Of a DNA stretch of 64,000 nucleotides, positions 1 to 64,000 are shown one piece after another. The translations under genes were made by a program, and so were the position numbers. The notes beneath the pieces were generated by a model. It saw only the letters and a list, made by a program, of their open reading frames with translations, searched no databases and was not told the origin of the DNA. The stretch spans positions 744,001 through 808,000 of the forward strand of contig NZ_CP114904.1 in NCBI RefSeq assembly GCF_027497215.1, given 5' to 3'. The stretch comes from Micromonospora sp. WMMD812. GTDB lineage: Bacteria > Actinomycetota > Actinomycetes > Mycobacteriales > Micromonosporaceae. Each line of letters begins with the position of its first letter. Positions within the stretch are counted from its first letter, which is position 1.

Positions 1-1014
1 CTGCTCTCCGCCGCGGACAGCCTTCCGCCGCGCCGCGCGTTGACCCTCGCCGCGCTGGTCGCCCTCGCCGGGGCGGCGCTGCAGGTCGTACCGGGGCTGC
101 CGCTGGGCGTCCGGTTCGCCGTCATCCTGCTCGTCGCCTACGCGGGGTCGGTCACCGGCGGCGCCCGGTGGGCGCTGATCAACGACATCCTGCCCGCCGG
201 CGCGTACGTGCTGGGCCGCTCCACGATGAACGTCAGCGTGGGCGTCATGCAGATCGCCGGCTTCGGAGCGGGCGGTCTGCTGCTGGTCTGGCTGAGCCCG
301 TACCAGGTGTTCCTCGTCGCCACCGTGCTGCGGGCCGTGGCGGTGGCGGTGACCTGGTTCGGCCTGCGGGAGCGCCCGGCCCGGACCGGGCAGCCCACGT
401 CGACGGCTCGGACCCTGCGGATCAACCGCGAGCTGTGGGCGGATCCGGGACGGCGGTCGCTCTACCTCAACCTGTGGCTGCCCAGCGGTCTGGTCGTCGG
501 CTGCGAGGCGCTGTTCCTGCCGTACGCGGGCGACCGGGCGGGTTTCCTCTTCGCCGCCGGCGCCCTCGGCATGCTCGCCGGTGACGTGCTCGTGGGGCGG
601 TTCCTGTCCCCGGTGGCGCGCCAGCGGTGCGTCCTGCCGCTGCGGCTCCTGCTACCCGTGCCGTACCTCGCCTTCCTGCTCGGCCCGGGATTGCCCCTGG
701 CGATGCTCCTCGCCCTGGTCGCCTCGTTCGGCTTCGCGGTCTCGCTGCCGCTGCAGGAGCAGTTGATCGCGCACTCTCCGCCGGACGCTAGTGGTCAGGT
801 GCTCGGCCTGCAACAGAACGGGATGCTCACCGGCCAGGCGGTGTTCGCGGCCCTGGCCGGGGCGGTCGCGGACCTGATGCCGACACACCGGGCGGTCGCG
901 GTGCTGGCCGGCCTGTCGCTGGTCACGACGCTGCTGCTCACCCGGGGTCTGCGCCACACCCGGCCGGCGCCGGCACCGGCGCACGCCATCCAGCCAACCG
1001 GATCCGCGCGATGA
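1..1014 (+). CDS. MFS transporter, C-terminal part (5' end outside window)
   Basis: The reading frame is open from the first base of the window and ends with TGA at 1012-1014, so the start lies to the left. The visible 337 residues are a chain of hydrophobic helices separated by short Arg-rich loops, as in the last eight or so transmembrane segments of a major facilitator protein. A loop with RERPARTG near residue 120 probably marks the central cytoplasmic loop. The tail is Ala/Pro-rich and hydrophilic. Substrate cannot be told; drug or metabolite efflux is the usual role of such actinomycete MFS proteins (inference). A TTG at 40 opens the same frame but cuts through a helix, so it is not a credible start. 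Confidence 0.85.
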   Translation: MLSAADSLPPRRALTLAALVALAGAALQVVPGLPLGVRFAVILLVAYAGSVTGGARWALINDILPAGAYVLGRSTMNVSVGVMQIAGFGAGGLLLVWLSPYQVFLVATVLRAVAVAVTWFGLRERPARTGQPTSTARTLRINRELWADPGRRSLYLNLWLPSGLVVGCEALFLPYAGDRAGFLFAAGALGMLAGDVLVGRFLSPVARQRCVLPLRLLLPVPYLAFLLGPGLPLAMLLALVASFGFAVSLPLQEQLIAHSPPDASGQVLGLQQNGMLTGQAVFAALAGAVADLMPTHRAVAVLAGLSLVTTLLLTRGLRHTRPAPAPAHAIQPTGSAR

Positions 1015-1097
1015 CTTCCCCTTGTTCGTCTTGGTGCGCCCGCATCGAGGTGTGATAAGACGCCGGGTACGGACCCCTTCGAGAAAGGACCAGCGCC

Positions 1098-1529
1098 GTG
1101 ACCACGCCCCACTCGACCATCCCCCGGTTCCACCTCGCCATGCCCGTCGACGACCTCGACGCCGCCCGCCACTTCTACGGGAAGATCATCGGGTGTGAGC
1201 AGGGACGCAGCGCGGAGACCTGGATCGACTGGAACCTGCGCGGCCACCAGTTCGTGACACATTTCGCCCCGTCCCGGCCGACGTCGGCGCACAATCAGGT
1301 CGACGGCCACGACGTGCCCGTCCCGCACTTCGGGCTCCTGCTGACCATCCCGGAGTTCCACGAGCTGGCCGAGCGGCTGCGGGCCGGCGGCACGAGCTTC
1401 GTCATCGAGCCGTACCTGCGATTCGCCGGACAACCGGGCGAGCAGTGGACCATGTTCCTGCACGACCCCGCGGGCAACGCCCTGGAGTTCAAGGCCTTCG
1501 CCGACGACGCCCAGGTGTTCGCCGTGTGA
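1098..1529 (+). CDS. VOC (glyoxalase/dioxygenase-fold) family protein
   Basis: A 143-residue protein that starts with GTG behind GAGAAAGGACC (about 9 bases upstream). It opens with [18 protein letters not shown] and closes with [13 protein letters not shown], the first and last strands of the vicinal-oxygen-chelate fold. Length fits one enzyme of two beta-alpha-beta-beta-beta modules. The closing Glu (LEF) is a usual metal ligand in the superfamily. Members include glyoxalases, dioxygenases and antibiotic-binding proteins; the substrate cannot be told here. It is a single gene between two MFS transporters, so a role in resistance is possible but only inferred. Confidence 0.8.
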
Positions 1530-1663
1530 GGTCCGCGCCCGCCAGATCGTGAGCGCTCCGTACCGTGTGGACCGGGGCCGCGACACGTCGGCGGCCCCTC
1601 CACCCACCTCCGGTGAGATCCACCTCAGCGGTACCGTTGCCCGGTCCTGGAGGGGAGGGTCGG

Positions 1664-2959
1664 GTGTTCGCTCCGCTGCGATATGCCGCGTTCCGCTACC
1701 TGGCGGCCGGCCGCCTGGTCAACATGCTGGGCAACGGGATCGCTCCGATCGCGCTGGCCTTCGCCGTGCTCGATCTGACCGGCTCCGTCCGCGACCTGGG
1801 CCTGGTCGTCGGCGCGAGATCGCTGACGAATGTGCTGTTCCTGCTCTTCGGCGGCGTGGTGGCCGACCGGCTCCCACGCCGCGTCGTGCTCGTCGGCTCC
1901 AACCTGCTCGGCGCGCTGACCCAGGCGGCGGTGGCTGCCCTGGTGCTCACCGGCACGGCGTCGATCCCGCTGTTGCTGGCCCTCGGCGCGGCCAATGGCA
2001 TCGTGAGTGCCCTGGCCCAGCCCGCCTCGGCCGCCGTGACGCCGCAGACTGTGCCGGCGGACCTGATCCAGCCGGCGAGCGCGATCGTCCGGCTCGGCAT
2101 GAACGCGGGCATGATCGGCGGCGCCGCGCTCGGCGGACTCCTGGTCGCGGCTGTCGGGCCCGGCTGGGGCCTCGCCATCGACGCCCTCACGTTCGCCATC
2201 GCGGCCGCCGCCTTCGCCGGAGTCCGAGTCGCCGCCCCGACCGCGAAGAGCGCCCGCACGAGCATCGTCGCCGACCTGCGGGAAGGGTGGGTCGAGTTCA
2301 CCGCCCGGACCTGGGTCTGGGTGGTGGTCCTCGGCTTCATGATCCTCAACGCGGCGCTCGTCGGCGGTGTGAACGTGCTCGGCCCCGCCATCGCCGACGG
2401 AACGATCGGCCGCGGCGCCTGGGGTGTCGTGCTGGCGGCGCAGACCGCCGGAATGGTCGTCGGTGCGTTGGTCGCCCTGCGGATCCGCGTACGCCGGCTG
2501 CTGCTGCTGGGCGTTGTCTGCATGTCCGCCGAGTCGTTCCTGCTGCTGGGGCTCGCCCTGGTGCCGAGCGTCGTCGTGCTGGTCGCGGCGGGACTGGCCG
2601 TGGGCGTGGCCGTCGAACAGTTCGCAGTGGCCTGGGAGACGTCGATCGCGCAGCACATCCCGGCCGACCGACTCGCCCGTGTCTACTCGTACGACATGGT
2701 GGGCTCCTGGGTCGCCATCCCCGTCGGCCAGGTGGCGGTCGGGCCCGCCGCCGTCGCGATCGGTAACCGCAACACGTTGCTGATCCTCGCGGCACTGGTG
2801 GTGCTGTCCGTCCTCGGCATGCTGACCAGCCGCGACGTCCGCCGGCTTGAGGCGGTGTCTCCCGCGCGCACCGCCGCACCGGCGGCGGCCGGACCAGCCG
2901 ATGGCAGATCAACGGACGGGCGCACCACCGCGCCCGCCGGACCGGTCGCGCACACCTGA
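1664..2959 (+). CDS. MFS transporter
   Basis: A 431-residue, roughly 12-helix major facilitator protein. The GTG at 1664 sits 7-8 bases after GGAGGGGAGG and begins directly with FAPLRYAAFRYLAAGR, the standard opening of the enterobactin-exporter-like (EntS/MFS_3) branch; the frame is open further upstream to 1565 but that stretch is Arg-rich and not membrane-like. The loop after helix 2 reads GGVVADRLPRR, the MFS motif A. The Arg/Ala/Pro-rich C-terminus after helix 12 is disordered. Likely a proton-driven exporter of a small molecule; substrate unknown. Confidence 0.85.
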   Translation: MFAPLRYAAFRYLAAGRLVNMLGNGIAPIALAFAVLDLTGSVRDLGLVVGARSLTNVLFLLFGGVVADRLPRRVVLVGSNLLGALTQAAVAALVLTGTASIPLLLALGAANGIVSALAQPASAAVTPQTVPADLIQPASAIVRLGMNAGMIGGAALGGLLVAAVGPGWGLAIDALTFAIAAAAFAGVRVAAPTAKSARTSIVADLREGWVEFTARTWVWVVVLGFMILNAALVGGVNVLGPAIADGTIGRGAWGVVLAAQTAGMVVGALVALRIRVRRLLLLGVVCMSAESFLLLGLALVPSVVVLVAAGLAVGVAVEQFAVAWETSIAQHIPADRLARVYSYDMVGSWVAIPVGQVAVGPAAVAIGNRNTLLILAALVVLSVLGMLTSRDVRRLEAVSPARTAAPAAAGPADGRSTDGRTTAPAGPVAHT

Positions 2960-3160
2960 ACGCCGGAAACTCCCCGCCGGCACCTTCGTCGTGGTCGCCG
3001 CGGGGTGGCCGGGGTCGTGATGGTGACCCGAGTCGGCCGGTCAGACCGGTCAGGAATCGAGAAGCGCCGGTCGTCGCGCCGCAGTTAGCGTGGCCGTCGT
3101 CGATATCCGACATCCCGCCCGGCAGGTCGCCGGGTCGCCCGTCACTCCGAGGAGGTCCCG

Positions 3161-3388
3161 TTGAACTGGAACAAGTGGGCTCGGCAGTTCCACCGCTGGC
3201 TGGCCGTCACCTTCACGGTGACCGTCATCGTCACGTTCGTGGCGCTGGCACAGGAAGAGCCGGTCCTCTGGGTGTCCTACGTGCCGCTGCTTCCGCTCGC
3301 ACTGCTCCTGATCACCGGGCTGTACCTGTTCGCGCTGCCGTACGTCGCCAAGCGGCGCGGCCGGCAACGCGCCGCAGCCGAGAGCTGA
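3161..3388 (+). CDS. Small two-helix membrane protein
   Basis: A 75-residue protein starting with TTG, 6 bases after a perfect AGGAGG (3150-3155), which fixes the start. It has a basic N-terminus (NWNKWARQFHRW), one helix at about residues 13-30, a short EEP-containing turn, a second helix at about 38-58 and a basic tail (KRRGRQR). Proteins of this size and layout are common and conserved in actinomycetes but have no known function. No partner gene is evident: it is flanked by an MFS gene and a convergent hydrolase. Confidence 0.7.
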   Translation: MNWNKWARQFHRWLAVTFTVTVIVTFVALAQEEPVLWVSYVPLLPLALLLITGLYLFALPYVAKRRGRQRAAAES

Positions 3389-3476
3389 CCGGGTCGACTC
3401 ACCGCTCGCCCCACCCTTGTCGGCGCACCCGGACCGCCGGCCGCGCCTCCGGACCGGGCGTGACGGCGTCACGTGG

Positions 3477-4217
3477 CTAGGAGAGCTCGACCACCACGTC
3501 GGCGGCGGCGACCCCGACCACACCGTCGTACTCGCCGCGGGCCGTGGCCCGTGCGGCCTCGTGATCCGTACCCGGCTGAAGGTGGGTCAGGAGAAGCTGT
3601 GCGGCACGGGCCGCCGCGGCCTGCCGACCCGCGTCGCGGGCGCTCGACTGGTAGCCCACCGAGTCCTCAGGCACCTCCCGCACGTAGGTGGCCTCGGCCA
3701 CCAGCAGGTCGGCGTCGCGCGCCAGGGCGACCACGTCCGCGTTCGGGCCGCTGTCACCGGTGTACGCCAGCACCCGGCCGCCCGCGGCCAGCCGCACGCC
3801 CGCGTTCGGCACCCAGTGCGGCAGCAGCCGGGTCTCGGCGCGGAACGGGCCGATGTCGAGGTCGCGGGCGCTGACCTCGTTCAGGGCGTAGGCGGCGTCC
3901 AGCATGCCGGGGCGGTCCAGCGCCAACACCGCGTCCAGCGCGCCGGGTAGCGCGTACACGGGTAGTGGTGGAGGCCGGTCGTCGCGCAGCGCGCGGGCGC
4001 GCAGCAGGGGATTGAGGTCGGCGCAGTGGTCAGGGTGACCGTGGCTGATGAACACCGCGTCGACGTCGTCGACGCTGAGGTGTGCCAGCAGCCGCGGAAC
4101 GGTGGCGTAACCGCAGTCAACCAGCAACCGGAACCCGTCGTGTTCGACGAGGTAGCCGCTGCATGCCTGGCCCGCCTCGGGCCAGACACCGCACCCGCCG
4201 AGAACCGTGAGCCGCAT
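3477..4217 (-). CDS. MBL-fold (beta-lactamase superfamily) hydrolase, RNase Z-like
   Basis: A 246-residue metallo-beta-lactamase-fold protein. The ATG at 4217 begins MRLTVLGGCGVWPEAG, the first strand of the fold; the frame is open far upstream (to 5489) but overlaps the opposite GGDEF gene and is not coding there. The metal site is HGHPDH near residue 60, followed by a ladder of Asp/His positions (GDSGPN, then THLQPGTD), giving the H-x-H-x-D-H ... H ... D ... H pattern of RNase Z and related hydrolases. The protein is shorter than typical tRNase Z and lacks an obvious exosite arm, so a general phosphodiesterase or hydrolase role is safer than tRNA processing. Confidence 0.85.
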   Translation of the reverse strand: MRLTVLGGCGVWPEAGQACSGYLVEHDGFRLLVDCGYATVPRLLAHLSVDDVDAVFISHGHPDHCADLNPLLRARALRDDRPPPLPVYALPGALDAVLALDRPGMLDAAYALNEVSARDLDIGPFRAETRLLPHWVPNAGVRLAAGGRVLAYTGDSGPNADVVALARDADLLVAEATYVREVPEDSVGYQSSARDAGRQAAAARAAQLLLTHLQPGTDHEAARATARGEYDGVVGVAAADVVVELS

Positions 4218-4475
4218 CCTGGACACGCTACCGGCCCGGCCGGAATCACCGTCGCCGAACGGAGGGCCGCCGCCACGCGCCGTCGCGTCGACCGTCACTC
4301 CCGGTGTGAATTCGTGGCCCGTTCGGACGGTGGCGGTGGGCAGCCATTGACGGTGTTCTGTTCCGCAACATTCAATGTCCGAATGCGACGATGCCTGGTC
4401 AGAGAGGTCGGACAGCGGCGGGGCCGCGCCCACCGACCGTCTCTCGCCGTCGCCCGAACTCGTCGTTAGGAGGCC

Positions 4476-5504
4476 GTGGGTGCGGTGGACCATGGGGTGA
4501 GCGAGCGCCGGCGGAGGATGGCGCTCAGCGCGGGGCTGCATGTCGTCTCGCACGGCGTCGCCATCGGCTACTGCCTCATGACCTTCGGCGAGCCGAACCG
4601 GGTGCTCATGGTCGCTGGTTTCGGCTGTGGGATGGCGGCCGGCCTGGTCGGCCTGCGGGCGGCGCGAATGGTGACCACGAAGGCCTCGGGTTACCTGATC
4701 TCGTTCACCACCCTGCTCGTCACGCTCACGGTGGTGGCGGCCGGCGCCTACTGGGACGGCGGCGCCGCCTCGCCGACCACGCTCGGGTTCGTGACCACGG
4801 CCGTGTTCGTCGCCAGCTACACCCCGCACCTGCGGCTGATGATCGGGCTCGAGGCGCTCACCGTCGGGTCGTACCTCGCCGTGGCCGGCGTCGGGCAGCA
4901 GACCCGGCCCGGTCACGTCTTCGTTTACGTCGCCGGCATGCTGGTGTTGACCTCGGTGTGCGCCACGCAGGCGCGGATCATGGTGCGGCAGCGTTCCCAA
5001 CTGCGATCCCTGGCGGCGCGGGATCCGCTGACCGGCGCCCTGAACCGGCGCGGCCTGGCGGAGTTCGCCGAAGATCTGTTCCAGGGCTGCCGCCGTCCCG
5101 CCGTGTCCGTGCTCTGCCTGGACCTGGACGATTTCAAACTCGTCAACGACCGCCTCGGGCATTTCGCGGGCGACGAGATGCTGCGGCGGACGGTGGCCGC
5201 GGCGCAGAGTGTGCTGCGCCCCGAGGACGCGATCGCGCGCAGCGGCGGGGACGAGTTCGTCATCGTCCTGACCGACGCCGACGACAGCGTCGCGCGCGCG
5301 GTGGCCGGCCGTATCGCGGCCGCGGTCCGGCAGCACACCTCGGCCAGCATCGGATCGGCGACCGCGCCGAAGGACGGGTGCACGCTCGACGACCTGATGC
5401 GGGTCGCCGACCAGCGTCTCTACCGTGCGAAGCAGACGCGCCAGGCCGCCCACCCGCCGAGGTACGGGCACGACCTGGTGACCGGCCAACCGGAGACCGC
5501 CTAG
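4476..5504 (+). CDS. Membrane diguanylate cyclase (GGDEF)
   Basis: A 342-residue protein with about six N-terminal transmembrane helices (residues 15-165) and a C-terminal GGDEF domain. The active site reads RSGGDEFVIVL (near residue 255), so the catalytic loop is intact; the upstream DLDDFKLVND gives the metal- and nucleotide-binding strand. No RxxD inhibitory site is obvious before the motif and no EAL domain follows. It should make cyclic di-GMP from two GTP at the membrane. AGGAGG at 4468-4473 is only 2 bases from the GTG at 4476 and 11 from the GTG at 4485; either may be the true start. Transcription likely ends at the hairpin at 5512. Confidence 0.88.
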   Translation: MGAVDHGVSERRRRMALSAGLHVVSHGVAIGYCLMTFGEPNRVLMVAGFGCGMAAGLVGLRAARMVTTKASGYLISFTTLLVTLTVVAAGAYWDGGAASPTTLGFVTTAVFVASYTPHLRLMIGLEALTVGSYLAVAGVGQQTRPGHVFVYVAGMLVLTSVCATQARIMVRQRSQLRSLAARDPLTGALNRRGLAEFAEDLFQGCRRPAVSVLCLDLDDFKLVNDRLGHFAGDEMLRRTVAAAQSVLRPEDAIARSGGDEFVIVLTDADDSVARAVAGRIAAAVRQHTSASIGSATAPKDGCTLDDLMRVADQRLYRAKQTRQAAHPPRYGHDLVTGQPETA

Positions 5505-5511
5505 CGCCGGC

Positions 5512-5544
5512 CACGGGGACCGGTCTCGCGGACCGGTCCCCGTG
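5512..5544. terminator. Bidirectional hairpin terminator
   Basis: A perfect 14-base inverted repeat (5512-5525 with 5531-5544, arm CACGGGGACCGGTC) around a 5-base loop, lying between the convergent GGDEF and DUF4386 genes. There is no T-run, as is usual for high-GC actinomycetes. Confidence 0.75.
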
Positions 5545-5553
5545 CCGCGTCCA

Positions 5554-6264
5554 CTAGGCCGCGGGAGCCGGTGCGGGACTCGGTCGATCCGACGGCGCTT
5601 CGGGAAGCGCGTGGCGACGGACGCCGCGGACCAACAGGTACCCGATCATCCAGAATTCGCCCACGGTGGCCGGGAACGCGAGCGCGTCGGCCACCGCCGG
5701 GGCGTCGGGGACCAGGTAGCCGAGGAAGGCGCCGAGCAGGTAGCCGATCCCGCCGCCGATCAGGACCCAGCCCAGCGGGCGCGGCATCCAGCCCGAGCGG
5801 AGCACACAACCACCCATGGGAATGAGCCACAGGCCGAAGAACAGCGCCCCCACACCCCACAGGTTGCCGCTCACCAGGTAGAGGAGCTGGACGGTGGCGG
5901 CCGTGTCGCCGACCGGGTCGCGCGCGACCTCGACGGCGGTGGCGAGCAGTGCCGCGCTGACGAGGACCGCGATCGCGTTGACGAGGCCGAAGGCGGCGAC
6001 GCCGCCGGCGCCGAGCGGGTCGACGGCGCGGAACAGGCGGTAGAACCAGGCCGCGGCGAGCGCCTGGGTGACGACGATGAGCAGTTCGAAGGCGACGCCG
6101 GCGCGGGCGAGTGACTCGTGCTCGACCAGGTTTGCGAGCGTAGCGCCGGGATCGTCGGCAACGAACAGCTGCGGCCGGATGAGCAGGAAACCGACCGCGC
6201 CGGCGATGGCGAGGCCGAGATAGAGCAGCCCGGCGGTGCGGGCGGTACGGATCAGCGCGGGCAT
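5554..6264 (-). CDS. DUF4386 family membrane protein
   Basis: A 236-residue integral membrane protein with about six hydrophobic helices. The ATG at 6264 follows AGAGGAGGCGCC; the frame continues to 6294 but without a ribosome site. The sequence has the family's opening RTAGLLYLGLAIAG and the ESLARAGVAFELL segment, and the length matches DUF4386, whose biochemical role is unknown. It is transcribed divergently from a TetR gene with a palindromic operator between them, a layout typical of a regulator controlling its neighbour. The C-terminus is Pro/Ala-rich. Confidence 0.8.
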   Translation of the reverse strand: MPALIRTARTAGLLYLGLAIAGAVGFLLIRPQLFVADDPGATLANLVEHESLARAGVAFELLIVVTQALAAAWFYRLFRAVDPLGAGGVAAFGLVNAIAVLVSAALLATAVEVARDPVGDTAATVQLLYLVSGNLWGVGALFFGLWLIPMGGCVLRSGWMPRPLGWVLIGGGIGYLLGAFLGYLVPDAPAVADALAFPATVGEFWMIGYLLVRGVRRHALPEAPSDRPSPAPAPAA

Positions 6265-6318
6265 GGCGCCTCCTCTGCGGGCGTGCCGGATCATCGAGGT
6301 GATCGCGATCCGACCACC

Positions 6319-6337
6319 TACCTTACGTTGTAAGGTA
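6319..6337. promoter_or_regulatory. Palindromic operator for the adjacent TetR regulator
   Basis: Perfect 8-3-8 inverted repeat TACCTTAC-GTT-GTAAGGTA in the 101-base gap between the divergent DUF4386 and TetR genes. Length and symmetry fit a TetR-dimer site. Binding by the neighbouring TetR protein is inferred from position. Confidence 0.7.
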
Positions 6338-6365
6338 ACCAGGTGATGTCAAGACTCCGACGCGT

Positions 6366-7061
6366 GTGGACGGACCAGTGACCGCGCGGGCTCCCCGGCG
6401 GCCGCTCAGCCGTGAACGCGTGCTGGCGGCGGCGGTCGCCCTGGCGGACGCGGAGGGAATACCCGCGCTCACCATGCGTCGCCTCGGCGCCGACCTCGGC
6501 GTCGAGGCCATGTCGCTCTACCACCACCTGCCCGGCAAGGAAGGTCTCCTCGACGGTGTCGCGGAGACCGTGGTCGCCGAGATCGGTGCCGCGCCCCGCC
6601 ACCTCGACGTCGACGGCGACTGGCGTACGCGGTTGCGGCGGCGGTTCCTCGCGGCGCGTCAGGTCATGCTGCGCCACCCGTGGGCGCCCGGGTTGTTGAG
6701 CTCGCGCCGGACCATCCCGCCCGGCGTGTACGCGTACTACGACGCGATCGTGGGAACGCTCGTCGGCGCCGGCTTCAGCCACCGCCTGGCGCACCGGGCG
6801 TTGCACGCGTTCGGGAGCCTGCCGCTCGGGTTCACGCAGGAGATCTTCAGTCCGACGTCGGCCGGCGGGAGCACGGACACCGACGCCGCGGAGGCGGATC
6901 TTGCCGCCATGGCCGACGCGCTGCCGCACGTGACGGCGATGGTGGCGGCCGAGGTCCACGACGCCGGCGATCCCACCCTCGGGTGGTGCGACGGTCAGGT
7001 CGAATTCGAGTTCACCCTCGACCTGATCCTGGACGGGCTCGAACGCCTGCGCGGCAGGTGA
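6366..7061 (+). CDS. TetR/AcrR family transcriptional regulator
   Basis: A 231-residue repressor. The N-terminal helix-turn-helix lies at about residues 14-60, with LTMRRLGADLGVEAMSLYHH as recognition region and the common PGKEGLLDGV follow-on. The C-terminal part (ALHAFGSLPLGFTQ) resembles the TetR_C_1 (tetracycline-repressor type) ligand domain and probably binds a hydrophobic small molecule. Two in-frame GTG codons, 6366 and 6378, are possible starts; GGA before 6378 is the only weak ribosome site. It faces the DUF4386 gene across a perfect palindrome and probably represses both itself and that gene (inference). Confidence 0.85.
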   Translation: MDGPVTARAPRRPLSRERVLAAAVALADAEGIPALTMRRLGADLGVEAMSLYHHLPGKEGLLDGVAETVVAEIGAAPRHLDVDGDWRTRLRRRFLAARQVMLRHPWAPGLLSSRRTIPPGVYAYYDAIVGTLVGAGFSHRLAHRALHAFGSLPLGFTQEIFSPTSAGGSTDTDAAEADLAAMADALPHVTAMVAAEVHDAGDPTLGWCDGQVEFEFTLDLILDGLERLRGR

Positions 7062-7277
7062 GATGGGTCGTCCGGCGAACGGCCGACGGGGGCCCGCGCG
7101 ACTGATCAGCTTACCTGGTTAATCCGGCGTGCGGGAGCGGTTCGCCCGCTGGCGGGTTCCCGGTCTCTCACCTGGGCTACCGTCCATCCCGAGGGTGGTC
7201 TCCGCCAACGGGCTTGCCGAGACGCTGTCACCTCGGCTGCCTTGGCCTCATGAAGCGAACCGAAGCGAGGACCTGCC

Positions 7278-8234
7278 ATGGCCACTGCTACCACGGGGGA
7301 CCCACGGCGCCAGCGCCCCGGGCGCATGTCGAAGAACCTCTTCGGCGGCCGCCGCCCGCTGCCGGCGCACCTGATGGTCTACCTCTTCGTGATCGTGCCG
7401 TTCCTGGGGCTGATCGCCGCGATCCCGTTTGCTTGGGGTTGGGGCCTCAGCTGGGTGGACATCGCCCTGGCGGCCGGCTGGTACACCTTCACCTGTCTGG
7501 GGGTGACCGTCGGCTTCCACCGCTACTTCACCCACGGCTCCTTCAAGGCGCGGCGCGGCACACGGATCATGTTGGCGCTCGTGGGGAGCATGGCCGTGCA
7601 GGGCCCGATCCTGCACTGGGTGGCGGACCACCGCCGGCATCATGCCTTCTCCGACCGCGAGGGTGACCCGCACTCGCCCTGGCTGTTCGGCACCTCGCCG
7701 GTCGCCCTGGCGCGGGGCTTCTGGCACGCGCACCTCGGCTGGATCCTCGACCGGAAGCTCACCAACCAGGAGCGGTTCATCCCGGACATGCTGGCCGACC
7801 GGGACATGCTGGTCGTCCACCGCCTCTTCGGCCCGTGCACGGCGCTGACGCTGGTGGCGCCGGCGGTGATGGGCGGGCTCATCACCTGGTCGTGGTGGGG
7901 CGCGGTGACCGCGTTCTTCTGGGCCGGGCTGGTCCGGGTCGCCGTGCTGCACCACGTGACCTGGTCGGTGAACTCGATCTGCCACATGATCGGCGAGCGG
8001 CCGTTCGCCGCCCGGGACAAGTCGGCGAACTTCTGGCCGCTGGCCGTGCTGAGCATGGGGGAGGCGTGGCACAACCTGCACCACGCCGATCCGACGTGCG
8101 CCCGGCACGGCGTGCGTCCCGGCCAGGTCGACATCTCCGCGCGGGTCATCTGGCTCCTCGAGAAGGCCGGCATGGCGTACGACGTGCGCTGGCCCACGCC
8201 GGCCCGCCTGGCCCGCCTCACCGCCGTGCCCTGA
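7278..8234 (+). CDS. Acyl-CoA / fatty-acid delta-9 desaturase, membrane type
   Basis: A 318-residue membrane desaturase with the three histidine boxes of the stearoyl-CoA desaturase class: HRYFTH at 81-86, HRRHH at 118-122 and HNLHH at 265-269, which bind the di-iron centre. Four hydrophobic spans flank the boxes. It should introduce a cis double bond into saturated acyl chains and so adjust membrane fluidity. ATG 7278 follows GAGGACCTGCC. The electron donor is not encoded nearby. The gene stands alone and is closed by a strong hairpin at 8261. Confidence 0.9.
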   Translation: MATATTGDPRRQRPGRMSKNLFGGRRPLPAHLMVYLFVIVPFLGLIAAIPFAWGWGLSWVDIALAAGWYTFTCLGVTVGFHRYFTHGSFKARRGTRIMLALVGSMAVQGPILHWVADHRRHHAFSDREGDPHSPWLFGTSPVALARGFWHAHLGWILDRKLTNQERFIPDMLADRDMLVVHRLFGPCTALTLVAPAVMGGLITWSWWGAVTAFFWAGLVRVAVLHHVTWSVNSICHMIGERPFAARDKSANFWPLAVLSMGEAWHNLHHADPTCARHGVRPGQVDISARVIWLLEKAGMAYDVRWPTPARLARLTAVP

Positions 8235-8260
8235 CGCGGGCTGGCCCCAATCCCGTACCG

Positions 8261-8304
8261 CGCCGGGGTGCGACCGACCCGACCGCGCCGGCCGCACCCC
8301 GGCG
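8261..8304. terminator. Bidirectional hairpin terminator
   Basis: Perfect 12-base arms CGCCGGGGTGCG (8261-8272) and CGCACCCCGGCG (8293-8304) with a 20-base loop, between the convergent desaturase and the secreted protein. Confidence 0.65.
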
Positions 8305-8309
8305 TCCGG

Positions 8310-9383
8310 TCAGTCGATGGTCGGCGGTGCGGTCCGGGCCGCCTCGACGAGCGCCGCGGCCGCGCCGGCGTACGGGTTGTAGGTGTAGGTGCGGGCCAGG
8401 CCGGCCGGGATCGTGAAGTACTCGGCCGACAACTTCGCGGGGTTGCTCGCCAGCTCGCCGCGGGCGGGCACGTCGTTGCCGTCGTCCCAGCCCCAGGGCG
8501 CGTTGGCCGAGTTGGTCGAGCAGCTCCAGGTGCCGGAGCCGCAGTCGCCGGAGGTGTCGCCGGCGAAGGTGCCGAGGCTGGCGAAGAGGCTCCCGTTCGA
8601 CCGCTGCGCCCACAGGCCGTCGGCGGCGAACATGTCGACCAGCCGGTACCGCACGTCGCGGTCGTTGCCGTTGCTGGGCGTCTCGGCGACGGTCGACGGG
8701 TAGTAGACCAACCCGTCGCCGTTGATCGCGTACTGCGGGTACGCCTTCAGACCGTGACCCTGCGCCTCCTGCGCCGTCACCGGGTGGGTGAACGCGTCGT
8801 GGGGTGACGACTGGAACTGCAGCGTGCCGTCCACGCTCTCGGTGCCGCCCGTCCAGGTGCTGCCGGCCGGGGTGTACGAGTAGAAGTCGCTGTGCGCGAC
8901 GGTGACGGCCGCGCGCAGGACGCCGTACGTGGAGCCGTCGCGCTCGATCGCGAACAGCACGCCCTCGCCGTCGTTCTCGTGCTCGGTCTCGAAGAACGGG
9001 TGGTCCGTCCAGTCCCGGGGGTGGAAGAACAGGTACGTGATGTACCAGTGGGAGCTGGTCTCGACGACCGAGTAGTACGCGTGCGCCGCGAGCGAGGTCC
9101 CGGCCTGGCCGGCCCGGTCCCAGTTGTTGCGTCCGTTCAGGTCGCCGTCGAAGTCGACCTTGGCGATGTAGTCGGACTGGCCGCCGAGCGAGTGGGCTCC
9201 GGTGGCGTCGACGTCCTGGTAGTGGATGGGCGCCCAGCGGAGGGCGAGGTCGGCCCGGCTGACGACGGCGCTCGCGGGCGTCGGCGCGGCGAGCGGCGCC
9301 GCCGCCAGTGCCGCCGTGGCGGCCGCGGCGGTGAGGGCCCTCGCCACCCGGGATCGCCGGGCCTTGCTGCTTCTGTCGAGCAT
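8310..9383 (-). CDS. Secreted protein, possibly Vps62/NPP1-like fold
   Basis: A 357-residue exported protein. The signal peptide has a basic start (DRSSKARRSRVAR), an Ala-rich core and a cleavage region at PTPASAV near residue 39. The mature part is rich in Trp, Tyr and Asp, with RWAPIHYQDVD, HAYYSVVETSSHWYITYLFF and a FFETEHENDGEG segment. That mix of a WAP-type opening and an acidic strand after a hydrophobic YLFFHPRDW resembles Vps62/NPP1-type beta-sandwich proteins, but I would not assign it firmly. Two Cys (CGSGTWSC) probably form a disulfide. It is preceded by GGAGTGCACC and lies downstream of a chitinase on the same strand with a terminator between. Confidence 0.6.
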   Translation of the reverse strand: MLDRSSKARRSRVARALTAAAATAALAAAPLAAPTPASAVVSRADLALRWAPIHYQDVDATGAHSLGGQSDYIAKVDFDGDLNGRNNWDRAGQAGTSLAAHAYYSVVETSSHWYITYLFFHPRDWTDHPFFETEHENDGEGVLFAIERDGSTYGVLRAAVTVAHSDFYSYTPAGSTWTGGTESVDGTLQFQSSPHDAFTHPVTAQEAQGHGLKAYPQYAINGDGLVYYPSTVAETPSNGNDRDVRYRLVDMFAADGLWAQRSNGSLFASLGTFAGDTSGDCGSGTWSCSTNSANAPWGWDDGNDVPARGELASNPAKLSAEYFTIPAGLARTYTYNPYAGAAAALVEAARTAPPTID

Positions 9384-9518
9384 GGTGCACTCCTGCGTCC
9401 GGAATCGATAGACCGTGATGGATCATCGTGGTCCCGGACACCCGGCGTGTGTCCGCCCGGCGAAGAACGCATAGATGATTTTCGACAGCTGAGATGCCGC
9501 CCACCTCGCGCGCACGAA

Positions 9519-9564
9519 GACCGGCCCCTCCCCGGGCGAGGAGTCGCTCGGGGACGGGCCGGTC
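9519..9564 (-). terminator. Hairpin terminator of the chitinase gene
   Basis: Outer arms GACCGGCCC (9519-9527) and GGGCCGGTC (9556-9564) are perfect and continue inward with nearly complementary CTCCCCGGGCGA / TCGCTCGGGGAC. It lies 21 bases past the chitinase stop codon. Confidence 0.7.
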
Positions 9565-9584
9565 TGCAGTGCTACGAGGTTGGG

Positions 9585-10928
9585 CTACCGGGTCGTGAGC
9601 CCGAGGCCGATCGTCTTGGTCAGGGTGGCGTTGTCGTCGTCGCCGTCCAACGACCAGATCATCGCGCCGGCCAGACCCGCCCGCCGGATGTAGAGCGTCT
9701 TCTGCAGCACGACCGCCGGGTCGTCGTACGTCCAGAGCGTCGTGCCGTCGAACAACCAGGCGTGCCCGGCGCGGAGGTCGCGGTGGACGGTGTAGCCGTT
9801 GCCGGCGAGGGTCTTGAGCTGCTTGTAGTCCTCGTATCCGGGAGCGTGGGTGGCCGGCGCGGGCCCGGCGGCGGGCTGGAAGAGGCCGTCCCCACCGCCG
9901 GTGACGCCGGTCCAGCCCTGCCCGTAGTAGGGGATGCCCAGGACCAGCTTGCCGCGCGGCGCGCCGCGGGCGATCCAGCCGTCGATCGCCACCTCGACGG
10001 AGAAGTCCGGGTCGTCCGGCGCACCCGCCGGCACCCGCAGCGCCGACTGCTGGTTGGTCACCGCGTCCCAGGAGCCGTGGAAGTCGTACCCCTGGACCGT
10101 CGCGAAGTCCAGGTACTTGAAGATCTTGCGACCCTCGAACCCGGCGTCCATGGCTGCCGGGTTGGCCGGCAGGAAGGCGGTCAGCGGGTGGTGCTTACGG
10201 GTCTGCCGGCCGTACGCGTCGAGCTGCTTGCGGAACTCGGCGAGCAGCTTGGTGAAGTTCTCCCGGTCCTCCGGGCGGATCACGTTGCCCGGCTCGCCCG
10301 GCCAGTTCGGCCACTCCCAGTCGAGATCGATTCCGTCGAAGACGCCGGCGGCCGAACCCGGGCCGCCGCTGCCGCCGTCCAGGTTCGGGAGGTTCCCCTT
10401 GAGGTAGAGGTCGATGCAGGAGGCGACGAACGCCTTGCGGGAGGCGTCGGTGCGGGCCGCGTTCGAGAAGTACGTGGACCAGCTCCAGCCGCCGAGCGAG
10501 ATCAACACCTTCAGGTCGGGATGCTTGGCCTTGAGCTTGGCGAGCTGGCCGAAGTTGCCGTTGAGCGGCTCACCCCAGGTGTCGGCGACGCCGTCGACGC
10601 TCTCCTGCGCCGGGACGGGACGCTGGTAGTCGGCCCAGGCGTCACCCTCGCCCGGCCCGCCGTCCACATAGCAGCGTCCGTCCTCGCTCACGTTGCCGAA
10701 GGCGTAGTTGACGTGGGTGAGGCGGCTCGCCGCTCCGGAGGTGTCGAGCTTCTTGACCGGGAAGGCCCGGCCGTAGATGCCCCACTGGGTGAAGTAGCCG
10801 ACCCGGTGGTAGCCGTCGCGGTGGTCCGGGCGGCCACCCGCGCTCGCGGCGGTCGGCGGGGCGACGGTGACGAGCATGGTCGTCAGGGCGACGAGAGCGG
10901 TGAGGCGGCGGTGGCGGAATGGTCGCAT
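9585..10928 (-). CDS. Secreted chitinase, glycoside hydrolase family 18
   Basis: A 447-residue secreted GH18 enzyme. ATG 10928 follows GTGGGAGTGCCG and begins a signal peptide (MRPFRHRRLTALVAL ... AASA). The catalytic motif reads FDGIDLDWEWP, giving DxxDxDxE with Glu as the acid/base; the preceding LISLGGWSWS is the SxGG strand and MIWSLDGDD is the last barrel strand with the conserved Trp. The sequence has an insertion between strands typical of subfamily A chitinases. There is no carbohydrate-binding or fibronectin module. It should cut chitin beta-1,4 bonds with retention. The enzyme fits a soil actinomycete feeding on fungal or arthropod chitin. Confidence 0.9.
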   Translation of the reverse strand: MRPFRHRRLTALVALTTMLVTVAPPTAASAGGRPDHRDGYHRVGYFTQWGIYGRAFPVKKLDTSGAASRLTHVNYAFGNVSEDGRCYVDGGPGEGDAWADYQRPVPAQESVDGVADTWGEPLNGNFGQLAKLKAKHPDLKVLISLGGWSWSTYFSNAARTDASRKAFVASCIDLYLKGNLPNLDGGSGGPGSAAGVFDGIDLDWEWPNWPGEPGNVIRPEDRENFTKLLAEFRKQLDAYGRQTRKHHPLTAFLPANPAAMDAGFEGRKIFKYLDFATVQGYDFHGSWDAVTNQQSALRVPAGAPDDPDFSVEVAIDGWIARGAPRGKLVLGIPYYGQGWTGVTGGGDGLFQPAAGPAPATHAPGYEDYKQLKTLAGNGYTVHRDLRAGHAWLFDGTTLWTYDDPAVVLQKTLYIRRAGLAGAMIWSLDGDDDNATLTKTIGLGLTTR

Positions 10929-11158
10929 CGGCACTCCCACGTCGGTGGAGGGAAATTAGTAAGGAGACTTTCCTGATTGATGAAGCTAAGCCGATCACGT
11001 TCTGCGGTCAAGGGCTGACCGGTCACGCCCGCATCGCCGCCGGTCACTGCCGGGCAGGCGGATCGTCGACGCGGACGTTTCCCCAGGTCGGAGGCGTGCG
11101 GTGCCATGTCGGCGACGACCGGTCCGGGTACGGTCGGCGCGGCTACCATTGCCCGGTC

Positions 11159-11705
11159 ATGCTGCTGCGGGTGCTTGGACCCTTCGAGGCCGAGGTCGAC
11201 GGAGGCAAGGTCGGCCTCGGCGGGCCCCGGCAACGTGCCGTGCTCGCGCTGCTGCTGCTCGCCCGCGGCGACGTCGTCTCCGTGGACCGGATGATCGACC
11301 AGCTCTGGCGGGGCGAGCCGCCGCCCCGGGCCATCGCCTCCCTCCAGGCGTACGTCTCCAACCTGCGCCGGCTCCTGGAGCCGGCCCGCGAGCCCCGGGC
11401 CCCGGCCCGCCTGCTGGTCACCGCGCCACCCGGCTACGCGATCCGGCTGCCCGCGGAAGCCGTCGACGCCTGGCGGTTCGAGAAGTCGCTCGCCGAGGCG
11501 CGCGCCGTCGGCGGCGACGACCCGGGCCGCGCCCACGCGCTCCTGCGCGCCGGGCTCGAACTGTGGCGCGGCGAGGCGTACGCCGAGTTCGCCGAGGAGC
11601 CGTGGGCCCGACCCGAGGTGACGCGGCTGGAGGAGCTGCGTTTCGTCGCCCGGGAGCTGCTCCTGGACGCGACCCTGCGCAGCGGCGGCGCTGCCGAAGC
11701 GGTCG
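11159..11705 (+). pseudogene. AfsR/SARP-type regulator, N-terminal half (broken by deletion and frameshift)
   Basis: ATG 11159 begins MLLRVLGPFEAEVDG, the start of the winged-helix DNA-binding domain of SARP/AfsR regulators, followed by DRMIDQLWRGEPPP and the recognition segment SLQAYVSNLRRLLEP. A bacterial transcriptional activation (BTAD) domain then begins (DAWRFEKSLAEAR ... WARPEVTRLEELR) but stops after LLLDATLRSGG. The usual remaining 80-90 residues of BTAD are absent. The next recognisable text, LPKRSLFVGREAEL, is in another frame from about 11691. The junction lies in a GGCGGCG run at about 11683-11692. The N-terminal frame itself stays open to 14509, giving a meaningless Arg-rich tail. 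A real deletion or an assembly error would look the same. Confidence 0.7.
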
Positions 11706-14177
11706 TTGTTCGTCGGCCGGGAGGCCGAGTTGGCCGCCCTCGCGGCGGCCGCCGCCGAGGCGGTCGCCGACGGTCCACGCGTCGCGGTCGTCTCCGGCGA
11801 GGCCGGCGCCGGCAAGTCCAGCCTGCTGAGCCGACTGCGGCACGACCTGGCCGCCCAGGGCTGGACGGTGGTCGCCGGCCGCTGCCCCGAGGTCGAGGGC
11901 GCCCCACCGGCCTGGGCCTGGGTCGAGGTCCTCCGGCGGCTCGCCGTGACCGCGCCCCCCAGGGACCTCGCCCCGGCGCTCGCCCCGCTGCTCGACGACA
12001 GCGCGCGTCACCCGCGCGCGGACGTCGCGGCCGGAAGGTTCCACCTGCACCGCGCCGTCCTGGCCTGGCTGCGCGCCGCCGCGGCGGACCGGCCGCTCGC
12101 CGTCCTCCTCGACGACCTGCACGCCGCGGACACCGAGACACTGCTCCTGCTGACCAGCGCCACCGAGTTGACCGACGCGGCGGTCCTGTTCGTGGTGGCG
12201 CTGCGGCCGGGGGACAACCGGGAGCGGCTCGCCGGCACCCTGGCCGCGCTGGCCCGCCGGTCACCCCGGCGGCTGCACCTGGAGGGCCTGCCGGCGGCCG
12301 ACGTCGAGCGGCTCGTCGGCGCCTTCGCCCGCCGGGCCGTCGACCCGGACACGGTCGCCGCGCTCGCCGCCCGCACCGGCGGCAACCCGTTCTACGTCCG
12401 CGAGTCGGCCAAGCTGCTCGCTTCCGAGGGCGCGCTCGTCGCCGTCTCCGAGGTGCCTGCGGGCGTACGCGACGTGCTGCGCCGGCGCCTGTCCCGGCTG
12501 CCGGCACCGGCGGTCGTGCTGCTGCGGCTGACCGCCGTCGTCGGTCGGGAGGCGGACGTCGAGACGCTCGTCGAGGCCGCCGGCACCGACGAGGGCGCCG
12601 TTCTCGACGCGCTGGACGCCGGGCTGATCGCCGGCCTCCTCACCGAACCCGCTCCCGGGCGGGTCCGATTCACGCACGGTCTGGTCCACGACACCGTCTA
12701 CACCGACATCTCCCACCCGCGCCGGGCCCGCCTGCACGCCCGCGTCGCCGCCTGCGTCCGCCGGCTGCGCCCCGACGACTATCCCGCGCTGGCCCACCAC
12801 TACGCCCGCGCCGCTTCCTCCGAGACCGTCCGGTTGGCCGTCGACTACGCGATCCGGGCCGCCGAGCTGGCCGAGCGGCGCTACGCGCACGACGCCGCGG
12901 TCGAACTGCTCACCAACGCGCTGGACGCCGCCGGTCCGGTCGCCGGGGACAGTGCGGCGCTCCGGGTCGACCTGCTGGGACGGCTCTTGCGGGCGCAGGC
13001 CCGGGCCGGCGCGGTGGCCGCCGCCCGGGAGACCCGCGCCCGCGCGATCGACGTGGCCGTGACGTCGGGTCGCGACGACCTGCTCATCGCGGCGTTCACC
13101 GCGTGGACCGTCCCCACGCCGTGGTCGATCCGCGCGTACGGCGTGGTGGACCACCGGGTCGTCGACCTGCTCACGCGGCTGCTGCGCACCCCTGGCCTGG
13201 TCCCGGTCGACCGGTGCCGACTGCTGGAGACGTTGACCCACGAGATCGACGGCGAGGCGGACCCGCGCGGCCCGGAAGCCGGGCGGGAGGCCCTCGCCAT
13301 CTCGCGCGACCTCGGCGACCCCGAGCTGCTCGCCCTCGGACTGGCGGCCCGCCTGCGCACCCTGCGCTTCGACCGCGAGGCGCGCCAACGCGGGGAGCTG
13401 GCGGCGGAGCTGCGCGACCTCGCCACCACGCACGGCTTCGTGACCTACCGCTGGCTCGCCGAGCAGGTCCTCAGCCAGGTCGCCGCCGCGCTCAACCAGC
13501 CGGACGAGGTCCGCGCCAGCGTCGACCGGCAGCTGGCGATGGCCGACACCTACCGGCTCAACGAGGCGCGGGTGATCGGCCTCGGCGCCGAGGCCGCCCT
13601 CGCCCACATCGCCGGCGATCTCGTGACGGCGCAGCGCCGCTACGACGAGTCCGCCGACCGGATGCGGCGCCAGGGCTCCCTGCACGCCGACGCGTTCCAC
13701 TACTTCGCCACCGCGACGCTGCTGGTCACCGAGGGGCGGATGGCCGAGCACCTGGAGCCGAGCCGGCTGGTCCGGCGGGCGCTGGGCCCGCTGGTCGACG
13801 ACTTCCTGGCGCTGGCGCTCATCCAGAGCGGCCGCCTCGACGAGGCGCGGGCCCTGCCCGTCGGGGGACATGTCCACCGCCCCGACTATTTCCAGTCGGC
13901 CCTGCTCACGGTGCGGGCCATGGTCGCCGTCGCCCTGGACCGCAGGGACCTGGCCCCGCCCCTGATCGACGCGCTGCTGCCGGTGCGGGACCAACTCGCC
14001 GGCTTCTCCAGCACCACCGTCGCCCTGCGCCCGGTCGCGTTGACGCTCGGCGAGCTGTTCCGCCTCACGGGCGACACCGAGGAGACGGCGCGACACTTCG
14101 CGCTCGCGGTGCGGGTGGCCCGCCGGTGGGGCGCGCCGCACTGGCTGGCCGAGGCGGAGCGCGCGCTCACCGGCTGA
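11706..14177 (+). CDS. AAA-ATPase / TPR portion of an AfsR-like regulator
   Basis: 823 residues from a TTG at 11706, out of frame with the DNA-binding half upstream. It starts FVGREAELAAL, then Walker A SGEAGAGKSSLLSRL near residue 31 and Walker B PLAVLLDDLHAAD, as in the AAA_16 ATPase of AfsR and LuxR-LAL proteins, followed by a winged-helix/ARC linker and a long helical TPR-like region rich in Arg and Ala. No C-terminal LuxR helix-turn-helix is present, so on its own this part has no DNA-binding domain. Originally it would have used ATP and TPR contacts to drive activation of secondary-metabolite or developmental genes. Whether it is translated alone is doubtful; there is no clear ribosome site before the TTG. 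Confidence 0.7.
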   Translation: MFVGREAELAALAAAAAEAVADGPRVAVVSGEAGAGKSSLLSRLRHDLAAQGWTVVAGRCPEVEGAPPAWAWVEVLRRLAVTAPPRDLAPALAPLLDDSARHPRADVAAGRFHLHRAVLAWLRAAAADRPLAVLLDDLHAADTETLLLLTSATELTDAAVLFVVALRPGDNRERLAGTLAALARRSPRRLHLEGLPAADVERLVGAFARRAVDPDTVAALAARTGGNPFYVRESAKLLASEGALVAVSEVPAGVRDVLRRRLSRLPAPAVVLLRLTAVVGREADVETLVEAAGTDEGAVLDALDAGLIAGLLTEPAPGRVRFTHGLVHDTVYTDISHPRRARLHARVAACVRRLRPDDYPALAHHYARAASSETVRLAVDYAIRAAELAERRYAHDAAVELLTNALDAAGPVAGDSAALRVDLLGRLLRAQARAGAVAAARETRARAIDVAVTSGRDDLLIAAFTAWTVPTPWSIRAYGVVDHRVVDLLTRLLRTPGLVPVDRCRLLETLTHEIDGEADPRGPEAGREALAISRDLGDPELLALGLAARLRTLRFDREARQRGELAAELRDLATTHGFVTYRWLAEQVLSQVAAALNQPDEVRASVDRQLAMADTYRLNEARVIGLGAEAALAHIAGDLVTAQRRYDESADRMRRQGSLHADAFHYFATATLLVTEGRMAEHLEPSRLVRRALGPLVDDFLALALIQSGRLDEARALPVGGHVHRPDYFQSALLTVRAMVAVALDRRDLAPPLIDALLPVRDQLAGFSSTTVALRPVALTLGELFRLTGDTEETARHFALAVRVARRWGAPHWLAEAERALTG

Positions 14178-14393
14178 CCGGGCGGGCCGCCGGCGTGCGG
14201 TTGGCGGATTCCAAGTCGTTCGCTAGGGGTGCCTGGAAGGCTGGCACACCGCGTGCCGCGCGCGGCCGCGCGGGTCTGGGCAGCGCCGCCCGGGCCGGTC
14301 AGGTGGACGTGGCAGCCGCCACTCCTCCGGAGCTTCTCGCCGCACCGATCCGCGAGCAGACAGCCCCTCGCTCCGATGTTCCGAAAGGTCGCA

Positions 14394-15083
14394 GTGAACC
14401 AGAACCACAACGAACGCATGGCCGACGTCCGAGACATGTACATGGCCCACGCCGCCATGCGCGAATTCGGGCTGCTGCCGCAGCTCGTCCGGGACGTCAG
14501 GTCGGGTGACACCAGACGCGCGGAGGTCGTCGGCGCCCACGCCGAACTGCTCTGCCTCATCCTGCACATGCACCATGAGGGCGAGGACCTGCTGCTCTGG
14601 CCACGGTTGCAGGAACGTGGGGGCGCGGAGGCCGCGGCCGTCGTCCCGACGATGGAGGCACAGCATCACGCCATCGAGAGGGCCCACGACACGGTGGTGG
14701 GCCTTCTCCCCGTCTGGCGCGCCACCGGACGGGGCGGCGAGGAACTCGCCGTCGCCCTCGACGGCCTGTACGACGCGCTGGTCGAACACATGGCGCTGGA
14801 GGAGCGGGAGATCCTGCCGCTGGCCGAGAAGTACGTCACGGCCGACGAGTGGAAGGGGCTCGGCGAGCACGGGATGAGCAAGGCCCCGAAGAAGGCCCTT
14901 CCGCTGGCCTTCGGCATCGCCATGTACGAGGCGGACCCGGCGGTGGTCAAGGCGGTACTCGCGCACGCGCCGCTGCCGGCCCGGCTGCTCATGCCGGTCA
15001 TCGGTCCGCGCCTCTACGCCAAGCACGCCAAGCGGGTCCACGGAACCGCCACCCCGCCCCGCAGCACCGCGCTCGTCCGTTGA
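14394..15083 (+). CDS. Hemerythrin/HHE-domain protein
   Basis: A 229-residue helical protein. GTG 14394 follows GAAAGGTCGCA; an in-frame ATG at 14376 is an alternative. Helix-borne His and Glu residues occur as AHAELLCLILHMHHEGED, QHHAIERAHD and EHMALEEREILPL, the spacing of the HHE/hemerythrin four-helix bundle that holds a di-iron site. The C-terminal third (KKALPLAFGIAMYEADP onwards) is typical of the actinomycete branch. Likely roles are oxygen or nitric oxide sensing, iron handling or redox protection; nothing nearby decides between them. Confidence 0.85.
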   Translation: MNQNHNERMADVRDMYMAHAAMREFGLLPQLVRDVRSGDTRRAEVVGAHAELLCLILHMHHEGEDLLLWPRLQERGGAEAAAVVPTMEAQHHAIERAHDTVVGLLPVWRATGRGGEELAVALDGLYDALVEHMALEEREILPLAEKYVTADEWKGLGEHGMSKAPKKALPLAFGIAMYEADPAVVKAVLAHAPLPARLLMPVIGPRLYAKHAKRVHGTATPPRSTALVR

Positions 15084-15189
15084 GCAGGCGTCGGCGGTGG
15101 GGGCGGCGTCGCCCACCGCCGGCGCGGCCGGCGGCGCCGCCCAGATGGAGGATTGTGAGGGCGTTACCGGGTGGTAACGATGTGGTGTC

Positions 15190-16086
15190 ATGGACTCCGC
15201 CGTGACCCTTATCGGACTTCCCATCGCCCTCGGCATCATCATGCTCGGCCTGGGTCTCGGGCTGACCTTTGCGGACTTCCGCCGGGTGGGCCGACACCCG
15301 AAGGCCGCCGCCATCGCGCTCGTGTGCCAGATGCTGATCCTGCCGGCGCTCTGCTTCGGCCTGGTCGTCGCCTTCGACCTGGCGCCGGAGCTGGCCGTGG
15401 GGATGATGCTGCTGGCCGCGTCCCCCGGTGGCACCACCGCCAACCTCTACAGCCACCTGTTCGGCGGCCACGTGGCCCTGAACATCACGCTGACCGCCAT
15501 CAACTCGGTGCTCGCCGTGTTCGTCCTGCCGGTCGTGGTCAACCTGTCGGCGGCGCACTTCCTGGCCGACGGACGGAACATCGGCCTGCAGTTCGACAAG
15601 GTGCTGCAGGTGTTCGCCATCGTGCTCGTCCCGGTCGCGATCGGCATGCTGGTCCGGGCCCGGGCGCCCCGGGTCGCCGAACGCCTGCACCGTCCCGTCC
15701 GGACCCTGTCCGTCGTCGTGCTCGTCGCGGTGGTCGTCGGCGCCGTGCTCGGCGAGCGCGAGAACATCGCCGACTACTTCGTCTCGGTCGGCCTGGCCGT
15801 GCTCGCGTTCAACCTGCTGAGCCTCGCGATCGGGTACGGGGTGCCGCGGCTGGCCGGGGTCGACCGGGGCGCGGCGACGGCGGCCGGGTTCGAGATCGGC
15901 ATCCACAACAGCACGCTGGCCATCACGATCGCGCTGAGCCCGGCGCTGCTCGACAGCACGCAGATGGCCATCCCGGGAGCCGTCTACGGCATCGTCATGT
16001 TCTTCACCGCTGCCGCCTTCGGCTACCTGGTGACCCGCGTCGGCACCCGGCCCGCGACCGTCCCGGGGGAGTCCGCCGCCACCTGA
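15190..16086 (+). CDS. Bile acid:sodium symporter (BASS) family transporter
   Basis: A 298-residue membrane protein with about nine to ten helices. SPGGTTANLYSHLFGG and EIGIHNSTLAITIAL correspond to the two conserved crossover segments of the BASS/SBF fold that bind sodium and substrate. Length is typical. Bacterial BASS proteins carry organic anions such as pantoate, pyruvate or taurocholate; the substrate here is not evident. It is followed 56 bases later by an epimerase-type oxidoreductase on the same strand, which could act on the imported compound (inference). Confidence 0.88.
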   Translation: MDSAVTLIGLPIALGIIMLGLGLGLTFADFRRVGRHPKAAAIALVCQMLILPALCFGLVVAFDLAPELAVGMMLLAASPGGTTANLYSHLFGGHVALNITLTAINSVLAVFVLPVVVNLSAAHFLADGRNIGLQFDKVLQVFAIVLVPVAIGMLVRARAPRVAERLHRPVRTLSVVVLVAVVVGAVLGERENIADYFVSVGLAVLAFNLLSLAIGYGVPRLAGVDRGAATAAGFEIGIHNSTLAITIALSPALLDSTQMAIPGAVYGIVMFFTAAAFGYLVTRVGTRPATVPGESAAT

Positions 16087-16141
16087 GGCGGGCCGCGGAC
16101 CCCCGTGCGCGGTGCGGGGCGGCGCAGGACAGGATGTGGCC

Positions 16142-17053
16142 ATGACCGGTTCTGTTCCCCCGCCAGCACTGCCCGGGCGCGTCGTCGTCACCGGAGCCAA
16201 CGGCAAGCTCGGTCGCGCGGTGGTCGCGCACCTGCGCGCCGTGGGTGTCGACGTGCTGGCCGTGGACCGCGCCGCGGGGCGCGACCCCCGAGACGTCGAC
16301 GGCGAGTTCCTCCTCCTGGACCTCACCGACTACGGGCAGGTGGTGGAGGCCCTCACCGGGAGCGCCGACGAGCACGGCGGGCGGGTCGACGCGGTCGTGC
16401 ACCTGGCCGCGGTCCCGGCCCCCGGGCTGCTGCCCAACGCGACCACCTTCGCCAACAACTCCGCGGCGACGTACAACGTCTTCGCCGCGGCCCGGGCCGC
16501 GGGAATCAAGCGGGTGGTGTGGGCGTCGAGCGAGACCGTGCTGGGCCTGCCGTTCGACACCCCGCCGCCGTACGCGCCGGTCGACGAGGAGTACGCACCG
16601 CGCCCGGAGTCGACCTACTCGCTGAACAAGGTGCTGGAGGAGGAGATGGCGCGGCACTTCTGCCGGTGGGACCCCGACCTGGTCATGGTGGGCCTGCGGT
16701 TCTCCAACGTCATGGACGTCGAGGACTACGCGCCGTTCCCGTCGTTCGACGCCGACCCGCGGCTGCGCCGGTGGAACCTGTGGGGGTACATCGACGCCCG
16801 CGACGGGGCCCAGGCGGTCGAGCGGGCACTCGCGCACGAGCGGCCCGGCGCCGACGTCTTCATCATCGCCAACGCCGACACCGTCATGAGCCGGTCCAGC
16901 GCCAGTCTCATGGCCGAGGTGTATCCGGACGTCGAGGTCCGCAAGGACCTCGGCGAGCACGAGACCCTGCTCAGCATCGACAAGGCCCGGCGGGTTCTGG
17001 GCTACGAGCCTCGGCACTCCTGGCGCGACCACGTGGACCCGGCCGACCGCTGA
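16142..17053 (+). CDS. NAD(P)-dependent epimerase/dehydratase-type oxidoreductase (extended SDR)
   Basis: A 303-residue extended short-chain dehydrogenase. It begins with the Rossmann motif VVTGANGKLGRAVVAHL and, after the acidic VDRAAG end of strand two, has a catalytic Ser (WASSETVLG) and the YSLNK catalytic Tyr/Lys pair near residue 163. It lacks signs of a metal or heme site. Family members act on nucleotide sugars, uronic acids or other hydroxy substrates; the pattern resembles uronate dehydrogenase-like and UDP-glucose epimerase-like proteins. ATG 16142 follows AGGACAGGATGTGGCC. It may form an operon with the BASS transporter. Confidence 0.85.
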   Translation: MTGSVPPPALPGRVVVTGANGKLGRAVVAHLRAVGVDVLAVDRAAGRDPRDVDGEFLLLDLTDYGQVVEALTGSADEHGGRVDAVVHLAAVPAPGLLPNATTFANNSAATYNVFAAARAAGIKRVVWASSETVLGLPFDTPPPYAPVDEEYAPRPESTYSLNKVLEEEMARHFCRWDPDLVMVGLRFSNVMDVEDYAPFPSFDADPRLRRWNLWGYIDARDGAQAVERALAHERPGADVFIIANADTVMSRSSASLMAEVYPDVEVRKDLGEHETLLSIDKARRVLGYEPRHSWRDHVDPADR

Positions 17054-17135
17054 GGCGGCTGGCCGACGGCGGCGACGTCGTGCGCGTGACCGGGCCGCTG
17101 CGTCGGACAGCGGGCAGGAAGCGCGTCGGCGTTGC

Positions 17136-17649
17136 CTACCGTCGGCGGCCCGTTGACAGGTGGGGCGCCATGTAGCGGATCAGAGGCCCGCCCGGGCCGT
17201 GGTAGTCGAGGAGGATGTCGGGCGCGTCGACCAATCCTGAGGGCGCCGCGTTCGTGTGCCGTCGGCCAGATGCGCCATCGTCCGCCGTTGGGGGGGCCGG
17301 CCGTCACGGCGATGGTCACGCGCTTCATGCCACGATCGGTCTCGGTCAGGAGTCCGCTGGTGATGACGACGACGGACGAGCCCGTCCGCCGCTCCGGTGG
17401 CGGATCGCCACCGTCCACCAGGTTCGGCTCGGTGAGCAGGCAGCGGCAGGCCCGGCCACGGGCGTGCAACGCCTGCGCCAGGTGATCGACCACGCCGAGG
17501 TGGGAGTTCGGACAGGCCACCGCCACCCGTTGGCCCTTACCGACCGACGCGGCCGCGATCGCGTCCGCGATGGTCACCAGCGCTGCCCGCTCACGCGCGA
17601 TCCACGAAAGATCGGGCGCGACCGTGCCGTCATCCAGGGTCGACTTCAC
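17136..17649 (-). pseudogene. Possible remnant of an unrecognised gene with a frameshift
   Basis: Reading the minus strand, a GTG at 17649 opens a protein-like stretch (RVAVACPNSHLGVVDHLAQA, then VVVITSGLL and RVTIAVTAGPP) with alternating hydrophobic strands and helices. Near 17230-17290 it loses this character, while the neighbouring frame picks up a sensible C-terminus (LVDAPDILLDYHGPGGPLI then RYMAPHLSTG) ending at a TAG at 17136-17138. A run of seven G at 17290-17296 on the plus strand is a likely slip site. I do not recognise the family; the N-terminal part looks like a nucleotide-binding fold without a P-loop. No good ribosome site. Base composition is like its neighbours. Confidence 0.25.
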
Positions 17650-17756
17650 ACCGGTACAGGCGCGATCAGCCCGGGTGCCTGTTACACCGTCCCATCGGGC
17701 CGGCGGGTCGGCGGCGGACCGGGGCGCGGACAGCGACGAAGCGGGGCGACGTACAC

Positions 17757-17792
17757 CGAAGGTATATACGCGAGGTATACATCCGGGGTATG
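17757..17792. promoter_or_regulatory. Promoter/operator region of the PadR operon
   Basis: Three GGTAT-type repeats, GGTATATAC (17761), GGTATACAT (17775) and GGGTATGG (about 17787), lie just before the PadR start codon at 17801. GTATATAC and GTATAC are self-complementary. This AT-rich island in GC-rich DNA suits both a promoter -10 region and a PadR autoregulation site; which is which cannot be told. Confidence 0.5.
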
Positions 17793-17800
17793 GTCGCGGC

Positions 17801-18328
17801 ATGAGCGTTCCCATGACCCTCCTCGGCCTGCTCGAACGAGAGCCCAGCCACGGCTACGACCTGAAGCGCGACTACGACACCTTCTTCAGCCGCGGTAAGC
17901 CGCTGCCGTTCGGCCAGGTCTACTCGACCCTGGGCCGCCTCGTCCGGGACGGAAAGATCGTGGTCGGCGAGGTCGAGCCGGGCGCCGGGCCCGAGCGCAA
18001 GCGCTACGTCATCACCGAACGCGGCGCGACCGAGGTCGAGTCGTGGCTGACCGAGCCGGTCGAGGCCGAACCCAACCTGCAGACGGTGCTCTTCACCAAG
18101 GTCGTGCTGGCCCTCATGCTCGGCCGTGCCGCCGAGGAGTACCTCGACGTCCAGCGCGCCACCCACCTGCGGCGGATGACGGAACTCACCGAGATTAAGC
18201 GCGGCGGCGACCTGGTCGACACCCTGCTGGCCGACCACGGCCTGTTCCACCTGGAGGCCGACCTGCACTGGATCGACGCCACCGTCGCCCGGCTGGACGC
18301 CCTGCGCAAGGTGGTGGCGCGCGGATGA
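17801..18328 (+). CDS. PadR family transcriptional regulator
   Basis: A 175-residue regulator. ATG 17801 starts MSVPMTLLGLLEREPSHGYDL, the hallmark PadR winged-helix opening, with PFGQVYSTLGRLVRDG as recognition helix and the RKRYVITERG wing. The C-terminal dimerisation helix is long (LDVQRATHLRRMTELTEIK). The frame extends upstream to 17570 but without matching text. Its stop overlaps the ABC ATPase start (ATGA), so it is the first gene of a three-gene operon and probably represses the operon in the absence of a ligand pumped by the transporter. Confidence 0.9.
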   Translation: MSVPMTLLGLLEREPSHGYDLKRDYDTFFSRGKPLPFGQVYSTLGRLVRDGKIVVGEVEPGAGPERKRYVITERGATEVESWLTEPVEAEPNLQTVLFTKVVLALMLGRAAEEYLDVQRATHLRRMTELTEIKRGGDLVDTLLADHGLFHLEADLHWIDATVARLDALRKVVARG

Positions 18329-18996
18329 AGGCCGTCGAAGCGCGCGACGTCGTCCTGTCCTTCGGCGAGACCCCGGCGCTGCGCGGCGCCAGTGTCTCGG
18401 TGGCCCCGGGCGAGATCGTCGCCATCATGGGTCCGAGCGGCTCCGGCAAGTCCACTCTGCTGCACTGCCTGGCCGGGATCCTCGTACCCGATGCCGGCGA
18501 GATCTACTTCGACGGCCACCGGATCGACACCCTGAGCGAGCAGCGGCGCAGCGCCCTGCGCCGGGACCGGTTCGGGTTCGTGTTCCAGTTCGGACAGCTC
18601 GTGCCGGAGCTGACCGTGGAGGAGAACGTCGCGCTCCCGCTGCTGCTCAGCGGCGTCAAGCGGGCGGCCGCCCTCCGTGCGGCGCGCCCGTGGTTCGAGC
18701 GGCTCGGCCTCGCCGGGCTGGAACAGCGCCGGTCCGGCGAGTTGTCCGGCGGGCAGGCGCAGCGGGTCGCGCTGGCCCGGGGGCTGGTCGCCCGGCCCGG
18801 GGCGCTGTTCGCCGACGAGCCGACCGGGGCACTCGACTCGCTGACCGGCGAGCAGGTCATGGACCTCCTCGTCAGCTCGGCTCGTGATCAGGGCACGACG
18901 GTCGTGCTCGTCACCCACGACGCCCGCGTCGCCGCGTACGCCGACCGGCAGGTCATCGTGCGCGACGGCAAGGTGAACGCGCTGGTGCACTCGTGA
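18325..18996 (+). CDS. ABC transporter ATP-binding protein (MacB/LolD type)
   Basis: A 223-residue ABC ATPase with Walker A GPSGSGKST near residue 38, Q-loop VFQFGQL, signature LSGGQAQRVALARGL, Walker B ALFADEPTGALD and switch His in LVTHD. The ADEPTGALD and FVFQ forms are typical of the MacB/LolD/FtsE group, which energises FtsX-fold permeases by mechanotransmission rather than classical transport. It overlaps the PadR gene (ATGA) and the permease gene (GTGA), so the three are translationally coupled. Confidence 0.93.
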   Translation: MKAVEARDVVLSFGETPALRGASVSVAPGEIVAIMGPSGSGKSTLLHCLAGILVPDAGEIYFDGHRIDTLSEQRRSALRRDRFGFVFQFGQLVPELTVEENVALPLLLSGVKRAAALRAARPWFERLGLAGLEQRRSGELSGGQAQRVALARGLVARPGALFADEPTGALDSLTGEQVMDLLVSSARDQGTTVVLVTHDARVAAYADRQVIVRDGKVNALVHS

Positions 18997-21191
18997 TCCG
19001 ATTCGCGCTGCGGCTGTCCCTGTCCGGCGGCCGGGAGGCCGCCGCCCGGCTCGTCATCATCGCCACCGCGGTGGCGCTCGGCGTCGGCATGCTCCTGGCG
19101 ACGCTCGCCGGGATGAACGCGGTCGACGCGCAGAACCAGCGGTACTCCTGGCTGAACACGGCCGTCGCCCCGACCTCCTCCGACGCGTCGGCCGACGCGA
19201 TGTGGTGGCTCGTCCGCGAGGACTACTACCACGGCGACTCCATCGGCCGGGTCGAGGTGGCGGCGCTGGGCCCGGACGCACCCGTGCCACCGGGCATCCC
19301 GCGCCTGCCCGGGCCGGGGGAGTTCTACGTCTCGCCCGCCCTCGGTGAGCTGCTGGACAGCGCGCCGGCCGCGGAGCTCGGGGACCGGTTCCCCGGCCGG
19401 GAGGTCGGCACGATCGGACGGGCAGGCCTGCCGTCCCCCGACTCGCTGCTGGTCGTCGTCGGCCGCGCCCCGGCCGAGCTGGAGCGGCTGGGGGCCCAGT
19501 GGGTCAGCCAGATCATGACCACGTCGCCGAGCGACTGCAGCAAGGGCTGCTTCGTCGGGATCAACCGCGACGGGATGGCGCTCGTGCTCTCCGTCGTCGC
19601 GGCCGCGCTGCTCTTCCCCGTCCTCATCTTCATCGGCACGGCGACCCGGCTGGCCGCGACCCGCCGGGAGCAGCGCTTCGCCGCGATGCGGTTGGTCGGC
19701 GCCACCCCGCGGCAGATCTCCGTCATCTCGGCGGTCGAGTCGACCATGGCCGCCACGGTCGGCACGGTCGCCGGGTTCGGCCTGTTCCTCGCCGTCCGGC
19801 CCGGTCTCGCCGGGATTCCGTTCACCGGCGAGCCGTTCTTCACCGCCGATTTGTCTCTCACGGCCGTCGACGTTCTGCTGGTCGCGCTCGGCATCCCGCT
19901 CGGCGCCGTCGTGGCCTCGTGGCTGGCCCTGCGGCGGGTGCAGATCTCGCCGCTGGGCGTGAGCCGGCGGGTGACCCCGAAGCCGCCGCGCGTCTGGCGG
20001 CTGGTCCCGCTGGTCGTCGGGCTCGCGGAGCTGACGTACTTCATCGGCCGACGCCCTCCCACGACCAACGGCCAGCTCGCCGCGTACCTCTCCGGGTTCC
20101 TGCTGATCCTGACCGGGTTGCTGCTGGCGGGGCCCTGGCTGACCATGATCGCCGCGCGGCTGCTGGCCGGGCGGGCGGGCCGCCCCGCGACCCTCATCGC
20201 CGCGCGGCGTCTGTCGGACAACCCGCAGGCCGGGTTCCGATCCGTGAGCGGGCTGATCGTGGCGCTGTTCGTGACCAGCGTGGCGACCGGCACGATCACG
20301 ACGTACGTCGCCAACCGCGGCGAGCCGCGCACCGACTCGATTGCCGCCACGTCACTGTCGAAGTGGTTCCGGCCCGAGGACGGGCCGCCGCCGACGGCGG
20401 ACCAGATCCCCGCCGAGCTCGCGACGATTCCCGGGGTGCGCAGCGTGGCCTTGGTGCACCGGAACCCCGACCCGGACGGTTGGGGGGGCGTGATCACCTG
20501 CGCCGAGCTGGACCGCCTCGCGGTGTACGGCAGCTGCCCCACCGGCACGCAGGTCGTTGCCGTGACCGACGACCTCATCGGCCTGCGCGCGTTCGACCTG
20601 ACCAACGACACGTACGTCTGGGAGGCGGCCGACGTCGATCCCGCGGAGGTCGACCGGCAGCCGATCCTGTCGGTGGTGGTCAACACGACCAACCGGTCGG
20701 CGTTCGAGCGGGCCCGGACGATCCTGATCGACACGTTTCCGGCGGGGCGGTTTCCGATCAGCACCGCCGAGTGGGAGTCGACCTCCGCGCGCCTGCTGAG
20801 GCAGTTCCAGCAGTTGGCCAACGTGGTCATGCTGGCCAGCCTGCCGATCGCGGGGTGCAGCCTGGCGGTGAGTGTCGCCGGTGGGCTGAGCGACCGCAAG
20901 CGCCCGTTCAGCATGCTGCGGCTCACCGGGGTTCGGCTGCGGACGCTGCGTCGCGTGGTCGCCCTGGAGACCGTCGCGCCGCTGCTGCTCGTCGCGGTGG
21001 TGGCCAGCGGGATGGGCTTCCTGGCCGCGCATCTGTTCCTCCGGGCCCAGCTGGGCTACACGCTGCTGGCGCCGCACCTGTCGTACTACGTGCTGGTCGT
21101 CGGCGGTCTGGCGGTGTCGCTGGGAATCATCGCCTCGACGCTGCCGCTGCTGCGCCGGCTCACCGGGCCGGAGGCGGCCCGCAACGAGTAG
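18993..21191 (+). CDS. FtsX-family ABC transporter permease
   Basis: A 732-residue permease. It has an N-terminal helix (residues 15-35), a large extracellular loop, three helices with the FtsX text LAATRREQRFAAMRLVGATP near 215-235, a second long outer domain and a final three-helix FtsX core with LSDRKRPFSMLRLTGVR. This twin-FtsX layout matches actinomycete exporters of antimicrobial peptides or lipids. Outer loop Cys residues (CSKGC and a later pair) may be disulfides. The start overlaps the ATPase stop. With the PadR repressor upstream this is likely an inducible peptide or drug resistance pump (inference). Confidence 0.9.
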   Translation: MIRFALRLSLSGGREAAARLVIIATAVALGVGMLLATLAGMNAVDAQNQRYSWLNTAVAPTSSDASADAMWWLVREDYYHGDSIGRVEVAALGPDAPVPPGIPRLPGPGEFYVSPALGELLDSAPAAELGDRFPGREVGTIGRAGLPSPDSLLVVVGRAPAELERLGAQWVSQIMTTSPSDCSKGCFVGINRDGMALVLSVVAAALLFPVLIFIGTATRLAATRREQRFAAMRLVGATPRQISVISAVESTMAATVGTVAGFGLFLAVRPGLAGIPFTGEPFFTADLSLTAVDVLLVALGIPLGAVVASWLALRRVQISPLGVSRRVTPKPPRVWRLVPLVVGLAELTYFIGRRPPTTNGQLAAYLSGFLLILTGLLLAGPWLTMIAARLLAGRAGRPATLIAARRLSDNPQAGFRSVSGLIVALFVTSVATGTITTYVANRGEPRTDSIAATSLSKWFRPEDGPPPTADQIPAELATIPGVRSVALVHRNPDPDGWGGVITCAELDRLAVYGSCPTGTQVVAVTDDLIGLRAFDLTNDTYVWEAADVDPAEVDRQPILSVVVNTTNRSAFERARTILIDTFPAGRFPISTAEWESTSARLLRQFQQLANVVMLASLPIAGCSLAVSVAGGLSDRKRPFSMLRLTGVRLRTLRRVVALETVAPLLLVAVVASGMGFLAAHLFLRAQLGYTLLAPHLSYYVLVVGGLAVSLGIIASTLPLLRRLTGPEAARNE

Positions 21192-21200
21192 ATGGCCGAC

Positions 21201-21941
21201 TCACAGGTCCGCGCAGCCGGCCTCGTCCGGCAGCAGCGGTCGCGGCGTCACCTGCCACAGCCGTCCGCCGCTGCGCCAGGGCGTGGCGGCGTCGGCGGTG
21301 GCGGCCGCCCGCTGGACCGCGTCCAGGTCGGCGCCGTACAGCACGAGGCAGGTGGAACCGGCCGCGGTGCCGGCCAGCGGCTCGCCGGCCAGCGCCGGCA
21401 ACGGCCAGGGCCGCGCCGGCTCGGGGGTGTCGACCGGGGTGGCGACGATCGCGACGGCGTTCGGCCGGTAGGGCACCGGCGGGCGGGCGGCGTACCGGGC
21501 GAGGGACTCCCCCAGCCGCGTGGCCGCCGGGTCGGCCCGGGGGAGCGTGACGGTCCGCTGCCCGTCGGTCGAGCCGATGACGACCCGGACGACGGGCCCG
21601 TCGGGGTCGTTGGCCGTCGCCCGCTCCGGCACCGCGGCGGCCCGGCGGAGCAGTTCGCGTACGCCGTCCGGCGGGACCGGGTCCTCGCGCAGTCGCGGCC
21701 AGCCGCCGGCGGGCCCGGTCGGAACGCTGATCAGCCGGCCGTCACCGAACAGCGAGAACCTCGGGGGTACGGCGGCCGCGCCGCCGGGAGGCAGCATGCC
21801 GGGCAACTCGCTGAGCCGCAGCACCAGCGAGTCCGTGCCGGTCGGTGGCCGCGGACCGCTGTCACCGGGGGTGGCGCAGCCACCGACCGTGGCCGTTGTT
21901 GCCAACAGGGCCAGCAGGGCGGCCGCTCGGCCTCGGTGCAT
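21201..21941 (-). CDS. Putative lipoprotein
   Basis: A 246-residue protein. ATG 21941 follows GTGGGAGGCGACG. The N-terminus MHRGRAAALLALLATTATVGG is a lipoprotein signal peptide with Cys at about residue 22. The mature chain is Pro- and Arg-rich with a mixed strand pattern (RVVIGSTDGQRTVTL, STCLVLYGADL) and a Cys pair that may bridge. I do not recognise a catalytic domain. It lies convergent and almost touching the FtsX gene (9 bases apart) and is downstream of the metalloprotease on the same strand, separated by a terminator. Confidence 0.65.
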   Translation of the reverse strand: MHRGRAAALLALLATTATVGGCATPGDSGPRPPTGTDSLVLRLSELPGMLPPGGAAAVPPRFSLFGDGRLISVPTGPAGGWPRLREDPVPPDGVRELLRRAAAVPERATANDPDGPVVRVVIGSTDGQRTVTLPRADPAATRLGESLARYAARPPVPYRPNAVAIVATPVDTPEPARPWPLPALAGEPLAGTAAGSTCLVLYGADLDAVQRAAATADAATPWRSGGRLWQVTPRPLLPDEAGCADL

Positions 21942-22050
21942 CGTCGCCTCCCACGTCACGGGTACGCCGGTCGGACGCCGGAGCCATGTGGCCGGTTCCA
22001 CCCAGGCGGGTCGGACGATCTCCGGCACCGGCGTCATCGGGACGGACGGC

Positions 22051-22083
22051 GGTCCGGGGACGCCGCGCTGGCGCCCCCGGACC
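22051..22083 (-). terminator. Hairpin terminator of the metalloprotease gene
   Basis: Perfect 9-base arms GGTCCGGGG (22051-22059) and CCCCGGACC (22075-22083), 23 bases past the metalloprotease stop codon. Confidence 0.55.
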
Positions 22084-22105
22084 GGTCGTCCGGATTCACG
22101 GATGG

Positions 22106-24547
22106 TCAGGCCCGGCTGAGGGTGTAGTTCCCGGAACCGGCCTTGTTGATCACCACGACTCCGTACCAGGCGGTGCGGACCGGGGTGAAGGTGACCGTCT
22201 CGGTCGCCCCGGCGCCGCCGCCGGTCGCCGCGGCGACGGCCCCCGATCGGGAGCGGATCCAGGTGGCCGAGTTGGCCGGGTCGCTGTCCAGCACGAACAG
22301 CTCGGAATCCTGACCGACGTTGGTGGTTGCCACCGAGATGGTGACCGGCACCCCGGCGGTCAGGTACGCGTCCCGCACGGTGACCACGTTGTTCGTGCCC
22401 ATCGCGATCGTGCTGCTGCCGGCGTTCAGCACGGTGGAACCCTGGGCCAGCTCGGCCCGGTAGCCACCGCCGCCGGACCAGTTGGTCACGCGCGGGTAGT
22501 AGTCACCCAGCGCCCGGCGGTTGGAGTCCACCGCCACGAAGTCGATGGCCGTGCCGCCCCAGGCGCTGCCGGTCAGGTAGACGCCCTGTGCCCGGTCGTC
22601 GTAGAGCTGGAGGTCCAGGTCGCCCGAGTTGGGCTTGAGCGCCACGACCGACCAGTAGGGCGACGAGGTCGAGTAGCCGAAGTTGTGCGGCGGCGTCGGT
22701 GTCGGGCGGGTCAGCGGGGCGTAGTTGCCCAGCGGGTCCCGGAACTGGTAGTCGATGGTGTTCTGGTAGACCGAGGCCCGTGCGCCGGAGTCGGCCACGT
22801 TGAAACCGTCGGCGGCGCGGTCGTTCCAGAAGGCGGCGAAGGTGGCGGAGTTGTGCCGGCGGGACGTGGTCCAGATGTTGAACGGACCCTCGCCGTACCG
22901 GTCCCAGGTGCCCTCGTTCGCGGAGTCGGTGATGTCGATCAGCGCCGCGGCGACCCGCCCCTCGGTGGTGTCGCCCTCGCCCCAGCCGTTGCCCCAGCTC
23001 GCATTCTCAAGGTTGAGCGAGGCGCCGCTCGGCCACCGGAAGAACGGGTCGTTGTAGACCGTCGCCGGGAACCACTCCGCCCAGCCCTCGGTCCACGCGC
23101 AGCCCGCGGAGCTGGTGCCGGTGACGCTGTGCGGGTTGCAGTTCGGCGCGGCGGGGAAGCTGTCGTTGTACAGGTCGTCCATCACCGCGTGGCCGATCTC
23201 GTGCACCACGGTCATCGGCGCGTTCGGGTCGTCGGCGGCGAGGTGGACCTGGTTGCTGCCCAGATTGTAGTACGTGCCGTCGGTCGAGTCCGGCGCCCAG
23301 TTGACGACCACCTGCCGGCAGCTCGCGTCGTCCTGGTCCCAGCACAGGTTGGTCGGCTTCGGCACCCACAGCCAGGCGTCGTTGGCGGAGTCGTACGCGT
23401 GCAGGCCGCGCTGCAGCGCCCCGTCGGCGGCGGTGAGCGGACCGAGGTTCAGTGTGCTGCCGGTGGCCACGTCGTTGGTCGTCCCGGTCTGGAACGTCAA
23501 CGGGTTGCCGCCGCGCTGCACCCGCCACAGCGAGTTCGAGCTGATGAAGCGGACGTAGATGTCGGCGGTGCCGCTGTCCGGCCACCCCTCGACCTGGGAG
23601 TCGAAGCAGATGTTGTAGTTGCCGAGCCCGTCGGTCACCCCGGTGGCGAGCAGGGCGTCGCCGAAGGTGTCGTCGTCCCAGACCTGCACCTGCATGTTCA
23701 TCTGGTTGTGCCAGCCGCCGCCCTGGTCCTGGAAGCTCCAGTTCCCGGCGACCCGGGTGTCGCACGGCGCCTGCGGGCTGATCACCGTCAACCCCTTGGC
23801 GGTCGCCTCCGCCCGCGCCTCGCCGGCCACGCTCTGCGGACCGACGCTCTTCGGCGTCTGCCCGGAGGGCCGCGGCACCCGCGCCGAGGTGGGCACGGTC
23901 CTGGTCGCGTTGTCGCCCGTCGGGGTCGCGTGGCCGAGCCGGGACAGTCCGGCCTTCTCCCCGATGGTCAGGAAGACGTCATCCTGACCGGCCTGGACGT
24001 CCTTGCCGTACGGCGCGGTCGCGCGCGCCTGGATCTGCACCTGGCCGGCCTTGACCGCGCGAACCACGCCGTTGAACGCGACGCTCTCACCGGCCCGCAG
24101 CGCGCGGGTCGTCCGCGCGACGGAGACCGCGCCGGCCCGTTCGGGCTGCACGCTCCGCTGCGCCTGGACGCCCAGCTCGGCCGGCGCCCGCACCCACTCC
24201 AGCTCGGCCGGGAGGGTGACGCTGATGTCGCTCGGTCCGATCTTCCCCTCGCCGCGGACGGTCACCCGCAGCGTCGCCGTCTCGCCCACCGCGGGCGTGC
24301 GGTCGAGCTTCGTCTCGACGCCCAGGCAGCTCAGCGTCTCGTCCTTCAGGCTCTTGCCGGCCGACGGGCGCAGCCCGCACGTCTCGCCCCGAGCCAGCTG
24401 GTAGGCGGGTGTGGTGCGCGCCTTCGTGGACTCGTCCGGATCCGCGGCGTACGCCGGACCGGCGCCCCCCGCGAGTGCCACCATGACGCCCGGCACGATC
24501 ACGGCGAGCGCCGTTCTCGCGGGCCTGGTGGCCTTCGTACCGAACAT
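22106..24547 (-). CDS. Secreted zinc metalloprotease (HExxH, gluzincin-like)
   Basis: An 813-residue exported protein. ATG 24547 follows GGGGAGGAAATCA and begins a signal peptide ending near PAYAAD. Residues about 50-250 form Ig-like strands (VGETATLRVTVRGEGKIG). The catalytic core has VVHEIGHAVMDD and, about 45 residues on, WTEGWAEWFPA, where HExxH plus a downstream TEGWAE Glu make a gluzincin-type zinc site. The last 110 residues form a PPC-like beta domain often removed after secretion. The domain set is that of secreted actinomycete proteases; the substrate is unknown. Cys are paired in the mature part. Confidence 0.85.
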   Translation of the reverse strand: MFGTKATRPARTALAVIVPGVMVALAGGAGPAYAADPDESTKARTTPAYQLARGETCGLRPSAGKSLKDETLSCLGVETKLDRTPAVGETATLRVTVRGEGKIGPSDISVTLPAELEWVRAPAELGVQAQRSVQPERAGAVSVARTTRALRAGESVAFNGVVRAVKAGQVQIQARATAPYGKDVQAGQDDVFLTIGEKAGLSRLGHATPTGDNATRTVPTSARVPRPSGQTPKSVGPQSVAGEARAEATAKGLTVISPQAPCDTRVAGNWSFQDQGGGWHNQMNMQVQVWDDDTFGDALLATGVTDGLGNYNICFDSQVEGWPDSGTADIYVRFISSNSLWRVQRGGNPLTFQTGTTNDVATGSTLNLGPLTAADGALQRGLHAYDSANDAWLWVPKPTNLCWDQDDASCRQVVVNWAPDSTDGTYYNLGSNQVHLAADDPNAPMTVVHEIGHAVMDDLYNDSFPAAPNCNPHSVTGTSSAGCAWTEGWAEWFPATVYNDPFFRWPSGASLNLENASWGNGWGEGDTTEGRVAAALIDITDSANEGTWDRYGEGPFNIWTTSRRHNSATFAAFWNDRAADGFNVADSGARASVYQNTIDYQFRDPLGNYAPLTRPTPTPPHNFGYSTSSPYWSVVALKPNSGDLDLQLYDDRAQGVYLTGSAWGGTAIDFVAVDSNRRALGDYYPRVTNWSGGGGYRAELAQGSTVLNAGSSTIAMGTNNVVTVRDAYLTAGVPVTISVATTNVGQDSELFVLDSDPANSATWIRSRSGAVAAATGGGAGATETVTFTPVRTAWYGVVVINKAGSGNYTLSRA

Positions 24548-25047
24548 TGATTTCCTCCCCCCAACGTCGGGCCGTCGTCCGGCCCTGTGTCGACCGGGCC
24601 GCTGTTTGGGCCCCCGGAGAGCATGCGTATTCGGCGTCGCTCGACAAAGCCTTTGACCGGTTGGCGACATGTAGACGATGGCAAATGTGCAGAGCCCGCA
24701 CCGAATCGGATTCCGTCGGGCCAAAACGCGACCGATGACGGTCGATGGTGGCATTGGGGACAGTGACGGTTATCCGACGGCTGCGGGTGGATGTCGTTTC
24801 CCGGACAACCTATTCGCCGATCCGAAGAGCGCGCTCGACCTGGGCGAACACATAGGTGAGCGGTCAATCTATCGGCTGGGTCGGCCCGATTCCCGTCCGG
24901 TGGGATATGCATCGGGTAACGGCGGGGCGGGCGGGTGTTTGTGTCGATCCGGAGAAATCCGAGAAGAAGAATCGTTCGGGCTCCGATCGGGAGTCCGCCC
25001 GGCGAATATCAGCCGCGCGGTGCGTAGAAGTACCGCCTTCCTCCCGG
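24548..25047. other. Intergenic region of about 500 bases, no gene seen
   Basis: This gap between the upstream end of the metalloprotease and the 3' end of prfH is slightly AT-richer than its surroundings. It must hold the metalloprotease promoter (reading minus) in its left part and any 3' sequence of prfH on the right. I see no tRNA fold, no convincing coding frame with a ribosome site and no strong hairpin. Confidence 0.5.
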
Positions 25048-25668
25048 TTACCGTGCCGATCGGGGACGTTCGGTCCGGACGGGGTTGCCGCGGACGAGTT
25101 CGTCGTGAAGATGCCAGCGCGCGGTGGTGACCGCGCGCCGGGCGGCCTCGTCGGTGTGCGCGAGGCGCTGACGCAGCAACTGCAGGGCGATGCGGCGGTT
25201 GAGGCTGGACTGCCGTTCGGTGTCGACCACGACGACGATGCCCGAGGGGCGGTGCGTCGCCCGGACCGCCGTGCTGGCCTTGTTCCGGTGCTGACCGCCG
25301 GGGCCACCGGTCCGGCAGGCGACCACGTCGACATCCGCCTCCGCGAACGTCGTCGTCGGGCTGTCGACCTCGCACGGCCGGGCGGTGACGTACCAGTTCT
25401 TCCGTCCGCTGCCCGCCCGGTACGGGCTGGGCGCCTGCCAGCACAGCGTCCCGGTCCACGAGGCGGCGAACGCGTCGGCGTGGACACCGGCGATCCGCAC
25501 GAGGACCGACCGGTAGGTGCCGGTCCGGTCACCGGGCACCGTCTCGGCGCGGGCGGTGGTCAGACCCTGCCGGGTGGCGTCGGCCTCCAGCCGGCGCAGC
25601 AGGCGGGCCAGCGCCCAGGCGCATTCCTGAGGCCCCCGCCCGGCCGACAGGAGCAGGTGGACGTTCAT
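25048..25668 (-). CDS. prfH: PrfH: peptide chain release factor H-like protein
   Basis: A 206-residue class-I release factor homologue that lacks the codon-recognition domain of RF1/RF2. The catalytic peptidyl-tRNA hydrolysis loop is intact: RTGGPGGQHRNKA, with GGQ at 124-126. The N-terminal LLLSAGRGPQECAWAL and the SGRKNWYV segment are characteristic of PrfH rather than ArfB or RF1. The Arg/His-rich tail probably enters the ribosome. Known PrfH proteins release the nascent chain from ribosomes whose 16S decoding centre has been cut, allowing RtcB2 to religate the rRNA. Its ATG overlaps the rtcB stop (ATGA), matching that partnership. Confidence 0.92.
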   Translation of the reverse strand: MNVHLLLSAGRGPQECAWALARLLRRLEADATRQGLTTARAETVPGDRTGTYRSVLVRIAGVHADAFAASWTGTLCWQAPSPYRAGSGRKNWYVTARPCEVDSPTTTFAEADVDVVACRTGGPGGQHRNKASTAVRATHRPSGIVVVVDTERQSSLNRRIALQLLRQRLAHTDEAARRAVTTARWHLHDELVRGNPVRTERPRSAR

Positions 25669-26852
25669 CGCCGACCCCGCCCGCGACGGTCGTCCCGGCG
25701 GTCCGAGCGGGGCGTGGAGCCGAGATCGGGTGTCTTGTAGGTGACCAGGGGCACCGTGGTCGCCACGGGCGTGGCCAATTCGTGGTCGACCAGGTCGGTG
25801 ATCACGTGCTCGATGCGCTTGTAGGCCGTCGGCGCCTCTTCGAAGAGGAGTTGGCGGTCGCCGCAGACCACCAGCGAGCCCAGCGGCGTGCGACGCAGTT
25901 CCTCGACGGTGTGCTTGGCCCGACCCCGGCGCAGGGCGTCCGCACGGGACATCTTGCGGCCCGCGCCGTGCGCCACGGAGTGGTTGGCCTCCCGGCCCGC
26001 GTGGGCGGCCACGAGGTAGGACGGGGTACCCCGGGTGCCGGCGATGAGCACGTCGCGGCCGTCGCCCGGGGCCGCGCCCTTGCGATGCAGGTAGACCCCG
26101 TCGCGGACCTCGACCAGGTTGTGGCACTGGTCCACGATCGGCTCGGTGGGCGCGAAGCCCAGGGTGTGGGCGACCCGGGCGGCCAGCAGCCGACGGTTGA
26201 GCGAGCCCCACCGCACGGCCTCGTCGTGCTGGGCCAGGTAGGCCGCGGGATCCGCGGCCGGGCCCGCGCCGTGGACCTCGGTGTGCGCCCGCAGGATCCG
26301 CTCGCCCAACCCGCGGGAACCGCTGTGGACGATGAGCACCAGGTCGCCGTCGGTGAGCCCGAGTCGGCTCGCGTGGGCCGGCTCGAAGACCGCCTCGACC
26401 CGCGCCAACTCGACGAAGTGGTTGCCCCGACCGACCGTCCCCAGTCCTTCGAGGTGACCGGCGGGCACGTCGCCGTCCAGGACGGCCCAGGCCGGGTCGT
26501 CGGCGTCCCGCTCGGGGTCCAGCGCGCGGTCGAGATCGGGGAAACGGGCGGCGAGTTTCTCGGGTACGGCGCGCTTGAGCCGGACCGGGAACACGGCGAT
26601 GCCGCACCCGATGTCGGAGCCCACCAGGAACGGGTACAACACGGTCGACGCCATGGCGGCCCCGATGGGGGCGCCCTTGCCCGGGTGCAGGTCAGGCATG
26701 CCGGCGACGTGGATCATGCCGTCGAGAGCGGCGACCTGCCGACACTGCGCCAGGGCCTCGGACTCGATCCAGCTGGTGGGGGACGCGAACACGGTGACGG
26801 TGGCCGGGGCGGGCTGCGGCGCAGGCTCCCGCCGGGAGAGGTGCTGAGACAA
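25665..26852 (-). CDS. rtcB: RtcB-type RNA ligase, prfH-linked
   Basis: A 395-residue RtcB RNA-splicing ligase. Metal-binding and catalytic motifs are present in order: DLHPGKG, VGSDIGCGI (Asp and Cys metal ligands), GRGNHFVEL, HSGSRGLGE, and the guanylylated His region SVAHGAGRKMSR. Length is close to the short RtcB2 branch rather than the ~480-residue archaeal form. It joins 2',3'-cyclic-phosphate and 5'-OH RNA ends using GTP and Mn. No archease is nearby. TTG 26852 is taken as start; the next upstream frame has no stop, and the ribosome site is weak. Overlap with prfH indicates a repair operon. Confidence 0.9.
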   Translation of the reverse strand: MSQHLSRREPAPQPAPATVTVFASPTSWIESEALAQCRQVAALDGMIHVAGMPDLHPGKGAPIGAAMASTVLYPFLVGSDIGCGIAVFPVRLKRAVPEKLAARFPDLDRALDPERDADDPAWAVLDGDVPAGHLEGLGTVGRGNHFVELARVEAVFEPAHASRLGLTDGDLVLIVHSGSRGLGERILRAHTEVHGAGPAADPAAYLAQHDEAVRWGSLNRRLLAARVAHTLGFAPTEPIVDQCHNLVEVRDGVYLHRKGAAPGDGRDVLIAGTRGTPSYLVAAHAGREANHSVAHGAGRKMSRADALRRGRAKHTVEELRRTPLGSLVVCGDRQLLFEEAPTAYKRIEHVITDLVDHELATPVATTVPLVTYKTPDLGSTPRSDRRDDRRGRGRR

Positions 26853-27058
26853 CGACGCTCGCTTTTCGCTGAGAAGGATGGGCGGACGGCACGAGGGCGC
26901 CGATCGGCGCGGCGGGGCCTCGGAGGCGGGATGCGGTCCGTCAGAACGTCATGGCATCACCTTCGCGGAGTCCGCCGCGCGGAGCAACCGACTTTCGACC
27001 GCCGCGATCCATAACGCGGGGGTACGACCCAGAGGGTATGTGCCGAGCGATTCATTGA

Positions 27059-27925
<867 letters not shown>

Positions 27926-27939
27926 CCCCACGACCGATC

Positions 27940-27972
27940 GGGCGGCCCGGCTGGCGACCAGCCGGGCCGCCC
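27940..27972 (+). terminator. Hairpin terminator of the trypsin gene
   Basis: Perfect 15-base arms (27940-27954 GGGCGGCCCGGCTGG, 27958-27972 its complement) around a 3-base CGA loop, 15 bases past the stop. Confidence 0.8.
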
Positions 27973-28193
27973 GTCCGTGGGCCACTCCTCCGGAAAGCGC
28001 CGCCGCTGGCATGACGCGCGGTCGGGTTCGACCCGACCGCCCCGAACCCGAGGGCGCGGGCCGGCCGGCCGCACCTCCGCGGTGGTCACGAACCGCCGCT
28101 CCCTCGTCGTCCAGTGCCGCGGCGGCCCCGACCGGGGCGGAGGTGTGCCGGATCCTGACACAATGGCCGGGCCGTCGACCGGACCGGGAGTTG

Positions 28194-28940
28194 ATGATGA
28201 CGGAGACCGGTGTACGGCCGAACGAGACGACGGTCCCGTTGCTGCACTGTGTGTCGGCGGAGGAGACCCTGGCGTTCTGGCGGTCGCTCGGATTCACGGT
28301 GACCTACGAGCAGACCCGGCCGTACGTGTACCTGGCCGTCGAGTGGAGCGGGTTCGCGCTGCACTACGGCGGCGCGCCCGCCGGCCTGGATCCGGCGGCC
28401 GAGAACACCGGCGGCTGCCTGGTGATGGTCGACGCGGTGGCGCCCTACCACGCGGCGTTCACCGAGGCGATGCGCCGCAACCATGGCAAGGTGCTCGCCA
28501 AGGGCCGCCCCCGGATCACCCGCTACCGGCCCGGCGCGTCGCGCTTCAGCATCGTCGATCCGTCCGGAAACACGATCATTTTCATTCAGCGGGACGAGCC
28601 GGAGGAACTGGACTACGGCGGCTCGAAGCGGCTGGAGGGACTGTCTCGGGTCCTCGACAACGCGCGGATCCTGCGCGAGTTCAAGACCGACGACCGGGCG
28701 GCCTTCCGGGCGCTCAACTCGGGGCTGCGCCGGCACGGCGACACCGCGACCCCGCTCGAGCAGGCGCACGCGCTCGCCGGGCTGATCGAGCTGTCGGGCG
28801 CACTGGCGGAGCCGGAACGCATACCCGACTGGGGCGCCCGGCTCCAGCAGCTCCGGCTGACCGCCCAGGAGCGCGAACAGGTGCGGTCCGCCGTGGCCGA
28901 CCCGACCGCGCTCGAACCCTGGTTGCCCGAAGCTCTCTGA
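28194..28940 (+). CDS. VOC-fold (bleomycin-resistance-like) protein with helical C-terminal domain
   Basis: A 248-residue protein. ATG 28194 follows CGGGAGTTG. The first 130 residues form one VOC unit, from VPLLHCVSAEETLAFWRSLG to FSIVDPSGNTIIFIQ, with the pattern seen in bleomycin-binding proteins (GGAPAG loop, YHAAFTEAM helix). The last 110 residues (GGSKRLEGLSRVLD onwards) are helical with EQAHALAGLIELSGAL, a tail seen in actinomycete members of unknown function. Binding of a hydrophobic or glycopeptide antibiotic is plausible but only inferred. Confidence 0.8.
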   Translation: MMTETGVRPNETTVPLLHCVSAEETLAFWRSLGFTVTYEQTRPYVYLAVEWSGFALHYGGAPAGLDPAAENTGGCLVMVDAVAPYHAAFTEAMRRNHGKVLAKGRPRITRYRPGASRFSIVDPSGNTIIFIQRDEPEELDYGGSKRLEGLSRVLDNARILREFKTDDRAAFRALNSGLRRHGDTATPLEQAHALAGLIELSGALAEPERIPDWGARLQQLRLTAQEREQVRSAVADPTALEPWLPEAL

Positions 28941-29085
28941 GGTTTCCTCGCCCGGCGTCCGCGTGACGCGCCGCTCCAGGTGTCGGCCGGTGGGAATGCC
29001 CTGCGGGCAGAACAGGTTGTCGGTCAAAAGATCTGCTGAATAGACTTCTTTCTTGACCAACGATCGTGAGATGGGGAGTAGGGCG

Positions 29086-31392
29086 ATGCCCGATTACGGC
29101 CACGAACTCCTGTTCGGGACGTTCCTCACACCGAGTGCGCAGGACTCCGACCGGGTGCTGGCGCTCGCCGAGTTGACCGAGGCGGCGGGTCTGGATCTCG
29201 CCACCTTCCAGGATCACCCGTACAACTCGGAGTTCCTCGACACCTGGACCCTGCTGAGCTGGGTCGCCGCCCGCACCGAGCGGCTGCGCGTCTCCGCGAA
29301 CGTCCTGAACCTGCCGCTACGGCCGCCGGCCGTCCTGGCCCGCGCCGCGGCCAGCCTCGATCTGCTCTCCCACGGCCGGTTCGAACTCGGCCTGGGCGCC
29401 GGGGCGTTCCGGGACGGCGTCGAGGGCATGGGTGGCCGCAGGCTGACCGCCGGGCAGGGCGTGGCGGCGCTGCGCGAGGCGATCGACGTCCTGCGCGGCG
29501 TCTGGGACGACACCGCGCCGGGCCCGTTGCGGCGCGACGGCGAGCACTACCCGATCCCGGGCATGCAGCGCGGCCCGACGCCGGCCCACGACATCGACAT
29601 CTGGCTCGGCGCCTACCAGCCCCGGATGCTGGCGTTGACCGGCCAGAAGGCCGACGGCTGGCTGCCGACCCTCGAATACCTCCGGTCGCCGGACCGCGTC
29701 ACCGCCAACCGGCTCATCGACGAGGCGGCGGTCGCGGCGGGACGCGACCCCCGACAGATCCGCCGGCTGCTCAACCTCTTCCAGGTCGACGTCTCGCCGA
29801 CCGACCGCGGCTTCCTCCAGGGACCGCCCGAGCAGTGGGTCGACCAACTCCTTCCGCTGGTGCTCGAGGAGGGGTTCAGCGCCTTCCTCATCGGCCGTGA
29901 CGACCCACGTCTCATCCAGGTCTTCGGGCAGGAGATCGCCCCCGCGCTGCGGGAGGCCGTCGCCGGCGAGCGCCGGGGGAGCGGGACCGCGACGGGACCG
30001 GCCCGGTCGTCCATCGCGTTGGCCAAGCGCCTGCCCGCCGTCGACTACGACGCGTTGCCGGCGTCGCTGGCCGCCGGTGCCGTCGAGCCCGGCGACCCGG
30101 AGTACGAGCGGGTACGCCACAGCTACAGCTGGCAGGGGTCGCCGGCGCTGGTCATCCGACCCGGGAGCCCCGCGGAGGTGACCGACGCCCTCGCCTACGC
30201 GCGTGCCCAGAACGTGCCGATCTCCGTGCGCAGCGGCGGCCACGGCATCAGCGGCCGGTCGACGAACGACGGCGGGATCGTCCTCGACCTGTCCCGGTTG
30301 GACAAGGTCGAGGTGCTCGACCGGGCCACCCGGCGGATCCGCCTGGAGCCGGGCGCCCGTTGGGGACACGTCGCGCGGGCGCTCGCCCCGTACGGCCTGG
30401 CCATGAGCTCGGGTGACTACGGCGACGTGGGCGTCGGCGGCCTCGCCACCACCGCCGGGATCGGTTACCTGGTGCGCAGGTACGGCCTGACCATCGACCA
30501 CATCGTCGCCGCCGAGATCGTCACCGCGGACGGCGCCCTGCTCCGGGTCGACGAGGACCACCACCCCGACCTGTTCTGGGCGATCCGGGGCGCCGGCGGC
30601 AACTTCGGTGTCGTCACCGCCCTCGAACTGGAGGCGTACGAGGTCGACGACGTCGTCTACGCCCAGCTCGTCGTCGACGCGAGCGACACCGCCGGCCTGC
30701 TGCGGCACTGGGGCCGCCTCGTCGAGGACGCGCCGCGGGAGCTCACCAGCTTCCTCGCCCTGTTCCCGGCCCGCCGGGGCAACCCGCCGATGGCCCAGGT
30801 GACCCTCGTCTACGCCGGGGACGACGTCGATGCGGCGCAGTCAGTCCTGAGCCCGTTCCTGGAGATCGGGCCGATCCTCGACCAGCAGGCTCAGCTCGTG
30901 CCCTACCCGGCGATCGTCGCGCCGCCCGGAAACCAGCATCGCGGCCAGGGCCTGGTGGACAGCCACAGTGGTCTGTTGCACCACGTCACGCCGGAGGCGG
31001 CGGACGCGATGGCTATCATGATCCGTTCCGGCGACGTGATGATCATGCAGTTCCGCTCCGTCGGCGGCGCCGTCAACGACGTCGCCCGCGACGCGACCGC
31101 GTACGCGCACCGGGCCCAGAACTTCTCGGTGCTCGCCGCCACCGTGCCGGAGCGCCGGCCCCAACTCGACAAGCACTGGGCCGACCTGTACGCGCACCTC
31201 GACGGCATGTACCTCAGCTTCGAGTCCGACACCGGCCCGGAACGGCTGCGGGACGCCTTTCCCGAGCCCACGCTCCGCCGGCTGCGCGCCATCAAGGCCA
31301 CGTACGACCCCGACAACATTTTCAACCGCAACTTCCCCATCCCGCCGGCGCCTGCTCAGGAGAGCATCGAGGAGACCGACGATGCCGCGTGA
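29086..31392 (+). CDS. Fusion of a luciferase-like (LLM) monooxygenase and a berberine-bridge-type FAD oxidase
   Basis: A 768-residue two-domain enzyme. ATG 29086 follows ATGGGGAGTAGGGCG; TTG 29053 is possible but lacks a site. Residues about 1-300 are an F420/FMN-type luciferase-like barrel (LFGTFLTPSAQDSDRV, GRFELGLGAGAFR). After a linker at about 300, residues 330-768 form an FAD_binding_4 plus BBE domain. SVRSGGHGIS carries the His that normally bonds FAD covalently, but where the second, Cys-type anchor is expected the sequence is SGDYGDVGVGG, so only single attachment is likely. NRNFPI closes the BBE domain. Substrate unknown. It probably acts with the MBL gene downstream. Confidence 0.85.
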   Translation: MPDYGHELLFGTFLTPSAQDSDRVLALAELTEAAGLDLATFQDHPYNSEFLDTWTLLSWVAARTERLRVSANVLNLPLRPPAVLARAAASLDLLSHGRFELGLGAGAFRDGVEGMGGRRLTAGQGVAALREAIDVLRGVWDDTAPGPLRRDGEHYPIPGMQRGPTPAHDIDIWLGAYQPRMLALTGQKADGWLPTLEYLRSPDRVTANRLIDEAAVAAGRDPRQIRRLLNLFQVDVSPTDRGFLQGPPEQWVDQLLPLVLEEGFSAFLIGRDDPRLIQVFGQEIAPALREAVAGERRGSGTATGPARSSIALAKRLPAVDYDALPASLAAGAVEPGDPEYERVRHSYSWQGSPALVIRPGSPAEVTDALAYARAQNVPISVRSGGHGISGRSTNDGGIVLDLSRLDKVEVLDRATRRIRLEPGARWGHVARALAPYGLAMSSGDYGDVGVGGLATTAGIGYLVRRYGLTIDHIVAAEIVTADGALLRVDEDHHPDLFWAIRGAGGNFGVVTALELEAYEVDDVVYAQLVVDASDTAGLLRHWGRLVEDAPRELTSFLALFPARRGNPPMAQVTLVYAGDDVDAAQSVLSPFLEIGPILDQQAQLVPYPAIVAPPGNQHRGQGLVDSHSGLLHHVTPEAADAMAIMIRSGDVMIMQFRSVGGAVNDVARDATAYAHRAQNFSVLAATVPERRPQLDKHWADLYAHLDGMYLSFESDTGPERLRDAFPEPTLRRLRAIKATYDPDNIFNRNFPIPPAPAQESIEETDDAA

Positions 31393-31454
31393 GATCGGCC
31401 TGCTCACCTGCTCGCCGGAGACGTCGGGCCGCACAACGGAAAGAAGGTCAGCAC

Positions 31455-32327
31455 GTGCAGACGTGGCAGGTCGGTGACGCCACCATCACGAAGATCGTCG
31501 AATTGGAGAGTGTCGGCGACGCCGAACTCATGCTCCCCGCCGCGACCCCGGAGGCCGTCGAGGGCATCGACTGGCTGTATCCACACTTCATGACGCGGGA
31601 CGGCCGGTTGAGGACCAGCATCCACTCCCTCGTCATCGAGACGCCGGAGCGCCGGATCCTCGTGGACACGGCTCTCGGCAACCAGAAGCAGGGCCGCCCG
31701 GTCGACGCGTGGAACAACCTGGACACCCCGTTCCTGCGTCGCCTGGCGGAGGCCGGCTTCCCGGCGGAGTCGATCGACACCGTCCTGTTCACCCACCTCC
31801 ACATGGACCACGTGGGCTGGAACACGCGCCTCGTGGACGGGAACTGGGTGCCCACCTTCACGAACGCCCGGCACCTGGTCGTACGGGAGGAGCTCGACCA
31901 CTGGCGGGCGGATGCCGAGACCGCGACCGACGGGATGCGACGGGCGTACGCGGCCGCCTTCGCGGACTCCGTACGGCCCGTCGTCGAGGCGGGTCTGGTC
32001 GACCTGGTCGGGAACCGTCACCAGGTCGGCGACGGGGTCCGCCTGGCACCCACGCCCGGGCACACCCCGGGGCACGTCAGCATCGAGATCACGTCCAGAG
32101 GCGAACGCGCCCTCATCACCGGCGACTGCATCCACCATCCCGCCCAACTGGCCCACCCCGAGTGGACGTCCCACGGCGACCTCGACGCCGCGCAGGCGGT
32201 CCGCACCCGCCGGGAACTCCTGTCGGCCCTGGCCGACGACCGGTCACTGCTCATCGGCACGCACTTCGCCGGCCCGACCGCCGGGTACGTGGTGCGGGAC
32301 GGGGATTCGTACCGGCTCCACGCCTGA
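31455..32327 (+). CDS. MBL-fold hydrolase (lactonase/GloB-like)
   Basis: A 290-residue metallo-beta-lactamase-fold protein. GTG 31455 follows AAAGAAGGTCAGCAC. The di-metal motif THLHMDHVGWN (about residue 117-127) and the downstream GHTPGH and GDCIHHP give the full set of ligands. VQTWQVGDATITKI is the usual opening of the N-acyl-homoserine lactonase / lactone hydrolase-like branch, longer than glyoxalase II. The gene starts 62 bases after the fusion oxidase and is likely in the same operon, so it may open a lactone made by that enzyme (inference). Confidence 0.85.
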   Translation: MQTWQVGDATITKIVELESVGDAELMLPAATPEAVEGIDWLYPHFMTRDGRLRTSIHSLVIETPERRILVDTALGNQKQGRPVDAWNNLDTPFLRRLAEAGFPAESIDTVLFTHLHMDHVGWNTRLVDGNWVPTFTNARHLVVREELDHWRADAETATDGMRRAYAAAFADSVRPVVEAGLVDLVGNRHQVGDGVRLAPTPGHTPGHVSIEITSRGERALITGDCIHHPAQLAHPEWTSHGDLDAAQAVRTRRELLSALADDRSLLIGTHFAGPTAGYVVRDGDSYRLHA

Positions 32328-32381
32328 CGTCGAGGAAGCGCGCCGCGGGACGGGTCGGCCGGGGGACGGGTCGGCCGCGGA

Positions 32382-32897
32382 TCAGCGGGACTCGTCCGCC
32401 GGCGGAAGAACGCTCGTCACCGCGACGCAGGGGTCTGTTCCCGGCGCGGCGACGTGGATCGCCTCGGCGGCGCGCTCGGCGAAGTCGCGGAAGGCGGCCC
32501 GCTGCTCCTCGGGCAGGCCGCCCAGCACGTGATCCTCCGCGTGCGCGACCCGCTGCTCCGCCTCGGCGAGGGCCCGCCGCCCCCGCTCGGTGGCCACGAT
32601 CCGGCGGGCCCGCCGATCGCGGGGGTCCAACCGCCGCTCGATGAGGCCCGCGTTCTCCAGGTCGTCGATCACGTACGTCAGGACGCTGCGGTCGATCACC
32701 AGGCGGGACGCCAGAGCGCCCTGTGTCGGCACCTCCTCGTGGACGACCACCGCCAGGATGTGGTAGCCGCGGCTGCCGTGCGGGAGGTCCTTCAGCGCCT
32801 CCTCGACGTACTCGTGCCAGCGGCGCAGCACCATGCCGAGGGACCAGCCGAAGTTCGAACCGCGCTGGCGGTCGGACGGACCTGTGGCGACGGACAT
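32382..32897 (-). CDS. MarR family transcriptional regulator
   Basis: A 171-residue winged-helix repressor, convergent with the oxidase-MBL operon. GALASRLVIDRSVLTYVIDD is the recognition helix and RRLDPRDRRARRIVATERG the wing with the DxRxxR signature of MarR. The N-terminal helix WSLGMVLRRWHEYVEEAL is typical. It should bind a dyad in its own promoter, and one is visible at 32921. Small phenolic or hydrophobic ligands are common effectors for the family. Confidence 0.88.
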   Translation of the reverse strand: MSVATGPSDRQRGSNFGWSLGMVLRRWHEYVEEALKDLPHGSRGYHILAVVVHEEVPTQGALASRLVIDRSVLTYVIDDLENAGLIERRLDPRDRRARRIVATERGRRALAEAEQRVAHAEDHVLGGLPEEQRAAFRDFAERAAEAIHVAAPGTDPCVAVTSVLPPADESR

Positions 32898-32920
32898 GCG
32901 GCCCAGTCTAGCTCCATGTG

Positions 32921-32943
32921 TTGACCGCCATATCGGTTGTCAA
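32921..32943. promoter_or_regulatory. Probable MarR operator
   Basis: Imperfect dyad of form TTGAC-n2-CC-n5-GG-n2-GTCAA, 24 bases upstream of the MarR start codon. Position and length fit autoregulation. A near match to its half (TTGACCAACGAT) occurs at 29053 before the oxidase gene. Confidence 0.5.
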
Positions 32944-33178
32944 GCAAACGAATTGGTCGCCCCATCCCCTTCTCACCTGCCGCGCGTACCCCCGTGCCCG
33001 GCCGGGCCTCCGACACCGCGCCGGTCCCCGGACCCGTCGGTGAGTGCCGACCGGCACACCCGGTGGGGCGGGGCGCCGACCGATGCGTTCGAGGTGCCAG
33101 ACTGCGAGGCCGGGGCGGTCCGGCGCGGGTGGGGACCGGCCCCGACCGTCGGAGGCCGCGAGCCGGGAGGTACGCATC

Positions 33179-33562
33179 GTGGGTGACCAGGCCAAGCCCA
33201 AGCTGGAGCCGCAGCCCGGGACCGGGGCGATCGACCCTGCCGTGCCGCCGAGCGGCCCGGGCTGCGTGGAGTGCGAATCCTCCGGCGGGTGGTGGTTCCA
33301 CCTGCGCCGCTGCGCGGCCTGCGGCCATGTCGGCTGCTGCGACTCCTCGCCGAGCCAGCACGCGACCGCCCACGCCGCCGCGACGGGTCATCCGATCATC
33401 CAGAGCTTCGAGCCCGGCGAGTCATGGTTCTGGGACTACTCCAGCGAGCAGTTCTACGCCGACGGGCCGGAGCTGGCCGAGCCGCACTCGCGCCCGCTCG
33501 ACCAGCCCGCCCCCGGTCCGCAGGGTCGGGTGCCGGAGCACTGGAAGAGCCGGCTGCACTGA
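33179..33562 (+). CDS. UBP-type zinc finger protein
   Basis: A 127-residue protein. GTG 33179 follows GGGAGGTACGCATC. The Cys/His-rich core runs CVECESSGGWWFHLRRC then CGHVGCCDSSPSQHATAHA, matching the Znf-UBP (HUBP) domain as seen in many actinomycete proteins, including the HPIIQSFEPGE strand that follows the last His. In eukaryotes this module reads ubiquitin C-termini; the bacterial function is unknown. The rest is Pro-rich and disordered. It lies alone upstream of the folD riboswitch. Confidence 0.88.
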   Translation: MGDQAKPKLEPQPGTGAIDPAVPPSGPGCVECESSGGWWFHLRRCAACGHVGCCDSSPSQHATAHAAATGHPIIQSFEPGESWFWDYSSEQFYADGPELAEPHSRPLDQPAPGPQGRVPEHWKSRLH

Positions 33563-33637
33563 GCCGGTGGCGCCGCGCCCGTGACGCGCCGCGGAGCGGT
33601 GCCCGGTGGGACGAGCGGCCCCCGCATGGGGCATCAT

Positions 33638-33714
33638 CGAGTCAGCAGCGACTGGCGGCACGGGGATGGTCGAACCATCGGGGAGCTTGTCGCGGGAGTC
33701 GACCGCCTGGGCGC
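33638..33714 (+). promoter_or_regulatory. ZTP (pfl) riboswitch upstream of folD
   Basis: The leader contains the conserved pfl-RNA blocks in order: GACTGGCG (33650-33657), a hairpin GATGGT/ACCATC (33665-33670 with 33674-33679), ACCATCGGGGAGC, and CCGCCTGGGC (33703-33712) after a variable spacer. These are the core of the ZTP/ZMP-sensing RNA, which forms a pseudoknot between the first hairpin and the last block. It ends 17 bases before the folD ATG, so control of translation or of an early terminator is likely. ZTP reports low 10-formyl-tetrahydrofolate, which suits folD. Confidence 0.85.
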
Positions 33715-33731
33715 CCGCGCCGAGGAGTCCC

Positions 33732-34628
33732 ATGTCCACCACCACACCACTGCCTGAGACCCAGCCGTCCGGCACGGCCCGGCTGCTGCCGGGTGCGCCG
33801 GTGGCCGAGGCGGTGCTCGACGAGGTCGCCGCCGGTGTCGCCCGCCTGCGCGGTCGCGGCGTCACACCGAGCCTGGCGACCGTGCTGGTCGGCGACGACG
33901 ACGCCAGCGCCGGCTACATCCGCATCAAGCAGCGTCAGGCCGCCGCGCTGGGGTTCGAGTCCCCGCACGAGCACCTGCCCGCCAGCGCCACACAGCAGGA
34001 CCTGCACCGGGTCATCGCCGGCTTCAACGCCGACCCGGCGGTGCACGGGCTGCTGGTCCAGTACCCGATCCCCGCCCACCTGGACTACGACGCCGCGCTG
34101 CAACTCATCGATCCCGACATGGACGTCGACGGGATGCACCCGCTCAACATGGGTCGCCTCGCGGTCGGCGTGCCCGGACCGCTGCCCTGCACCCCGGCCG
34201 GCATCGAGGCGCTGCTGGCGTACCACGAGATCCCGGTCGCCGGACGGGACGTCGTCATCCTGGGCCGCGGCGCCACCCTCGGCCGCCCGCTCGCGATGCT
34301 GCTGTCGCAGAAGCGTCCGACCGCCGACGCCGCCGTCACCGTCGTGCATTCGGGCGTGCCCGACTGGCAGCGGCACACCCGCCGCGCCGACATCCTCGTC
34401 GCCGCCGCCGGGGTGCCCGGGATCATCCAGCCGGAGCACGTGAAGCCGGGCGCGGTCGTGATCGGCGCCGGCGTCCGCTACGCCGGCCGCCGGCTGCTGC
34501 CGGACGTCGACGAGGCCTGCGCGCGGGTGGCGGGCGCCATCACCCCACGGGTCGGCGGGGTCGGGCCCACCACCGTGGCCATGCTGTTCCGCAACGCCCT
34601 GCGCGCCGCCGAGGCGGCGACCCGGTAG
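33732..34628 (+). CDS. folD: Bifunctional methylene-THF dehydrogenase / methenyl-THF cyclohydrolase
   Basis: A 298-residue FolD. ATG 33732 follows GAGGAGTCCC. GYIRIKQRQAAALG holds the Tyr/Lys pair of the cyclohydrolase site and VDGMHPLNMG and GPLPCTPAG are conserved substrate loops. GRGATLGRPLAMLL is the NADP-binding motif, and TPRVGGVGPTTVAML the C-terminal loop. It interconverts 5,10-methylene-, methenyl- and 10-formyl-tetrahydrofolate in the cytosol. Arrangement behind a ZTP riboswitch links it to purine supply. The short N-terminal extension (about 16 residues) before the first strand is unremarkable. Confidence 0.95.
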   Translation: MSTTTPLPETQPSGTARLLPGAPVAEAVLDEVAAGVARLRGRGVTPSLATVLVGDDDASAGYIRIKQRQAAALGFESPHEHLPASATQQDLHRVIAGFNADPAVHGLLVQYPIPAHLDYDAALQLIDPDMDVDGMHPLNMGRLAVGVPGPLPCTPAGIEALLAYHEIPVAGRDVVILGRGATLGRPLAMLLSQKRPTADAAVTVVHSGVPDWQRHTRRADILVAAAGVPGIIQPEHVKPGAVVIGAGVRYAGRRLLPDVDEACARVAGAITPRVGGVGPTTVAMLFRNALRAAEAATR

Positions 34629-34640
34629 GCCGGTGGGCGC

Positions 34641-34679
34641 GCCGATCCCACTCCGCGGACGCGCACCGGCGGGATCGGC
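34641..34679 (+). terminator. Hairpin terminator of folD
   Basis: Perfect 9-base arms GCCGATCCC (34641-34649) and GGGATCGGC (34671-34679) with a 21-base loop, 12 bases past the folD stop. Confidence 0.5.
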
Positions 34680-34810
34680 CGCCCCGTACCCGCGTCTCCA
34701 CCGAGCACGCGCGCGTGACGCCACGGTGACGGCCGGGCGTGGACGCTGACCACGATGTGGGCAGGGCGCCGGTGCCGACCGGCGTCGCCCCAAAGCGTGG
34801 GGAGTGCGGC

Positions 34811-35908
34811 ATGAGACGACGCGTCGTTGTGGCCGCGGTGACGCTCGCCGCGTGCGTCGGCGTCACCGGGTTGCCCGCCGGGGCGAGCGCGCACCAGCCG
34901 GGGGAGCGCGGCGCGTCCGGCTGGCGGGGGATCGACCTGACCCGACCGGAGGTCGTCGCCACCGGCCTCGACGTTCCGTGGGGCCTGGCGTTCCTGCCCG
35001 ACGGCAGCGCGCTCGTCGGCGAGCGGGACAGCGGGCGGGTGCTGCGGGTGCGCCGAGGATCCCCGCCGCAGCAGGTCGCACAGATCGCCGGCGTCGCCGC
35101 CGTCGGCGAGGGCGGCCTGCTCGGACTGGCGGTCTCGCCGCGCTACCGCATCGACCGATACGTGTACGCCTACTTCACGTCGAGCGCCGACAACCGGATC
35201 GTTCGCTTCCGGCTCACCGCGCCGCACCTTCAGGAGCCGATCCTCACCGGCCTCGCCCGGGCCGGCGCCCACAACGGCGGCCGCATCGCCTTCGGCCCCG
35301 ACGGCCTGCTGTACGCGGGCGTCGGCGACGCCGGCCAGGCGGCCACCGCTCAGGACCCGGGGAGCCGCAACGGCAAGATTCTGCGGATGCGGCCCGACGG
35401 CGGCGTGCCGCGGACCAACCCGATCGCCGGTTCACTGGTGTACAGCCTCGGCCACCGCAACGTCCAGGGTCTCGACTGGGACCGGCGTGGCCGGCTCTAC
35501 GCGACTGAATTCGGCGCGGGCGCCTGGGACGAGGTCAACCGGATCGTTCCCGGGGGCAACTACGGCTGGCCGGTCGTCGAGGGCGTCGCTGGCGACCCGC
35601 GCTTCCGCGATCCGGTTGTGACGTGGCGACCCGCCGAGGCGTCGCCCAGTGGTGCGGCGATCGTGGGCGACACCCTGTACGTCGCGGCCCTGCGGGGCAC
35701 CCGGCTGTGGGTCGTACCGCTCCACTGGTCCGGCGGGGTCGGCACGCCGACCGCGCAGCTCGTCGGCGCGTACGGCCGGCTGCGCACGGTGGTCGCCGCA
35801 CCGGACGGCTCCCTCTGGGTCACGACCAGCAACCGCGACGGCCGGGGCGTTCCCGCTCCGGACGACGACCGGATCCTGCGGTTCCCGCCGGTGCGCTGGT
35901 GGTGGTGA
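34811..35908 (+). CDS. Secreted PQQ-type sugar dehydrogenase (GSDH / aldose sugar dehydrogenase family)
   Basis: A 365-residue secreted beta-propeller protein. ATG 34811 follows GGGGAGTGCGGC and starts a signal peptide to about residue 26 (GASA). Propeller blades are visible as VPWGLAFLPDGSALV, GLLGLAVSPRYRIDRYVY, HNGGRIAFGPDGLLY and GHRNVQGLDWDRRGRLY, the pattern of soluble glucose/aldose dehydrogenases of the GSDH family. The His in HNGG and Arg in GHRNVQG are usual cofactor and substrate contacts. PQQ dependence is inferred from the family, and no PQQ synthesis genes are in the window. Tail Trp-rich (VRWWW). Confidence 0.85.
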   Translation: MRRRVVVAAVTLAACVGVTGLPAGASAHQPGERGASGWRGIDLTRPEVVATGLDVPWGLAFLPDGSALVGERDSGRVLRVRRGSPPQQVAQIAGVAAVGEGGLLGLAVSPRYRIDRYVYAYFTSSADNRIVRFRLTAPHLQEPILTGLARAGAHNGGRIAFGPDGLLYAGVGDAGQAATAQDPGSRNGKILRMRPDGGVPRTNPIAGSLVYSLGHRNVQGLDWDRRGRLYATEFGAGAWDEVNRIVPGGNYGWPVVEGVAGDPRFRDPVVTWRPAEASPSGAAIVGDTLYVAALRGTRLWVVPLHWSGGVGTPTAQLVGAYGRLRTVVAAPDGSLWVTTSNRDGRGVPAPDDDRILRFPPVRWWW

Positions 35909-35951
35909 CAGCGGCCCTGGTCGGTGTCCGGCGGTGACCTGGCCGCGACGG

Positions 35952-37310
35952 TCAGCCGACGGCGCGGGCGAGGGCGTCGGCGACGGCGACCCGGGTCGGA
36001 TCCGGGTTCGCCCAGCTCCAGTTGGGGTGCGCCCGGTTGGTGAGCAGCGTCAGGACGAGTCCGCGGCCGGGATCGACCAGGAGCGACGGGCCGGCGAAGC
36101 CGGTGTGACCGAAGGTGCGGGCCGAGGAGAGCCGGCCCATGAACCAGGGCTGGTTGAGGACGACGCCGAGGCCGTGGGCGGAGGTGCGGTTGGGGCGTTC
36201 GGGGTCGATCGCCGGCTTGCCGCCGTTGGCGTTGGTGAGCATCCGCCTGACGGTGGCCTCGGCGAGGATGCGCCGGCCCCGGTGGGTGCCCCCGTCGAGG
36301 AGGAGCTGGCCGATCGCGGCGAGGTCGGCGGCGCTGGCGAAGACACCGGCGTGGCCGGCGATGCCACCGAGGTGGTTGGCGACGTCGTCGTGGACGGTGC
36401 CGCGCAGCAGGCCGCGGGAGGAGCGGGCGTCGGTGGCGACGAGGCGGCTGGCCCGCGCGTTGGCGCCGAGCCAGGTGTTGGGGTTGAAGCCGGTGTCGCG
36501 CAGGCCGAGGGGACCGGTGAGGTTGCTCCTCAGGGCCCGGTCGAGGCGTTGCCCGGTGACCTTCTCCACGATCTTGCCGGCGACCATCAGCCCGACGCTG
36601 GAGTAGCGGAAGGTGTCACCGGGGGTCGCGCCGGCCACGAGCGGGGTGGCGAGCACGGCGGACCAGCGGGCGGCGTTGCTGCCCAGGCCGGTGACCCTGG
36701 CGCCGACGGGCAGGCCGCTGGTGTGGGTGAGGAGCATGGCGACGGTGACGTCGTCCTTCCCGGCCCCGCCGAACTCCGGCAGGTAGTCGGTGACGGGGGC
36801 GTCGAGTCGCACGCGCCCCTTGTCGACCTGCTGTAGCAGCAGGATCGCGGTGTAGACCTTGGTGACCGAGGCGAGGTCGAAGATCGAGTCGGGGCGCATC
36901 GCGACCCGCCGGCCGGCGGGTAGGAGCGTGGGGCCGGCGCCGTAGCGCAGCGCCTCGCCGACTGCGGTGTGCACGGCGACCCTGCCGTCGACCAGGACGA
37001 GGGCGACCGCCCCGGGGTAGCCCGCGTGCCTGACCGTGTCCGAGCCGGCGGGCAGCCCGCGCCGGAGGACCCGGGTGACCTCGCCGGCGTACGGCGCCTG
37101 CCCGACGGTGCCGCTGCCCGGGGTCGCCGACGGCCGGGACGGGTTGGCGCCGAAGGCCTCGGTTGCCCGACCGGTGCCGGTGGCCCCGGCGGCTTGGGGG
37201 CCCGCCGTGGCCGGCGAGGAGCCGCCGTCGGGCGCCGCGGCGCAGCCACCGAGCGTGGCGGTGGCGGCGGCCAGGCCGGCCCCGAGCAGGGTGCGACGAG
37301 CGACGGGCAT
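35952..37310 (-). CDS. Secreted lipoprotein serine hydrolase (class C beta-lactamase family)
   Basis: A 452-residue protein. The N-terminus MPVARRTLLGAGLAAATATLGGC is a Tat-like and lipobox signal with Cys 23. A Pro/Ala/Gly linker follows to about residue 70. The serine hydrolase core has the SxxK motif in DLASVTKVYTA, YSSVG in place of YxN, and GHTGF in place of KTG near the end. These changes, seen in esterase and DD-peptidase-like class C relatives, argue against true beta-lactamase activity. It likely acts on cell-wall peptides or esters outside the membrane. Confidence 0.85.
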   Translation of the reverse strand: MPVARRTLLGAGLAAATATLGGCAAAPDGGSSPATAGPQAAGATGTGRATEAFGANPSRPSATPGSGTVGQAPYAGEVTRVLRRGLPAGSDTVRHAGYPGAVALVLVDGRVAVHTAVGEALRYGAGPTLLPAGRRVAMRPDSIFDLASVTKVYTAILLLQQVDKGRVRLDAPVTDYLPEFGGAGKDDVTVAMLLTHTSGLPVGARVTGLGSNAARWSAVLATPLVAGATPGDTFRYSSVGLMVAGKIVEKVTGQRLDRALRSNLTGPLGLRDTGFNPNTWLGANARASRLVATDARSSRGLLRGTVHDDVANHLGGIAGHAGVFASAADLAAIGQLLLDGGTHRGRRILAEATVRRMLTNANGGKPAIDPERPNRTSAHGLGVVLNQPWFMGRLSSARTFGHTGFAGPSLLVDPGRGLVLTLLTNRAHPNWSWANPDPTRVAVADALARAVG

Positions 37311-37384
37311 GGCGGTGATGATCGCAGGTCACGGCGCGTCGCGCCACGTTCGGCGGACGGCGTGGCCGGCGCGGCACCCGCGAA

Positions 37385-39022
37385 TCACCCGCGGAGGTCC
37401 CGCCGACGGTAGCCGACGGCGCCGAGCACGGCGAGCAGCACGGCGACGGTCAGCATGACGCCGGCCGCAGGCCAGTGCGGTGCTCGGTCGGGGACCGGGG
37501 CAAGGTGCGCGAACGGGGAGAGCCGACCGACCCAGGCCGGCGCGCCGGTGCTGTCGGCCACGACCTGGAGCAGAAAGCCTCCCGCGGCGGGCAGGGCGCC
37601 GACGAGGGCGACCGCGCGGGGTAGCCAACCGAGCGAGAGCACGGCGGCGCCCAGGCAGAGCAGCGCGATCGGGAGCGTGTTCAGGGCACCGGCGAGCGCG
37701 GCGCCGAGCCCGAGCGGCGCGTCCACGGCGGTGGCCCCGGCCCACGTGGCGAGGCCGGCGACCACGGCGAGGACCAGCGTGCCACCGCAGGTGACTGCCG
37801 CCTCGGCGACGAGGAGTCGGACCCGCGTGACCGGCTGGGCGTAGAGCAGCGTGAGCCGACGGTCGGCCTCGTCGGCGGCGGTCGTGGCGACGCGGACGGC
37901 GGCGAAGACGCCGACCGGCACCGCGAGCAGGGCGAACAGCGCGGCCACGTAGCCCTCGACCGAGCCGAGGCCGGCGAACCCGGCCTGCGCGGCGAGGTCG
38001 GCGAACCGTGGGTTGTCGGTCAGGAACTCGGTCATCGACACGGCGAGCATGCCGATGAGGAGGAAGTACGCGCCCACCCCGGCCGCCCAGCCGCCGAGCG
38101 GGCGCATCATCCGGCGGGTGGCGAACCCGGGCACCGAGCGGAGCAGCCGCAGCCGGGGCGCTCGGCCCGCGGCCGGCCCGAACCAGCCGCCGCGTACGTC
38201 GCGACGCCCGGCCGCCGCCAACGCCGCGCCGAACAGAGCGGCGGCGGCGACCGCCAGAACCGCCAGCGGGAGGACGCGGTTCGCCGCGTACGGCTGGGAG
38301 AGCGCGACCAGCCCGAACGGCGACAGCCAGCGCAGCCACCCGAGCGCGGCGACGCCGTCGCCGACCATCCGCACCAGCAGCCCGGCGCCGAGCAGCGCGA
38401 CTGCGGCGCCGGTGGCCCCGGCCCGGGTGGGAAACAGCTGTGCGGTCAGCGTGCCGGCGGCGACGAAGTACACCCCGACCAGCGCGAGACCGGTCCCGTG
38501 CAGCAGCGCCCCGGCGGGCGGGGTGCCGACGGCGGCGAGGGCACCGCCCGCCGCGAGTCCGGCGATCACCGTCGCACCGCAGAGCACGACCGCGTGCCGC
38601 GCCACCAGCGAGGTGATCGGGGCCGGACCCGCGGCCAGCAGGTCCCACCGGCCGGCGTCCTCCTCGCCACGCGTGATCCGGGTGGCGGCCAGCAGCCCCC
38701 ACACCCCGGCGAGCACGGCCAGTACGGTGCCGGTACGCCACACCGTGAACCCGCCCGCGCCGTCCAGGGCGACCGGCCGGCCGAACAGCGTACGGATGGC
38801 CGGATTCTCGGCCAGCGCCTCCAGCGCGGCGGCGTCGAGCGCGTCGCCGACGGTGCTGGCGTAGGTGGCGGCGACCATCGCGGACATGCCGGCGAGCAGC
38901 GCGACGACGATCAGGGCGCCACGCCGGACCTGCCGCAGCGCGAGCCGGGTGACGGCGGCGCCGGCGAGCCCCACGGACGGGTCGACCGGAGTGCGCTCGG
39001 CAGGAGCGGCGACGGCGGTCAC
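37385..39022 (-). CDS. ABC-2-type exporter permease
   Basis: A 545-residue protein with about 12 hydrophobic helices in two similar halves, as in large single-chain ABC-2 permeases of actinomycetes. GTG 39022 overlaps the ATPase stop (GTGA). Text includes RITRGEEDAGRWDLL and EADRRLTLLYAQPVTRVRLL, the repeated gating-loop segments in each half. The upstream open frame beyond 39022 is the antisense of the ATPase and not coding. The substrate is probably a drug, peptide or lipid. It functions with the ATPase gene upstream. Confidence 0.85.
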   Translation of the reverse strand: MTAVAAPAERTPVDPSVGLAGAAVTRLALRQVRRGALIVVALLAGMSAMVAATYASTVGDALDAAALEALAENPAIRTLFGRPVALDGAGGFTVWRTGTVLAVLAGVWGLLAATRITRGEEDAGRWDLLAAGPAPITSLVARHAVVLCGATVIAGLAAGGALAAVGTPPAGALLHGTGLALVGVYFVAAGTLTAQLFPTRAGATGAAVALLGAGLLVRMVGDGVAALGWLRWLSPFGLVALSQPYAANRVLPLAVLAVAAAALFGAALAAAGRRDVRGGWFGPAAGRAPRLRLLRSVPGFATRRMMRPLGGWAAGVGAYFLLIGMLAVSMTEFLTDNPRFADLAAQAGFAGLGSVEGYVAALFALLAVPVGVFAAVRVATTAADEADRRLTLLYAQPVTRVRLLVAEAAVTCGGTLVLAVVAGLATWAGATAVDAPLGLGAALAGALNTLPIALLCLGAAVLSLGWLPRAVALVGALPAAGGFLLQVVADSTGAPAWVGRLSPFAHLAPVPDRAPHWPAAGVMLTVAVLLAVLGAVGYRRRDLRG

Positions 39023-39909
39023 CGGGACTCCGGCGCGTAGTAGTCGAGGAAGATCTCCTCGAGGGTCGGCTCGTGGATCTGCACCGCGGTGACCTCGGCC
39101 CGGGACAGCGCGCGCAGCGCCGGCGCCGGCGAGCCGCTGAGCGTGAACCGCAGTCGGGCCGGCCCGACCTGCTCCACCGTCTCGACCCCCGGCACCCCGG
39201 TCAGCTCCGGCGCGGAGCCGGCGAAGGTGACCTCGACCTGGCTGCGGTGCAGGCGGCGGAGGTCGGCGACCCCGGCGACCTCGACCAGGCGACCCGCACG
39301 CAGGATCGCCACCTGGTCGCACACCGCCTCGACCTCGGCCAGCTGGTGGGAGCTCAGGAAGACGGTCTGCCCCCGTTCACGGGCCTGCGCGACCGCCTTC
39401 TGGAACTCCCGCTCCATCAACGGGTCCAGTCCGCTGGTCGGCTCGTCGAGGATCAGCAGCGGCGCCCGGGTGGCGAACGCCGCGACCAGCGCCACCTTCT
39501 GCCGGTTTCCGGTCGAGTAGGCCCGCCCCGGCTGGGACAGGTCCACCGCGAACCGGTCCACCAACTCGTCCCGGTAGGCCCGATCCACCCCCGGGCCGAC
39601 CCGCCCCAGCAACTCCAACGTCTCGGCCCCGGTCAGGGCCGGCCACAGCGCCACGTCGGCCGGTACGTACGCGATCGACCGGTGCGCCGCGGCGACGTCG
39701 GCGACGTCGGTGTCGAAGATCCACGCGCGGCCCACGGTCGGGCGGGCCAGGCCGAGCAGCAGCCGGATGGTGGTGGACTTACCCGCGCCGTTCGGACCCA
39801 GGAACCCGAAGACCTCGCCGGCCGGCACGGTCAACTCCAGCGAGTCGAGCGCGCACACCGGTCCGTAGCGTTTGGTCAGACACGCAGTGCGGATGGCAGG
39901 GACAGCCAT
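39019..39909 (-). CDS. ABC exporter ATP-binding protein (DrrA-like)
   Basis: A 296-residue ABC-2 type ATPase. ATG 39909 follows GTGGAGGCCTCC. Walker A GPNGAGKST, Walker B LLILDEPTSGLD and switch SSHQLAEVEAVCDQ are clear, but the ABC signature is YSTGNRQKVALVAAF rather than LSGGQ, as in a subset of DrrA-like proteins. The C-terminal 80 residues (VEVTFAGSAPEL onwards) are the extra domain of drug-exporter ATPases. The gene's 5' leader carries the 42-nt element described separately. It heads a two-gene operon with the permease. Confidence 0.9.
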   Translation of the reverse strand: MAVPAIRTACLTKRYGPVCALDSLELTVPAGEVFGFLGPNGAGKSTTIRLLLGLARPTVGRAWIFDTDVADVAAAHRSIAYVPADVALWPALTGAETLELLGRVGPGVDRAYRDELVDRFAVDLSQPGRAYSTGNRQKVALVAAFATRAPLLILDEPTSGLDPLMEREFQKAVAQARERGQTVFLSSHQLAEVEAVCDQVAILRAGRLVEVAGVADLRRLHRSQVEVTFAGSAPELTGVPGVETVEQVGPARLRFTLSGSPAPALRALSRAEVTAVQIHEPTLEEIFLDYYAPESR

Positions 39910-39982
39910 GGAGGCCTCCACGGTCGGCATCGGACAGTGACCGCCGACCAGACTTCCCGGCACTCCACCGCGGAGCCTACCC
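39910..39982 (-). promoter_or_regulatory. Conserved leader element, copy 1 (ABC exporter)
   Basis: Transcribed strand reads GGGTAGG, 12 variable bases, then a conserved core opening GTGCCGGGAAG and closing GGTCGGCGG (39941-39963 on the plus strand). It is ungapped over 42 bases against copy 2 upstream of nhaA and ends 31 bases before the ATG. Downstream, GCCGACC (about 39927-39933) can pair with GGTCGGC of the core, and the ribosome site lies in the self-complementary GGAGGCCTCC. Confidence 0.7.
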
Positions 39983-40052
39983 GCCGCGGTCCGCCCTCCG
40001 GAAGACCGTCGGAGACGGCGTGTGGACGGCGAGGGCGTCCGGCCGGCCGCGG

Positions 40053-41363
40053 TCAGGCCGACCGGGCCGGTGGCTCCTGGTAGACGTCCGGCACACCGTC
40101 GGCGTCGCTGTCCCGCTCCTCGATCTCGCAGATCCCCTGGTAGTGGCGGTTCCGCGCGCGCAGGACGGCGGTGGCCAGCAGGGCCGACACCAGCGACCCG
40201 AGCAGGACGCCGACCTTGGTGTGGTCGTCGCGTTCGCTGCCGGCCCCGAACGCCAGCTCACCGATCAACAGCGACACCGTGAAGCCGATCCCGGCCAGCA
40301 GCGCCAGCCCGACCATGTCCCACCACGCGATCCCCTCGGCCAGTCGGGCCCGGGTGAACCGCTGCACGAGCCAGGTGGCGCCGAGAACGCCCACGGCCTT
40401 GCCGACGACCAGACCGACCGTCACTCCCAGGGCGACCGAGTCGGTCAGGGTGCGGCCGAGGCCACCCGCGCCGGCGATCGACACTCCGGCGGCGAAGAAG
40501 GCGAACACCGGCACGGCGACCCCGGCCGACAGGGGGCGGATCCGGTGTTCGAAGTACTCGGCAAGCCCCGGACCGGGACCGGGTTTGCGGCGCAGCACCG
40601 GCACGGTGAAGGCGAGCGCCACCCCGGCGACCGTGGCGTGTACCCCGGAGGCGTGCACGAGCGCCCAGGTCGTCACGGCCAGCGGCACCAGCAGCCACCA
40701 GGAGCGCACCCTGCGCTGCACCAGCAGGCCGAACAGCGCCAACGGCACCAGTGCCAGCAGCAGCGGCCCGAAGTGCAGCGCGCTCGTGTAGAAGACGGCG
40801 ATGATCACGATCGCGAGCAGGTCGTCGACCACCGCGAGGGTCAGCAGGAAGGTCCGCATGGCCGCGGGCAGGTGGGTGTTGATCACGCCGAGTACGGCGA
40901 GGGCGAACGCGATGTCCGTGGCGGTGGGGATCGCCCAACCCGCCAGGGCGCCGCCGCTGGTACCGGCGTTGAACGCCACGTAGATCAGGGCCGGCACCGT
41001 CATGCCGCCGAGCGCGGCGGCGACCGGCAGGACGGCCCGCCGGGGCTCGCGCAGGTCACCGGCGACGAACTCGCGCTTGAGCTCGAGCCCGGCGACGAAG
41101 AAGAAGATCGCCAACAGGCCGTCGGCGGCCCACTGCCCCAACGAGAGGTCGAGGTGCAGCGCCGGCGGGCCGACCGTGAAGTCGCCGAGCGACCGGTACG
41201 CGCCGGACCACGGTGAGTTCGCCCAGGCGAGGGCCAGCACCGCCGCGATCAGCAGCAGCACACCACCCACGGTCTCGGTACGCAGGATGTCGGCGATCCG
41301 GCGTGCCTCCGGCCAACTGCCGCGGCTGAGCAGCGGCGTGCGGTCGGTGGGGGGCGTGGCCAT
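40053..41363 (-). CDS. nhaA: Na+/H+ antiporter NhaA
   Basis: A 436-residue antiporter. ATG 41363 follows CCGGAGGATCCCG. It has 12 hydrophobic helices with the two ion-binding positions of Nha[10 protein letters not shown] and the double Asp in [27 protein letters not shown] matches the cytoplasmic loop after helix 2. It exchanges sodium (or lithium) for protons across the membrane and controls pH and salt. Unusually, the C-terminal tail reads [15 protein letters not shown], a DxDxDGxxD Ca-binding-type loop. The 5' leader shares a 42-nt element with the downstream ABC operon. Confidence 0.93.
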
Positions 41364-41435
41364 CGGGATCCTCCGGAGGGGTCGGCGAATTGTCCGCCGA
41401 CCAGACTTCCCGGCACACCGCTCGCCATCCTACCC
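41364..41435 (-). promoter_or_regulatory. Conserved leader element, copy 2 (nhaA)
   Basis: Same element as at 39910: GGGTAGG, 12 variable bases, core opening GTGCCGGGAAG and closing GGTCGGCGG (41394-41416 on the plus strand), ending 30 bases before the nhaA ATG. GGTCGGCG of the core can instead pair with CGCCGACC (about 41379-41386), and CCTCCGGAGG holding the ribosome site is self-complementary. The two mutually exclusive pairings resemble a riboswitch expression platform. Cation-sensing riboswitches upstream of nhaA are known; membership of a known class is not established. Confidence 0.7.
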
Positions 41436-41521
41436 GTACGACGATCATCGAAACGGCTGTCGTCAGGGCCGGCGAGCAGGCCGCCCCGCCGACACCGTCA
41501 TCGGTGTGATCGAGCGGCGGG

Positions 41522-41812
41522 TCATGCCGCCCGGCGCGGACGGGCAAGTCGCAGCAGATTGCACACGTCGAAGACGCCGGGGACGTCCCACGCGAGGTCA
41601 CCGGCGACCTGACGGGCCTCCGGGCTCGCGACGGTCCCGCTGAGGATCACCACCCGGTTCTGTACGGCGACCGCGATCTGCTGGCGTCGAGTTGTCCAGT
41701 CGACGCAGAGCCGCTGGGCCACGAGCGCGGCGAGCCGCAGGTCCTCGTTCTGCAGGGGGGCGTCGTCCGCCGGATGGAACCGGGGATCGTCGGGCTGTGG
41801 CCAGGAAATCAC
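41522..41812 (-). CDS. BON-domain protein
   Basis: A 96-residue single-domain protein. GTG 41812 follows GAAGGACTCATC. RLAALVAQRLCVDWTTRRQQIAVAVQNRVVILSG to the VPGVFDVCNLLRL end is one BON (osmotic stress lipid-binding) unit; in text, the key glycine lies in LSGTVASPEARQVA. It lacks a signal peptide, so it is cytoplasmic or peripheral. Similar proteins bind membrane lipids or nucleotides under stress. It is followed by nhaA and lies beside the STAS gene, suggesting a salt or osmotic stress neighbourhood. Confidence 0.8.
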   Translation of the reverse strand: MISWPQPDDPRFHPADDAPLQNEDLRLAALVAQRLCVDWTTRRQQIAVAVQNRVVILSGTVASPEARQVAGDLAWDVPGVFDVCNLLRLARPRRAA

Positions 41813-41852
41813 GATGAGTCCTTCGGTCGGGGTCGGTTCCGGCGCCTACGGT

Positions 41853-42470
41853 TCACGGTCGCCCGTGCGGGGCCGCCCGCGTGGCGGTTGTCTCGGCCGT
41901 CAGGCGGGCCAGGCCACGAAGGGCGGCCGCGCGGCTCATCACGATCGGGAACACACCGTCGAGGCGCATGGTGTGCAGCACGGTCAGCACGAACCGGGAC
42001 GGGGCGACCAGGCACAACGCGCCGCCGCGCCGTCGCGCCTCCTGATGGGCGCGAACGAGCAGACCCAGACCCGCCGAATCGATGACCTCGACGTCGGTGA
42101 GGTCGACCAGCAACCGACCGCCGAGATCGATCGCTTCGCGCAGTGCGCGTCGTACGAGCTCGACGGGCTCGGCCTCGCCTCCGGGCGGCTCGTGGCCGAC
42201 CTCGTCCAGATCGTCGATCCCGAGGGCCTGTGTCCGACCGCGGTCCGTCCTGCGGTCGCCCTCGGCGGTGTCGTCGTCCGCCCGCAAAGCCAGGCCGCAC
42301 CGGGGGCAGTGGTGCGGCCCGGAGGCGAAGGGCGAGCCGGCCCAGCCGTTCTCGAGCACGAGCGTCCAGACGACCTCCGCGTCGGGCAGCACGCAGGCGG
42401 TGCCGGTGATCGTGTCGCCGCAGCCGTCGCAGATCAGGGTCATCGACTGATCCGCTGGTACGACGGTCAT
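41853..42470 (-). CDS. Zinc-ribbon plus STAS-domain protein (anti-sigma antagonist-like)
   Basis: A 205-residue protein. ATG 42470 follows GAGAGGAGTGGCG. The N-terminal 70 residues hold CDGCGDTITG and HHCPRCG, two Cys pairs that could bind zinc. After a charged linker, residues 100-190 are a STAS domain with DLTDVEVIDSAGLGLLV, where the Ser in DSAGL is the residue phosphorylated by anti-sigma kinases. Such proteins act as antagonists in partner-switching control of stress sigma factors. No cognate kinase is encoded in the window. Confidence 0.8.
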   Translation of the reverse strand: MTVVPADQSMTLICDGCGDTITGTACVLPDAEVVWTLVLENGWAGSPFASGPHHCPRCGLALRADDDTAEGDRRTDRGRTQALGIDDLDEVGHEPPGGEAEPVELVRRALREAIDLGGRLLVDLTDVEVIDSAGLGLLVRAHQEARRRGGALCLVAPSRFVLTVLHTMRLDGVFPIVMSRAAALRGLARLTAETTATRAAPHGRP

Positions 42471-42551
42471 CGCCACTCCTCTCACTCGTCGCTGTCGGGT
42501 CGGTGGGCCGCGGACCGGCCCCGGGCCCGGACGGCTGTGCGGTGGGGCCGG

Positions 42552-42830
42552 TCAGGGTCCGCTCGTGCGATCGGTGCGCCGGCGGCCGCTCAGCACGGCG
42601 AGGAGCACCGCGGTCCCGGCGCCGCACGACTGGGCGATCAACAGAGCCGTGAAGTCGTCGGCGCCCGCGCCCGCGAGACGGACGACGATGGCACCGAGCA
42701 GCGCCGCCGCCACGCCGAGCGCGAGGGTCAACCAGAGCGGGACGGCCGTCCGCCCGGGCACCGGCAGCCAACCCGCGGCGCCGACCATGAGCCCGACGAC
42801 GAGCGCGCTGACGAGCACGTCCCCGCTCAT
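42552..42830 (-). CDS. Small membrane protein (GlsB/YeaQ-like)
   Basis: A 92-residue protein starting at ATG 42830, just after CAGGAGGATCG. Three short hydrophobic helices (LVSALVVGLMVGAAGWL, LWLTLALGVAAALLGAIVV, FTALLIAQSCGAGTAVLLAV) end with a basic tail. The GLMVGAAGWL and ALLGAIVV pattern is like transglycosylase-associated / GlsB stress proteins of unknown function. It sits between the STAS gene and a divergent two-component system. Confidence 0.7.
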   Translation of the reverse strand: MSGDVLVSALVVGLMVGAAGWLPVPGRTAVPLWLTLALGVAAALLGAIVVRLAGAGADDFTALLIAQSCGAGTAVLLAVLSGRRRTDRTSGP

Positions 42831-42980
42831 CGATCCTCCTGTCTCCCGCGTTCGGCGTCGGCTATCACGGTCCGCGACGATCTTGGAGGTGGTCGCGCGG
42901 TTGTATGACGGTTGTGTGACAAATCCGAAGGGCGGCCGACACGATTGGGCAACCCCGGACCGGCCGGGGATGATGCCGGT

Positions 42981-43655
42981 ATGACGGCCGTACTGGTGAT
43001 CGAGGACGACGACCGGATCCGGCTGGCCATGCTGCTCGCGCTCGAGGACGAGGGCTACCACGCGTATGGCGTGGCGTCCGCCGAGGAGGGGTTGCGGCGG
43101 CAGCGGTCAGAGCCGGCGGACAACGTGCTGGTCGACCTGATGTTGCCGGGCATCGACGGCTTCGAGTGCATCCGGCAGCTCCGCCGCGACGACGACGTCC
43201 CGATCGTGGTGATCAGCGCGCGGGACGACACCCATGACATCGTCGCGGCGCTGGAGGCCGGCGCCGACGACTACGTGGTGAAGCCGGTGGCGATCAAGGA
43301 ACTGTCGGCGCGGCTGCGGGCACTGCGCCGTCGCGGCCGGGCCACCGCCGGGCCGGTCGCCGCCCAGATCTTCGGTGACCTGGAGATCAGCGCGGACGCC
43401 GGGGAGGTGCGTCGGGCCGGAGATGTCGTCCCCGTCACCCGCACCGAGTTCCGACTGCTCTGCGAACTGGCCGAGCACGCCGGCAGGGTGCTGTCCCGCC
43501 AGCAACTGCTGCAACGGGTGTGGGGTTACGACACCGGCGACGAACGTCTCGTCGACGTCCACGTCGGCCGGGTACGACAGAAGATCGAGGACGACCCCGC
43601 CAACCCGCGGCACCTGGTCACGCTCCGCGGCCTCGGCTACAAGCTGCAGCGATGA
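42981..43655 (+). CDS. OmpR-family response regulator (MtrA-like)
   Basis: A 224-residue regulator. The receiver starts AVLVIEDDDRIRLAML, has the phosphoacceptor in LVDLMLPG near residue 53 and the conserved Lys in VVKPVAIKEL. The C-terminal winged helix ends RVRQKIEDDPANPRHLVTLRG. ATG 42981 follows GGGGATGATGCCGGT. Its stop overlaps the kinase start (ATGA). The trio with a HAMP kinase and a GerMN lipoprotein mirrors the order mtrA-mtrB-lpqB, which controls cell-wall and division genes in actinomycetes. Confidence 0.9.
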   Translation: MTAVLVIEDDDRIRLAMLLALEDEGYHAYGVASAEEGLRRQRSEPADNVLVDLMLPGIDGFECIRQLRRDDDVPIVVISARDDTHDIVAALEAGADDYVVKPVAIKELSARLRALRRRGRATAGPVAAQIFGDLEISADAGEVRRAGDVVPVTRTEFRLLCELAEHAGRVLSRQQLLQRVWGYDTGDERLVDVHVGRVRQKIEDDPANPRHLVTLRGLGYKLQR

Positions 43656-45007
43656 CCCGTCTCGGCCTCCGGGCCCGGGTCACGGCGGGCTTCGCCGTCG
43701 GCGCGCTGCTGCTCGCCGCGTCGATGGCGCTGTTCTCCTACGACCTCACCCGACGCTCCCTGCTCGAGGAGCGGGAACGCACCGCCGTGCGCGCGGCGTA
43801 CGTCGACGCCGCGGTGGTCCGGACCGGCCTGGACACCGACGCCCCGGACGTCGTGGAGGTGCTGCGCTCCCTGGACACCGGCAGCATCCGCCGGCCACTG
43901 CTGCACCTGAACGGCCGCTGGCACGCCCGCAATGCCGAAGTCAGCGCCAGCTCGGTCCCCGTGGACCTGCAACGTCTGGTCCGCTCCGGCACACCGGCCG
44001 TGCAACGGGTCCGGATCGACGGGCAACCGGTGCTGCTCGTCGGCGTGCCGCTGTCGGACAGCGCCACCTACTACGAACTCACCTCGTTGCGCGAGGTGGA
44101 GCGGACCTTCCAGGTGTTGGCCCTGACGTTGACCGCCGTGGCCATCATGATCGCCGGATCGGGCGCAGCCCTCGGCTGGTACGCCACCCGGCACAGCCTG
44201 CGCCCGCTGACCGCGGTGGCCGACGCGGCCGAGCGGATCGCGGCCGGCGACTTCGGGACCCGCCTGGCCGCCACGACCGACCCGGATCTCACCCGCCTCT
44301 CCACGTCCTTCAACCACATGGTCGACCAACTTGTGCAGCGCATCGAACGGGACCGGCGGTTCGCCGCCGACGTCAGCCACGAACTGCGCTCACCACTGCA
44401 GACCCTGGCGGCCGCCGCGAGCGTCCTGAGTCGTCGGCGTGAGCATCACGACGACCGCACCGCGACCGCCGCCGGCCTGGTCGCCGACGAGATCACCCGC
44501 TTCCAACGTCTGGTCGACGACCTGATCCAGTTGGCCCGTACCGAACAGCCCGCCCAGCGGGAACTCGTCGACGCGGCGGCGCTGGCACGTGACGTCTGCC
44601 GCGCCCGATCGCTGCCGGACAGTCTCGTCCGCACCACGGCGATCGGGACGGGCGGCTGGTGGGTCGACCGACGTCGGGTCGAGCAGATTCTGGGCAACCT
44701 GCTCGACAACGCCGTCCGCTACGGCGGTGGGCCGGTGGCCGTGCGCCTGGGGTGGCGGGATCGCGACACGGCCGTCCTCGAAGTCGACGACGAGGGCCCC
44801 GGCGTGCCCGTCGGCGACCGCGTCGGCATCTTCGACCGCTTCGTGCGTGGTCGGGCGGCGCACGCCCGCGCGGACACGGACGGCACGGGACTCGGGCTGG
44901 CGTTGGTCGCACAGCACGCCGCCGCGCACGGTGGCCGCGCGGGCGTGATCGACCGGCCCGGGGGCGGCGCCCGGTTCTTCGTCGAGCTGCCCGGGAGCCT
45001 GCGGTGA
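43652..45007 (+). CDS. HAMP-domain sensor histidine kinase (MtrB-like)
   Basis: A 451-residue kinase. TM1 at about 12-30, an extracellular domain to about 150, TM2 at about 153-175, then HAMP. The H-box is FAADVSHELRSPLQ, N-box QILGNLLDNAVRYGG and G-boxes VDDEGPGVP and GTGLGLALV, so kinase and phosphatase activity are expected. It is shorter than MtrB in the sensor region. It overlaps the regulator upstream (ATGA) and the lipoprotein downstream (GTGA). The signal sensed is not evident. Confidence 0.92.
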   Translation: MTRLGLRARVTAGFAVGALLLAASMALFSYDLTRRSLLEERERTAVRAAYVDAAVVRTGLDTDAPDVVEVLRSLDTGSIRRPLLHLNGRWHARNAEVSASSVPVDLQRLVRSGTPAVQRVRIDGQPVLLVGVPLSDSATYYELTSLREVERTFQVLALTLTAVAIMIAGSGAALGWYATRHSLRPLTAVADAAERIAAGDFGTRLAATTDPDLTRLSTSFNHMVDQLVQRIERDRRFAADVSHELRSPLQTLAAAASVLSRRREHHDDRTATAAGLVADEITRFQRLVDDLIQLARTEQPAQRELVDAAALARDVCRARSLPDSLVRTTAIGTGGWWVDRRRVEQILGNLLDNAVRYGGGPVAVRLGWRDRDTAVLEVDDEGPGVPVGDRVGIFDRFVRGRAAHARADTDGTGLGLALVAQHAAAHGGRAGVIDRPGGGARFFVELPGSLR

Positions 45008-45564
45008 GGGCGCGATTCCTGCCGTTGGCCCTGGCCGTGCTGCTGGGCGGGTGTGGGGTGCCGGCCGACGAGGTTCCCCGTCCCGTCCGGGTGCCGCCCG
45101 GGCCCTTTCCGGTGCCGGTGACCGTCAGCCCGACCACGTCCGAGGGCCGGGTCGACGAGACGCTCTGCTTCGTCCGGGACGACCGGATGGTCCGGGTCCT
45201 GCGGCGGACCGACAGCCTGCCGAGTGTGGACGTCCACCTGCAACACCTGTTGGCCGGGCCCGGTGCGCAGGAACGCGACGACGGCCTGAGCAGCGCCCTG
45301 ACGGGGACGGTCACCCTGGCCGGTGCCCGGCTCGACGGCGGGGTGGCTGAGGTCGACGTTCGCGCGGTCGGCGACGAGACGGGCCGCAACGACGGGGTGC
45401 TCGCCTTCGGCCAGATCGTCTGCACGCTCACCGCACGTGGTGACGTGGACAGGGTCTCCTTCCGGCGCGCCGGACAGCCGTTGGACGTGCCCCGCGCGGA
45501 CGGATCCCTGACCCGGGAACCGCTCACCGCCGCCGACTACGCGGTGCTCACGCTGGACCGCTGA
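45004..45564 (+). CDS. GerMN-domain lipoprotein (LpqB-like)
   Basis: A 186-residue lipoprotein. GTG 45004 overlaps the kinase stop. The signal MRARFLPLALAVLLGGC has a lipobox with Cys at 17. The mature part contains one GerMN-type unit (VHLQHLLAGPGAQERDDG, LAGARLDGGVAEVDV). It is much shorter than LpqB and has no beta-propeller. By analogy it may bind the extracellular part of the kinase and tune it. It is the last gene of the operon, closed by a perfect hairpin at 45624. Confidence 0.85.
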   Translation: MRARFLPLALAVLLGGCGVPADEVPRPVRVPPGPFPVPVTVSPTTSEGRVDETLCFVRDDRMVRVLRRTDSLPSVDVHLQHLLAGPGAQERDDGLSSALTGTVTLAGARLDGGVAEVDVRAVGDETGRNDGVLAFGQIVCTLTARGDVDRVSFRRAGQPLDVPRADGSLTREPLTAADYAVLTLDR

Positions 45565-45623
45565 CGGCCCGGTCCGAAGCTCCGTCGGATCCGGGTGGCC
45601 GTTCGACTCCGCCGTCCGGACGT

Positions 45624-45659
45624 GGGTGGGGTGGCCCGACGCGTCAGGCCACCCCACCC
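45624..45659. terminator. Bidirectional hairpin terminator
   Basis: Perfect 13-base arms GGGTGGGGTGGCC (45624-45636) and GGCCACCCCACCC (45647-45659) with a 10-base loop, between the convergent GerMN lipoprotein and S15 peptidase genes. Confidence 0.75.
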
Positions 45660-45711
45660 CGTCAGTGCTTCGGCCCACCCGCGGCGGGGTGACCGGCTCC
45701 GGGCGGCCGGC

Positions 45712-47589
45712 TCAGAACCCGAGGACGGCCCGTCCGCCGACCATCGGCAGCCGTAGCTCGCTGTCGTGCGGCGCGACCCGCAGTGCGGTGCCGCCGAGCG
45801 GCAGCAGTGTGTACTCCTGGTCGCTGGAGAACACGACCACACCGATCCGGTGGCCGGCCTGGAAGACGTAGTCCTTCGGCTCCAGGGTCCACCGGTAGTC
45901 GTACAGCTTGCCCTGCCGCACCGGCTCGGTGCGGGACGGGCCCTTGCGGTTCTGCGGGTCCATCCAGCCCCGCGTGACCACGGTCGGCGCGGCGGTCGAG
46001 CCGGCCGGGCCGTAGTCGACCAGGTAGACGGTGAGGTTCGCGTCCGGCTTGTTGTCGATCGCCATCCGCAGCCGCATCTCCGGGCGGCCCGAGACGCGGA
46101 CGTTCTGGCCGAGCGCCGGCGAGACGTACGCGAGCCGGTTCGCGCTCGCCGTGTCCGGGTTGGCCACCAGAGTGTCCGGGTGGATGGTCCGGCCCTCGTC
46201 GACGAAGCTCTGCTCGACCTTGCCCTTTGGCGGACGGCCGGAGGTGAGCGTGCCCGGGGCGGTGGCGGTGGTCGCGGCCAGCTTCAGCGCGACCTCACGG
46301 GCGCCCGGGTCGGGCCAGTTGGCGTATGTGGTGTAGACCCGGTCCTCCCGCTGGAGCACCGCGGTCGGCTCGTCCATGATCCCGTTGCGGACGTCCCACA
46401 GCCAGTAGTCGAACCAGCGGTTCTCGGTCTGCTTGTAGGTCCACGTCCGCCCGTCGGGCAGGGTCACCGACGCGTTGCTGCCCGGGCCGCCGTGCCCGCC
46501 CTGGTGCAGCCAGATCTTGCGCGGGACGTGACGCTTGGCCAGCTCGTCCCACCAACCGGCGAAGTGCTCGGTCTTCACGTTCCAGTCGTTGAGGCCGTGC
46601 ACGACGAAGACGCTGGCCGCGACATCCCTGGCGTCGAGGTAGTCACGGTCCCGCCAGAACTCCGAGTAGTCGCCGGTCACCCGGTCCTGCTCCGCGGTGA
46701 GCGCGGCGATCTCGTCGGCGCAGCGCCCCTCGGCCCGCGTCTGGCCGGCCGTGAACTGGGCCAGGATGTCGGTGTCCTCGCCCTGGTACGTCCCGGGCGC
46801 GACGACCAGGCCGTTGGCCCGGTAGTAGTCGTACCAGCTGCTGATCGCGGAGACCGGCACGATGGTCTTGAGGCCCCGGACCCCGGTCGTGGCCACCTGG
46901 TTGGGCAGCGTGCCGTTGTACGAGACGCCGGTCATGCCGACCGCGCCGGTGGTCCAGCCGGCGGTCACCGGTGCGCCGCTCGCGTCGTAGCCCTTCGCCC
47001 GGCCGTTCAGCCAGTCGATGACCGCCTTGGTGCCGAGCGTCTCGGCCTGGTCGCCGCTGGTCGGGCAGCCGTCCGAGTCGCCGGTGCCGACACTCTGGCC
47101 CAGCACCACCGCGTACCCCCGCGGCACGTAGTAGTCGTCCAGCGAGCCGGGCAGGTTCGCCTTGGCCTCCGCGCGTTGGACTCCGAGGTCGAGTGCCCGG
47201 AGACCGGAGCGCCGGGTCAGGCCGTTCTGCGGCAGGTCGTCCACCAGCACGCTCGGGTAGGGCACGTCGCCCCAGGTGTCCTTGCGGTAGGGGCTGTGCT
47301 CGAAGATGACCGGCACCTTGAAGCCCTGGGTGGCGGTCTCCCGGGGCCGGGAGATGTCGATCGCCACCCGATCGAGCCGCCCGTCGTGGTCGGTGTCGAG
47401 GGGAGTCTGTACGTACACCCGCTCCTCGACGGCGTCGGCGAGCGAGAACACCGGCTGGGTCATGCCGTCACGGACCACGATGCCGGGTGCGGCCGAGGGC
47501 TGGGCGGCCGCCGGTGCCGGGGCGCCGCTCAGGACCAGTGCGCCGGACAGGCCGACGCCGAGTAGTGCCAGACAGGGGAGTCGACGCAC
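45712..47589 (-). CDS. Secreted Xaa-Pro dipeptidyl-peptidase (S15 / CocE-NonD)
   Basis: A 625-residue secreted peptidase. GTG 47589 follows AAGGAAGGGAGACGC and begins a signal peptide to about residue 31 (APAAAQ). The alpha/beta-hydrolase triad is Ser in MTGVSYNGTLP, Asp in HGLNDWNVK and His in HQGGHGGPG. The C-terminal jelly-roll domain (RMAIDNKPDANLTVYLVDYG) is that of S15 enzymes. A DTDHDGRLD loop near residue 66 resembles the Ca-binding text common in this family. It removes X-Pro dipeptides outside the cell, probably with the trypsin and metalloprotease of this window. Confidence 0.9.
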   Translation of the reverse strand: MRRLPCLALLGVGLSGALVLSGAPAPAAAQPSAAPGIVVRDGMTQPVFSLADAVEERVYVQTPLDTDHDGRLDRVAIDISRPRETATQGFKVPVIFEHSPYRKDTWGDVPYPSVLVDDLPQNGLTRRSGLRALDLGVQRAEAKANLPGSLDDYYVPRGYAVVLGQSVGTGDSDGCPTSGDQAETLGTKAVIDWLNGRAKGYDASGAPVTAGWTTGAVGMTGVSYNGTLPNQVATTGVRGLKTIVPVSAISSWYDYYRANGLVVAPGTYQGEDTDILAQFTAGQTRAEGRCADEIAALTAEQDRVTGDYSEFWRDRDYLDARDVAASVFVVHGLNDWNVKTEHFAGWWDELAKRHVPRKIWLHQGGHGGPGSNASVTLPDGRTWTYKQTENRWFDYWLWDVRNGIMDEPTAVLQREDRVYTTYANWPDPGAREVALKLAATTATAPGTLTSGRPPKGKVEQSFVDEGRTIHPDTLVANPDTASANRLAYVSPALGQNVRVSGRPEMRLRMAIDNKPDANLTVYLVDYGPAGSTAAPTVVTRGWMDPQNRKGPSRTEPVRQGKLYDYRWTLEPKDYVFQAGHRIGVVVFSSDQEYTLLPLGGTALRVAPHDSELRLPMVGGRAVLGF

Positions 47590-47797
47590 GCGCGTCTCCC
47601 TTCCTTCGGGCTGGTGGCCGCGGGCGGCCAGGGATGGCTGACGAAGATCCATTCATTGACATGCTAGGTCCGGTCGGCGGTCCCGTCGATCACCTCCGGG
47701 AGCGGGATGCCCCTCCACCGTGGATGGCGGGAGTGGCGGGCCCGTCCGAGGCATCCGGTGCGGCGACGACCACGAGGCACGCGGATGCGCTAAACTG

Positions 47798-47817
47798 CAA
47801 ACACCGTTCGCGGTTTG
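47798..47817. promoter_or_regulatory. Possible operator/promoter of the alpha/beta hydrolase gene
   Basis: Arms CAAAC (47798-47802) and GTTTG (47813-47817) flank a 10-base spacer, with an AT-rich TAAACT at 47791-47796 that could be a -10 box. It is 22 bases before the start codon at 47839. Function is a guess. Confidence 0.3.
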
Positions 47818-47838
47818 AGGATCGGAGGGGAGCGGGTC

Positions 47839-48675
47839 ATGGAGCGGATCACGGCACCCGACGGGGCGGTCATCGTCCTGCACACCACGGGCTCCGGCCC
47901 GGGTGTCGTCCTGGTGCACGGCGGAGGGATCACGATCCACGAGTACCGGCGGCTGGTCGTCCGGCTCGCCGAGCGGTTCACGGTGCACCGGTACAACCGG
48001 CGCGGTCGCGCCGACGCCCCGCCGAGGCGCGAGCCCTACTCGGTCGAGCAGGAGATCGAGGACCTGGGCGCCGTGCTGGAGCACACCGGCGCGCGCAACG
48101 TCCTCGGCCACAGCTACGGAGGCTTCGTCGCCCTGCGGGCCGCGCTGCGCCTGCCGATTGACCGGCTCGCCCTCTACGACGGCGCGTTCTGCCTCGGCGG
48201 CACCCCGTCGTTCGCCTACCTCGACGCCGCGGACGAGGCGATCCGCGACGGCGACATCGCGAAGGCGCTGGCGATCGTCGGCGCCGGCGTCAACACCCAG
48301 TCCGGCGCGGCGCGGCTGCCGCTCGGCGTGCGCACCGCCGTCACCCGGGCGTTCCTGCGCACGCCCGTCGGTCGCACGATGGGTGCCCTGCTGCCGATGA
48401 CGCTGTTCGAGACCCGGCAAATCGTGGCCCACGACGGGCCGCCCGAGCAGTACGCGGGCGTGACGGCCGAGGTTCTGCTGGCCTGCGGCGACCACGCGCC
48501 GGCCTACTTCGCCGAGCACAACGACGCGCTGGCCCGCGTCATACCCGGCGCCCGGACGCTCCGCGTCCCCCGCAGCCGCCACGACGCCATCGCCGTCGCG
48601 CACCCACGGCTCGTCGACCCGATCGCCGCGTTCCTCGGCGCTCCGCTGGCACCGAAACGGGCGGGTCAGGTGTAG
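47839..48675 (+). CDS. Alpha/beta hydrolase
   Basis: A 278-residue alpha/beta-hydrolase. ATG 47839 follows GGAGGGGAGCGGGTC. The oxyanion strand VVLVHGGGITIHEYR and the nucleophile elbow LGHSYGGF (Ser) are clear, and RHDAIAVAHP provides the catalytic His. The acid is probably Asp in ACGDHAP. No signal peptide. The substrate is unknown; haloperoxidase/esterase-like relatives are common. It is monocistronic between two convergent secreted-protein genes. Confidence 0.88.
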   Translation: MERITAPDGAVIVLHTTGSGPGVVLVHGGGITIHEYRRLVVRLAERFTVHRYNRRGRADAPPRREPYSVEQEIEDLGAVLEHTGARNVLGHSYGGFVALRAALRLPIDRLALYDGAFCLGGTPSFAYLDAADEAIRDGDIAKALAIVGAGVNTQSGAARLPLGVRTAVTRAFLRTPVGRTMGALLPMTLFETRQIVAHDGPPEQYAGVTAEVLLACGDHAPAYFAEHNDALARVIPGARTLRVPRSRHDAIAVAHPRLVDPIAAFLGAPLAPKRAGQV

Positions 48676-48685
48676 CGCGGCCCTG

Positions 48686-48716
48686 CGCGGCGGCCGTCGT
48701 GCGGGCGGCCGCCGTG
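48686..48716. terminator. Hairpin terminator
   Basis: Arms GGCGGCC (48689-48695) and GGCCGCC (48707-48713), extendable by one pair, between the convergent alpha/beta hydrolase and the beta-propeller lipoprotein. Confidence 0.4.
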
Positions 48717-48730
48717 CCCCGCGCCGCGGC

Positions 48731-49987
48731 TCAGGCGGTCCCGGCCAGGCCACGCAGGCCCACGAGGCCGGTCACGGCGGCGCGGCCGAGTTCGGCCCCG
48801 GTGGCGGGATCGTGCCAGCTCACGGCGCCGGGCTGGCCGACGTACAGGCGGGCACCGTCGCGGCTCAGCACGAGACCGGTCACGCGCTCCGGAACCGGCC
48901 ACTCGGCGGCCACCCCCAGACGCGCGAGGTCCACCGTGCGCACCGTCGGGCCGGCGCCGACGAACAGGCGGTCGTGGTCGGCGGCCGAGTGGGCGAGGCC
49001 GGCGCCCGAGGCGACGGTGGCCGTCCGGCGTACCGTCAGCTCCTGGGCGGAGATCTCCGCGACGGTGCCCGACGCCACGTCGGCCACGAACAACCGACGT
49101 CCGTCGGGAGTGACCGCTGTCGTGTGGCAGCTCGCCGGCCCCGCCCCGAACGGATGCGGCAGGTCCACGCAGTACGCCCAGCGTTCCACCAGGTTCAGCG
49201 TGTGCACGAACGCGTGCACGTTGCCCGGCCGTCCACTGACCAGGTCGCGGGTGTGCCGGTGGTCGTCCTGGTGGGTGTAGAGCGTGTAGAGGGTGGTCCG
49301 GTCCGGTGCGAGCACGGCCTGCCGCCCGTCGCCGCGCATCTCCTCCTCGGCGCCGGGCGGGACCGGCACCTTGGCGCGGGTGGACAGCGGGCCGGGCGCC
49401 GTCGTGGCGAGATCGACGACACGGACCCGGTAGCGGTCCGGCGCCGCCGGCGGAAGCCACTCCAGGACGAACAGCCCACCGCGATCATCGGTGAACGCCT
49501 CCGGCACGAAGTTGCCGGGCAGCTCCAGCCGCTGCCGGACCCCGCCGGCGTCGGCGATCAGCACCGGCGTCACGGCCCGCCCGCCGGGGCGACCCTCGGT
49601 GACACCGACCTCGTCCGCGGTGAGCGCCACCAGGGTGCCGTCGGCCGAGACGGCCTGCGGTGTCCAGCGGCCCGGCAGCGCGACACGCCGGGAGGCGTGG
49701 CCGGTGGCGGTGTCGACCCGGAAGAAGGCCGTGTCGGCGCCGGCGGCCGCGGTGCCGTAGATCGCCCGCCCGTCGGCGGTCGCGAGGGAGCGCGGGATGG
49801 TCTGCCGGCCGGCGCCCCGCAGCACGCCGAGCCCACCCTCCAGCTCCACCAGCAGCGGGTCGGGCACGGCGACCGCGGGGGCCGCGGTCCGCCTCCGTGC
49901 GGCATCGCAGCCGACCAGCGCGGCCGCGCCGGCGCCGGCGAGCGCGGTCAGGACGGTACGGCGCGAGATCGAGATGTTCGCCATCAT
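48731..49987 (-). CDS. Secreted beta-propeller lipoprotein (Tat-exported)
   Basis: A 418-residue exported protein. ATG 49987 (or the adjacent ATG at 49984) begins MANISISRRTVLTALAG with a twin-Arg motif, then a lipobox LVGC near residue 27. The mature protein is a series of WD40/YVTN-like strands (GRWTPQAVSADGTLVAL, TAVTPDGRRLFVADV, VTGLVLSRDGARLYVGQ), a propeller with no recognisable catalytic residues. A charged DDHRHTRD loop is present. It is divergent from the sigma factor gene and shares its promoter region. Confidence 0.75.
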   Translation of the reverse strand: MMANISISRRTVLTALAGAGAAALVGCDAARRRTAAPAVAVPDPLLVELEGGLGVLRGAGRQTIPRSLATADGRAIYGTAAAGADTAFFRVDTATGHASRRVALPGRWTPQAVSADGTLVALTADEVGVTEGRPGGRAVTPVLIADAGGVRQRLELPGNFVPEAFTDDRGGLFVLEWLPPAAPDRYRVRVVDLATTAPGPLSTRAKVPVPPGAEEEMRGDGRQAVLAPDRTTLYTLYTHQDDHRHTRDLVSGRPGNVHAFVHTLNLVERWAYCVDLPHPFGAGPASCHTTAVTPDGRRLFVADVASGTVAEISAQELTVRRTATVASGAGLAHSAADHDRLFVGAGPTVRTVDLARLGVAAEWPVPERVTGLVLSRDGARLYVGQPGAVSWHDPATGAELGRAAVTGLVGLRGLAGTA

Positions 49988-50059
49988 GTCGGGGTGACAC
50001 CGCCGGGCCCGGGGGAGTTCCGCCCGCCGGGGTGGAACCCGCACGCCGTGAGCGGTGTC

Positions 50060-50641
50060 ATGAGCGTGACGTCACCGGAGGTACCACTGGACGACGACGA
50101 GTTCGTCACCCGCGCCCAGGCCGGCGACCGGGAGGCCTACGAGTACCTGGTCGCCCGGCACACCGCGTCCGCGTACCGGACGGCGGTGCTGCTCGGCGCG
50201 GGCTCGGACGCGGAGGACGTCACCCAGGAGGCGTTCGTGAAGGGTTACCGGAAGCTCTCCCGCTACCGGGGCGAGTCGTCCTTCCGCTCCTGGATCCTCG
50301 CGATCGTGGCGAACGAGACCCGCAACCTGCACCGGTCGCGCGGTCGGCGGGACGGCCTCGTCCTGCGGGCCGCGGCGGTGAACCCGGACCCGGAGTTCAT
50401 CGACGACGGCGCCGTCGGCGCCGTGCTGGCCGCGGAACGTCGCGCCATGCTGGTCCGGGCGCTGCGCCTGCTACCGGTGAAGGACCGCGAGGTCATCGTG
50501 TGCCGGTTCTTCCTCGATCTCAGCGAGGACGAGACGGTGACGATGCTGGGCTGGCCCCGGGGGACGGTGAAGTCGCGGACGTCCCGGGCGCTGGCGAAGC
50601 TGCGGGGCCTGCTCGACCGCCAGGAGGTCCACGGTGGATGA
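50060..50641 (+). CDS. ECF-type RNA polymerase sigma factor (sigma-70 family)
   Basis: A 193-residue ECF sigma factor. Region 2 reads DAEDVTQEAFVKGYRKLSRY then SFRSWILAIVANETRN, and region 4 LPVKDREVIVCRFFLDLSED with WPRGTVKSRTSRALAKLR as the DNA-binding helix. ATG 50060 has no strong ribosome site; an in-frame GTG at 50048 is a further choice. The stop overlaps the next gene, GTG 50634, which encodes a single-helix membrane protein, an arrangement usual for a sigma/anti-sigma pair. The beta-propeller lipoprotein is divergently transcribed. Confidence 0.88.
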   Translation: MSVTSPEVPLDDDEFVTRAQAGDREAYEYLVARHTASAYRTAVLLGAGSDAEDVTQEAFVKGYRKLSRYRGESSFRSWILAIVANETRNLHRSRGRRDGLVLRAAAVNPDPEFIDDGAVGAVLAAERRAMLVRALRLLPVKDREVIVCRFFLDLSEDETVTMLGWPRGTVKSRTSRALAKLRGLLDRQEVHGG

Positions 50642-51383
50642 CCTCGAGCGCGAGCTGCGCGACCTGTCCTCGTGGCTGGAGACACCCGAGCCGCCGGAGA
50701 TCACCGCCCGGGTACGCGCCCGGATCGCGGCCCCGATGCCGCGGCGCCTCCGGACCGCCGGCCCGGCGCCGCGGCGGCGGCGATGGCGGTACTACCTCGG
50801 CGCGACGCTCGTCGCGCTGGTCGTCGCGGTGCTGCCGCCCGGGCGGGCCGCGGTGGCCGACGTCGTGGCCGGGCTGCTGCGGTTCGCCGGTGTCACCATC
50901 ACGACCTCGCCCACGCCGGCGCCGCCCACCAGCACGCCGTCGCCGCTGCCGTCGCAGCAGGCCGTCGCCCTGCACGAGGCGCAGCGGATGGTGCTGTTCC
51001 CGATCCTCACCCCCGCGCGGCTGGGCCCGGCCGAGCGGATCGAGGTGGCCGACCCGGACGACGCGGGCGCCTACCGGGTGGCCACCCTCCTCTACCGCGG
51101 GGGAGCGCTGCGCATCGACGCCTTCGACGGCCGACTCGACCCGGTCTTCCAGAAGCAGGCCAGCGGACCAGGTACGGAAATGGTCCAGGTCGACGCAGGC
51201 TTCGCGGTCTGGGTCGCCGGCCCCCACACCCTGACGTACGTCGATCGCAGCGGCCGGGCCCGCACGGAGACCGCGCGGCTCGCCACCTCGACCCTGATCT
51301 GGGAGAGGGCCGGCGTGAGCTACCGGCTCGAAGGCGACCTCACCCAGCGAGAGGCGATCGCGATCGCCAACTCGGTGGCGTAG
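50634..51383 (+). CDS. Putative membrane anti-sigma factor
   Basis: A 249-residue protein. The GTG overlaps the sigma-factor stop. Residues 1-45 are acidic then Arg-rich (DDLERELRDLSSWLETPEP, PRRLRTAGPAPRRRR), followed by one transmembrane helix (YYLGATLVALVVAVLPPG) and a Thr/Pro-rich stretch and an extracellular domain with strands and no Cys. There is no HxxxCxxC zinc motif of typical ZAS anti-sigmas. Position and topology suggest regulation of the sigma factor from the membrane, but the family is not recognised. Confidence 0.65.
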   Translation: MDDLERELRDLSSWLETPEPPEITARVRARIAAPMPRRLRTAGPAPRRRRWRYYLGATLVALVVAVLPPGRAAVADVVAGLLRFAGVTITTSPTPAPPTSTPSPLPSQQAVALHEAQRMVLFPILTPARLGPAERIEVADPDDAGAYRVATLLYRGGALRIDAFDGRLDPVFQKQASGPGTEMVQVDAGFAVWVAGPHTLTYVDRSGRARTETARLATSTLIWERAGVSYRLEGDLTQREAIAIANSVA

Positions 51384-51488
51384 CCGGGCCTCGACGGCCG
51401 GTGGGCGCCGGTCGACGGGATTCGACCGATCGCCGCGATTGACAAGTGCCGCTAGCGTCGCCGGCACCTACCCGGATCGGGGGCGTCG

Positions 51489-52283
51489 ATGGTGGATCGG
51501 GCGGAGTTCGGGCGGCGGCCTCGGTCGGTGACGGTCGCCGTGGCGCTGATGGCCATCGTGTCCGTCGGGTATCTGGTCGACGCGGCGGCGATCCTCAGCG
51601 GCGCCTCCGCTTATCCGGACCGGGTACGCGACGCCATGATCGCCGCAGAGATCGACCCACGCGCGGTCGAGGTGCTCCGACCGCTGGTCTCGGTGCTGCC
51701 GTACGGCGCGGCGGGGATCACCGCCGTGGCGGCGGTGATCCTCCTGGGTGTCGCGTTGTGGGTGCGGGCGGGAAGTTTCGTGGGCCGCATCTTCGCGTGG
51801 GTCACGACGGGACTGTCCCTGGTGTGCGGCCTCGGTGCCCTCGGCTCGTCCGGTACGGTCGCCTTCAGCGGCATCGCCCGGGTGTCCGCCTACAGCAGCG
51901 ACGAGTCCGGGACCTTCACCTTCGCCCAGTCGTTGCCGGACGCGTACCCGCCGGCCTACCGCCACCTCAGCACCGCCGTGGGCCTCGCCGCGATGCTCGC
52001 CCTGATCGTCGTCGCCGTGCTGCTCGCGCGCCCCGCGGCCAACCGCTTCTTCCGCCCGTTCGTGGAGCTGACCGTCGCCCAGGCCTCGGCCGCCCGGACG
52101 GCCCCGACCATCCCGATCGGCACGACCGAGTCGAGCGCGTGGGTCGGTGCGGCCGCCGCGCCGGCCCCGCCGACGGACGGACCGGCAGCCGAACTGGCGC
52201 TGCTGATCCGGAAGCACCAACGCGGCGAGTTGACTGACGAGGAGTTCACCGCTGCCCGCGACGACCTGCTCGGTGGCCGCTGA
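51489..52283 (+). CDS. Membrane protein with C-terminal SHOCT domain
   Basis: A 264-residue protein. ATG 51489 follows GGATCGGGGGCGTCG. Four hydrophobic helices (about 16-38, 65-88, 98-118, 158-178) are followed by an Ala/Pro/Thr-rich cytoplasmic linker and a C-terminal SHOCT-type helix pair (LLIRKHQRGELTDEEFTAARDDLLG). SHOCT tails are thought to promote oligomerisation. The function is unknown, and it stands alone before the NRPS operon. Confidence 0.75.
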   Translation: MVDRAEFGRRPRSVTVAVALMAIVSVGYLVDAAAILSGASAYPDRVRDAMIAAEIDPRAVEVLRPLVSVLPYGAAGITAVAAVILLGVALWVRAGSFVGRIFAWVTTGLSLVCGLGALGSSGTVAFSGIARVSAYSSDESGTFTFAQSLPDAYPPAYRHLSTAVGLAAMLALIVVAVLLARPAANRFFRPFVELTVAQASAARTAPTIPIGTTESSAWVGAAAAPAPPTDGPAAELALLIRKHQRGELTDEEFTAARDDLLGGR

Positions 52284-52670
52284 CCGCCGCTCGCGCGAGC
52301 CTTCGCCAGGGGACGCGCGAGCCGGGCGGCGACGAACGCCCTTACAGGCAACGACGGCGCGGCGTCCGGGTTGCTGTCTGACTGTCTCGCCGATCAGCTG
52401 ATCGACCGATCAGTCACCTGACTGCTGCATCAGTCAGCAGATTTGCGCGGATCTCGGCGGTTCGGGCCATGCCGGTCGGGGAGCTTTGCTAGCTTCGTGA
52501 AGCCTTGTCGGGGTTACGGCATAAACACCGCATTGTCGATATATGCCGCGATCATCGCTCCGCCGGATCTCTCGGTGCCGCCTTCCTGGCAGTCGACCCG
52601 AGGTCCGACACGGTGTCGCCACATGGCACGGGTGGTTCGAGCGTGGTCAGCGCAGGAGGTTCGCGTTTCC
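52284..52670 (+). promoter_or_regulatory. Control region upstream of the Pls-type NRPS operon
   Basis: This 387-base gap holds a perfect 12-base palindrome GATCAGCTGATC (52392-52403), a CTGACTG/CAGTCAG stem (52418-52424 with 52431-52437) around a 6-base loop, and repeated GATC-A/C-G words between. Such stacking of dyads over 45 bases fits a regulated promoter. Downstream of these lies an AT-richer stretch (GCATAAACACCGC, GATATATGCCGC) around 52520-52548 that could be a -10 region. No regulator is adjacent. Confidence 0.5.
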
Positions 52671-55600
52671 GTGGAGCAGGTCGGGTACATCGGTGCGTCC
52701 ACACAGCCCCTGCGACCGGAGCGACGTCCGGATGCGGAGGCACGCGTCATCATCGGCTCGCCGATCGTCGATCAGGTGGGCGGGCCGCAGCAAGAGGGCG
52801 GCGGTTCGCGGCCCCGGCGCCTGCACCACGTGTTCGAATCCGCCTGTGACCGCGACCCGTCGGCCATCGCGCTCGAGTGCGGCAACGAGCGGCTGACCTA
52901 CCGAGAGCTGGACGAGCGCGCGAACCAGCTGGCCCACCACCTGCATGCCCTCGGCGTCGCGGGCGGCGCTCGGGTGGCCATCCTGCTCCAGCGTTCGGTC
53001 GACACGTACGTGGCGTTGCTGGGCGTGGGAAAGGCCGGCGCGGCCTTCGTGCCGATCGACCCCGAGTCTCCGGCCGACCGGGTCGCCTACATCGCCGAGG
53101 ACTCGGACGTCGACCTGGTGTTGACCTCGTCGGCACTCGCCGACCGGGTGGGCGGCCAGCGCTCCCTCGTCATCGACGAAAGCGTCGCCGAGCTCGCCAC
53201 GGCACCCGCCGACCGGCCGGTGCTCGGCTTCGACGGCGCCGACGACCCCAGCGCCTACGTGATCTACACCTCCGGATCCAGCGGTCGGCCCAAGGGCGTC
53301 GAGGTCGCGCAGTCGAGCATCTGCAATTTTCTCGACGTGGTGCCCGGCCTGTACGACGTGCGCCCGGGCGACCGGGTCTACCAGGGCATGACGATCGCGT
53401 TCGACTTCGCGATCGAGGAGATCTGGCCGACCTGGTCGGTCGGCGCGACGCTGGTGGCCGGTCCGACCGACTCCCGCCGCCTCGGCGCGGAACTGGCGGA
53501 CTTCCTGGACGAGGCGGGCATCACCGTCTTCTACTGCGTCCCCACCCTGCTTGCCACGATTCCCCGCGATCTGCCCCGGATCCGAAACCTGCTCGTCGGC
53601 GGTGAGGCGTGCCCGGGACAACTCGTCGAACGGTGGAGCCGGCCCGGTCGGCGGATCCTCAACACCTACGGGCCGACCGAGGCCACGGTCACGGCGACCT
53701 GGGGCGAACTGCGCCCCGGGCGGATCGTCACCATCGGACGTCCCCTGCCGACCTACTCGGTGGTGCTGCTGGACGAGCAGCGGCAGCCGGTCGCCGACGG
53801 CGAGGTCGGCGAGATCTGCATCGGCGGTCCGGGGGTGGCGCGCGGCTACGTCGGACGCCCCGAACTGACCGCCGACCGGTTCATCGAGCACCCGTTGGCG
53901 CCGCCCGGCAGCCGGCTCTACCGCACCGGGGACCTGGGCCGGCTCACCGACGACGGCGAGATCGAGTATCTCGGCCGGGCGGACTCCGAGGTCAAGATCC
54001 GTGGGCACCGAGTGGACCTCGGCGAGATCGAGAGCGTGCTGCTGGAGGACGACGGCGTGGCCGAGGCCGTGGCGGCGCTCGTCCCTGTCGCCGACGGCCC
54101 CGACGCCCCCCGTGAGCTGGCGGCCTACCTCGTTCCTCACGACGGCGCGGAGGACGGCTGGGAGGAGCTGAGCGGCCGGCTCTGCCAGACCCTGCAGACT
54201 CGACTGCCCGGCTACATGGTGCCCTCCTTCCTGGACGTCGTCGCCGAACTGCCGACCATGCCCAGCGGAAAGGTCGACCGGAAACGGCTACCCGCGCCGG
54301 TCCGCCGGCTCACCCGCGACACCGGCCCGCTCGTGGCCGCCGAGAGCGAGCTGGAGGAGCGGGTACGCGCGGCGTGGGCGGAAGCGTTCGGCCTCGAACC
54401 CGAAGCGCTCTCGGTCGAGGCAGACTTCTTCACCGACCTCGGGGGACACTCGCTGCTCGCGGCGCGGGTGGTGTCCCTGCTGCGCGCGCGCGAGGTCGGC
54501 GTGAACCCCGCGGTCCGGGACCTGTACGCCCACCCGACCGTCCGCGGCATGGCCGTCCACCTTGGTGCCGCCGACCGGGTCGGCGGGCCGACCGCGCCGC
54601 CGCGACCCGAACCGCTACGGCACCGCAGCCGCCGAATCGCGCTGGCCGGGTTCGGCCAGGGCGCGGTGATCTACCTGCTGTTGCTGGCCGTCACCATTCC
54701 CGTCTCCTACGTCTACACCCGGAACGACGGTTTCGTGTCCGTGCGGGTCCTCGCGGAACTGATGGTCGCGATCCTGCTCAGCTACCTCGGCGTGCGGTGG
54801 GTGCTGCCGGTGCTGCTGGCCCGGCCGTTGGCCGCGGGTATCCGCCCCGGCCGATATCGTCTCTGGGGCCTCACCTACGTCCGGCTCTGGGCATTGAGCA
54901 CGCTGATGACGATCGGCCCGCTGCCCGTGCTCAGCGGCTCTCCGCTGATGGCGACCTACCTGCGCCTGCTCGGCGCCCGGATCGGCGGCCGCACCGTGAT
55001 CGCGACCAGCGCGATCAGCCTCCCGACACTGATCTCCGTCGGGCGGGACACCTCGGTCGGGTACGGCGTCTCGCTGCGCGCGTGGCGGGCGGAGGACGGC
55101 TGGGTCGTCGTCGGACCGATCACCATCGGCCGGGGCGCCTTCGTCGGCGCGAACGCGGTTCTCGAACCGGGCGCCTCCGTCGGGTCGTATGCCGCCGTCG
55201 GCGAGCAGTCCGTCCTGGTGCACGGCGAGGCGGTGCCGGCCGGAGCGCGTTGGGCCGGCTCACCGCCGGCTCCGACCAGCCGACTCACCGACACCGTCGA
55301 ATCCCTGCTCTCCTCCCGCCCGCTGCGTCACGGCTGGCGCCCGCACCACGCCGTCGCCGCCCTGGTCGGCCTGCTCGGCCTGGAAATGGGGGCCATCGCG
55401 ATGGTCCTGCCCAGCGTGGCGCTGGTCTGGTGGGTGCTGTTGACCCGGGGTCTGCTGGCGGGACTCGTCGCGACCATCCCCGCCGGGGTCGTCTACGTCC
55501 TCACCGTCTGCGCGGTGGTCGCCATCGGCAAGCGTCTCGTACTGCCGCGGGCGCCCGTCGGCTTCCACCACCGGGTGCACTCGATGCTCGGCGTGCGCAA

Positions 55601-56756
55601 GTGGATCGTCGACAAGCTGCTCGAGTTCAGCCTGATCTACACCAACTCGCTCTACGCGACCCTCTACACCGGTCCCTGGCTGCGCATGCTCGGCGCCCGT
55701 GTGGGTCCCGGCGCCGAGGTCTCCACCGCCGCGCACCTGGACCCCGACCTGCTCACCCTGGGCCCGGGGAGTTTCGTCGCCGACATGGCCAGCCTCGGCG
55801 CCGCGACGTTCGCCAACGGACGTGTGGCGTTCCTGCCCACCACGGTCGGCAGTCGGGCGTTCGTCGGCAACGCCGCGTTCGTACCGGCCGGCACGGTGCT
55901 GGGCGACGGTTGCCTGCTCGGCGTCAGCACGCTGCCGCCCGACAAGCAGGTCCCGGAGGGCACCTCCTGGTTGGGCTCACCGGCGATCCACCTGCCAGTG
56001 CGCCAGAGCAGCGGATCCTTCTCGGAGGAGCAGACCTTCCGCCCGCCGCGCAGGGTGGTGGCTCATCGGTTGTTCGTCGAATTCTTCCGTGCCACCCTGC
56101 CCGCATCGGTGCTCGGCGTCAGCTTCTACCTCTACCTCCTGGCGCTGTCCTGGCTCGCCAACGGCCGAGGCCTGCTCGTGCCGGCGCTGGTGTCGCCCTT
56201 CGTCGCGATCGCGTCGAGCGTCGGAGTGATCCTCTTCTGCGCGGCGACCAAGCGGAACATCATCGGCAAGTACCGACCCCGGGTCGAGCCGCTGTGGAGC
56301 CCGTTCGTCCGGCGCACCGAGTTCGTCACGGGGCTCTTCGAGGCCGCGGCGGTCCCCGTCGGCGTGGGGCTGCTCGTCGGCACGCCGTTCCTGCCGCCGG
56401 TACTGCGCTGGTTCGGAGTCCGGGTCGGCAGACGCACCTGGATCGGGACCACCTATCTCACCGAGTTCGACCTGGTCGAGATCGGTGACGACGCGACCGT
56501 CGGTGCCGAGGTGTCGTTGCAGACCCATCTGTTCGAGGACCGGGTGATGAAGATGTCCGTCGTCACCGTCGGCGCCGGCGCCACCATCGGAACCCGCGCG
56601 ATCGTGCTCTACGACGCCGTTGTCGGCCACGACGTCTTCCTGGGGTCGCTGTCGCTGCTGATGAAGGGCGAGCACCTCACGCCCGGGACCCGATGGCGCG
56701 GCATCCCCGCCCAAGGGGTGCTCACCCGCGGCCCCGTCGACCAACGGGCGGCCTGA
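52671..56756 (+). CDS. Pls-family membrane NRPS (epsilon-poly-lysine-synthetase-like)
   Basis: A 1361-residue single-module synthetase. GTG 52671 lies 11 bases after AGGAGG; the frame is open to 52443 but without a ribosome site. Residues about 45-545 are an adenylation domain (YTSGSSGRPKGVEV, AFDFAIEEIWPTW with D245, TGDLGR). A carrier domain follows with GGHSLL at Ser 594. From about residue 660 the chain is membrane-bound, with about six helices separating three soluble hexapeptide-repeat (LbH acyltransferase-like) blocks (GPITIGRGAFVGANAVLEPG; FVGNAAFVPAG; AGATIGTRAIVLYDAVV). This is the layout of epsilon-poly-lysine and related isopeptide-polymer synthetases, which condense an activated diamino acid without classical C domains. 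Confidence 0.9.
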   Translation: MEQVGYIGASTQPLRPERRPDAEARVIIGSPIVDQVGGPQQEGGGSRPRRLHHVFESACDRDPSAIALECGNERLTYRELDERANQLAHHLHALGVAGGARVAILLQRSVDTYVALLGVGKAGAAFVPIDPESPADRVAYIAEDSDVDLVLTSSALADRVGGQRSLVIDESVAELATAPADRPVLGFDGADDPSAYVIYTSGSSGRPKGVEVAQSSICNFLDVVPGLYDVRPGDRVYQGMTIAFDFAIEEIWPTWSVGATLVAGPTDSRRLGAELADFLDEAGITVFYCVPTLLATIPRDLPRIRNLLVGGEACPGQLVERWSRPGRRILNTYGPTEATVTATWGELRPGRIVTIGRPLPTYSVVLLDEQRQPVADGEVGEICIGGPGVARGYVGRPELTADRFIEHPLAPPGSRLYRTGDLGRLTDDGEIEYLGRADSEVKIRGHRVDLGEIESVLLEDDGVAEAVAALVPVADGPDAPRELAAYLVPHDGAEDGWEELSGRLCQTLQTRLPGYMVPSFLDVVAELPTMPSGKVDRKRLPAPVRRLTRDTGPLVAAESELEERVRAAWAEAFGLEPEALSVEADFFTDLGGHSLLAARVVSLLRAREVGVNPAVRDLYAHPTVRGMAVHLGAADRVGGPTAPPRPEPLRHRSRRIALAGFGQGAVIYLLLLAVTIPVSYVYTRNDGFVSVRVLAELMVAILLSYLGVRWVLPVLLARPLAAGIRPGRYRLWGLTYVRLWALSTLMTIGPLPVLSGSPLMATYLRLLGARIGGRTVIATSAISLPTLISVGRDTSVGYGVSLRAWRAEDGWVVVGPITIGRGAFVGANAVLEPGASVGSYAAVGEQSVLVHGEAVPAGARWAGSPPAPTSRLTDTVESLLSSRPLRHGWRPHHAVAALVGLLGLEMGAIAMVLPSVALVWWVLLTRGLLAGLVATIPAGVVYVLTVCAVVAIGKRLVLPRAPVGFHHRVHSMLGVRKWIVDKLLEFSLIYTNSLYATLYTGPWLRMLGARVGPGAEVSTAAHLDPDLLTLGPGSFVADMASLGAATFANGRVAFLPTTVGSRAFVGNAAFVPAGTVLGDGCLLGVSTLPPDKQVPEGTSWLGSPAIHLPVRQSSGSFSEEQTFRPPRRVVAHRLFVEFFRATLPASVLGVSFYLYLLALSWLANGRGLLVPALVSPFVAIASSVGVILFCAATKRNIIGKYRPRVEPLWSPFVRRTEFVTGLFEAAAVPVGVGLLVGTPFLPPVLRWFGVRVGRRTWIGTTYLTEFDLVEIGDDATVGAEVSLQTHLFEDRVMKMSVVTVGAGATIGTRAIVLYDAVVGHDVFLGSLSLLMKGEHLTPGTRWRGIPAQGVLTRGPVDQRAA

Positions 56757-56814
56757 CGCCGCGTGATCGCAACCGATTCAGTCATTCTCCATCCACGAGA
56801 GGAACAACCGCTCA

Positions 56815-57624
56815 ATGAACAAGGCACTCCTGGTCTCCGACGCCGCCTACTTCCGGGTCGACTACGAAATCAACCCGTACATGCACACCGATGTGCAGCC
56901 GGATCACGCGGCCGCCGTCGTCGAGCATCTGAACATCGTCGTCGCGCACCGGGCGGCGGGCCGCCACATCGAGTACCTGCCGTCGGCGCCGGAGTGCCCG
57001 GACATGGTGTTCACCGCGAACGCCGCGCTGGTGCGGGGTGACCGGGCGGTTCTGGGCGCACCGCCCCCGGAGCGCAAGGCCGAGCTGCCCTATTTCCAGG
57101 ACTGGCTGATCAACCACGACTTCGACGTCGTGGAGGCGCCGTACCCGTTCAGCGGTCAGGGCGACGCTCTGGCCTGCGGCGACCTGCTGCTGGCCGGCCA
57201 CGGCCAGCGGACCGACCGGAGGATGCACCAGGTTCTCGCGCGAGCGTTGGACTACGAGGTGGTACCACTGCAGACGGTGAGCCCCCGGTGGTACGACCTC
57301 GACCTGGCGGTAGCCGTCGTCGAGCCCGGGCGGGTACTCGCCTACTGCCCGGAGGCCCTCGATCAGTCGAGCCGCCGACGGCTGCGCGGACTCGGCTTGG
57401 ACCTGATCGAGGTCTCCGTCGAGGAGGCGTCCCGCTTCGCGCTCAACCTGATCAGCGACGGCGCCACCGTGACCATGACCAAGGGAGCGCCGCGGCTGGC
57501 CGCCGCGCTGCGCGTCCGCGGCCTGCAGGTCGTCGAACTCGACACGACCGAACTGGCCAAGGGCGGGGGTGGGGTGCGCTGCACCGCGCTGACCCTCGAC
57601 AACCCACTCCCGACGAGATCGTGA
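56815..57624 (+). CDS. Amidinotransferase / dimethylarginine-dimethylaminohydrolase-fold enzyme
   Basis: A 269-residue protein. ATG 56815 follows GAGAGGAACAACCGCTCA. It has the five-fold alpha-beta propeller text CPDMVFTANAALV, PFSGQGDAL and the nucleophile segment GGGGVRCTALTLDNP with the catalytic Cys. This is the core of DDAH, arginine deiminase and arginine amidinotransferase enzymes; the N-terminal VSDAAYFRVDYEINPYM is typical of the bacterial branch that acts on arginine-like substrates. Likely reactions are citrulline formation or amidino transfer to an amine. Its stop overlaps the BPL_N start (TGATG), so it is in the NRPS operon. Confidence 0.85.
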   Translation: MNKALLVSDAAYFRVDYEINPYMHTDVQPDHAAAVVEHLNIVVAHRAAGRHIEYLPSAPECPDMVFTANAALVRGDRAVLGAPPPERKAELPYFQDWLINHDFDVVEAPYPFSGQGDALACGDLLLAGHGQRTDRRMHQVLARALDYEVVPLQTVSPRWYDLDLAVAVVEPGRVLAYCPEALDQSSRRRLRGLGLDLIEVSVEEASRFALNLISDGATVTMTKGAPRLAAALRVRGLQVVELDTTELAKGGGGVRCTALTLDNPLPTRS

Positions 57625-58382
57625 TGGCGTCGGGACCATTCGGTCGCCTCCTCGCCGCCGGCGGGAGGGCACTCGCCGGCCACGGCCTGACGGTCCGTTC
57701 ACCGCTGCCCGAGCGAACCGAACCACCGTTGGCGCTGGTCTACCGAGGACCGGCGACACTGCCCGGCTGCCCGGAGGCGGTCGCGGCGCTGCTCAAGTCC
57801 AGCCGGTGGGGCTTCGACGTGCGGTACGTCGGGCCGGACGAGGACGTGCCGCTGAGCCATCGGGCGCTCGCCGGCGCCGCGCTCTACGCCCAGCCCGGTG
57901 GCGGCACCCTCCGGCGGGGCTACCGGCACCTGAAGGGCCACCGCGACGAGATCCGGCAGTTCGTCAAGTCCGGCGGGCGGTACCTGGGGATCTGCCTGGG
58001 TGGCTACCTCGCCGGGGCCACCCCCGGCTTCGCCCTCCTGCCCGGAGACACCAACCAGTACATCGCCTCGTTCGCCGCCAGCGTCGACTCGGCGAAGAAC
58101 ACGGTCGTCCAGGTCTCCTGGCGCGGCCGGCGGCGGACGCTCTTCTTCCAGGACGGCCCGCACTTCCTGCTGCAGCCGAACGCCGAAGCCGACATCATCG
58201 CGACGTACCCGAACGGGACGATCGCGGCGATGGTCACCCGCCTTGGTGCGGGCCGGGTCGGCGTCGTCGGCCCCCACCCCGAAGCCACCGACGACTGGTA
58301 CATCGACGCCGGGCTGCGCGCCGCCGATCGGCTCGGCGCGGACCTCGGCCACGACCTGATTGACACCGTGATGAGGCCATGA
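57624..58382 (+). CDS. BPL_N (class-I glutamine-amidotransferase-like) protein 1
   Basis: A 252-residue protein. ATG 57624 overlaps the upstream stop; GTG 57621 is also possible. The family's opening PLALVYRGPA and the nucleophile elbow GICLGGYLAG with Cys are present, along with a His/Glu pair in GPHPEA. This matches the biotin-protein-ligase N-terminal domain, a class-I glutamine-amidotransferase fold. A helix before residue 35 is weakly hydrophobic. The nucleophile supports an amidase, ligase or acyl-transfer role on the peptide product. Its stop overlaps the acyltransferase start (ATGA). Confidence 0.85.
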   Translation: MASGPFGRLLAAGGRALAGHGLTVRSPLPERTEPPLALVYRGPATLPGCPEAVAALLKSSRWGFDVRYVGPDEDVPLSHRALAGAALYAQPGGGTLRRGYRHLKGHRDEIRQFVKSGGRYLGICLGGYLAGATPGFALLPGDTNQYIASFAASVDSAKNTVVQVSWRGRRRTLFFQDGPHFLLQPNAEADIIATYPNGTIAAMVTRLGAGRVGVVGPHPEATDDWYIDAGLRAADRLGADLGHDLIDTVMRP

Positions 58383-59785
58383 CCCAGACAGCGAACCTCA
58401 CGTGGGAGGATCTGGACCGAGCGGCCGAGGCGAACAGGCGCGCCGCCGTGGCCCGGGGCGCCGAAGGCGCACCCCCGACGCGGGACCTGCCGGTCGGGCG
58501 AAGCCGGCTGCTCGGCGTGGACGCCGCCCGCGGCGTCGCGTTGATCGGCATGATCGCCGTGCACTCGTTGCCCGAGTCCGACGCTGCGGGGCGGCCCACC
58601 TGGTGGTTCACGGCCTTCGGCGGGCGGGCGTCCGCCCTGTTCGCGGTGCTGGCCGGGCTCGGTATCGCGTTCTTGACCGACCGTCGCCGGGTCCGACCGG
58701 CTGCCGGCTCGGGCCTGGTGGCGGCGCTGGTCGTCCGGGCGCTGGCCATCGGCGCGATCGGGTTGGCGCTGGGCTACACCGACGGGTCGCTGGCGTCGGT
58801 GATCCTGCCCTACTACGCGGTGATGTTCGTGCTGGCGATCCCGTTGGTGTTCCTGCCGACCTGGCTGGTGGCGTTCACCGGCGTGGTCGTGGCCGCCGGT
58901 GCGTCCGCCCTCCTACACGTCCTGCCGCAGCTGCCGGAACCGAGCTACGACAACGCGGCCTTCGCGCAGCTCGTCGACGATCCGGTCCCGCTGCTCACCG
59001 AACTGTCGCTCACGGGGGAGTTTCCGGCCGTGACGTGGCTGGCGTACCTGTGCGCCGGGCTGGTCATCGGGCGGCTGACGCTGACCAGGAGGAGAGTCCT
59101 CGTCGGGCTGCTGACCGCCGGAATCGCGCTCGCCGCCGCGGCGCCGGTGGCGTCCTGGGTCCTGCTCGACCGCTTCGGGGGTGCGGAGCAGATCGCCCTC
59201 ACCCAGGCGAAGAGCGGACTCGACGCCGCGGGGACAGCCGAGCTCCTCACCCTCGGCGGGGACGGCACCACGCCCACCTCGACCTGGTGGTGGCTCGCCG
59301 TCGACGCGCCGCACACCGGCACGCCGCTCGACCTGCTCGGCACGACCGGGAGCGCGATCGCCCTGATCGCCGTCATGCTGCTCGCCGGCCGCGTGGCACG
59401 GAGCCTTCCGCGGCGGGTGATCTCCGTGCTGCTGGTGCCCCTGGCGGCGGCCGGCGGCATGACCCTGACGCTCTACACCGCGCACATCGTGTTCATCAAC
59501 TCGGACCTCGACTCCTCCACGCCGGTGACCGGGTTCCTCGTACAGGTCGTGGTCTTCGTGGTGGTCGCGGCCGCGTGGTGGGCCACCGCTGGCCGGGGCC
59601 CACTGGAAGGGCTCGTGACGGCGCTGTCCCGCGGCGCTCGTCGGCTGGCGACCTGGAACGGCCGGCGCAGCCGCGGCCGAGTGGGGATGTCGATGTATTC
59701 GCCGGGTGGCCCGCGCGGGCGAACGCCCGGTCGAGCCGTCACCGACGGGATGACGCCGCGACCGAGCAGGAGGGGAGCGACATGA
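58379..59785 (+). CDS. Membrane acyltransferase (HGSNAT_cat / DUF1624-DUF418-like)
   Basis: A 468-residue integral membrane protein starting by ATGA overlap with the BPL_N gene. After a soluble 40-residue head, LLGVDAARGVALIGMIAVHSLP is the diagnostic first helix of the heparan-alpha-glucosaminide N-acetyltransferase-like family, with the reactive His following, and LTLYTAHIVFINS is the last family segment. About ten helices. It probably uses acyl-CoA (or another acyl donor) on the membrane to modify an extracellular or membrane-bound product. The C-terminus is basic, Arg/Gly/Pro-rich and disordered. Confidence 0.8.
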   Translation: MTQTANLTWEDLDRAAEANRRAAVARGAEGAPPTRDLPVGRSRLLGVDAARGVALIGMIAVHSLPESDAAGRPTWWFTAFGGRASALFAVLAGLGIAFLTDRRRVRPAAGSGLVAALVVRALAIGAIGLALGYTDGSLASVILPYYAVMFVLAIPLVFLPTWLVAFTGVVVAAGASALLHVLPQLPEPSYDNAAFAQLVDDPVPLLTELSLTGEFPAVTWLAYLCAGLVIGRLTLTRRRVLVGLLTAGIALAAAAPVASWVLLDRFGGAEQIALTQAKSGLDAAGTAELLTLGGDGTTPTSTWWWLAVDAPHTGTPLDLLGTTGSAIALIAVMLLAGRVARSLPRRVISVLLVPLAAAGGMTLTLYTAHIVFINSDLDSSTPVTGFLVQVVVFVVVAAAWWATAGRGPLEGLVTALSRGARRLATWNGRRSRGRVGMSMYSPGGPRGRTPGRAVTDGMTPRPSRRGAT

Positions 59786-59808
59786 GGCAGGGCAGGTGCA
59801 CGTGCTGA
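59782..59808 (+). other. Eight-codon upstream ORF in the BPL_N2 start region
   Basis: ATG AGG CAG GGC AGG TGC ACG TGC TGA (MRQGRCTC) starts 7 bases after AGGAGGGGAG and overlaps the GTG start of the second BPL_N gene in another frame. The best ribosome site therefore serves a tiny peptide, suggesting translational coupling or a frame error near the gene's 5' end. Confidence 0.4.
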
Positions 59809-60599
59809 TCGGCGACGCGCCCCGCATCCGTCGGCGGCGACTCCTCGTGGGCGTCGGCGCCGCCGGCACCCTGGCCGCCCTCGGGTGGGCCGGGGTGTCG
59901 GCGGTCTCCGGGGACGGGCCGTTGGCGCTGGTGTACCGGGGTCCGGCCGCCGGCTCCGGCTGCGCCGAAGCGGTGGCCGCACTCCTGCGCAGCTCGCCGG
60001 CCGGGTTCCGCACCGCGTACTGCGGCCCGGACGAGGACCGGCAGATATCGCGCAGCACGCTGGCCGAAGCGGCCCTCTACGCCCAGCCCGGAGGCGGCGA
60101 GGTCAACCGCGCCTGGCGGAGGATGCGGGACCACGCCGTGGACATCCGCGGGTTCGTCCACGACGGCGGGCACTACCTCGGCTTCTGCCTGGGGGCGTAC
60201 CTCGCCGCCGCCGACCCGGGCTTCGGGCTGATCGACGGAAAGGTGAACCAGTACATCAGCACGGACGGGGCGGACGTCGACAGCACCGACGACACGACGA
60301 TCGAGGTGCGGTGGCGTGGCCGCTCCCGGCACATGTACTTCCAGGACGGTCCGACCTTCGCGCTGCGACCCGGGGTGCCGGGCGACGTGCTCGCCACCTA
60401 TGACAACGGCGCGGCCGCCGCCGTCGTCACGACCTTCGGTGCCGGGCGGGTCGGCCTGGTCGGGCCGCACCCCGAAGCCGACCGCTCCTGGTACGCCGAC
60501 ATGGGACTGACCAACCCGGACGGCATCCGGTTCGATCTGGGCCACGACCTGGTGCAGAGCACGCTGGACCGGCACGGGGCGGCGCACCTAGAGACCTGA
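59796..60599 (+). CDS. BPL_N (class-I glutamine-amidotransferase-like) protein 2
   Basis: A 267-residue paralogue of the protein at 57624 (PLALVYRGPA, AALYAQPGGG and NQYI are shared). The nucleophile text is GFCLGAYLAA (Cys kept) and GPHPEA is present. Unlike its relative it starts with an Arg-rich PRIRRRRLLVGVGAAG followed by a hydrophobic helix, so it is likely exported or anchored, possibly via a Tat-like signal. GTG 59796 or 59802 is the start; the strong AGGAGGGGAG lies before an 8-codon ORF at 59782 instead. It closes the operon. Confidence 0.82.
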   Translation: MHVLIGDAPRIRRRRLLVGVGAAGTLAALGWAGVSAVSGDGPLALVYRGPAAGSGCAEAVAALLRSSPAGFRTAYCGPDEDRQISRSTLAEAALYAQPGGGEVNRAWRRMRDHAVDIRGFVHDGGHYLGFCLGAYLAAADPGFGLIDGKVNQYISTDGADVDSTDDTTIEVRWRGRSRHMYFQDGPTFALRPGVPGDVLATYDNGAAAAVVTTFGAGRVGLVGPHPEADRSWYADMGLTNPDGIRFDLGHDLVQSTLDRHGAAHLET

Positions 60600-60623
60600 C
60601 CCGGTGCCCCGGACTCCGGCTGG

Positions 60624-60659
60624 CTGGCCAGGCCCGGTCGGCCGAACGGGCCTGGCCAG
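60624..60659 (+). terminator. Hairpin terminator of the NRPS operon
   Basis: Perfect 13-base arms CTGGCCAGGCCCG (60624-60636) and CGGGCCTGGCCAG (60647-60659) with a 10-base loop, 24 bases past the last operon stop. Confidence 0.8.
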
Positions 60660-60772
60660 TTCGCCCTCGGACGGCTCACCGACGGGAACCCGCCGGCCCC
60701 GACCGGTGTCCTGACTGTGGCGGGCACGAGTCGATCGACCGGCCGGCGCGACGTCTATCCGGAGGGCGTGAG

Positions 60773-61294
60773 ATGGGTTCGTGGGGCAGGGTGTTGGTGG
60801 GGTCGGTGCTCCTGCTGGCCGGATGTACGACGACGGGCGGGTCGACCGAGCCGGTCGGCTCTCCGGCGACCACGTCCGGCCGTCCGGCCGCGAGCGCGAC
60901 GACGGGCTGCGGCTCGCGGATCGAGACGGGAACCCTGCCCGACTGGGCGGACGAGGGGTTCAGCGGAGACGCCCGGATCGCGCACGTCTTCGGCGCGAAG
61001 GGCGACATCGTCGCGGTGCTGTTCGCCCACCCGCTGCGTCAGAACAGGACGGACGGGTCCAACAACAAGATCCTCTGGGTCGCCCGGTCCGTCGCGACAC
61101 CGTCCACGTCGACCGAATCGGGCGCCCTGGCCATCACCGCGACGTTGGACGGCACCGACACCCGGGTGACTCGCGAGGTCAGCGGTGGGCCCGGTCCGTC
61201 CATCATCGACATGCCGCGGGCCGGCTGCTGGCACCTCGACCTGCGCTGGCCCGGGGGAACCGACACGATGGACCTGGTCTACGCGGATGCGTAG
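60773..61294 (+). CDS. Putative lipoprotein, unknown function
   Basis: A 173-residue protein starting at ATG 60773 after GGAGGGCGTGAG. The signal MGSWGRVLVGSVLLLAGC has a lipobox with Cys 18, followed by a Thr/Ser/Gly/Pro-rich linker (to about residue 45). The mature domain has strands with two further Cys (TTGCGSRIE; RAGCWHLDL) that may bridge, and the end (CWHLDLRWPGGTDTMDLVY) is like a small extracellular beta domain. No known family recognised. It lies between the NRPS operon terminator and the peptide ABC operon. Confidence 0.7.
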   Translation: MGSWGRVLVGSVLLLAGCTTTGGSTEPVGSPATTSGRPAASATTGCGSRIETGTLPDWADEGFSGDARIAHVFGAKGDIVAVLFAHPLRQNRTDGSNNKILWVARSVATPSTSTESGALAITATLDGTDTRVTREVSGGPGPSIIDMPRAGCWHLDLRWPGGTDTMDLVYADA

Positions 61295-61618
61295 CCCGTC
61301 CGGCTCGGACGCGCGCGGACGACGGCGGCCTGATCGGTAGGGGCACGTGCGCCCTGCCTGCCGCAGCCGCGCGTACTCGGCCCTAGTGCTGTTTCGCGCT
61401 GAGGGGCAGGCCGGCCACCGAGCTGATCGTCGCCCCGGCGGGCTCCCGCGTCAGGCGGGTCAGAGTGAAGTGTGTCTATCCTGACCAGGGGTGGCGAGCG
61501 CCGACGAGGGGGCGCGGGCGGACGTCGACCAGTGCTCGGGAGGCATCCACGGAGGTCTTGCGCCGGTCATCGTATACAACATACGCTCCCCGAATCGCCC
61601 ACTCGAGGAGCCCAAAAA
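61295..61618 (+). promoter_or_regulatory. Promoter region of the peptide ABC operon
   Basis: This 324-base gap contains CGTAT-ACAAC-ATACG (61571-61585), a dyad of the GTATAC type close to the start codon at 61619, and a weaker GGTCAG/CTGACC dyad (61458-61463 with 61481-61486). Either could bind a GntR- or TetR-like repressor; none is adjacent. No coding frame is credible here. Confidence 0.4.
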
Positions 61619-63292
61619 ATGACGAACCTCTCCTTCAGTGATACAAGCCGGCGGCTCGGTCCGCTCCGGGCCGCGGTGGCGGCGGTCGCGGTGGCCTGCA
61701 CCGTGGCGGCCTGCTCGCCGGTGTCGAACAGCGAGGGTGACAGCCAGTCCGGCGACAACCAGTCGGCGGGCCAGGACTCCTTCGGCACACCGGCGGACCC
61801 GGCCGCGGTGAAGGACGGCGGCCAACTCGTCATCGCCCTCTCCGCGGAGCCCGACGCGCTGGACCCCACGCTGTCGCGCAGCCTCTACTCCCGCTACGTC
61901 TTCCAGGCCATGTGCCAGAAGCTGTACGACGTCAACGAGCAGGCGCAGGTCGTACCGCAGCTGGCGACCGCGCTCCCCACCACGAGCAGCGACGGCAAGA
62001 CGGTCACCATCCCGCTGCGCCAGGACGCGAAGTTCGCGGACGGTACGCAGCTCGACGCCGCCGCGGTGAAGACCACGATCGAGCGGCATCTCACTAACGC
62101 CCGGTCGGCGCGCAAGAGCGAGCTCGGCCCCATCGAGGCCGTCGAGACGCCGGACGCGCACACCGTGGTCATCCGCCTGAAGCAGCCCTTCGCACCGCTG
62201 GTCGGCGCCCTCGCCGACCGCGCCGGCATGATCCTGAGCCCGAAGGCGGTCCAGAGCCTGGGCGACAACTTCGCCAGCGCCCCGGTCTGCGTCGGCCCGT
62301 TCAAGTTCGCCAAGCGGGTGCCCCAGAACTCCATCGACGTCGTGAAGGATCCCAACTTCTACGACGCGAGCAAGGTCCACCTGGACGGGATCTCGTGGCG
62401 GATCCTCACCGACGCGAGCATCCGCGCCGCCAACCTGCGCTCCGGCGACGCCCAGGTGGCCGACAGCGTCTCGACCCAGGACGTCGCGTCGCTGCAGCAG
62501 GACTCCGCGCTCACCGTGCTCCAGTCGCAGTCCCTCGGTTACCAGGGCCTCACCTTCAACATCGGCAACGTCGACGGCGTCGGCACCACCCCCAAGCCGA
62601 TCAACCGTCCCATCGCCCAGAACGCCAAGGTCCGCCAGGCGTTCGAGCACGCGATCGACCGCAAGGCCCTCGTCCAGGCGGTCTTCAACGGGATCCCCGC
62701 GGTCGCCTGCTCACCGATCTCACCCGCGAGCCCGTTCTCGTCGCCCGAGGCGCAGAACTGTCCGGCACACGATCCCGCCAAGGCCAAGCAGCTGCTCGGC
62801 GAGGCCGGCGTGCAGACTCCGTACCCGGTGACCATGCTCGCGTCGAACACGCCGGACACGTTGCGTCTCGCCCAGGCACTCCAGGCCATGGTGAAGGACG
62901 GCGGGTTCGACCTCAAGATCAACCCGGTGGAGTACTCGTCGCTCCTCGACGAGCAGGACCGGGGGAACTTCGAACTGCTGCAACTCGGCTGGAGCGGGCG
63001 CATCGACCCGGACGCCAACATCACCAACTTCGTCGGCACGGGTGGCAGCCAGAACGTCTCCGGCTACAGCAACCCTCAGCTCGACGCCGCGCTGACCCAG
63101 GCCCGCCAGTCCAACGACCTCGAGGAGCGTAAGAAGCTCTACGGGCAGGCGGTGACGATCCTCCAGCAGGACGACGCGCTGATCTACCTCTACCGGCAGC
63201 GGAACCTGACCGCCTTCTCCAAGCAGATCCAGGGCCTGCAGGTCTTCCCGGACGGCGTGATCCGCGCGGCCTTCGCCGGGTTCAGCAAGTAG
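61619..63292 (+). CDS. ABC transporter substrate-binding protein, family 5 (DppA/OppA-like)
   Basis: A 557-residue lipoprotein. ATG 61619 follows GAGGAGCCCAAAAA. The signal ends at TVAAC (Cys about residue 31), followed by a Gly/Ser/Gln-rich linker. The body is the family-5 solute-binding fold: GGQLVIALSAEPDALDP, FADGTQLDAAAVK, the hinge region and GWSGRIDPDANI near the end. It binds oligopeptides, dipeptides or metal-chelate or opine-like ligands outside the membrane and delivers them to a permease. The permease gene begins 6 bases after the stop codon. Confidence 0.92.
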   Translation: MTNLSFSDTSRRLGPLRAAVAAVAVACTVAACSPVSNSEGDSQSGDNQSAGQDSFGTPADPAAVKDGGQLVIALSAEPDALDPTLSRSLYSRYVFQAMCQKLYDVNEQAQVVPQLATALPTTSSDGKTVTIPLRQDAKFADGTQLDAAAVKTTIERHLTNARSARKSELGPIEAVETPDAHTVVIRLKQPFAPLVGALADRAGMILSPKAVQSLGDNFASAPVCVGPFKFAKRVPQNSIDVVKDPNFYDASKVHLDGISWRILTDASIRAANLRSGDAQVADSVSTQDVASLQQDSALTVLQSQSLGYQGLTFNIGNVDGVGTTPKPINRPIAQNAKVRQAFEHAIDRKALVQAVFNGIPAVACSPISPASPFSSPEAQNCPAHDPAKAKQLLGEAGVQTPYPVTMLASNTPDTLRLAQALQAMVKDGGFDLKINPVEYSSLLDEQDRGNFELLQLGWSGRIDPDANITNFVGTGGSQNVSGYSNPQLDAALTQARQSNDLEERKKLYGQAVTILQQDDALIYLYRQRNLTAFSKQIQGLQVFPDGVIRAAFAGFSK

Positions 63293-63298
63293 GTCGTC

Positions 63299-64000
63299 GT
63301 GCTCCGATATCTCCTCACGCGCGCCTGGCAGTCAGCGCTGACCCTGGTGCTGTCGACGGTCGTGGTGTTCCTCGGCGTGCGGGCGCTGCCCGGGGACCCG
63401 GCACTCGCCCTCGCGGGCGAGGACCGGTCCCCGGAGGCGCTGGCGGCCATCCGGCACCACTACGGGCTGGACCAACCGCTGCCCCTGCAGTTCGCCCAGT
63501 ACGTGGAACGCATGGCGCAGGGCGACTTCGGTGAGTCGATCCGCACCGGGATCCCGGTCTCCTCGATGCTCACCACCGCCCTGCCCGTGACGGCCGAGCT
63601 CGCCGTCCTGGCGATCCTCATCGCCGCGCTGCTGGGTGTCGGCGCCGGGGTGCTCGCGGCGGTCCGCCGCGGGCACCCCGCGGAGTGGCTGGCCAACGGG
63701 CTGGCCCTGGTCGGACTGTCGGTGCCGCACTTCTGGCTCGGGCTGCTCGCGATCCTCTACCTCTCCGTGGCGACGGGGCTCTTCCCGGCCTCCGGGTTCG
63801 TGCCGTTCCTCGACGACCCGGTGGACAACCTGCACCACGTCGTCCTGCCCGCCGTCATCCTCGGCACGGGGCTCGCCGCCATCATCATGCGGCAGACCCG
63901 CTCCGCGATGCTGGACTCGCTCTCGTCCGACTACGTGCGTACGGCGAAGGCGAAGGGCCTGCGGCCGCGCGCCGTCATCACCCGGCACGCGCTGCGCAAC
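63299..64000 (+). CDS. Peptide ABC transporter permease (DppB/OppB-like), 3' end outside window
   Basis: An open frame from GTG 63299 to the right edge (234 codons shown, no stop). It begins LRYLLTRAWQSALTLVL, then FLGVRALPGDPA, the usual DppB/OppB opening, and has LPVTAELAVLAILIAAL. Near the edge, SDYVRTAKAKGLRPRAVITRH is the EAA loop that docks to the ATPase. Its start follows the binding-protein stop by 6 bases, so it is the second gene of the operon. Full length should be about 310-330 residues. Confidence 0.9.
   Translation, partial: MLRYLLTRAWQSALTLVLSTVVVFLGVRALPGDPALALAGEDRSPEALAAIRHHYGLDQPLPLQFAQYVERMAQGDFGESIRTGIPVSSMLTTALPVTAELAVLAILIAALLGVGAGVLAAVRRGHPAEWLANGLALVGLSVPHFWLGLLAILYLSVATGLFPASGFVPFLDDPVDNLHHVVLPAVILGTGLAAIIMRQTRSAMLDSLSSDYVRTAKAKGLRPRAVITRHALRN

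Follow-up and report, generated by a model that had tools for sequence, protein, structure and literature searches.

Gene organization of the locus

The window, meaning the whole 64,000-nucleotide stretch that was analysed, lies in a soil actinomycete's genome of 7.13 Mb on a single contig, and the nearest named related loci are from Micromonospora. Five plus-strand genes, A to E, form one unit. A (52671..56756, +) encodes a Pls/PosA-type single-module synthetase of 1361 aa; B (56815..57624, +) a member of the DDAH/arginine-dihydrolase family; C (57624..58382, +) a leaderless, apparently cytosolic BPL_N protein (PF09825); D (58379..59785, +) a membrane acyltransferase-like protein; and E (59796..60599, +) a second BPL_N protein (PF09825) with a twin-arginine-like leader that points to export. 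The initial annotation had proposed this five-gene unit, and all five genes are present. It had placed the start at 52284, a position just behind the gene upstream of A; A itself starts at GTG 52671.

The start of A has AGGAGG in front, and the motif at this position is AGGAGG in four and AGGGGG in two of six aligned loci (window included). The proposed overlaps are found in the sequence, TGATG at B/C and ATGA at C/D. The bounding palindromes and hairpin are also there, in a less perfect form than first described. Two imperfect palindromes 5' of A (52379..52437), a possible operator, are 74% (52379-52416) and 90% (52418-52437) complementary and are weakly or only partly conserved in five relatives; the hairpin behind E (60624..60659), a possible terminator, is nearly rather than fully perfect, since it pairs at 17/18 positions.

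The synthetase and its pocket

Synthetase A matches TIGR02353 at 554 bits (cut-off 423.1) over positions 13-695 of 695, and also AMP-binding and PP-binding families, in agreement with the earlier assignment to the Pls-type membrane synthetases. Its adenylation domain (52833..54290, +) is followed by a carrier domain (54357..54560, +; PF00550, residues 563-630), whose Ser594 is kept in 27/27 aligned rows (window included), and by a complete terminal membrane polymerisation domain with hexapeptide blocks (54666..56711, +; TIGR02353, Hexapep PF00132 and hydrophobic segments). The pocket carries Asp at position 1 and Glu at position 3, the rule for the Pls/PosA family in PMC10522769.

The ten pocket residues of each locus were obtained by aligning its motifs with those of A; L050, one more match in the pocket listing, was left out as not a Pls. 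Apart from the window, the pocket is DFE..GT in 49 loci, DAES.. in 31, DFE..S in 13, DGES.. in 4, DIWQST.. in 5 and DSECYGGVTK in 1. Among the 49 DFE..GT loci, 33 are identical to the window's DFEYLGTVTK and 5 read DFECLGTVTK. Lysine enzymes have Ala at position 2, Dap and Dab enzymes Phe and PosA Met, and the beta-lysine enzyme has the code DGESISVVNK (PMC10522769). The DAES loci are therefore named lysine type and the DGES loci beta-lysine type, and the readings of Ala at position 2 in the former and DGES.. in the latter match that paper. The DFE..S loci are named Dab type because 10/13 have a nearby class-III aminotransferase, like the clusters of PMC8117764 and PMC8225329. The window pocket joins the DFE of the Dab type to the GTV seen in PosA (ornithine) and the lysine type; as read by alignment, it matches neither the lysine nor the beta-lysine nor the Dab type.

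The DSECYGGVTK of L180 is the code of a Bdellovibrionales homologue with modest arginine activity (PMC10522769). In L106, L110, L111 and L119-L121, Pls terminal domains lie in frames of ~880-1110 residues, and a separate DIWQST adenylation domain occurs in 5/6 of them, a split or rearranged architecture.

In a tree of 67 synthetases, which is quick and carries long-branch warnings, 45 rows (window and L155 included) fall in one clade with support 100; L143 and L156 adjoin it and the Dab-type synthetases lie outside. Neither this tree nor the clade table includes L036 and L138, in which A was found in pieces. The synthetases with a DFE..GT pocket do not strictly form a single clade, since L176 falls outside the linked clade, among Dab-type synthetases.

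Conservation and linkage of the gene set

Loci were found by searches with E, with B, with the Pls terminal domain, with A and with a Dab-type synthetase; those from the last three count as picked by synthetase alone. Neighbours were examined for 40 Pls places in the terminal-domain listing and 40 in the Dab-type-synthetase listing. The duplicates L064, L065, L066 and L082 were dropped, as were loci below L031, which overlap as short ones.

Across the 49 DFE..GT loci of the full sample, C is present in 45, D in 42, B in 24, E in 22 and an M1 peptidase in 18, while a Dab-type (class-III) aminotransferase occurs in 0/49. The B and E counts are inflated here, because the E and B searches favour loci that hold these genes. 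Among the 27 DFE..GT loci picked by synthetase alone, C occurs in 23, D in 20, B in 4, E in 5 and an M1 peptidase in 17. The 54 synthetase-picked loci with other pockets have BPL_N once (L178, a distant match), D and B never and an M1 peptidase 29 times. By type, the 31 lysine-type loci hold BPL_N in 1, D and B in none and an M1 peptidase in 28; the 13 Dab-type loci hold BPL_N in 1, D and B in none and an M1 peptidase in 1.

The partners are retained while gene order varies. Orders seen are A-B-C-D-E, A-C-D-E, A-C-B-D, A-C-M1-D and A-B-C-M1-D, and A-D-C followed by a PPTase gene is found in another class. L143, L156 and L176 are exceptions: their synthetases have a DFEY pocket and stand without any of the partners. 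L155 reads A-B-D-M1 with no C. The fewest changes on the tree are two each for C, D and E and six each for B and M1. The genes directly outside A-E have no tblastn match in the related loci listed. Since the linked set recurs in many genomes, the co-occurrence that the initial annotation had asked to be checked, and the flanking genes have no such match, A-E is more than a chance arrangement: all five genes are genuine and form one set. Literature searches, mostly outside subscription papers, found no paper describing the A-E set, as had been supposed. The locus thus represents a subfamily of Pls clusters in which a synthetase of known kind, but with an uncharacterised pocket, is accompanied by new conserved partners.

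The BPL_N proteins C and E

Both BPL_N genes keep the expected Cys. The residues Cys124, His218 and Glu220 (numbered as in C) are present in 98/98 BPL_N proteins (window included). A hydrophobic leader is found in 0/46 C-type proteins and in 52/52 E-type and free-standing ones, of which 50 have a twin arginine and 24 a lipobox-like Cys; these 52 exported proteins are one group in the family tree (support 97). The BPL_N of L178, which scores equally with C and E, is counted as C-type in the leader and residue counts, and the C of L036, in two pieces, was left out of the family tree and the 98-protein count.

The predicted model of C (mean pLDDT 88.2, pTM 0.84) was compared with other structures by Foldseek. 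The glutaminase subunits Pdx2 and HisH come first and gamma-glutamyl peptidase 1 at rank 16; the matches are moderate, with TM-scores of 0.50-0.58 by query length over the first 22 rows. By this model, C has a class-I glutamine amidotransferase-like fold, and its sequence carries the Cys-His-Glu set. It shares this fold and a conserved set with Pdx2, HisH and gamma-glutamyl peptidase 1; the differences are the low identity (10-18%), the free-standing state of the BPL_N proteins and the export of one of the two copies.

BPL_N proteins also occur in other settings. In L037-L063, exported BPL_N lies apart from any C-linked synthetase in Streptomyces, Nocardia, Amycolatopsis and others, and exported copies are found away from any Pls; L178 has one distant BPL_N beside a Dab-type locus. 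Exported copies without a Pls and the distant copy of L178 both count against the reading preferred below. Several of the L037-L063 genes adjoin a histidine kinase and a response regulator, a gene pair present in 10/33 E-search loci, one of these being a cluster locus. In Dactylosporangium, a 440-residue protein (P0012) is a single-frame fusion of a C-type with an E-type BPL_N.

The genes D and B

The earlier call of a membrane acyltransferase holds for D, which matches HGSNAT_cat (PF07786) at 34.0 bits (cut-off 22). R51, H62, H312 and H369 are among the positions at least 95% kept in 24 rows (window included). With this match and its conserved membrane His and Arg, D is by sequence an HGSNAT-type transmembrane acyltransferase; a sequence search against solved structures gave no match for D.

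The DDAH/amidinotransferase-fold gene of the initial annotation is B, which belongs to the DDAH/arginine dihydrolase families (PF19420; PDB 6lrf, E=7e-34; model mean pLDDT 83.5). Like arginine dihydrolase AgrE/ArgZ and DDAH, B has the sequence family, the nucleophile Cys (Cys256), a conserved Asn and two Asp; unlike them, it has Ser113 and Asp161 where they conserve Glu and His. In B and 120 listed homologues (P0012, the C-E fusion, left out of this count), Ser stands for Glu in 120/121, Asp for His in 121/121 and Cys is kept in 120/121, whereas AgrE and five arginine-type paralogues, one from the window's own genome, keep Glu and His. The catalytic positions of the superfamily include His and Cys (PMC11659421). 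B therefore lacks the conserved His and Glu that accompany the catalytic Cys in DDAH and arginine dihydrolase. The Glu position replaced by Ser is a catalytic one of the superfamily too. Judged by these residues, B is not a normal arginine enzyme.

B is missing from 25/49 DFE..GT loci and from 23/27 of those picked by synthetase alone. At 1e-60, no B was found in 150 genomes of a genus taken to be Streptomyces, a search that had no positive control; B is rarer in Streptomyces rather than absent, since the protein search lists homologues there at 73-77%. In L070 (8424-10129), B and E are adjacent with no synthetase, and this B has Ser for the nucleophile Cys. A housekeeping DDAH/arginine-dihydrolase paralogue in the same genome as the window (L130, contig 1: 5717500-5723000) adjoins a class-III-aminotransferase-like frame, with TIGR00709 matches at 5718694-5719671.

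Exported BPL_N and the M1 peptidase

The PldII of S. albulus is an aminopeptidase that lies outside the membrane; its gene is coupled to pls, and the producer relies on it to protect itself (PMC9223678; also PMC8117764). The epsilon-poly-lysine pls-pldII operon (Streptomyces albulus) resembles the present locus in its Pls architecture and in an adjoining exported polymer-handling hydrolase. It differs in having Ala at pocket position 2 and an M1 peptidase, where the window has Phe and an exported BPL_N; the sampled lysine-type loci have no B, no D and BPL_N in only 1/31, whereas the window has B, C and D. With Phe at position 2 and no M1 peptidase match in the window, the locus is not a lysine-type (pls-pldII) cluster.

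Over the 49 DFE..GT loci, 22 have E only, 18 an M1 peptidase only, 9 neither and 0 both. The M1 peptidases beside four loci, including the lysine-type locus of the same genome, were confirmed with Pfam. This distribution is a pattern rather than a significant test, because E changes only twice on the tree, giving two independent pairs. The lysine-type locus (L095, contig 1: 6949500-6968500) holds a second Pls with pocket DAESIGTVVK and an adjoining M1 peptidase, so the organism may make two polymers.

Monomer and product

The monomer of A is probably ornithine or 2,4-diaminobutyrate, and the pocket does not decide between them; ornithine as the monomer does not need B. PosA, the delta-poly-ornithine synthetase of Acinetobacter baumannii, belongs to the same family and has Glu, Thr and a hydroxyl residue at matching pocket places, and differs in having Met at position 2 (code DMEHNGTVSK, PMC10522769). 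The poly-Dab clusters (pldA with dat and ask; pddA-pddD) share Phe at position 2 and, in the tree, occupy the closest branches outside the clade; they differ in carrying a Dab aminotransferase and an aspartate kinase, and pddA also a racemase (PMC8117764, PMC8225329). No Dab aminotransferase match was found in the window, and the locus is thus not such a cluster.

In the window's own genome, the best match to TIGR00709, the model used for Dab supply, reaches 219.3 bits (cut-off 401.6) and the best to TIGR03945, one Dap enzyme, 254.9 (cut-off 349.95). Among 47 genomes searched, TIGR00709 is above cut-off in 12/40 host genomes and 6/7 Dab-type controls. In some of the 12 positive hosts the match may be ectoine EctB.

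It is unlikely that the product is ordinary poly-2,4-diaminobutyrate and that the extra genes only decorate it. The DFE shared with Dab-type synthetases and the position of these in the tree, 10/13 of them with a nearby class-III aminotransferase, favour this product, but pocket positions 6 and 7 differ, the class-III Dab aminotransferase is missing from all 49 DFE..GT loci, and 28/40 host genomes, the window's own included, have no TIGR00709 match above cut-off, even if 12/40 do. The initial annotation had B set an arginine-derived monomer, ornithine or citrulline. B is indeed nearest to arginine dihydrolase and DDAH, and the pocket has hydroxyl residues where PosA holds the ornithine amine (PMC10522769). 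The exchange of Glu in 120/121 and of His in 121/121, and the absence of B from 25/49 loci of the same pocket type, make this origin of the monomer very improbable. Monomer making as the main role of B was rejected: it is unsupported, because Glu and His are exchanged and most synthetase-picked loci have no B.

Proposed mechanism and alternatives

We infer the activities and product as follows, on the basis of gene linkage, protein topology, residue conservation and the distribution of E and M1. Consistent with its family, A would make a cationic diamino-acid homopolymer with isopeptide bonds, probably an antibiotic-like chain. C would be a cytosolic Cys-His-Glu amide hydrolase acting on the nascent or escaped chain, for release, length control or self-protection, and E, its exported paralogue, would trim or degrade the polymer outside, in place of a PldII-type M1 peptidase. 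D may carry an acyl group across the membrane onto chain amines. B would be a pentein protein turned to a new use, perhaps still able to bind a cationic ligand, with normal guanidine hydrolysis probably lost. That C and E are hydrolases handling the polymer on two sides of the membrane, with E replacing PldII, is our leading reading, held tentatively at a little under an even chance.

Several observations weaken it. The E/M1 pattern amounts to about two independent changes of E, which puts significance out of reach; there are lone synthetases, L155 without C and nine loci without E and M1; L176 lies outside the linked clade; the Foldseek matches of C are moderate; and B (4/27) and E (5/27) are rarer in loci picked by synthetase alone. 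C might instead be a free-standing Cys enzyme, similar to a thioesterase, that releases the chain from A or sets its length, and E might have an unrelated role outside. C is the closest partner of A (45/49 loci), its lack of a leader puts it on the carrier-domain side of the membrane, and the release of the related poly-Dap chain is left open in PMC4668381. Lysine-type (BPL_N 1/31), beta-lysine-type and nearly all Dab-type loci nevertheless manage without BPL_N, as do three DFE..GT synthetases without any partner, and a dedicated release factor seems rather improbable. The fold and Cys-His-Glu set of C, as in class-I glutamine amidotransferases, would also suit glutaminases that supply ammonia for amidation of the chain. 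Neither glutamine nor a partner synthetase would be expected where E is exported to, and the operon appears to have no such synthetase; amidation by C and E is accordingly quite unlikely.

Meaning for Pls-type polymers and the BPL_N family

Pls-type polymers serve as food preservatives, and their chain release, length limit and producer tolerance are only partly known. In the present subfamily, a synthetase whose pocket is new goes together with a matched pair of hydrolase-like proteins, one inside and one outside the membrane. To judge from the cluster, the polymer may carry acyl groups, and B would be an arginine enzyme re-purposed with its key residues exchanged. In a broader and more doubtful extension of the two-sided hydrolase reading, actinobacterial BPL_N proteins would make up a new family of enzymes that hydrolyse isopeptide polymers. 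The exported form would then replace PldII without being homologous to it, the cytosolic form would be dedicated to one Pls subfamily, whose monomer is uncharacterised, and exported copies that stand alone would protect other actinobacteria against such polymers. If the two-sided hydrolase reading holds, the poorly known BPL_N family would get its first job; the subfamily gives bacterial BPL_N proteins a role that can be tested.
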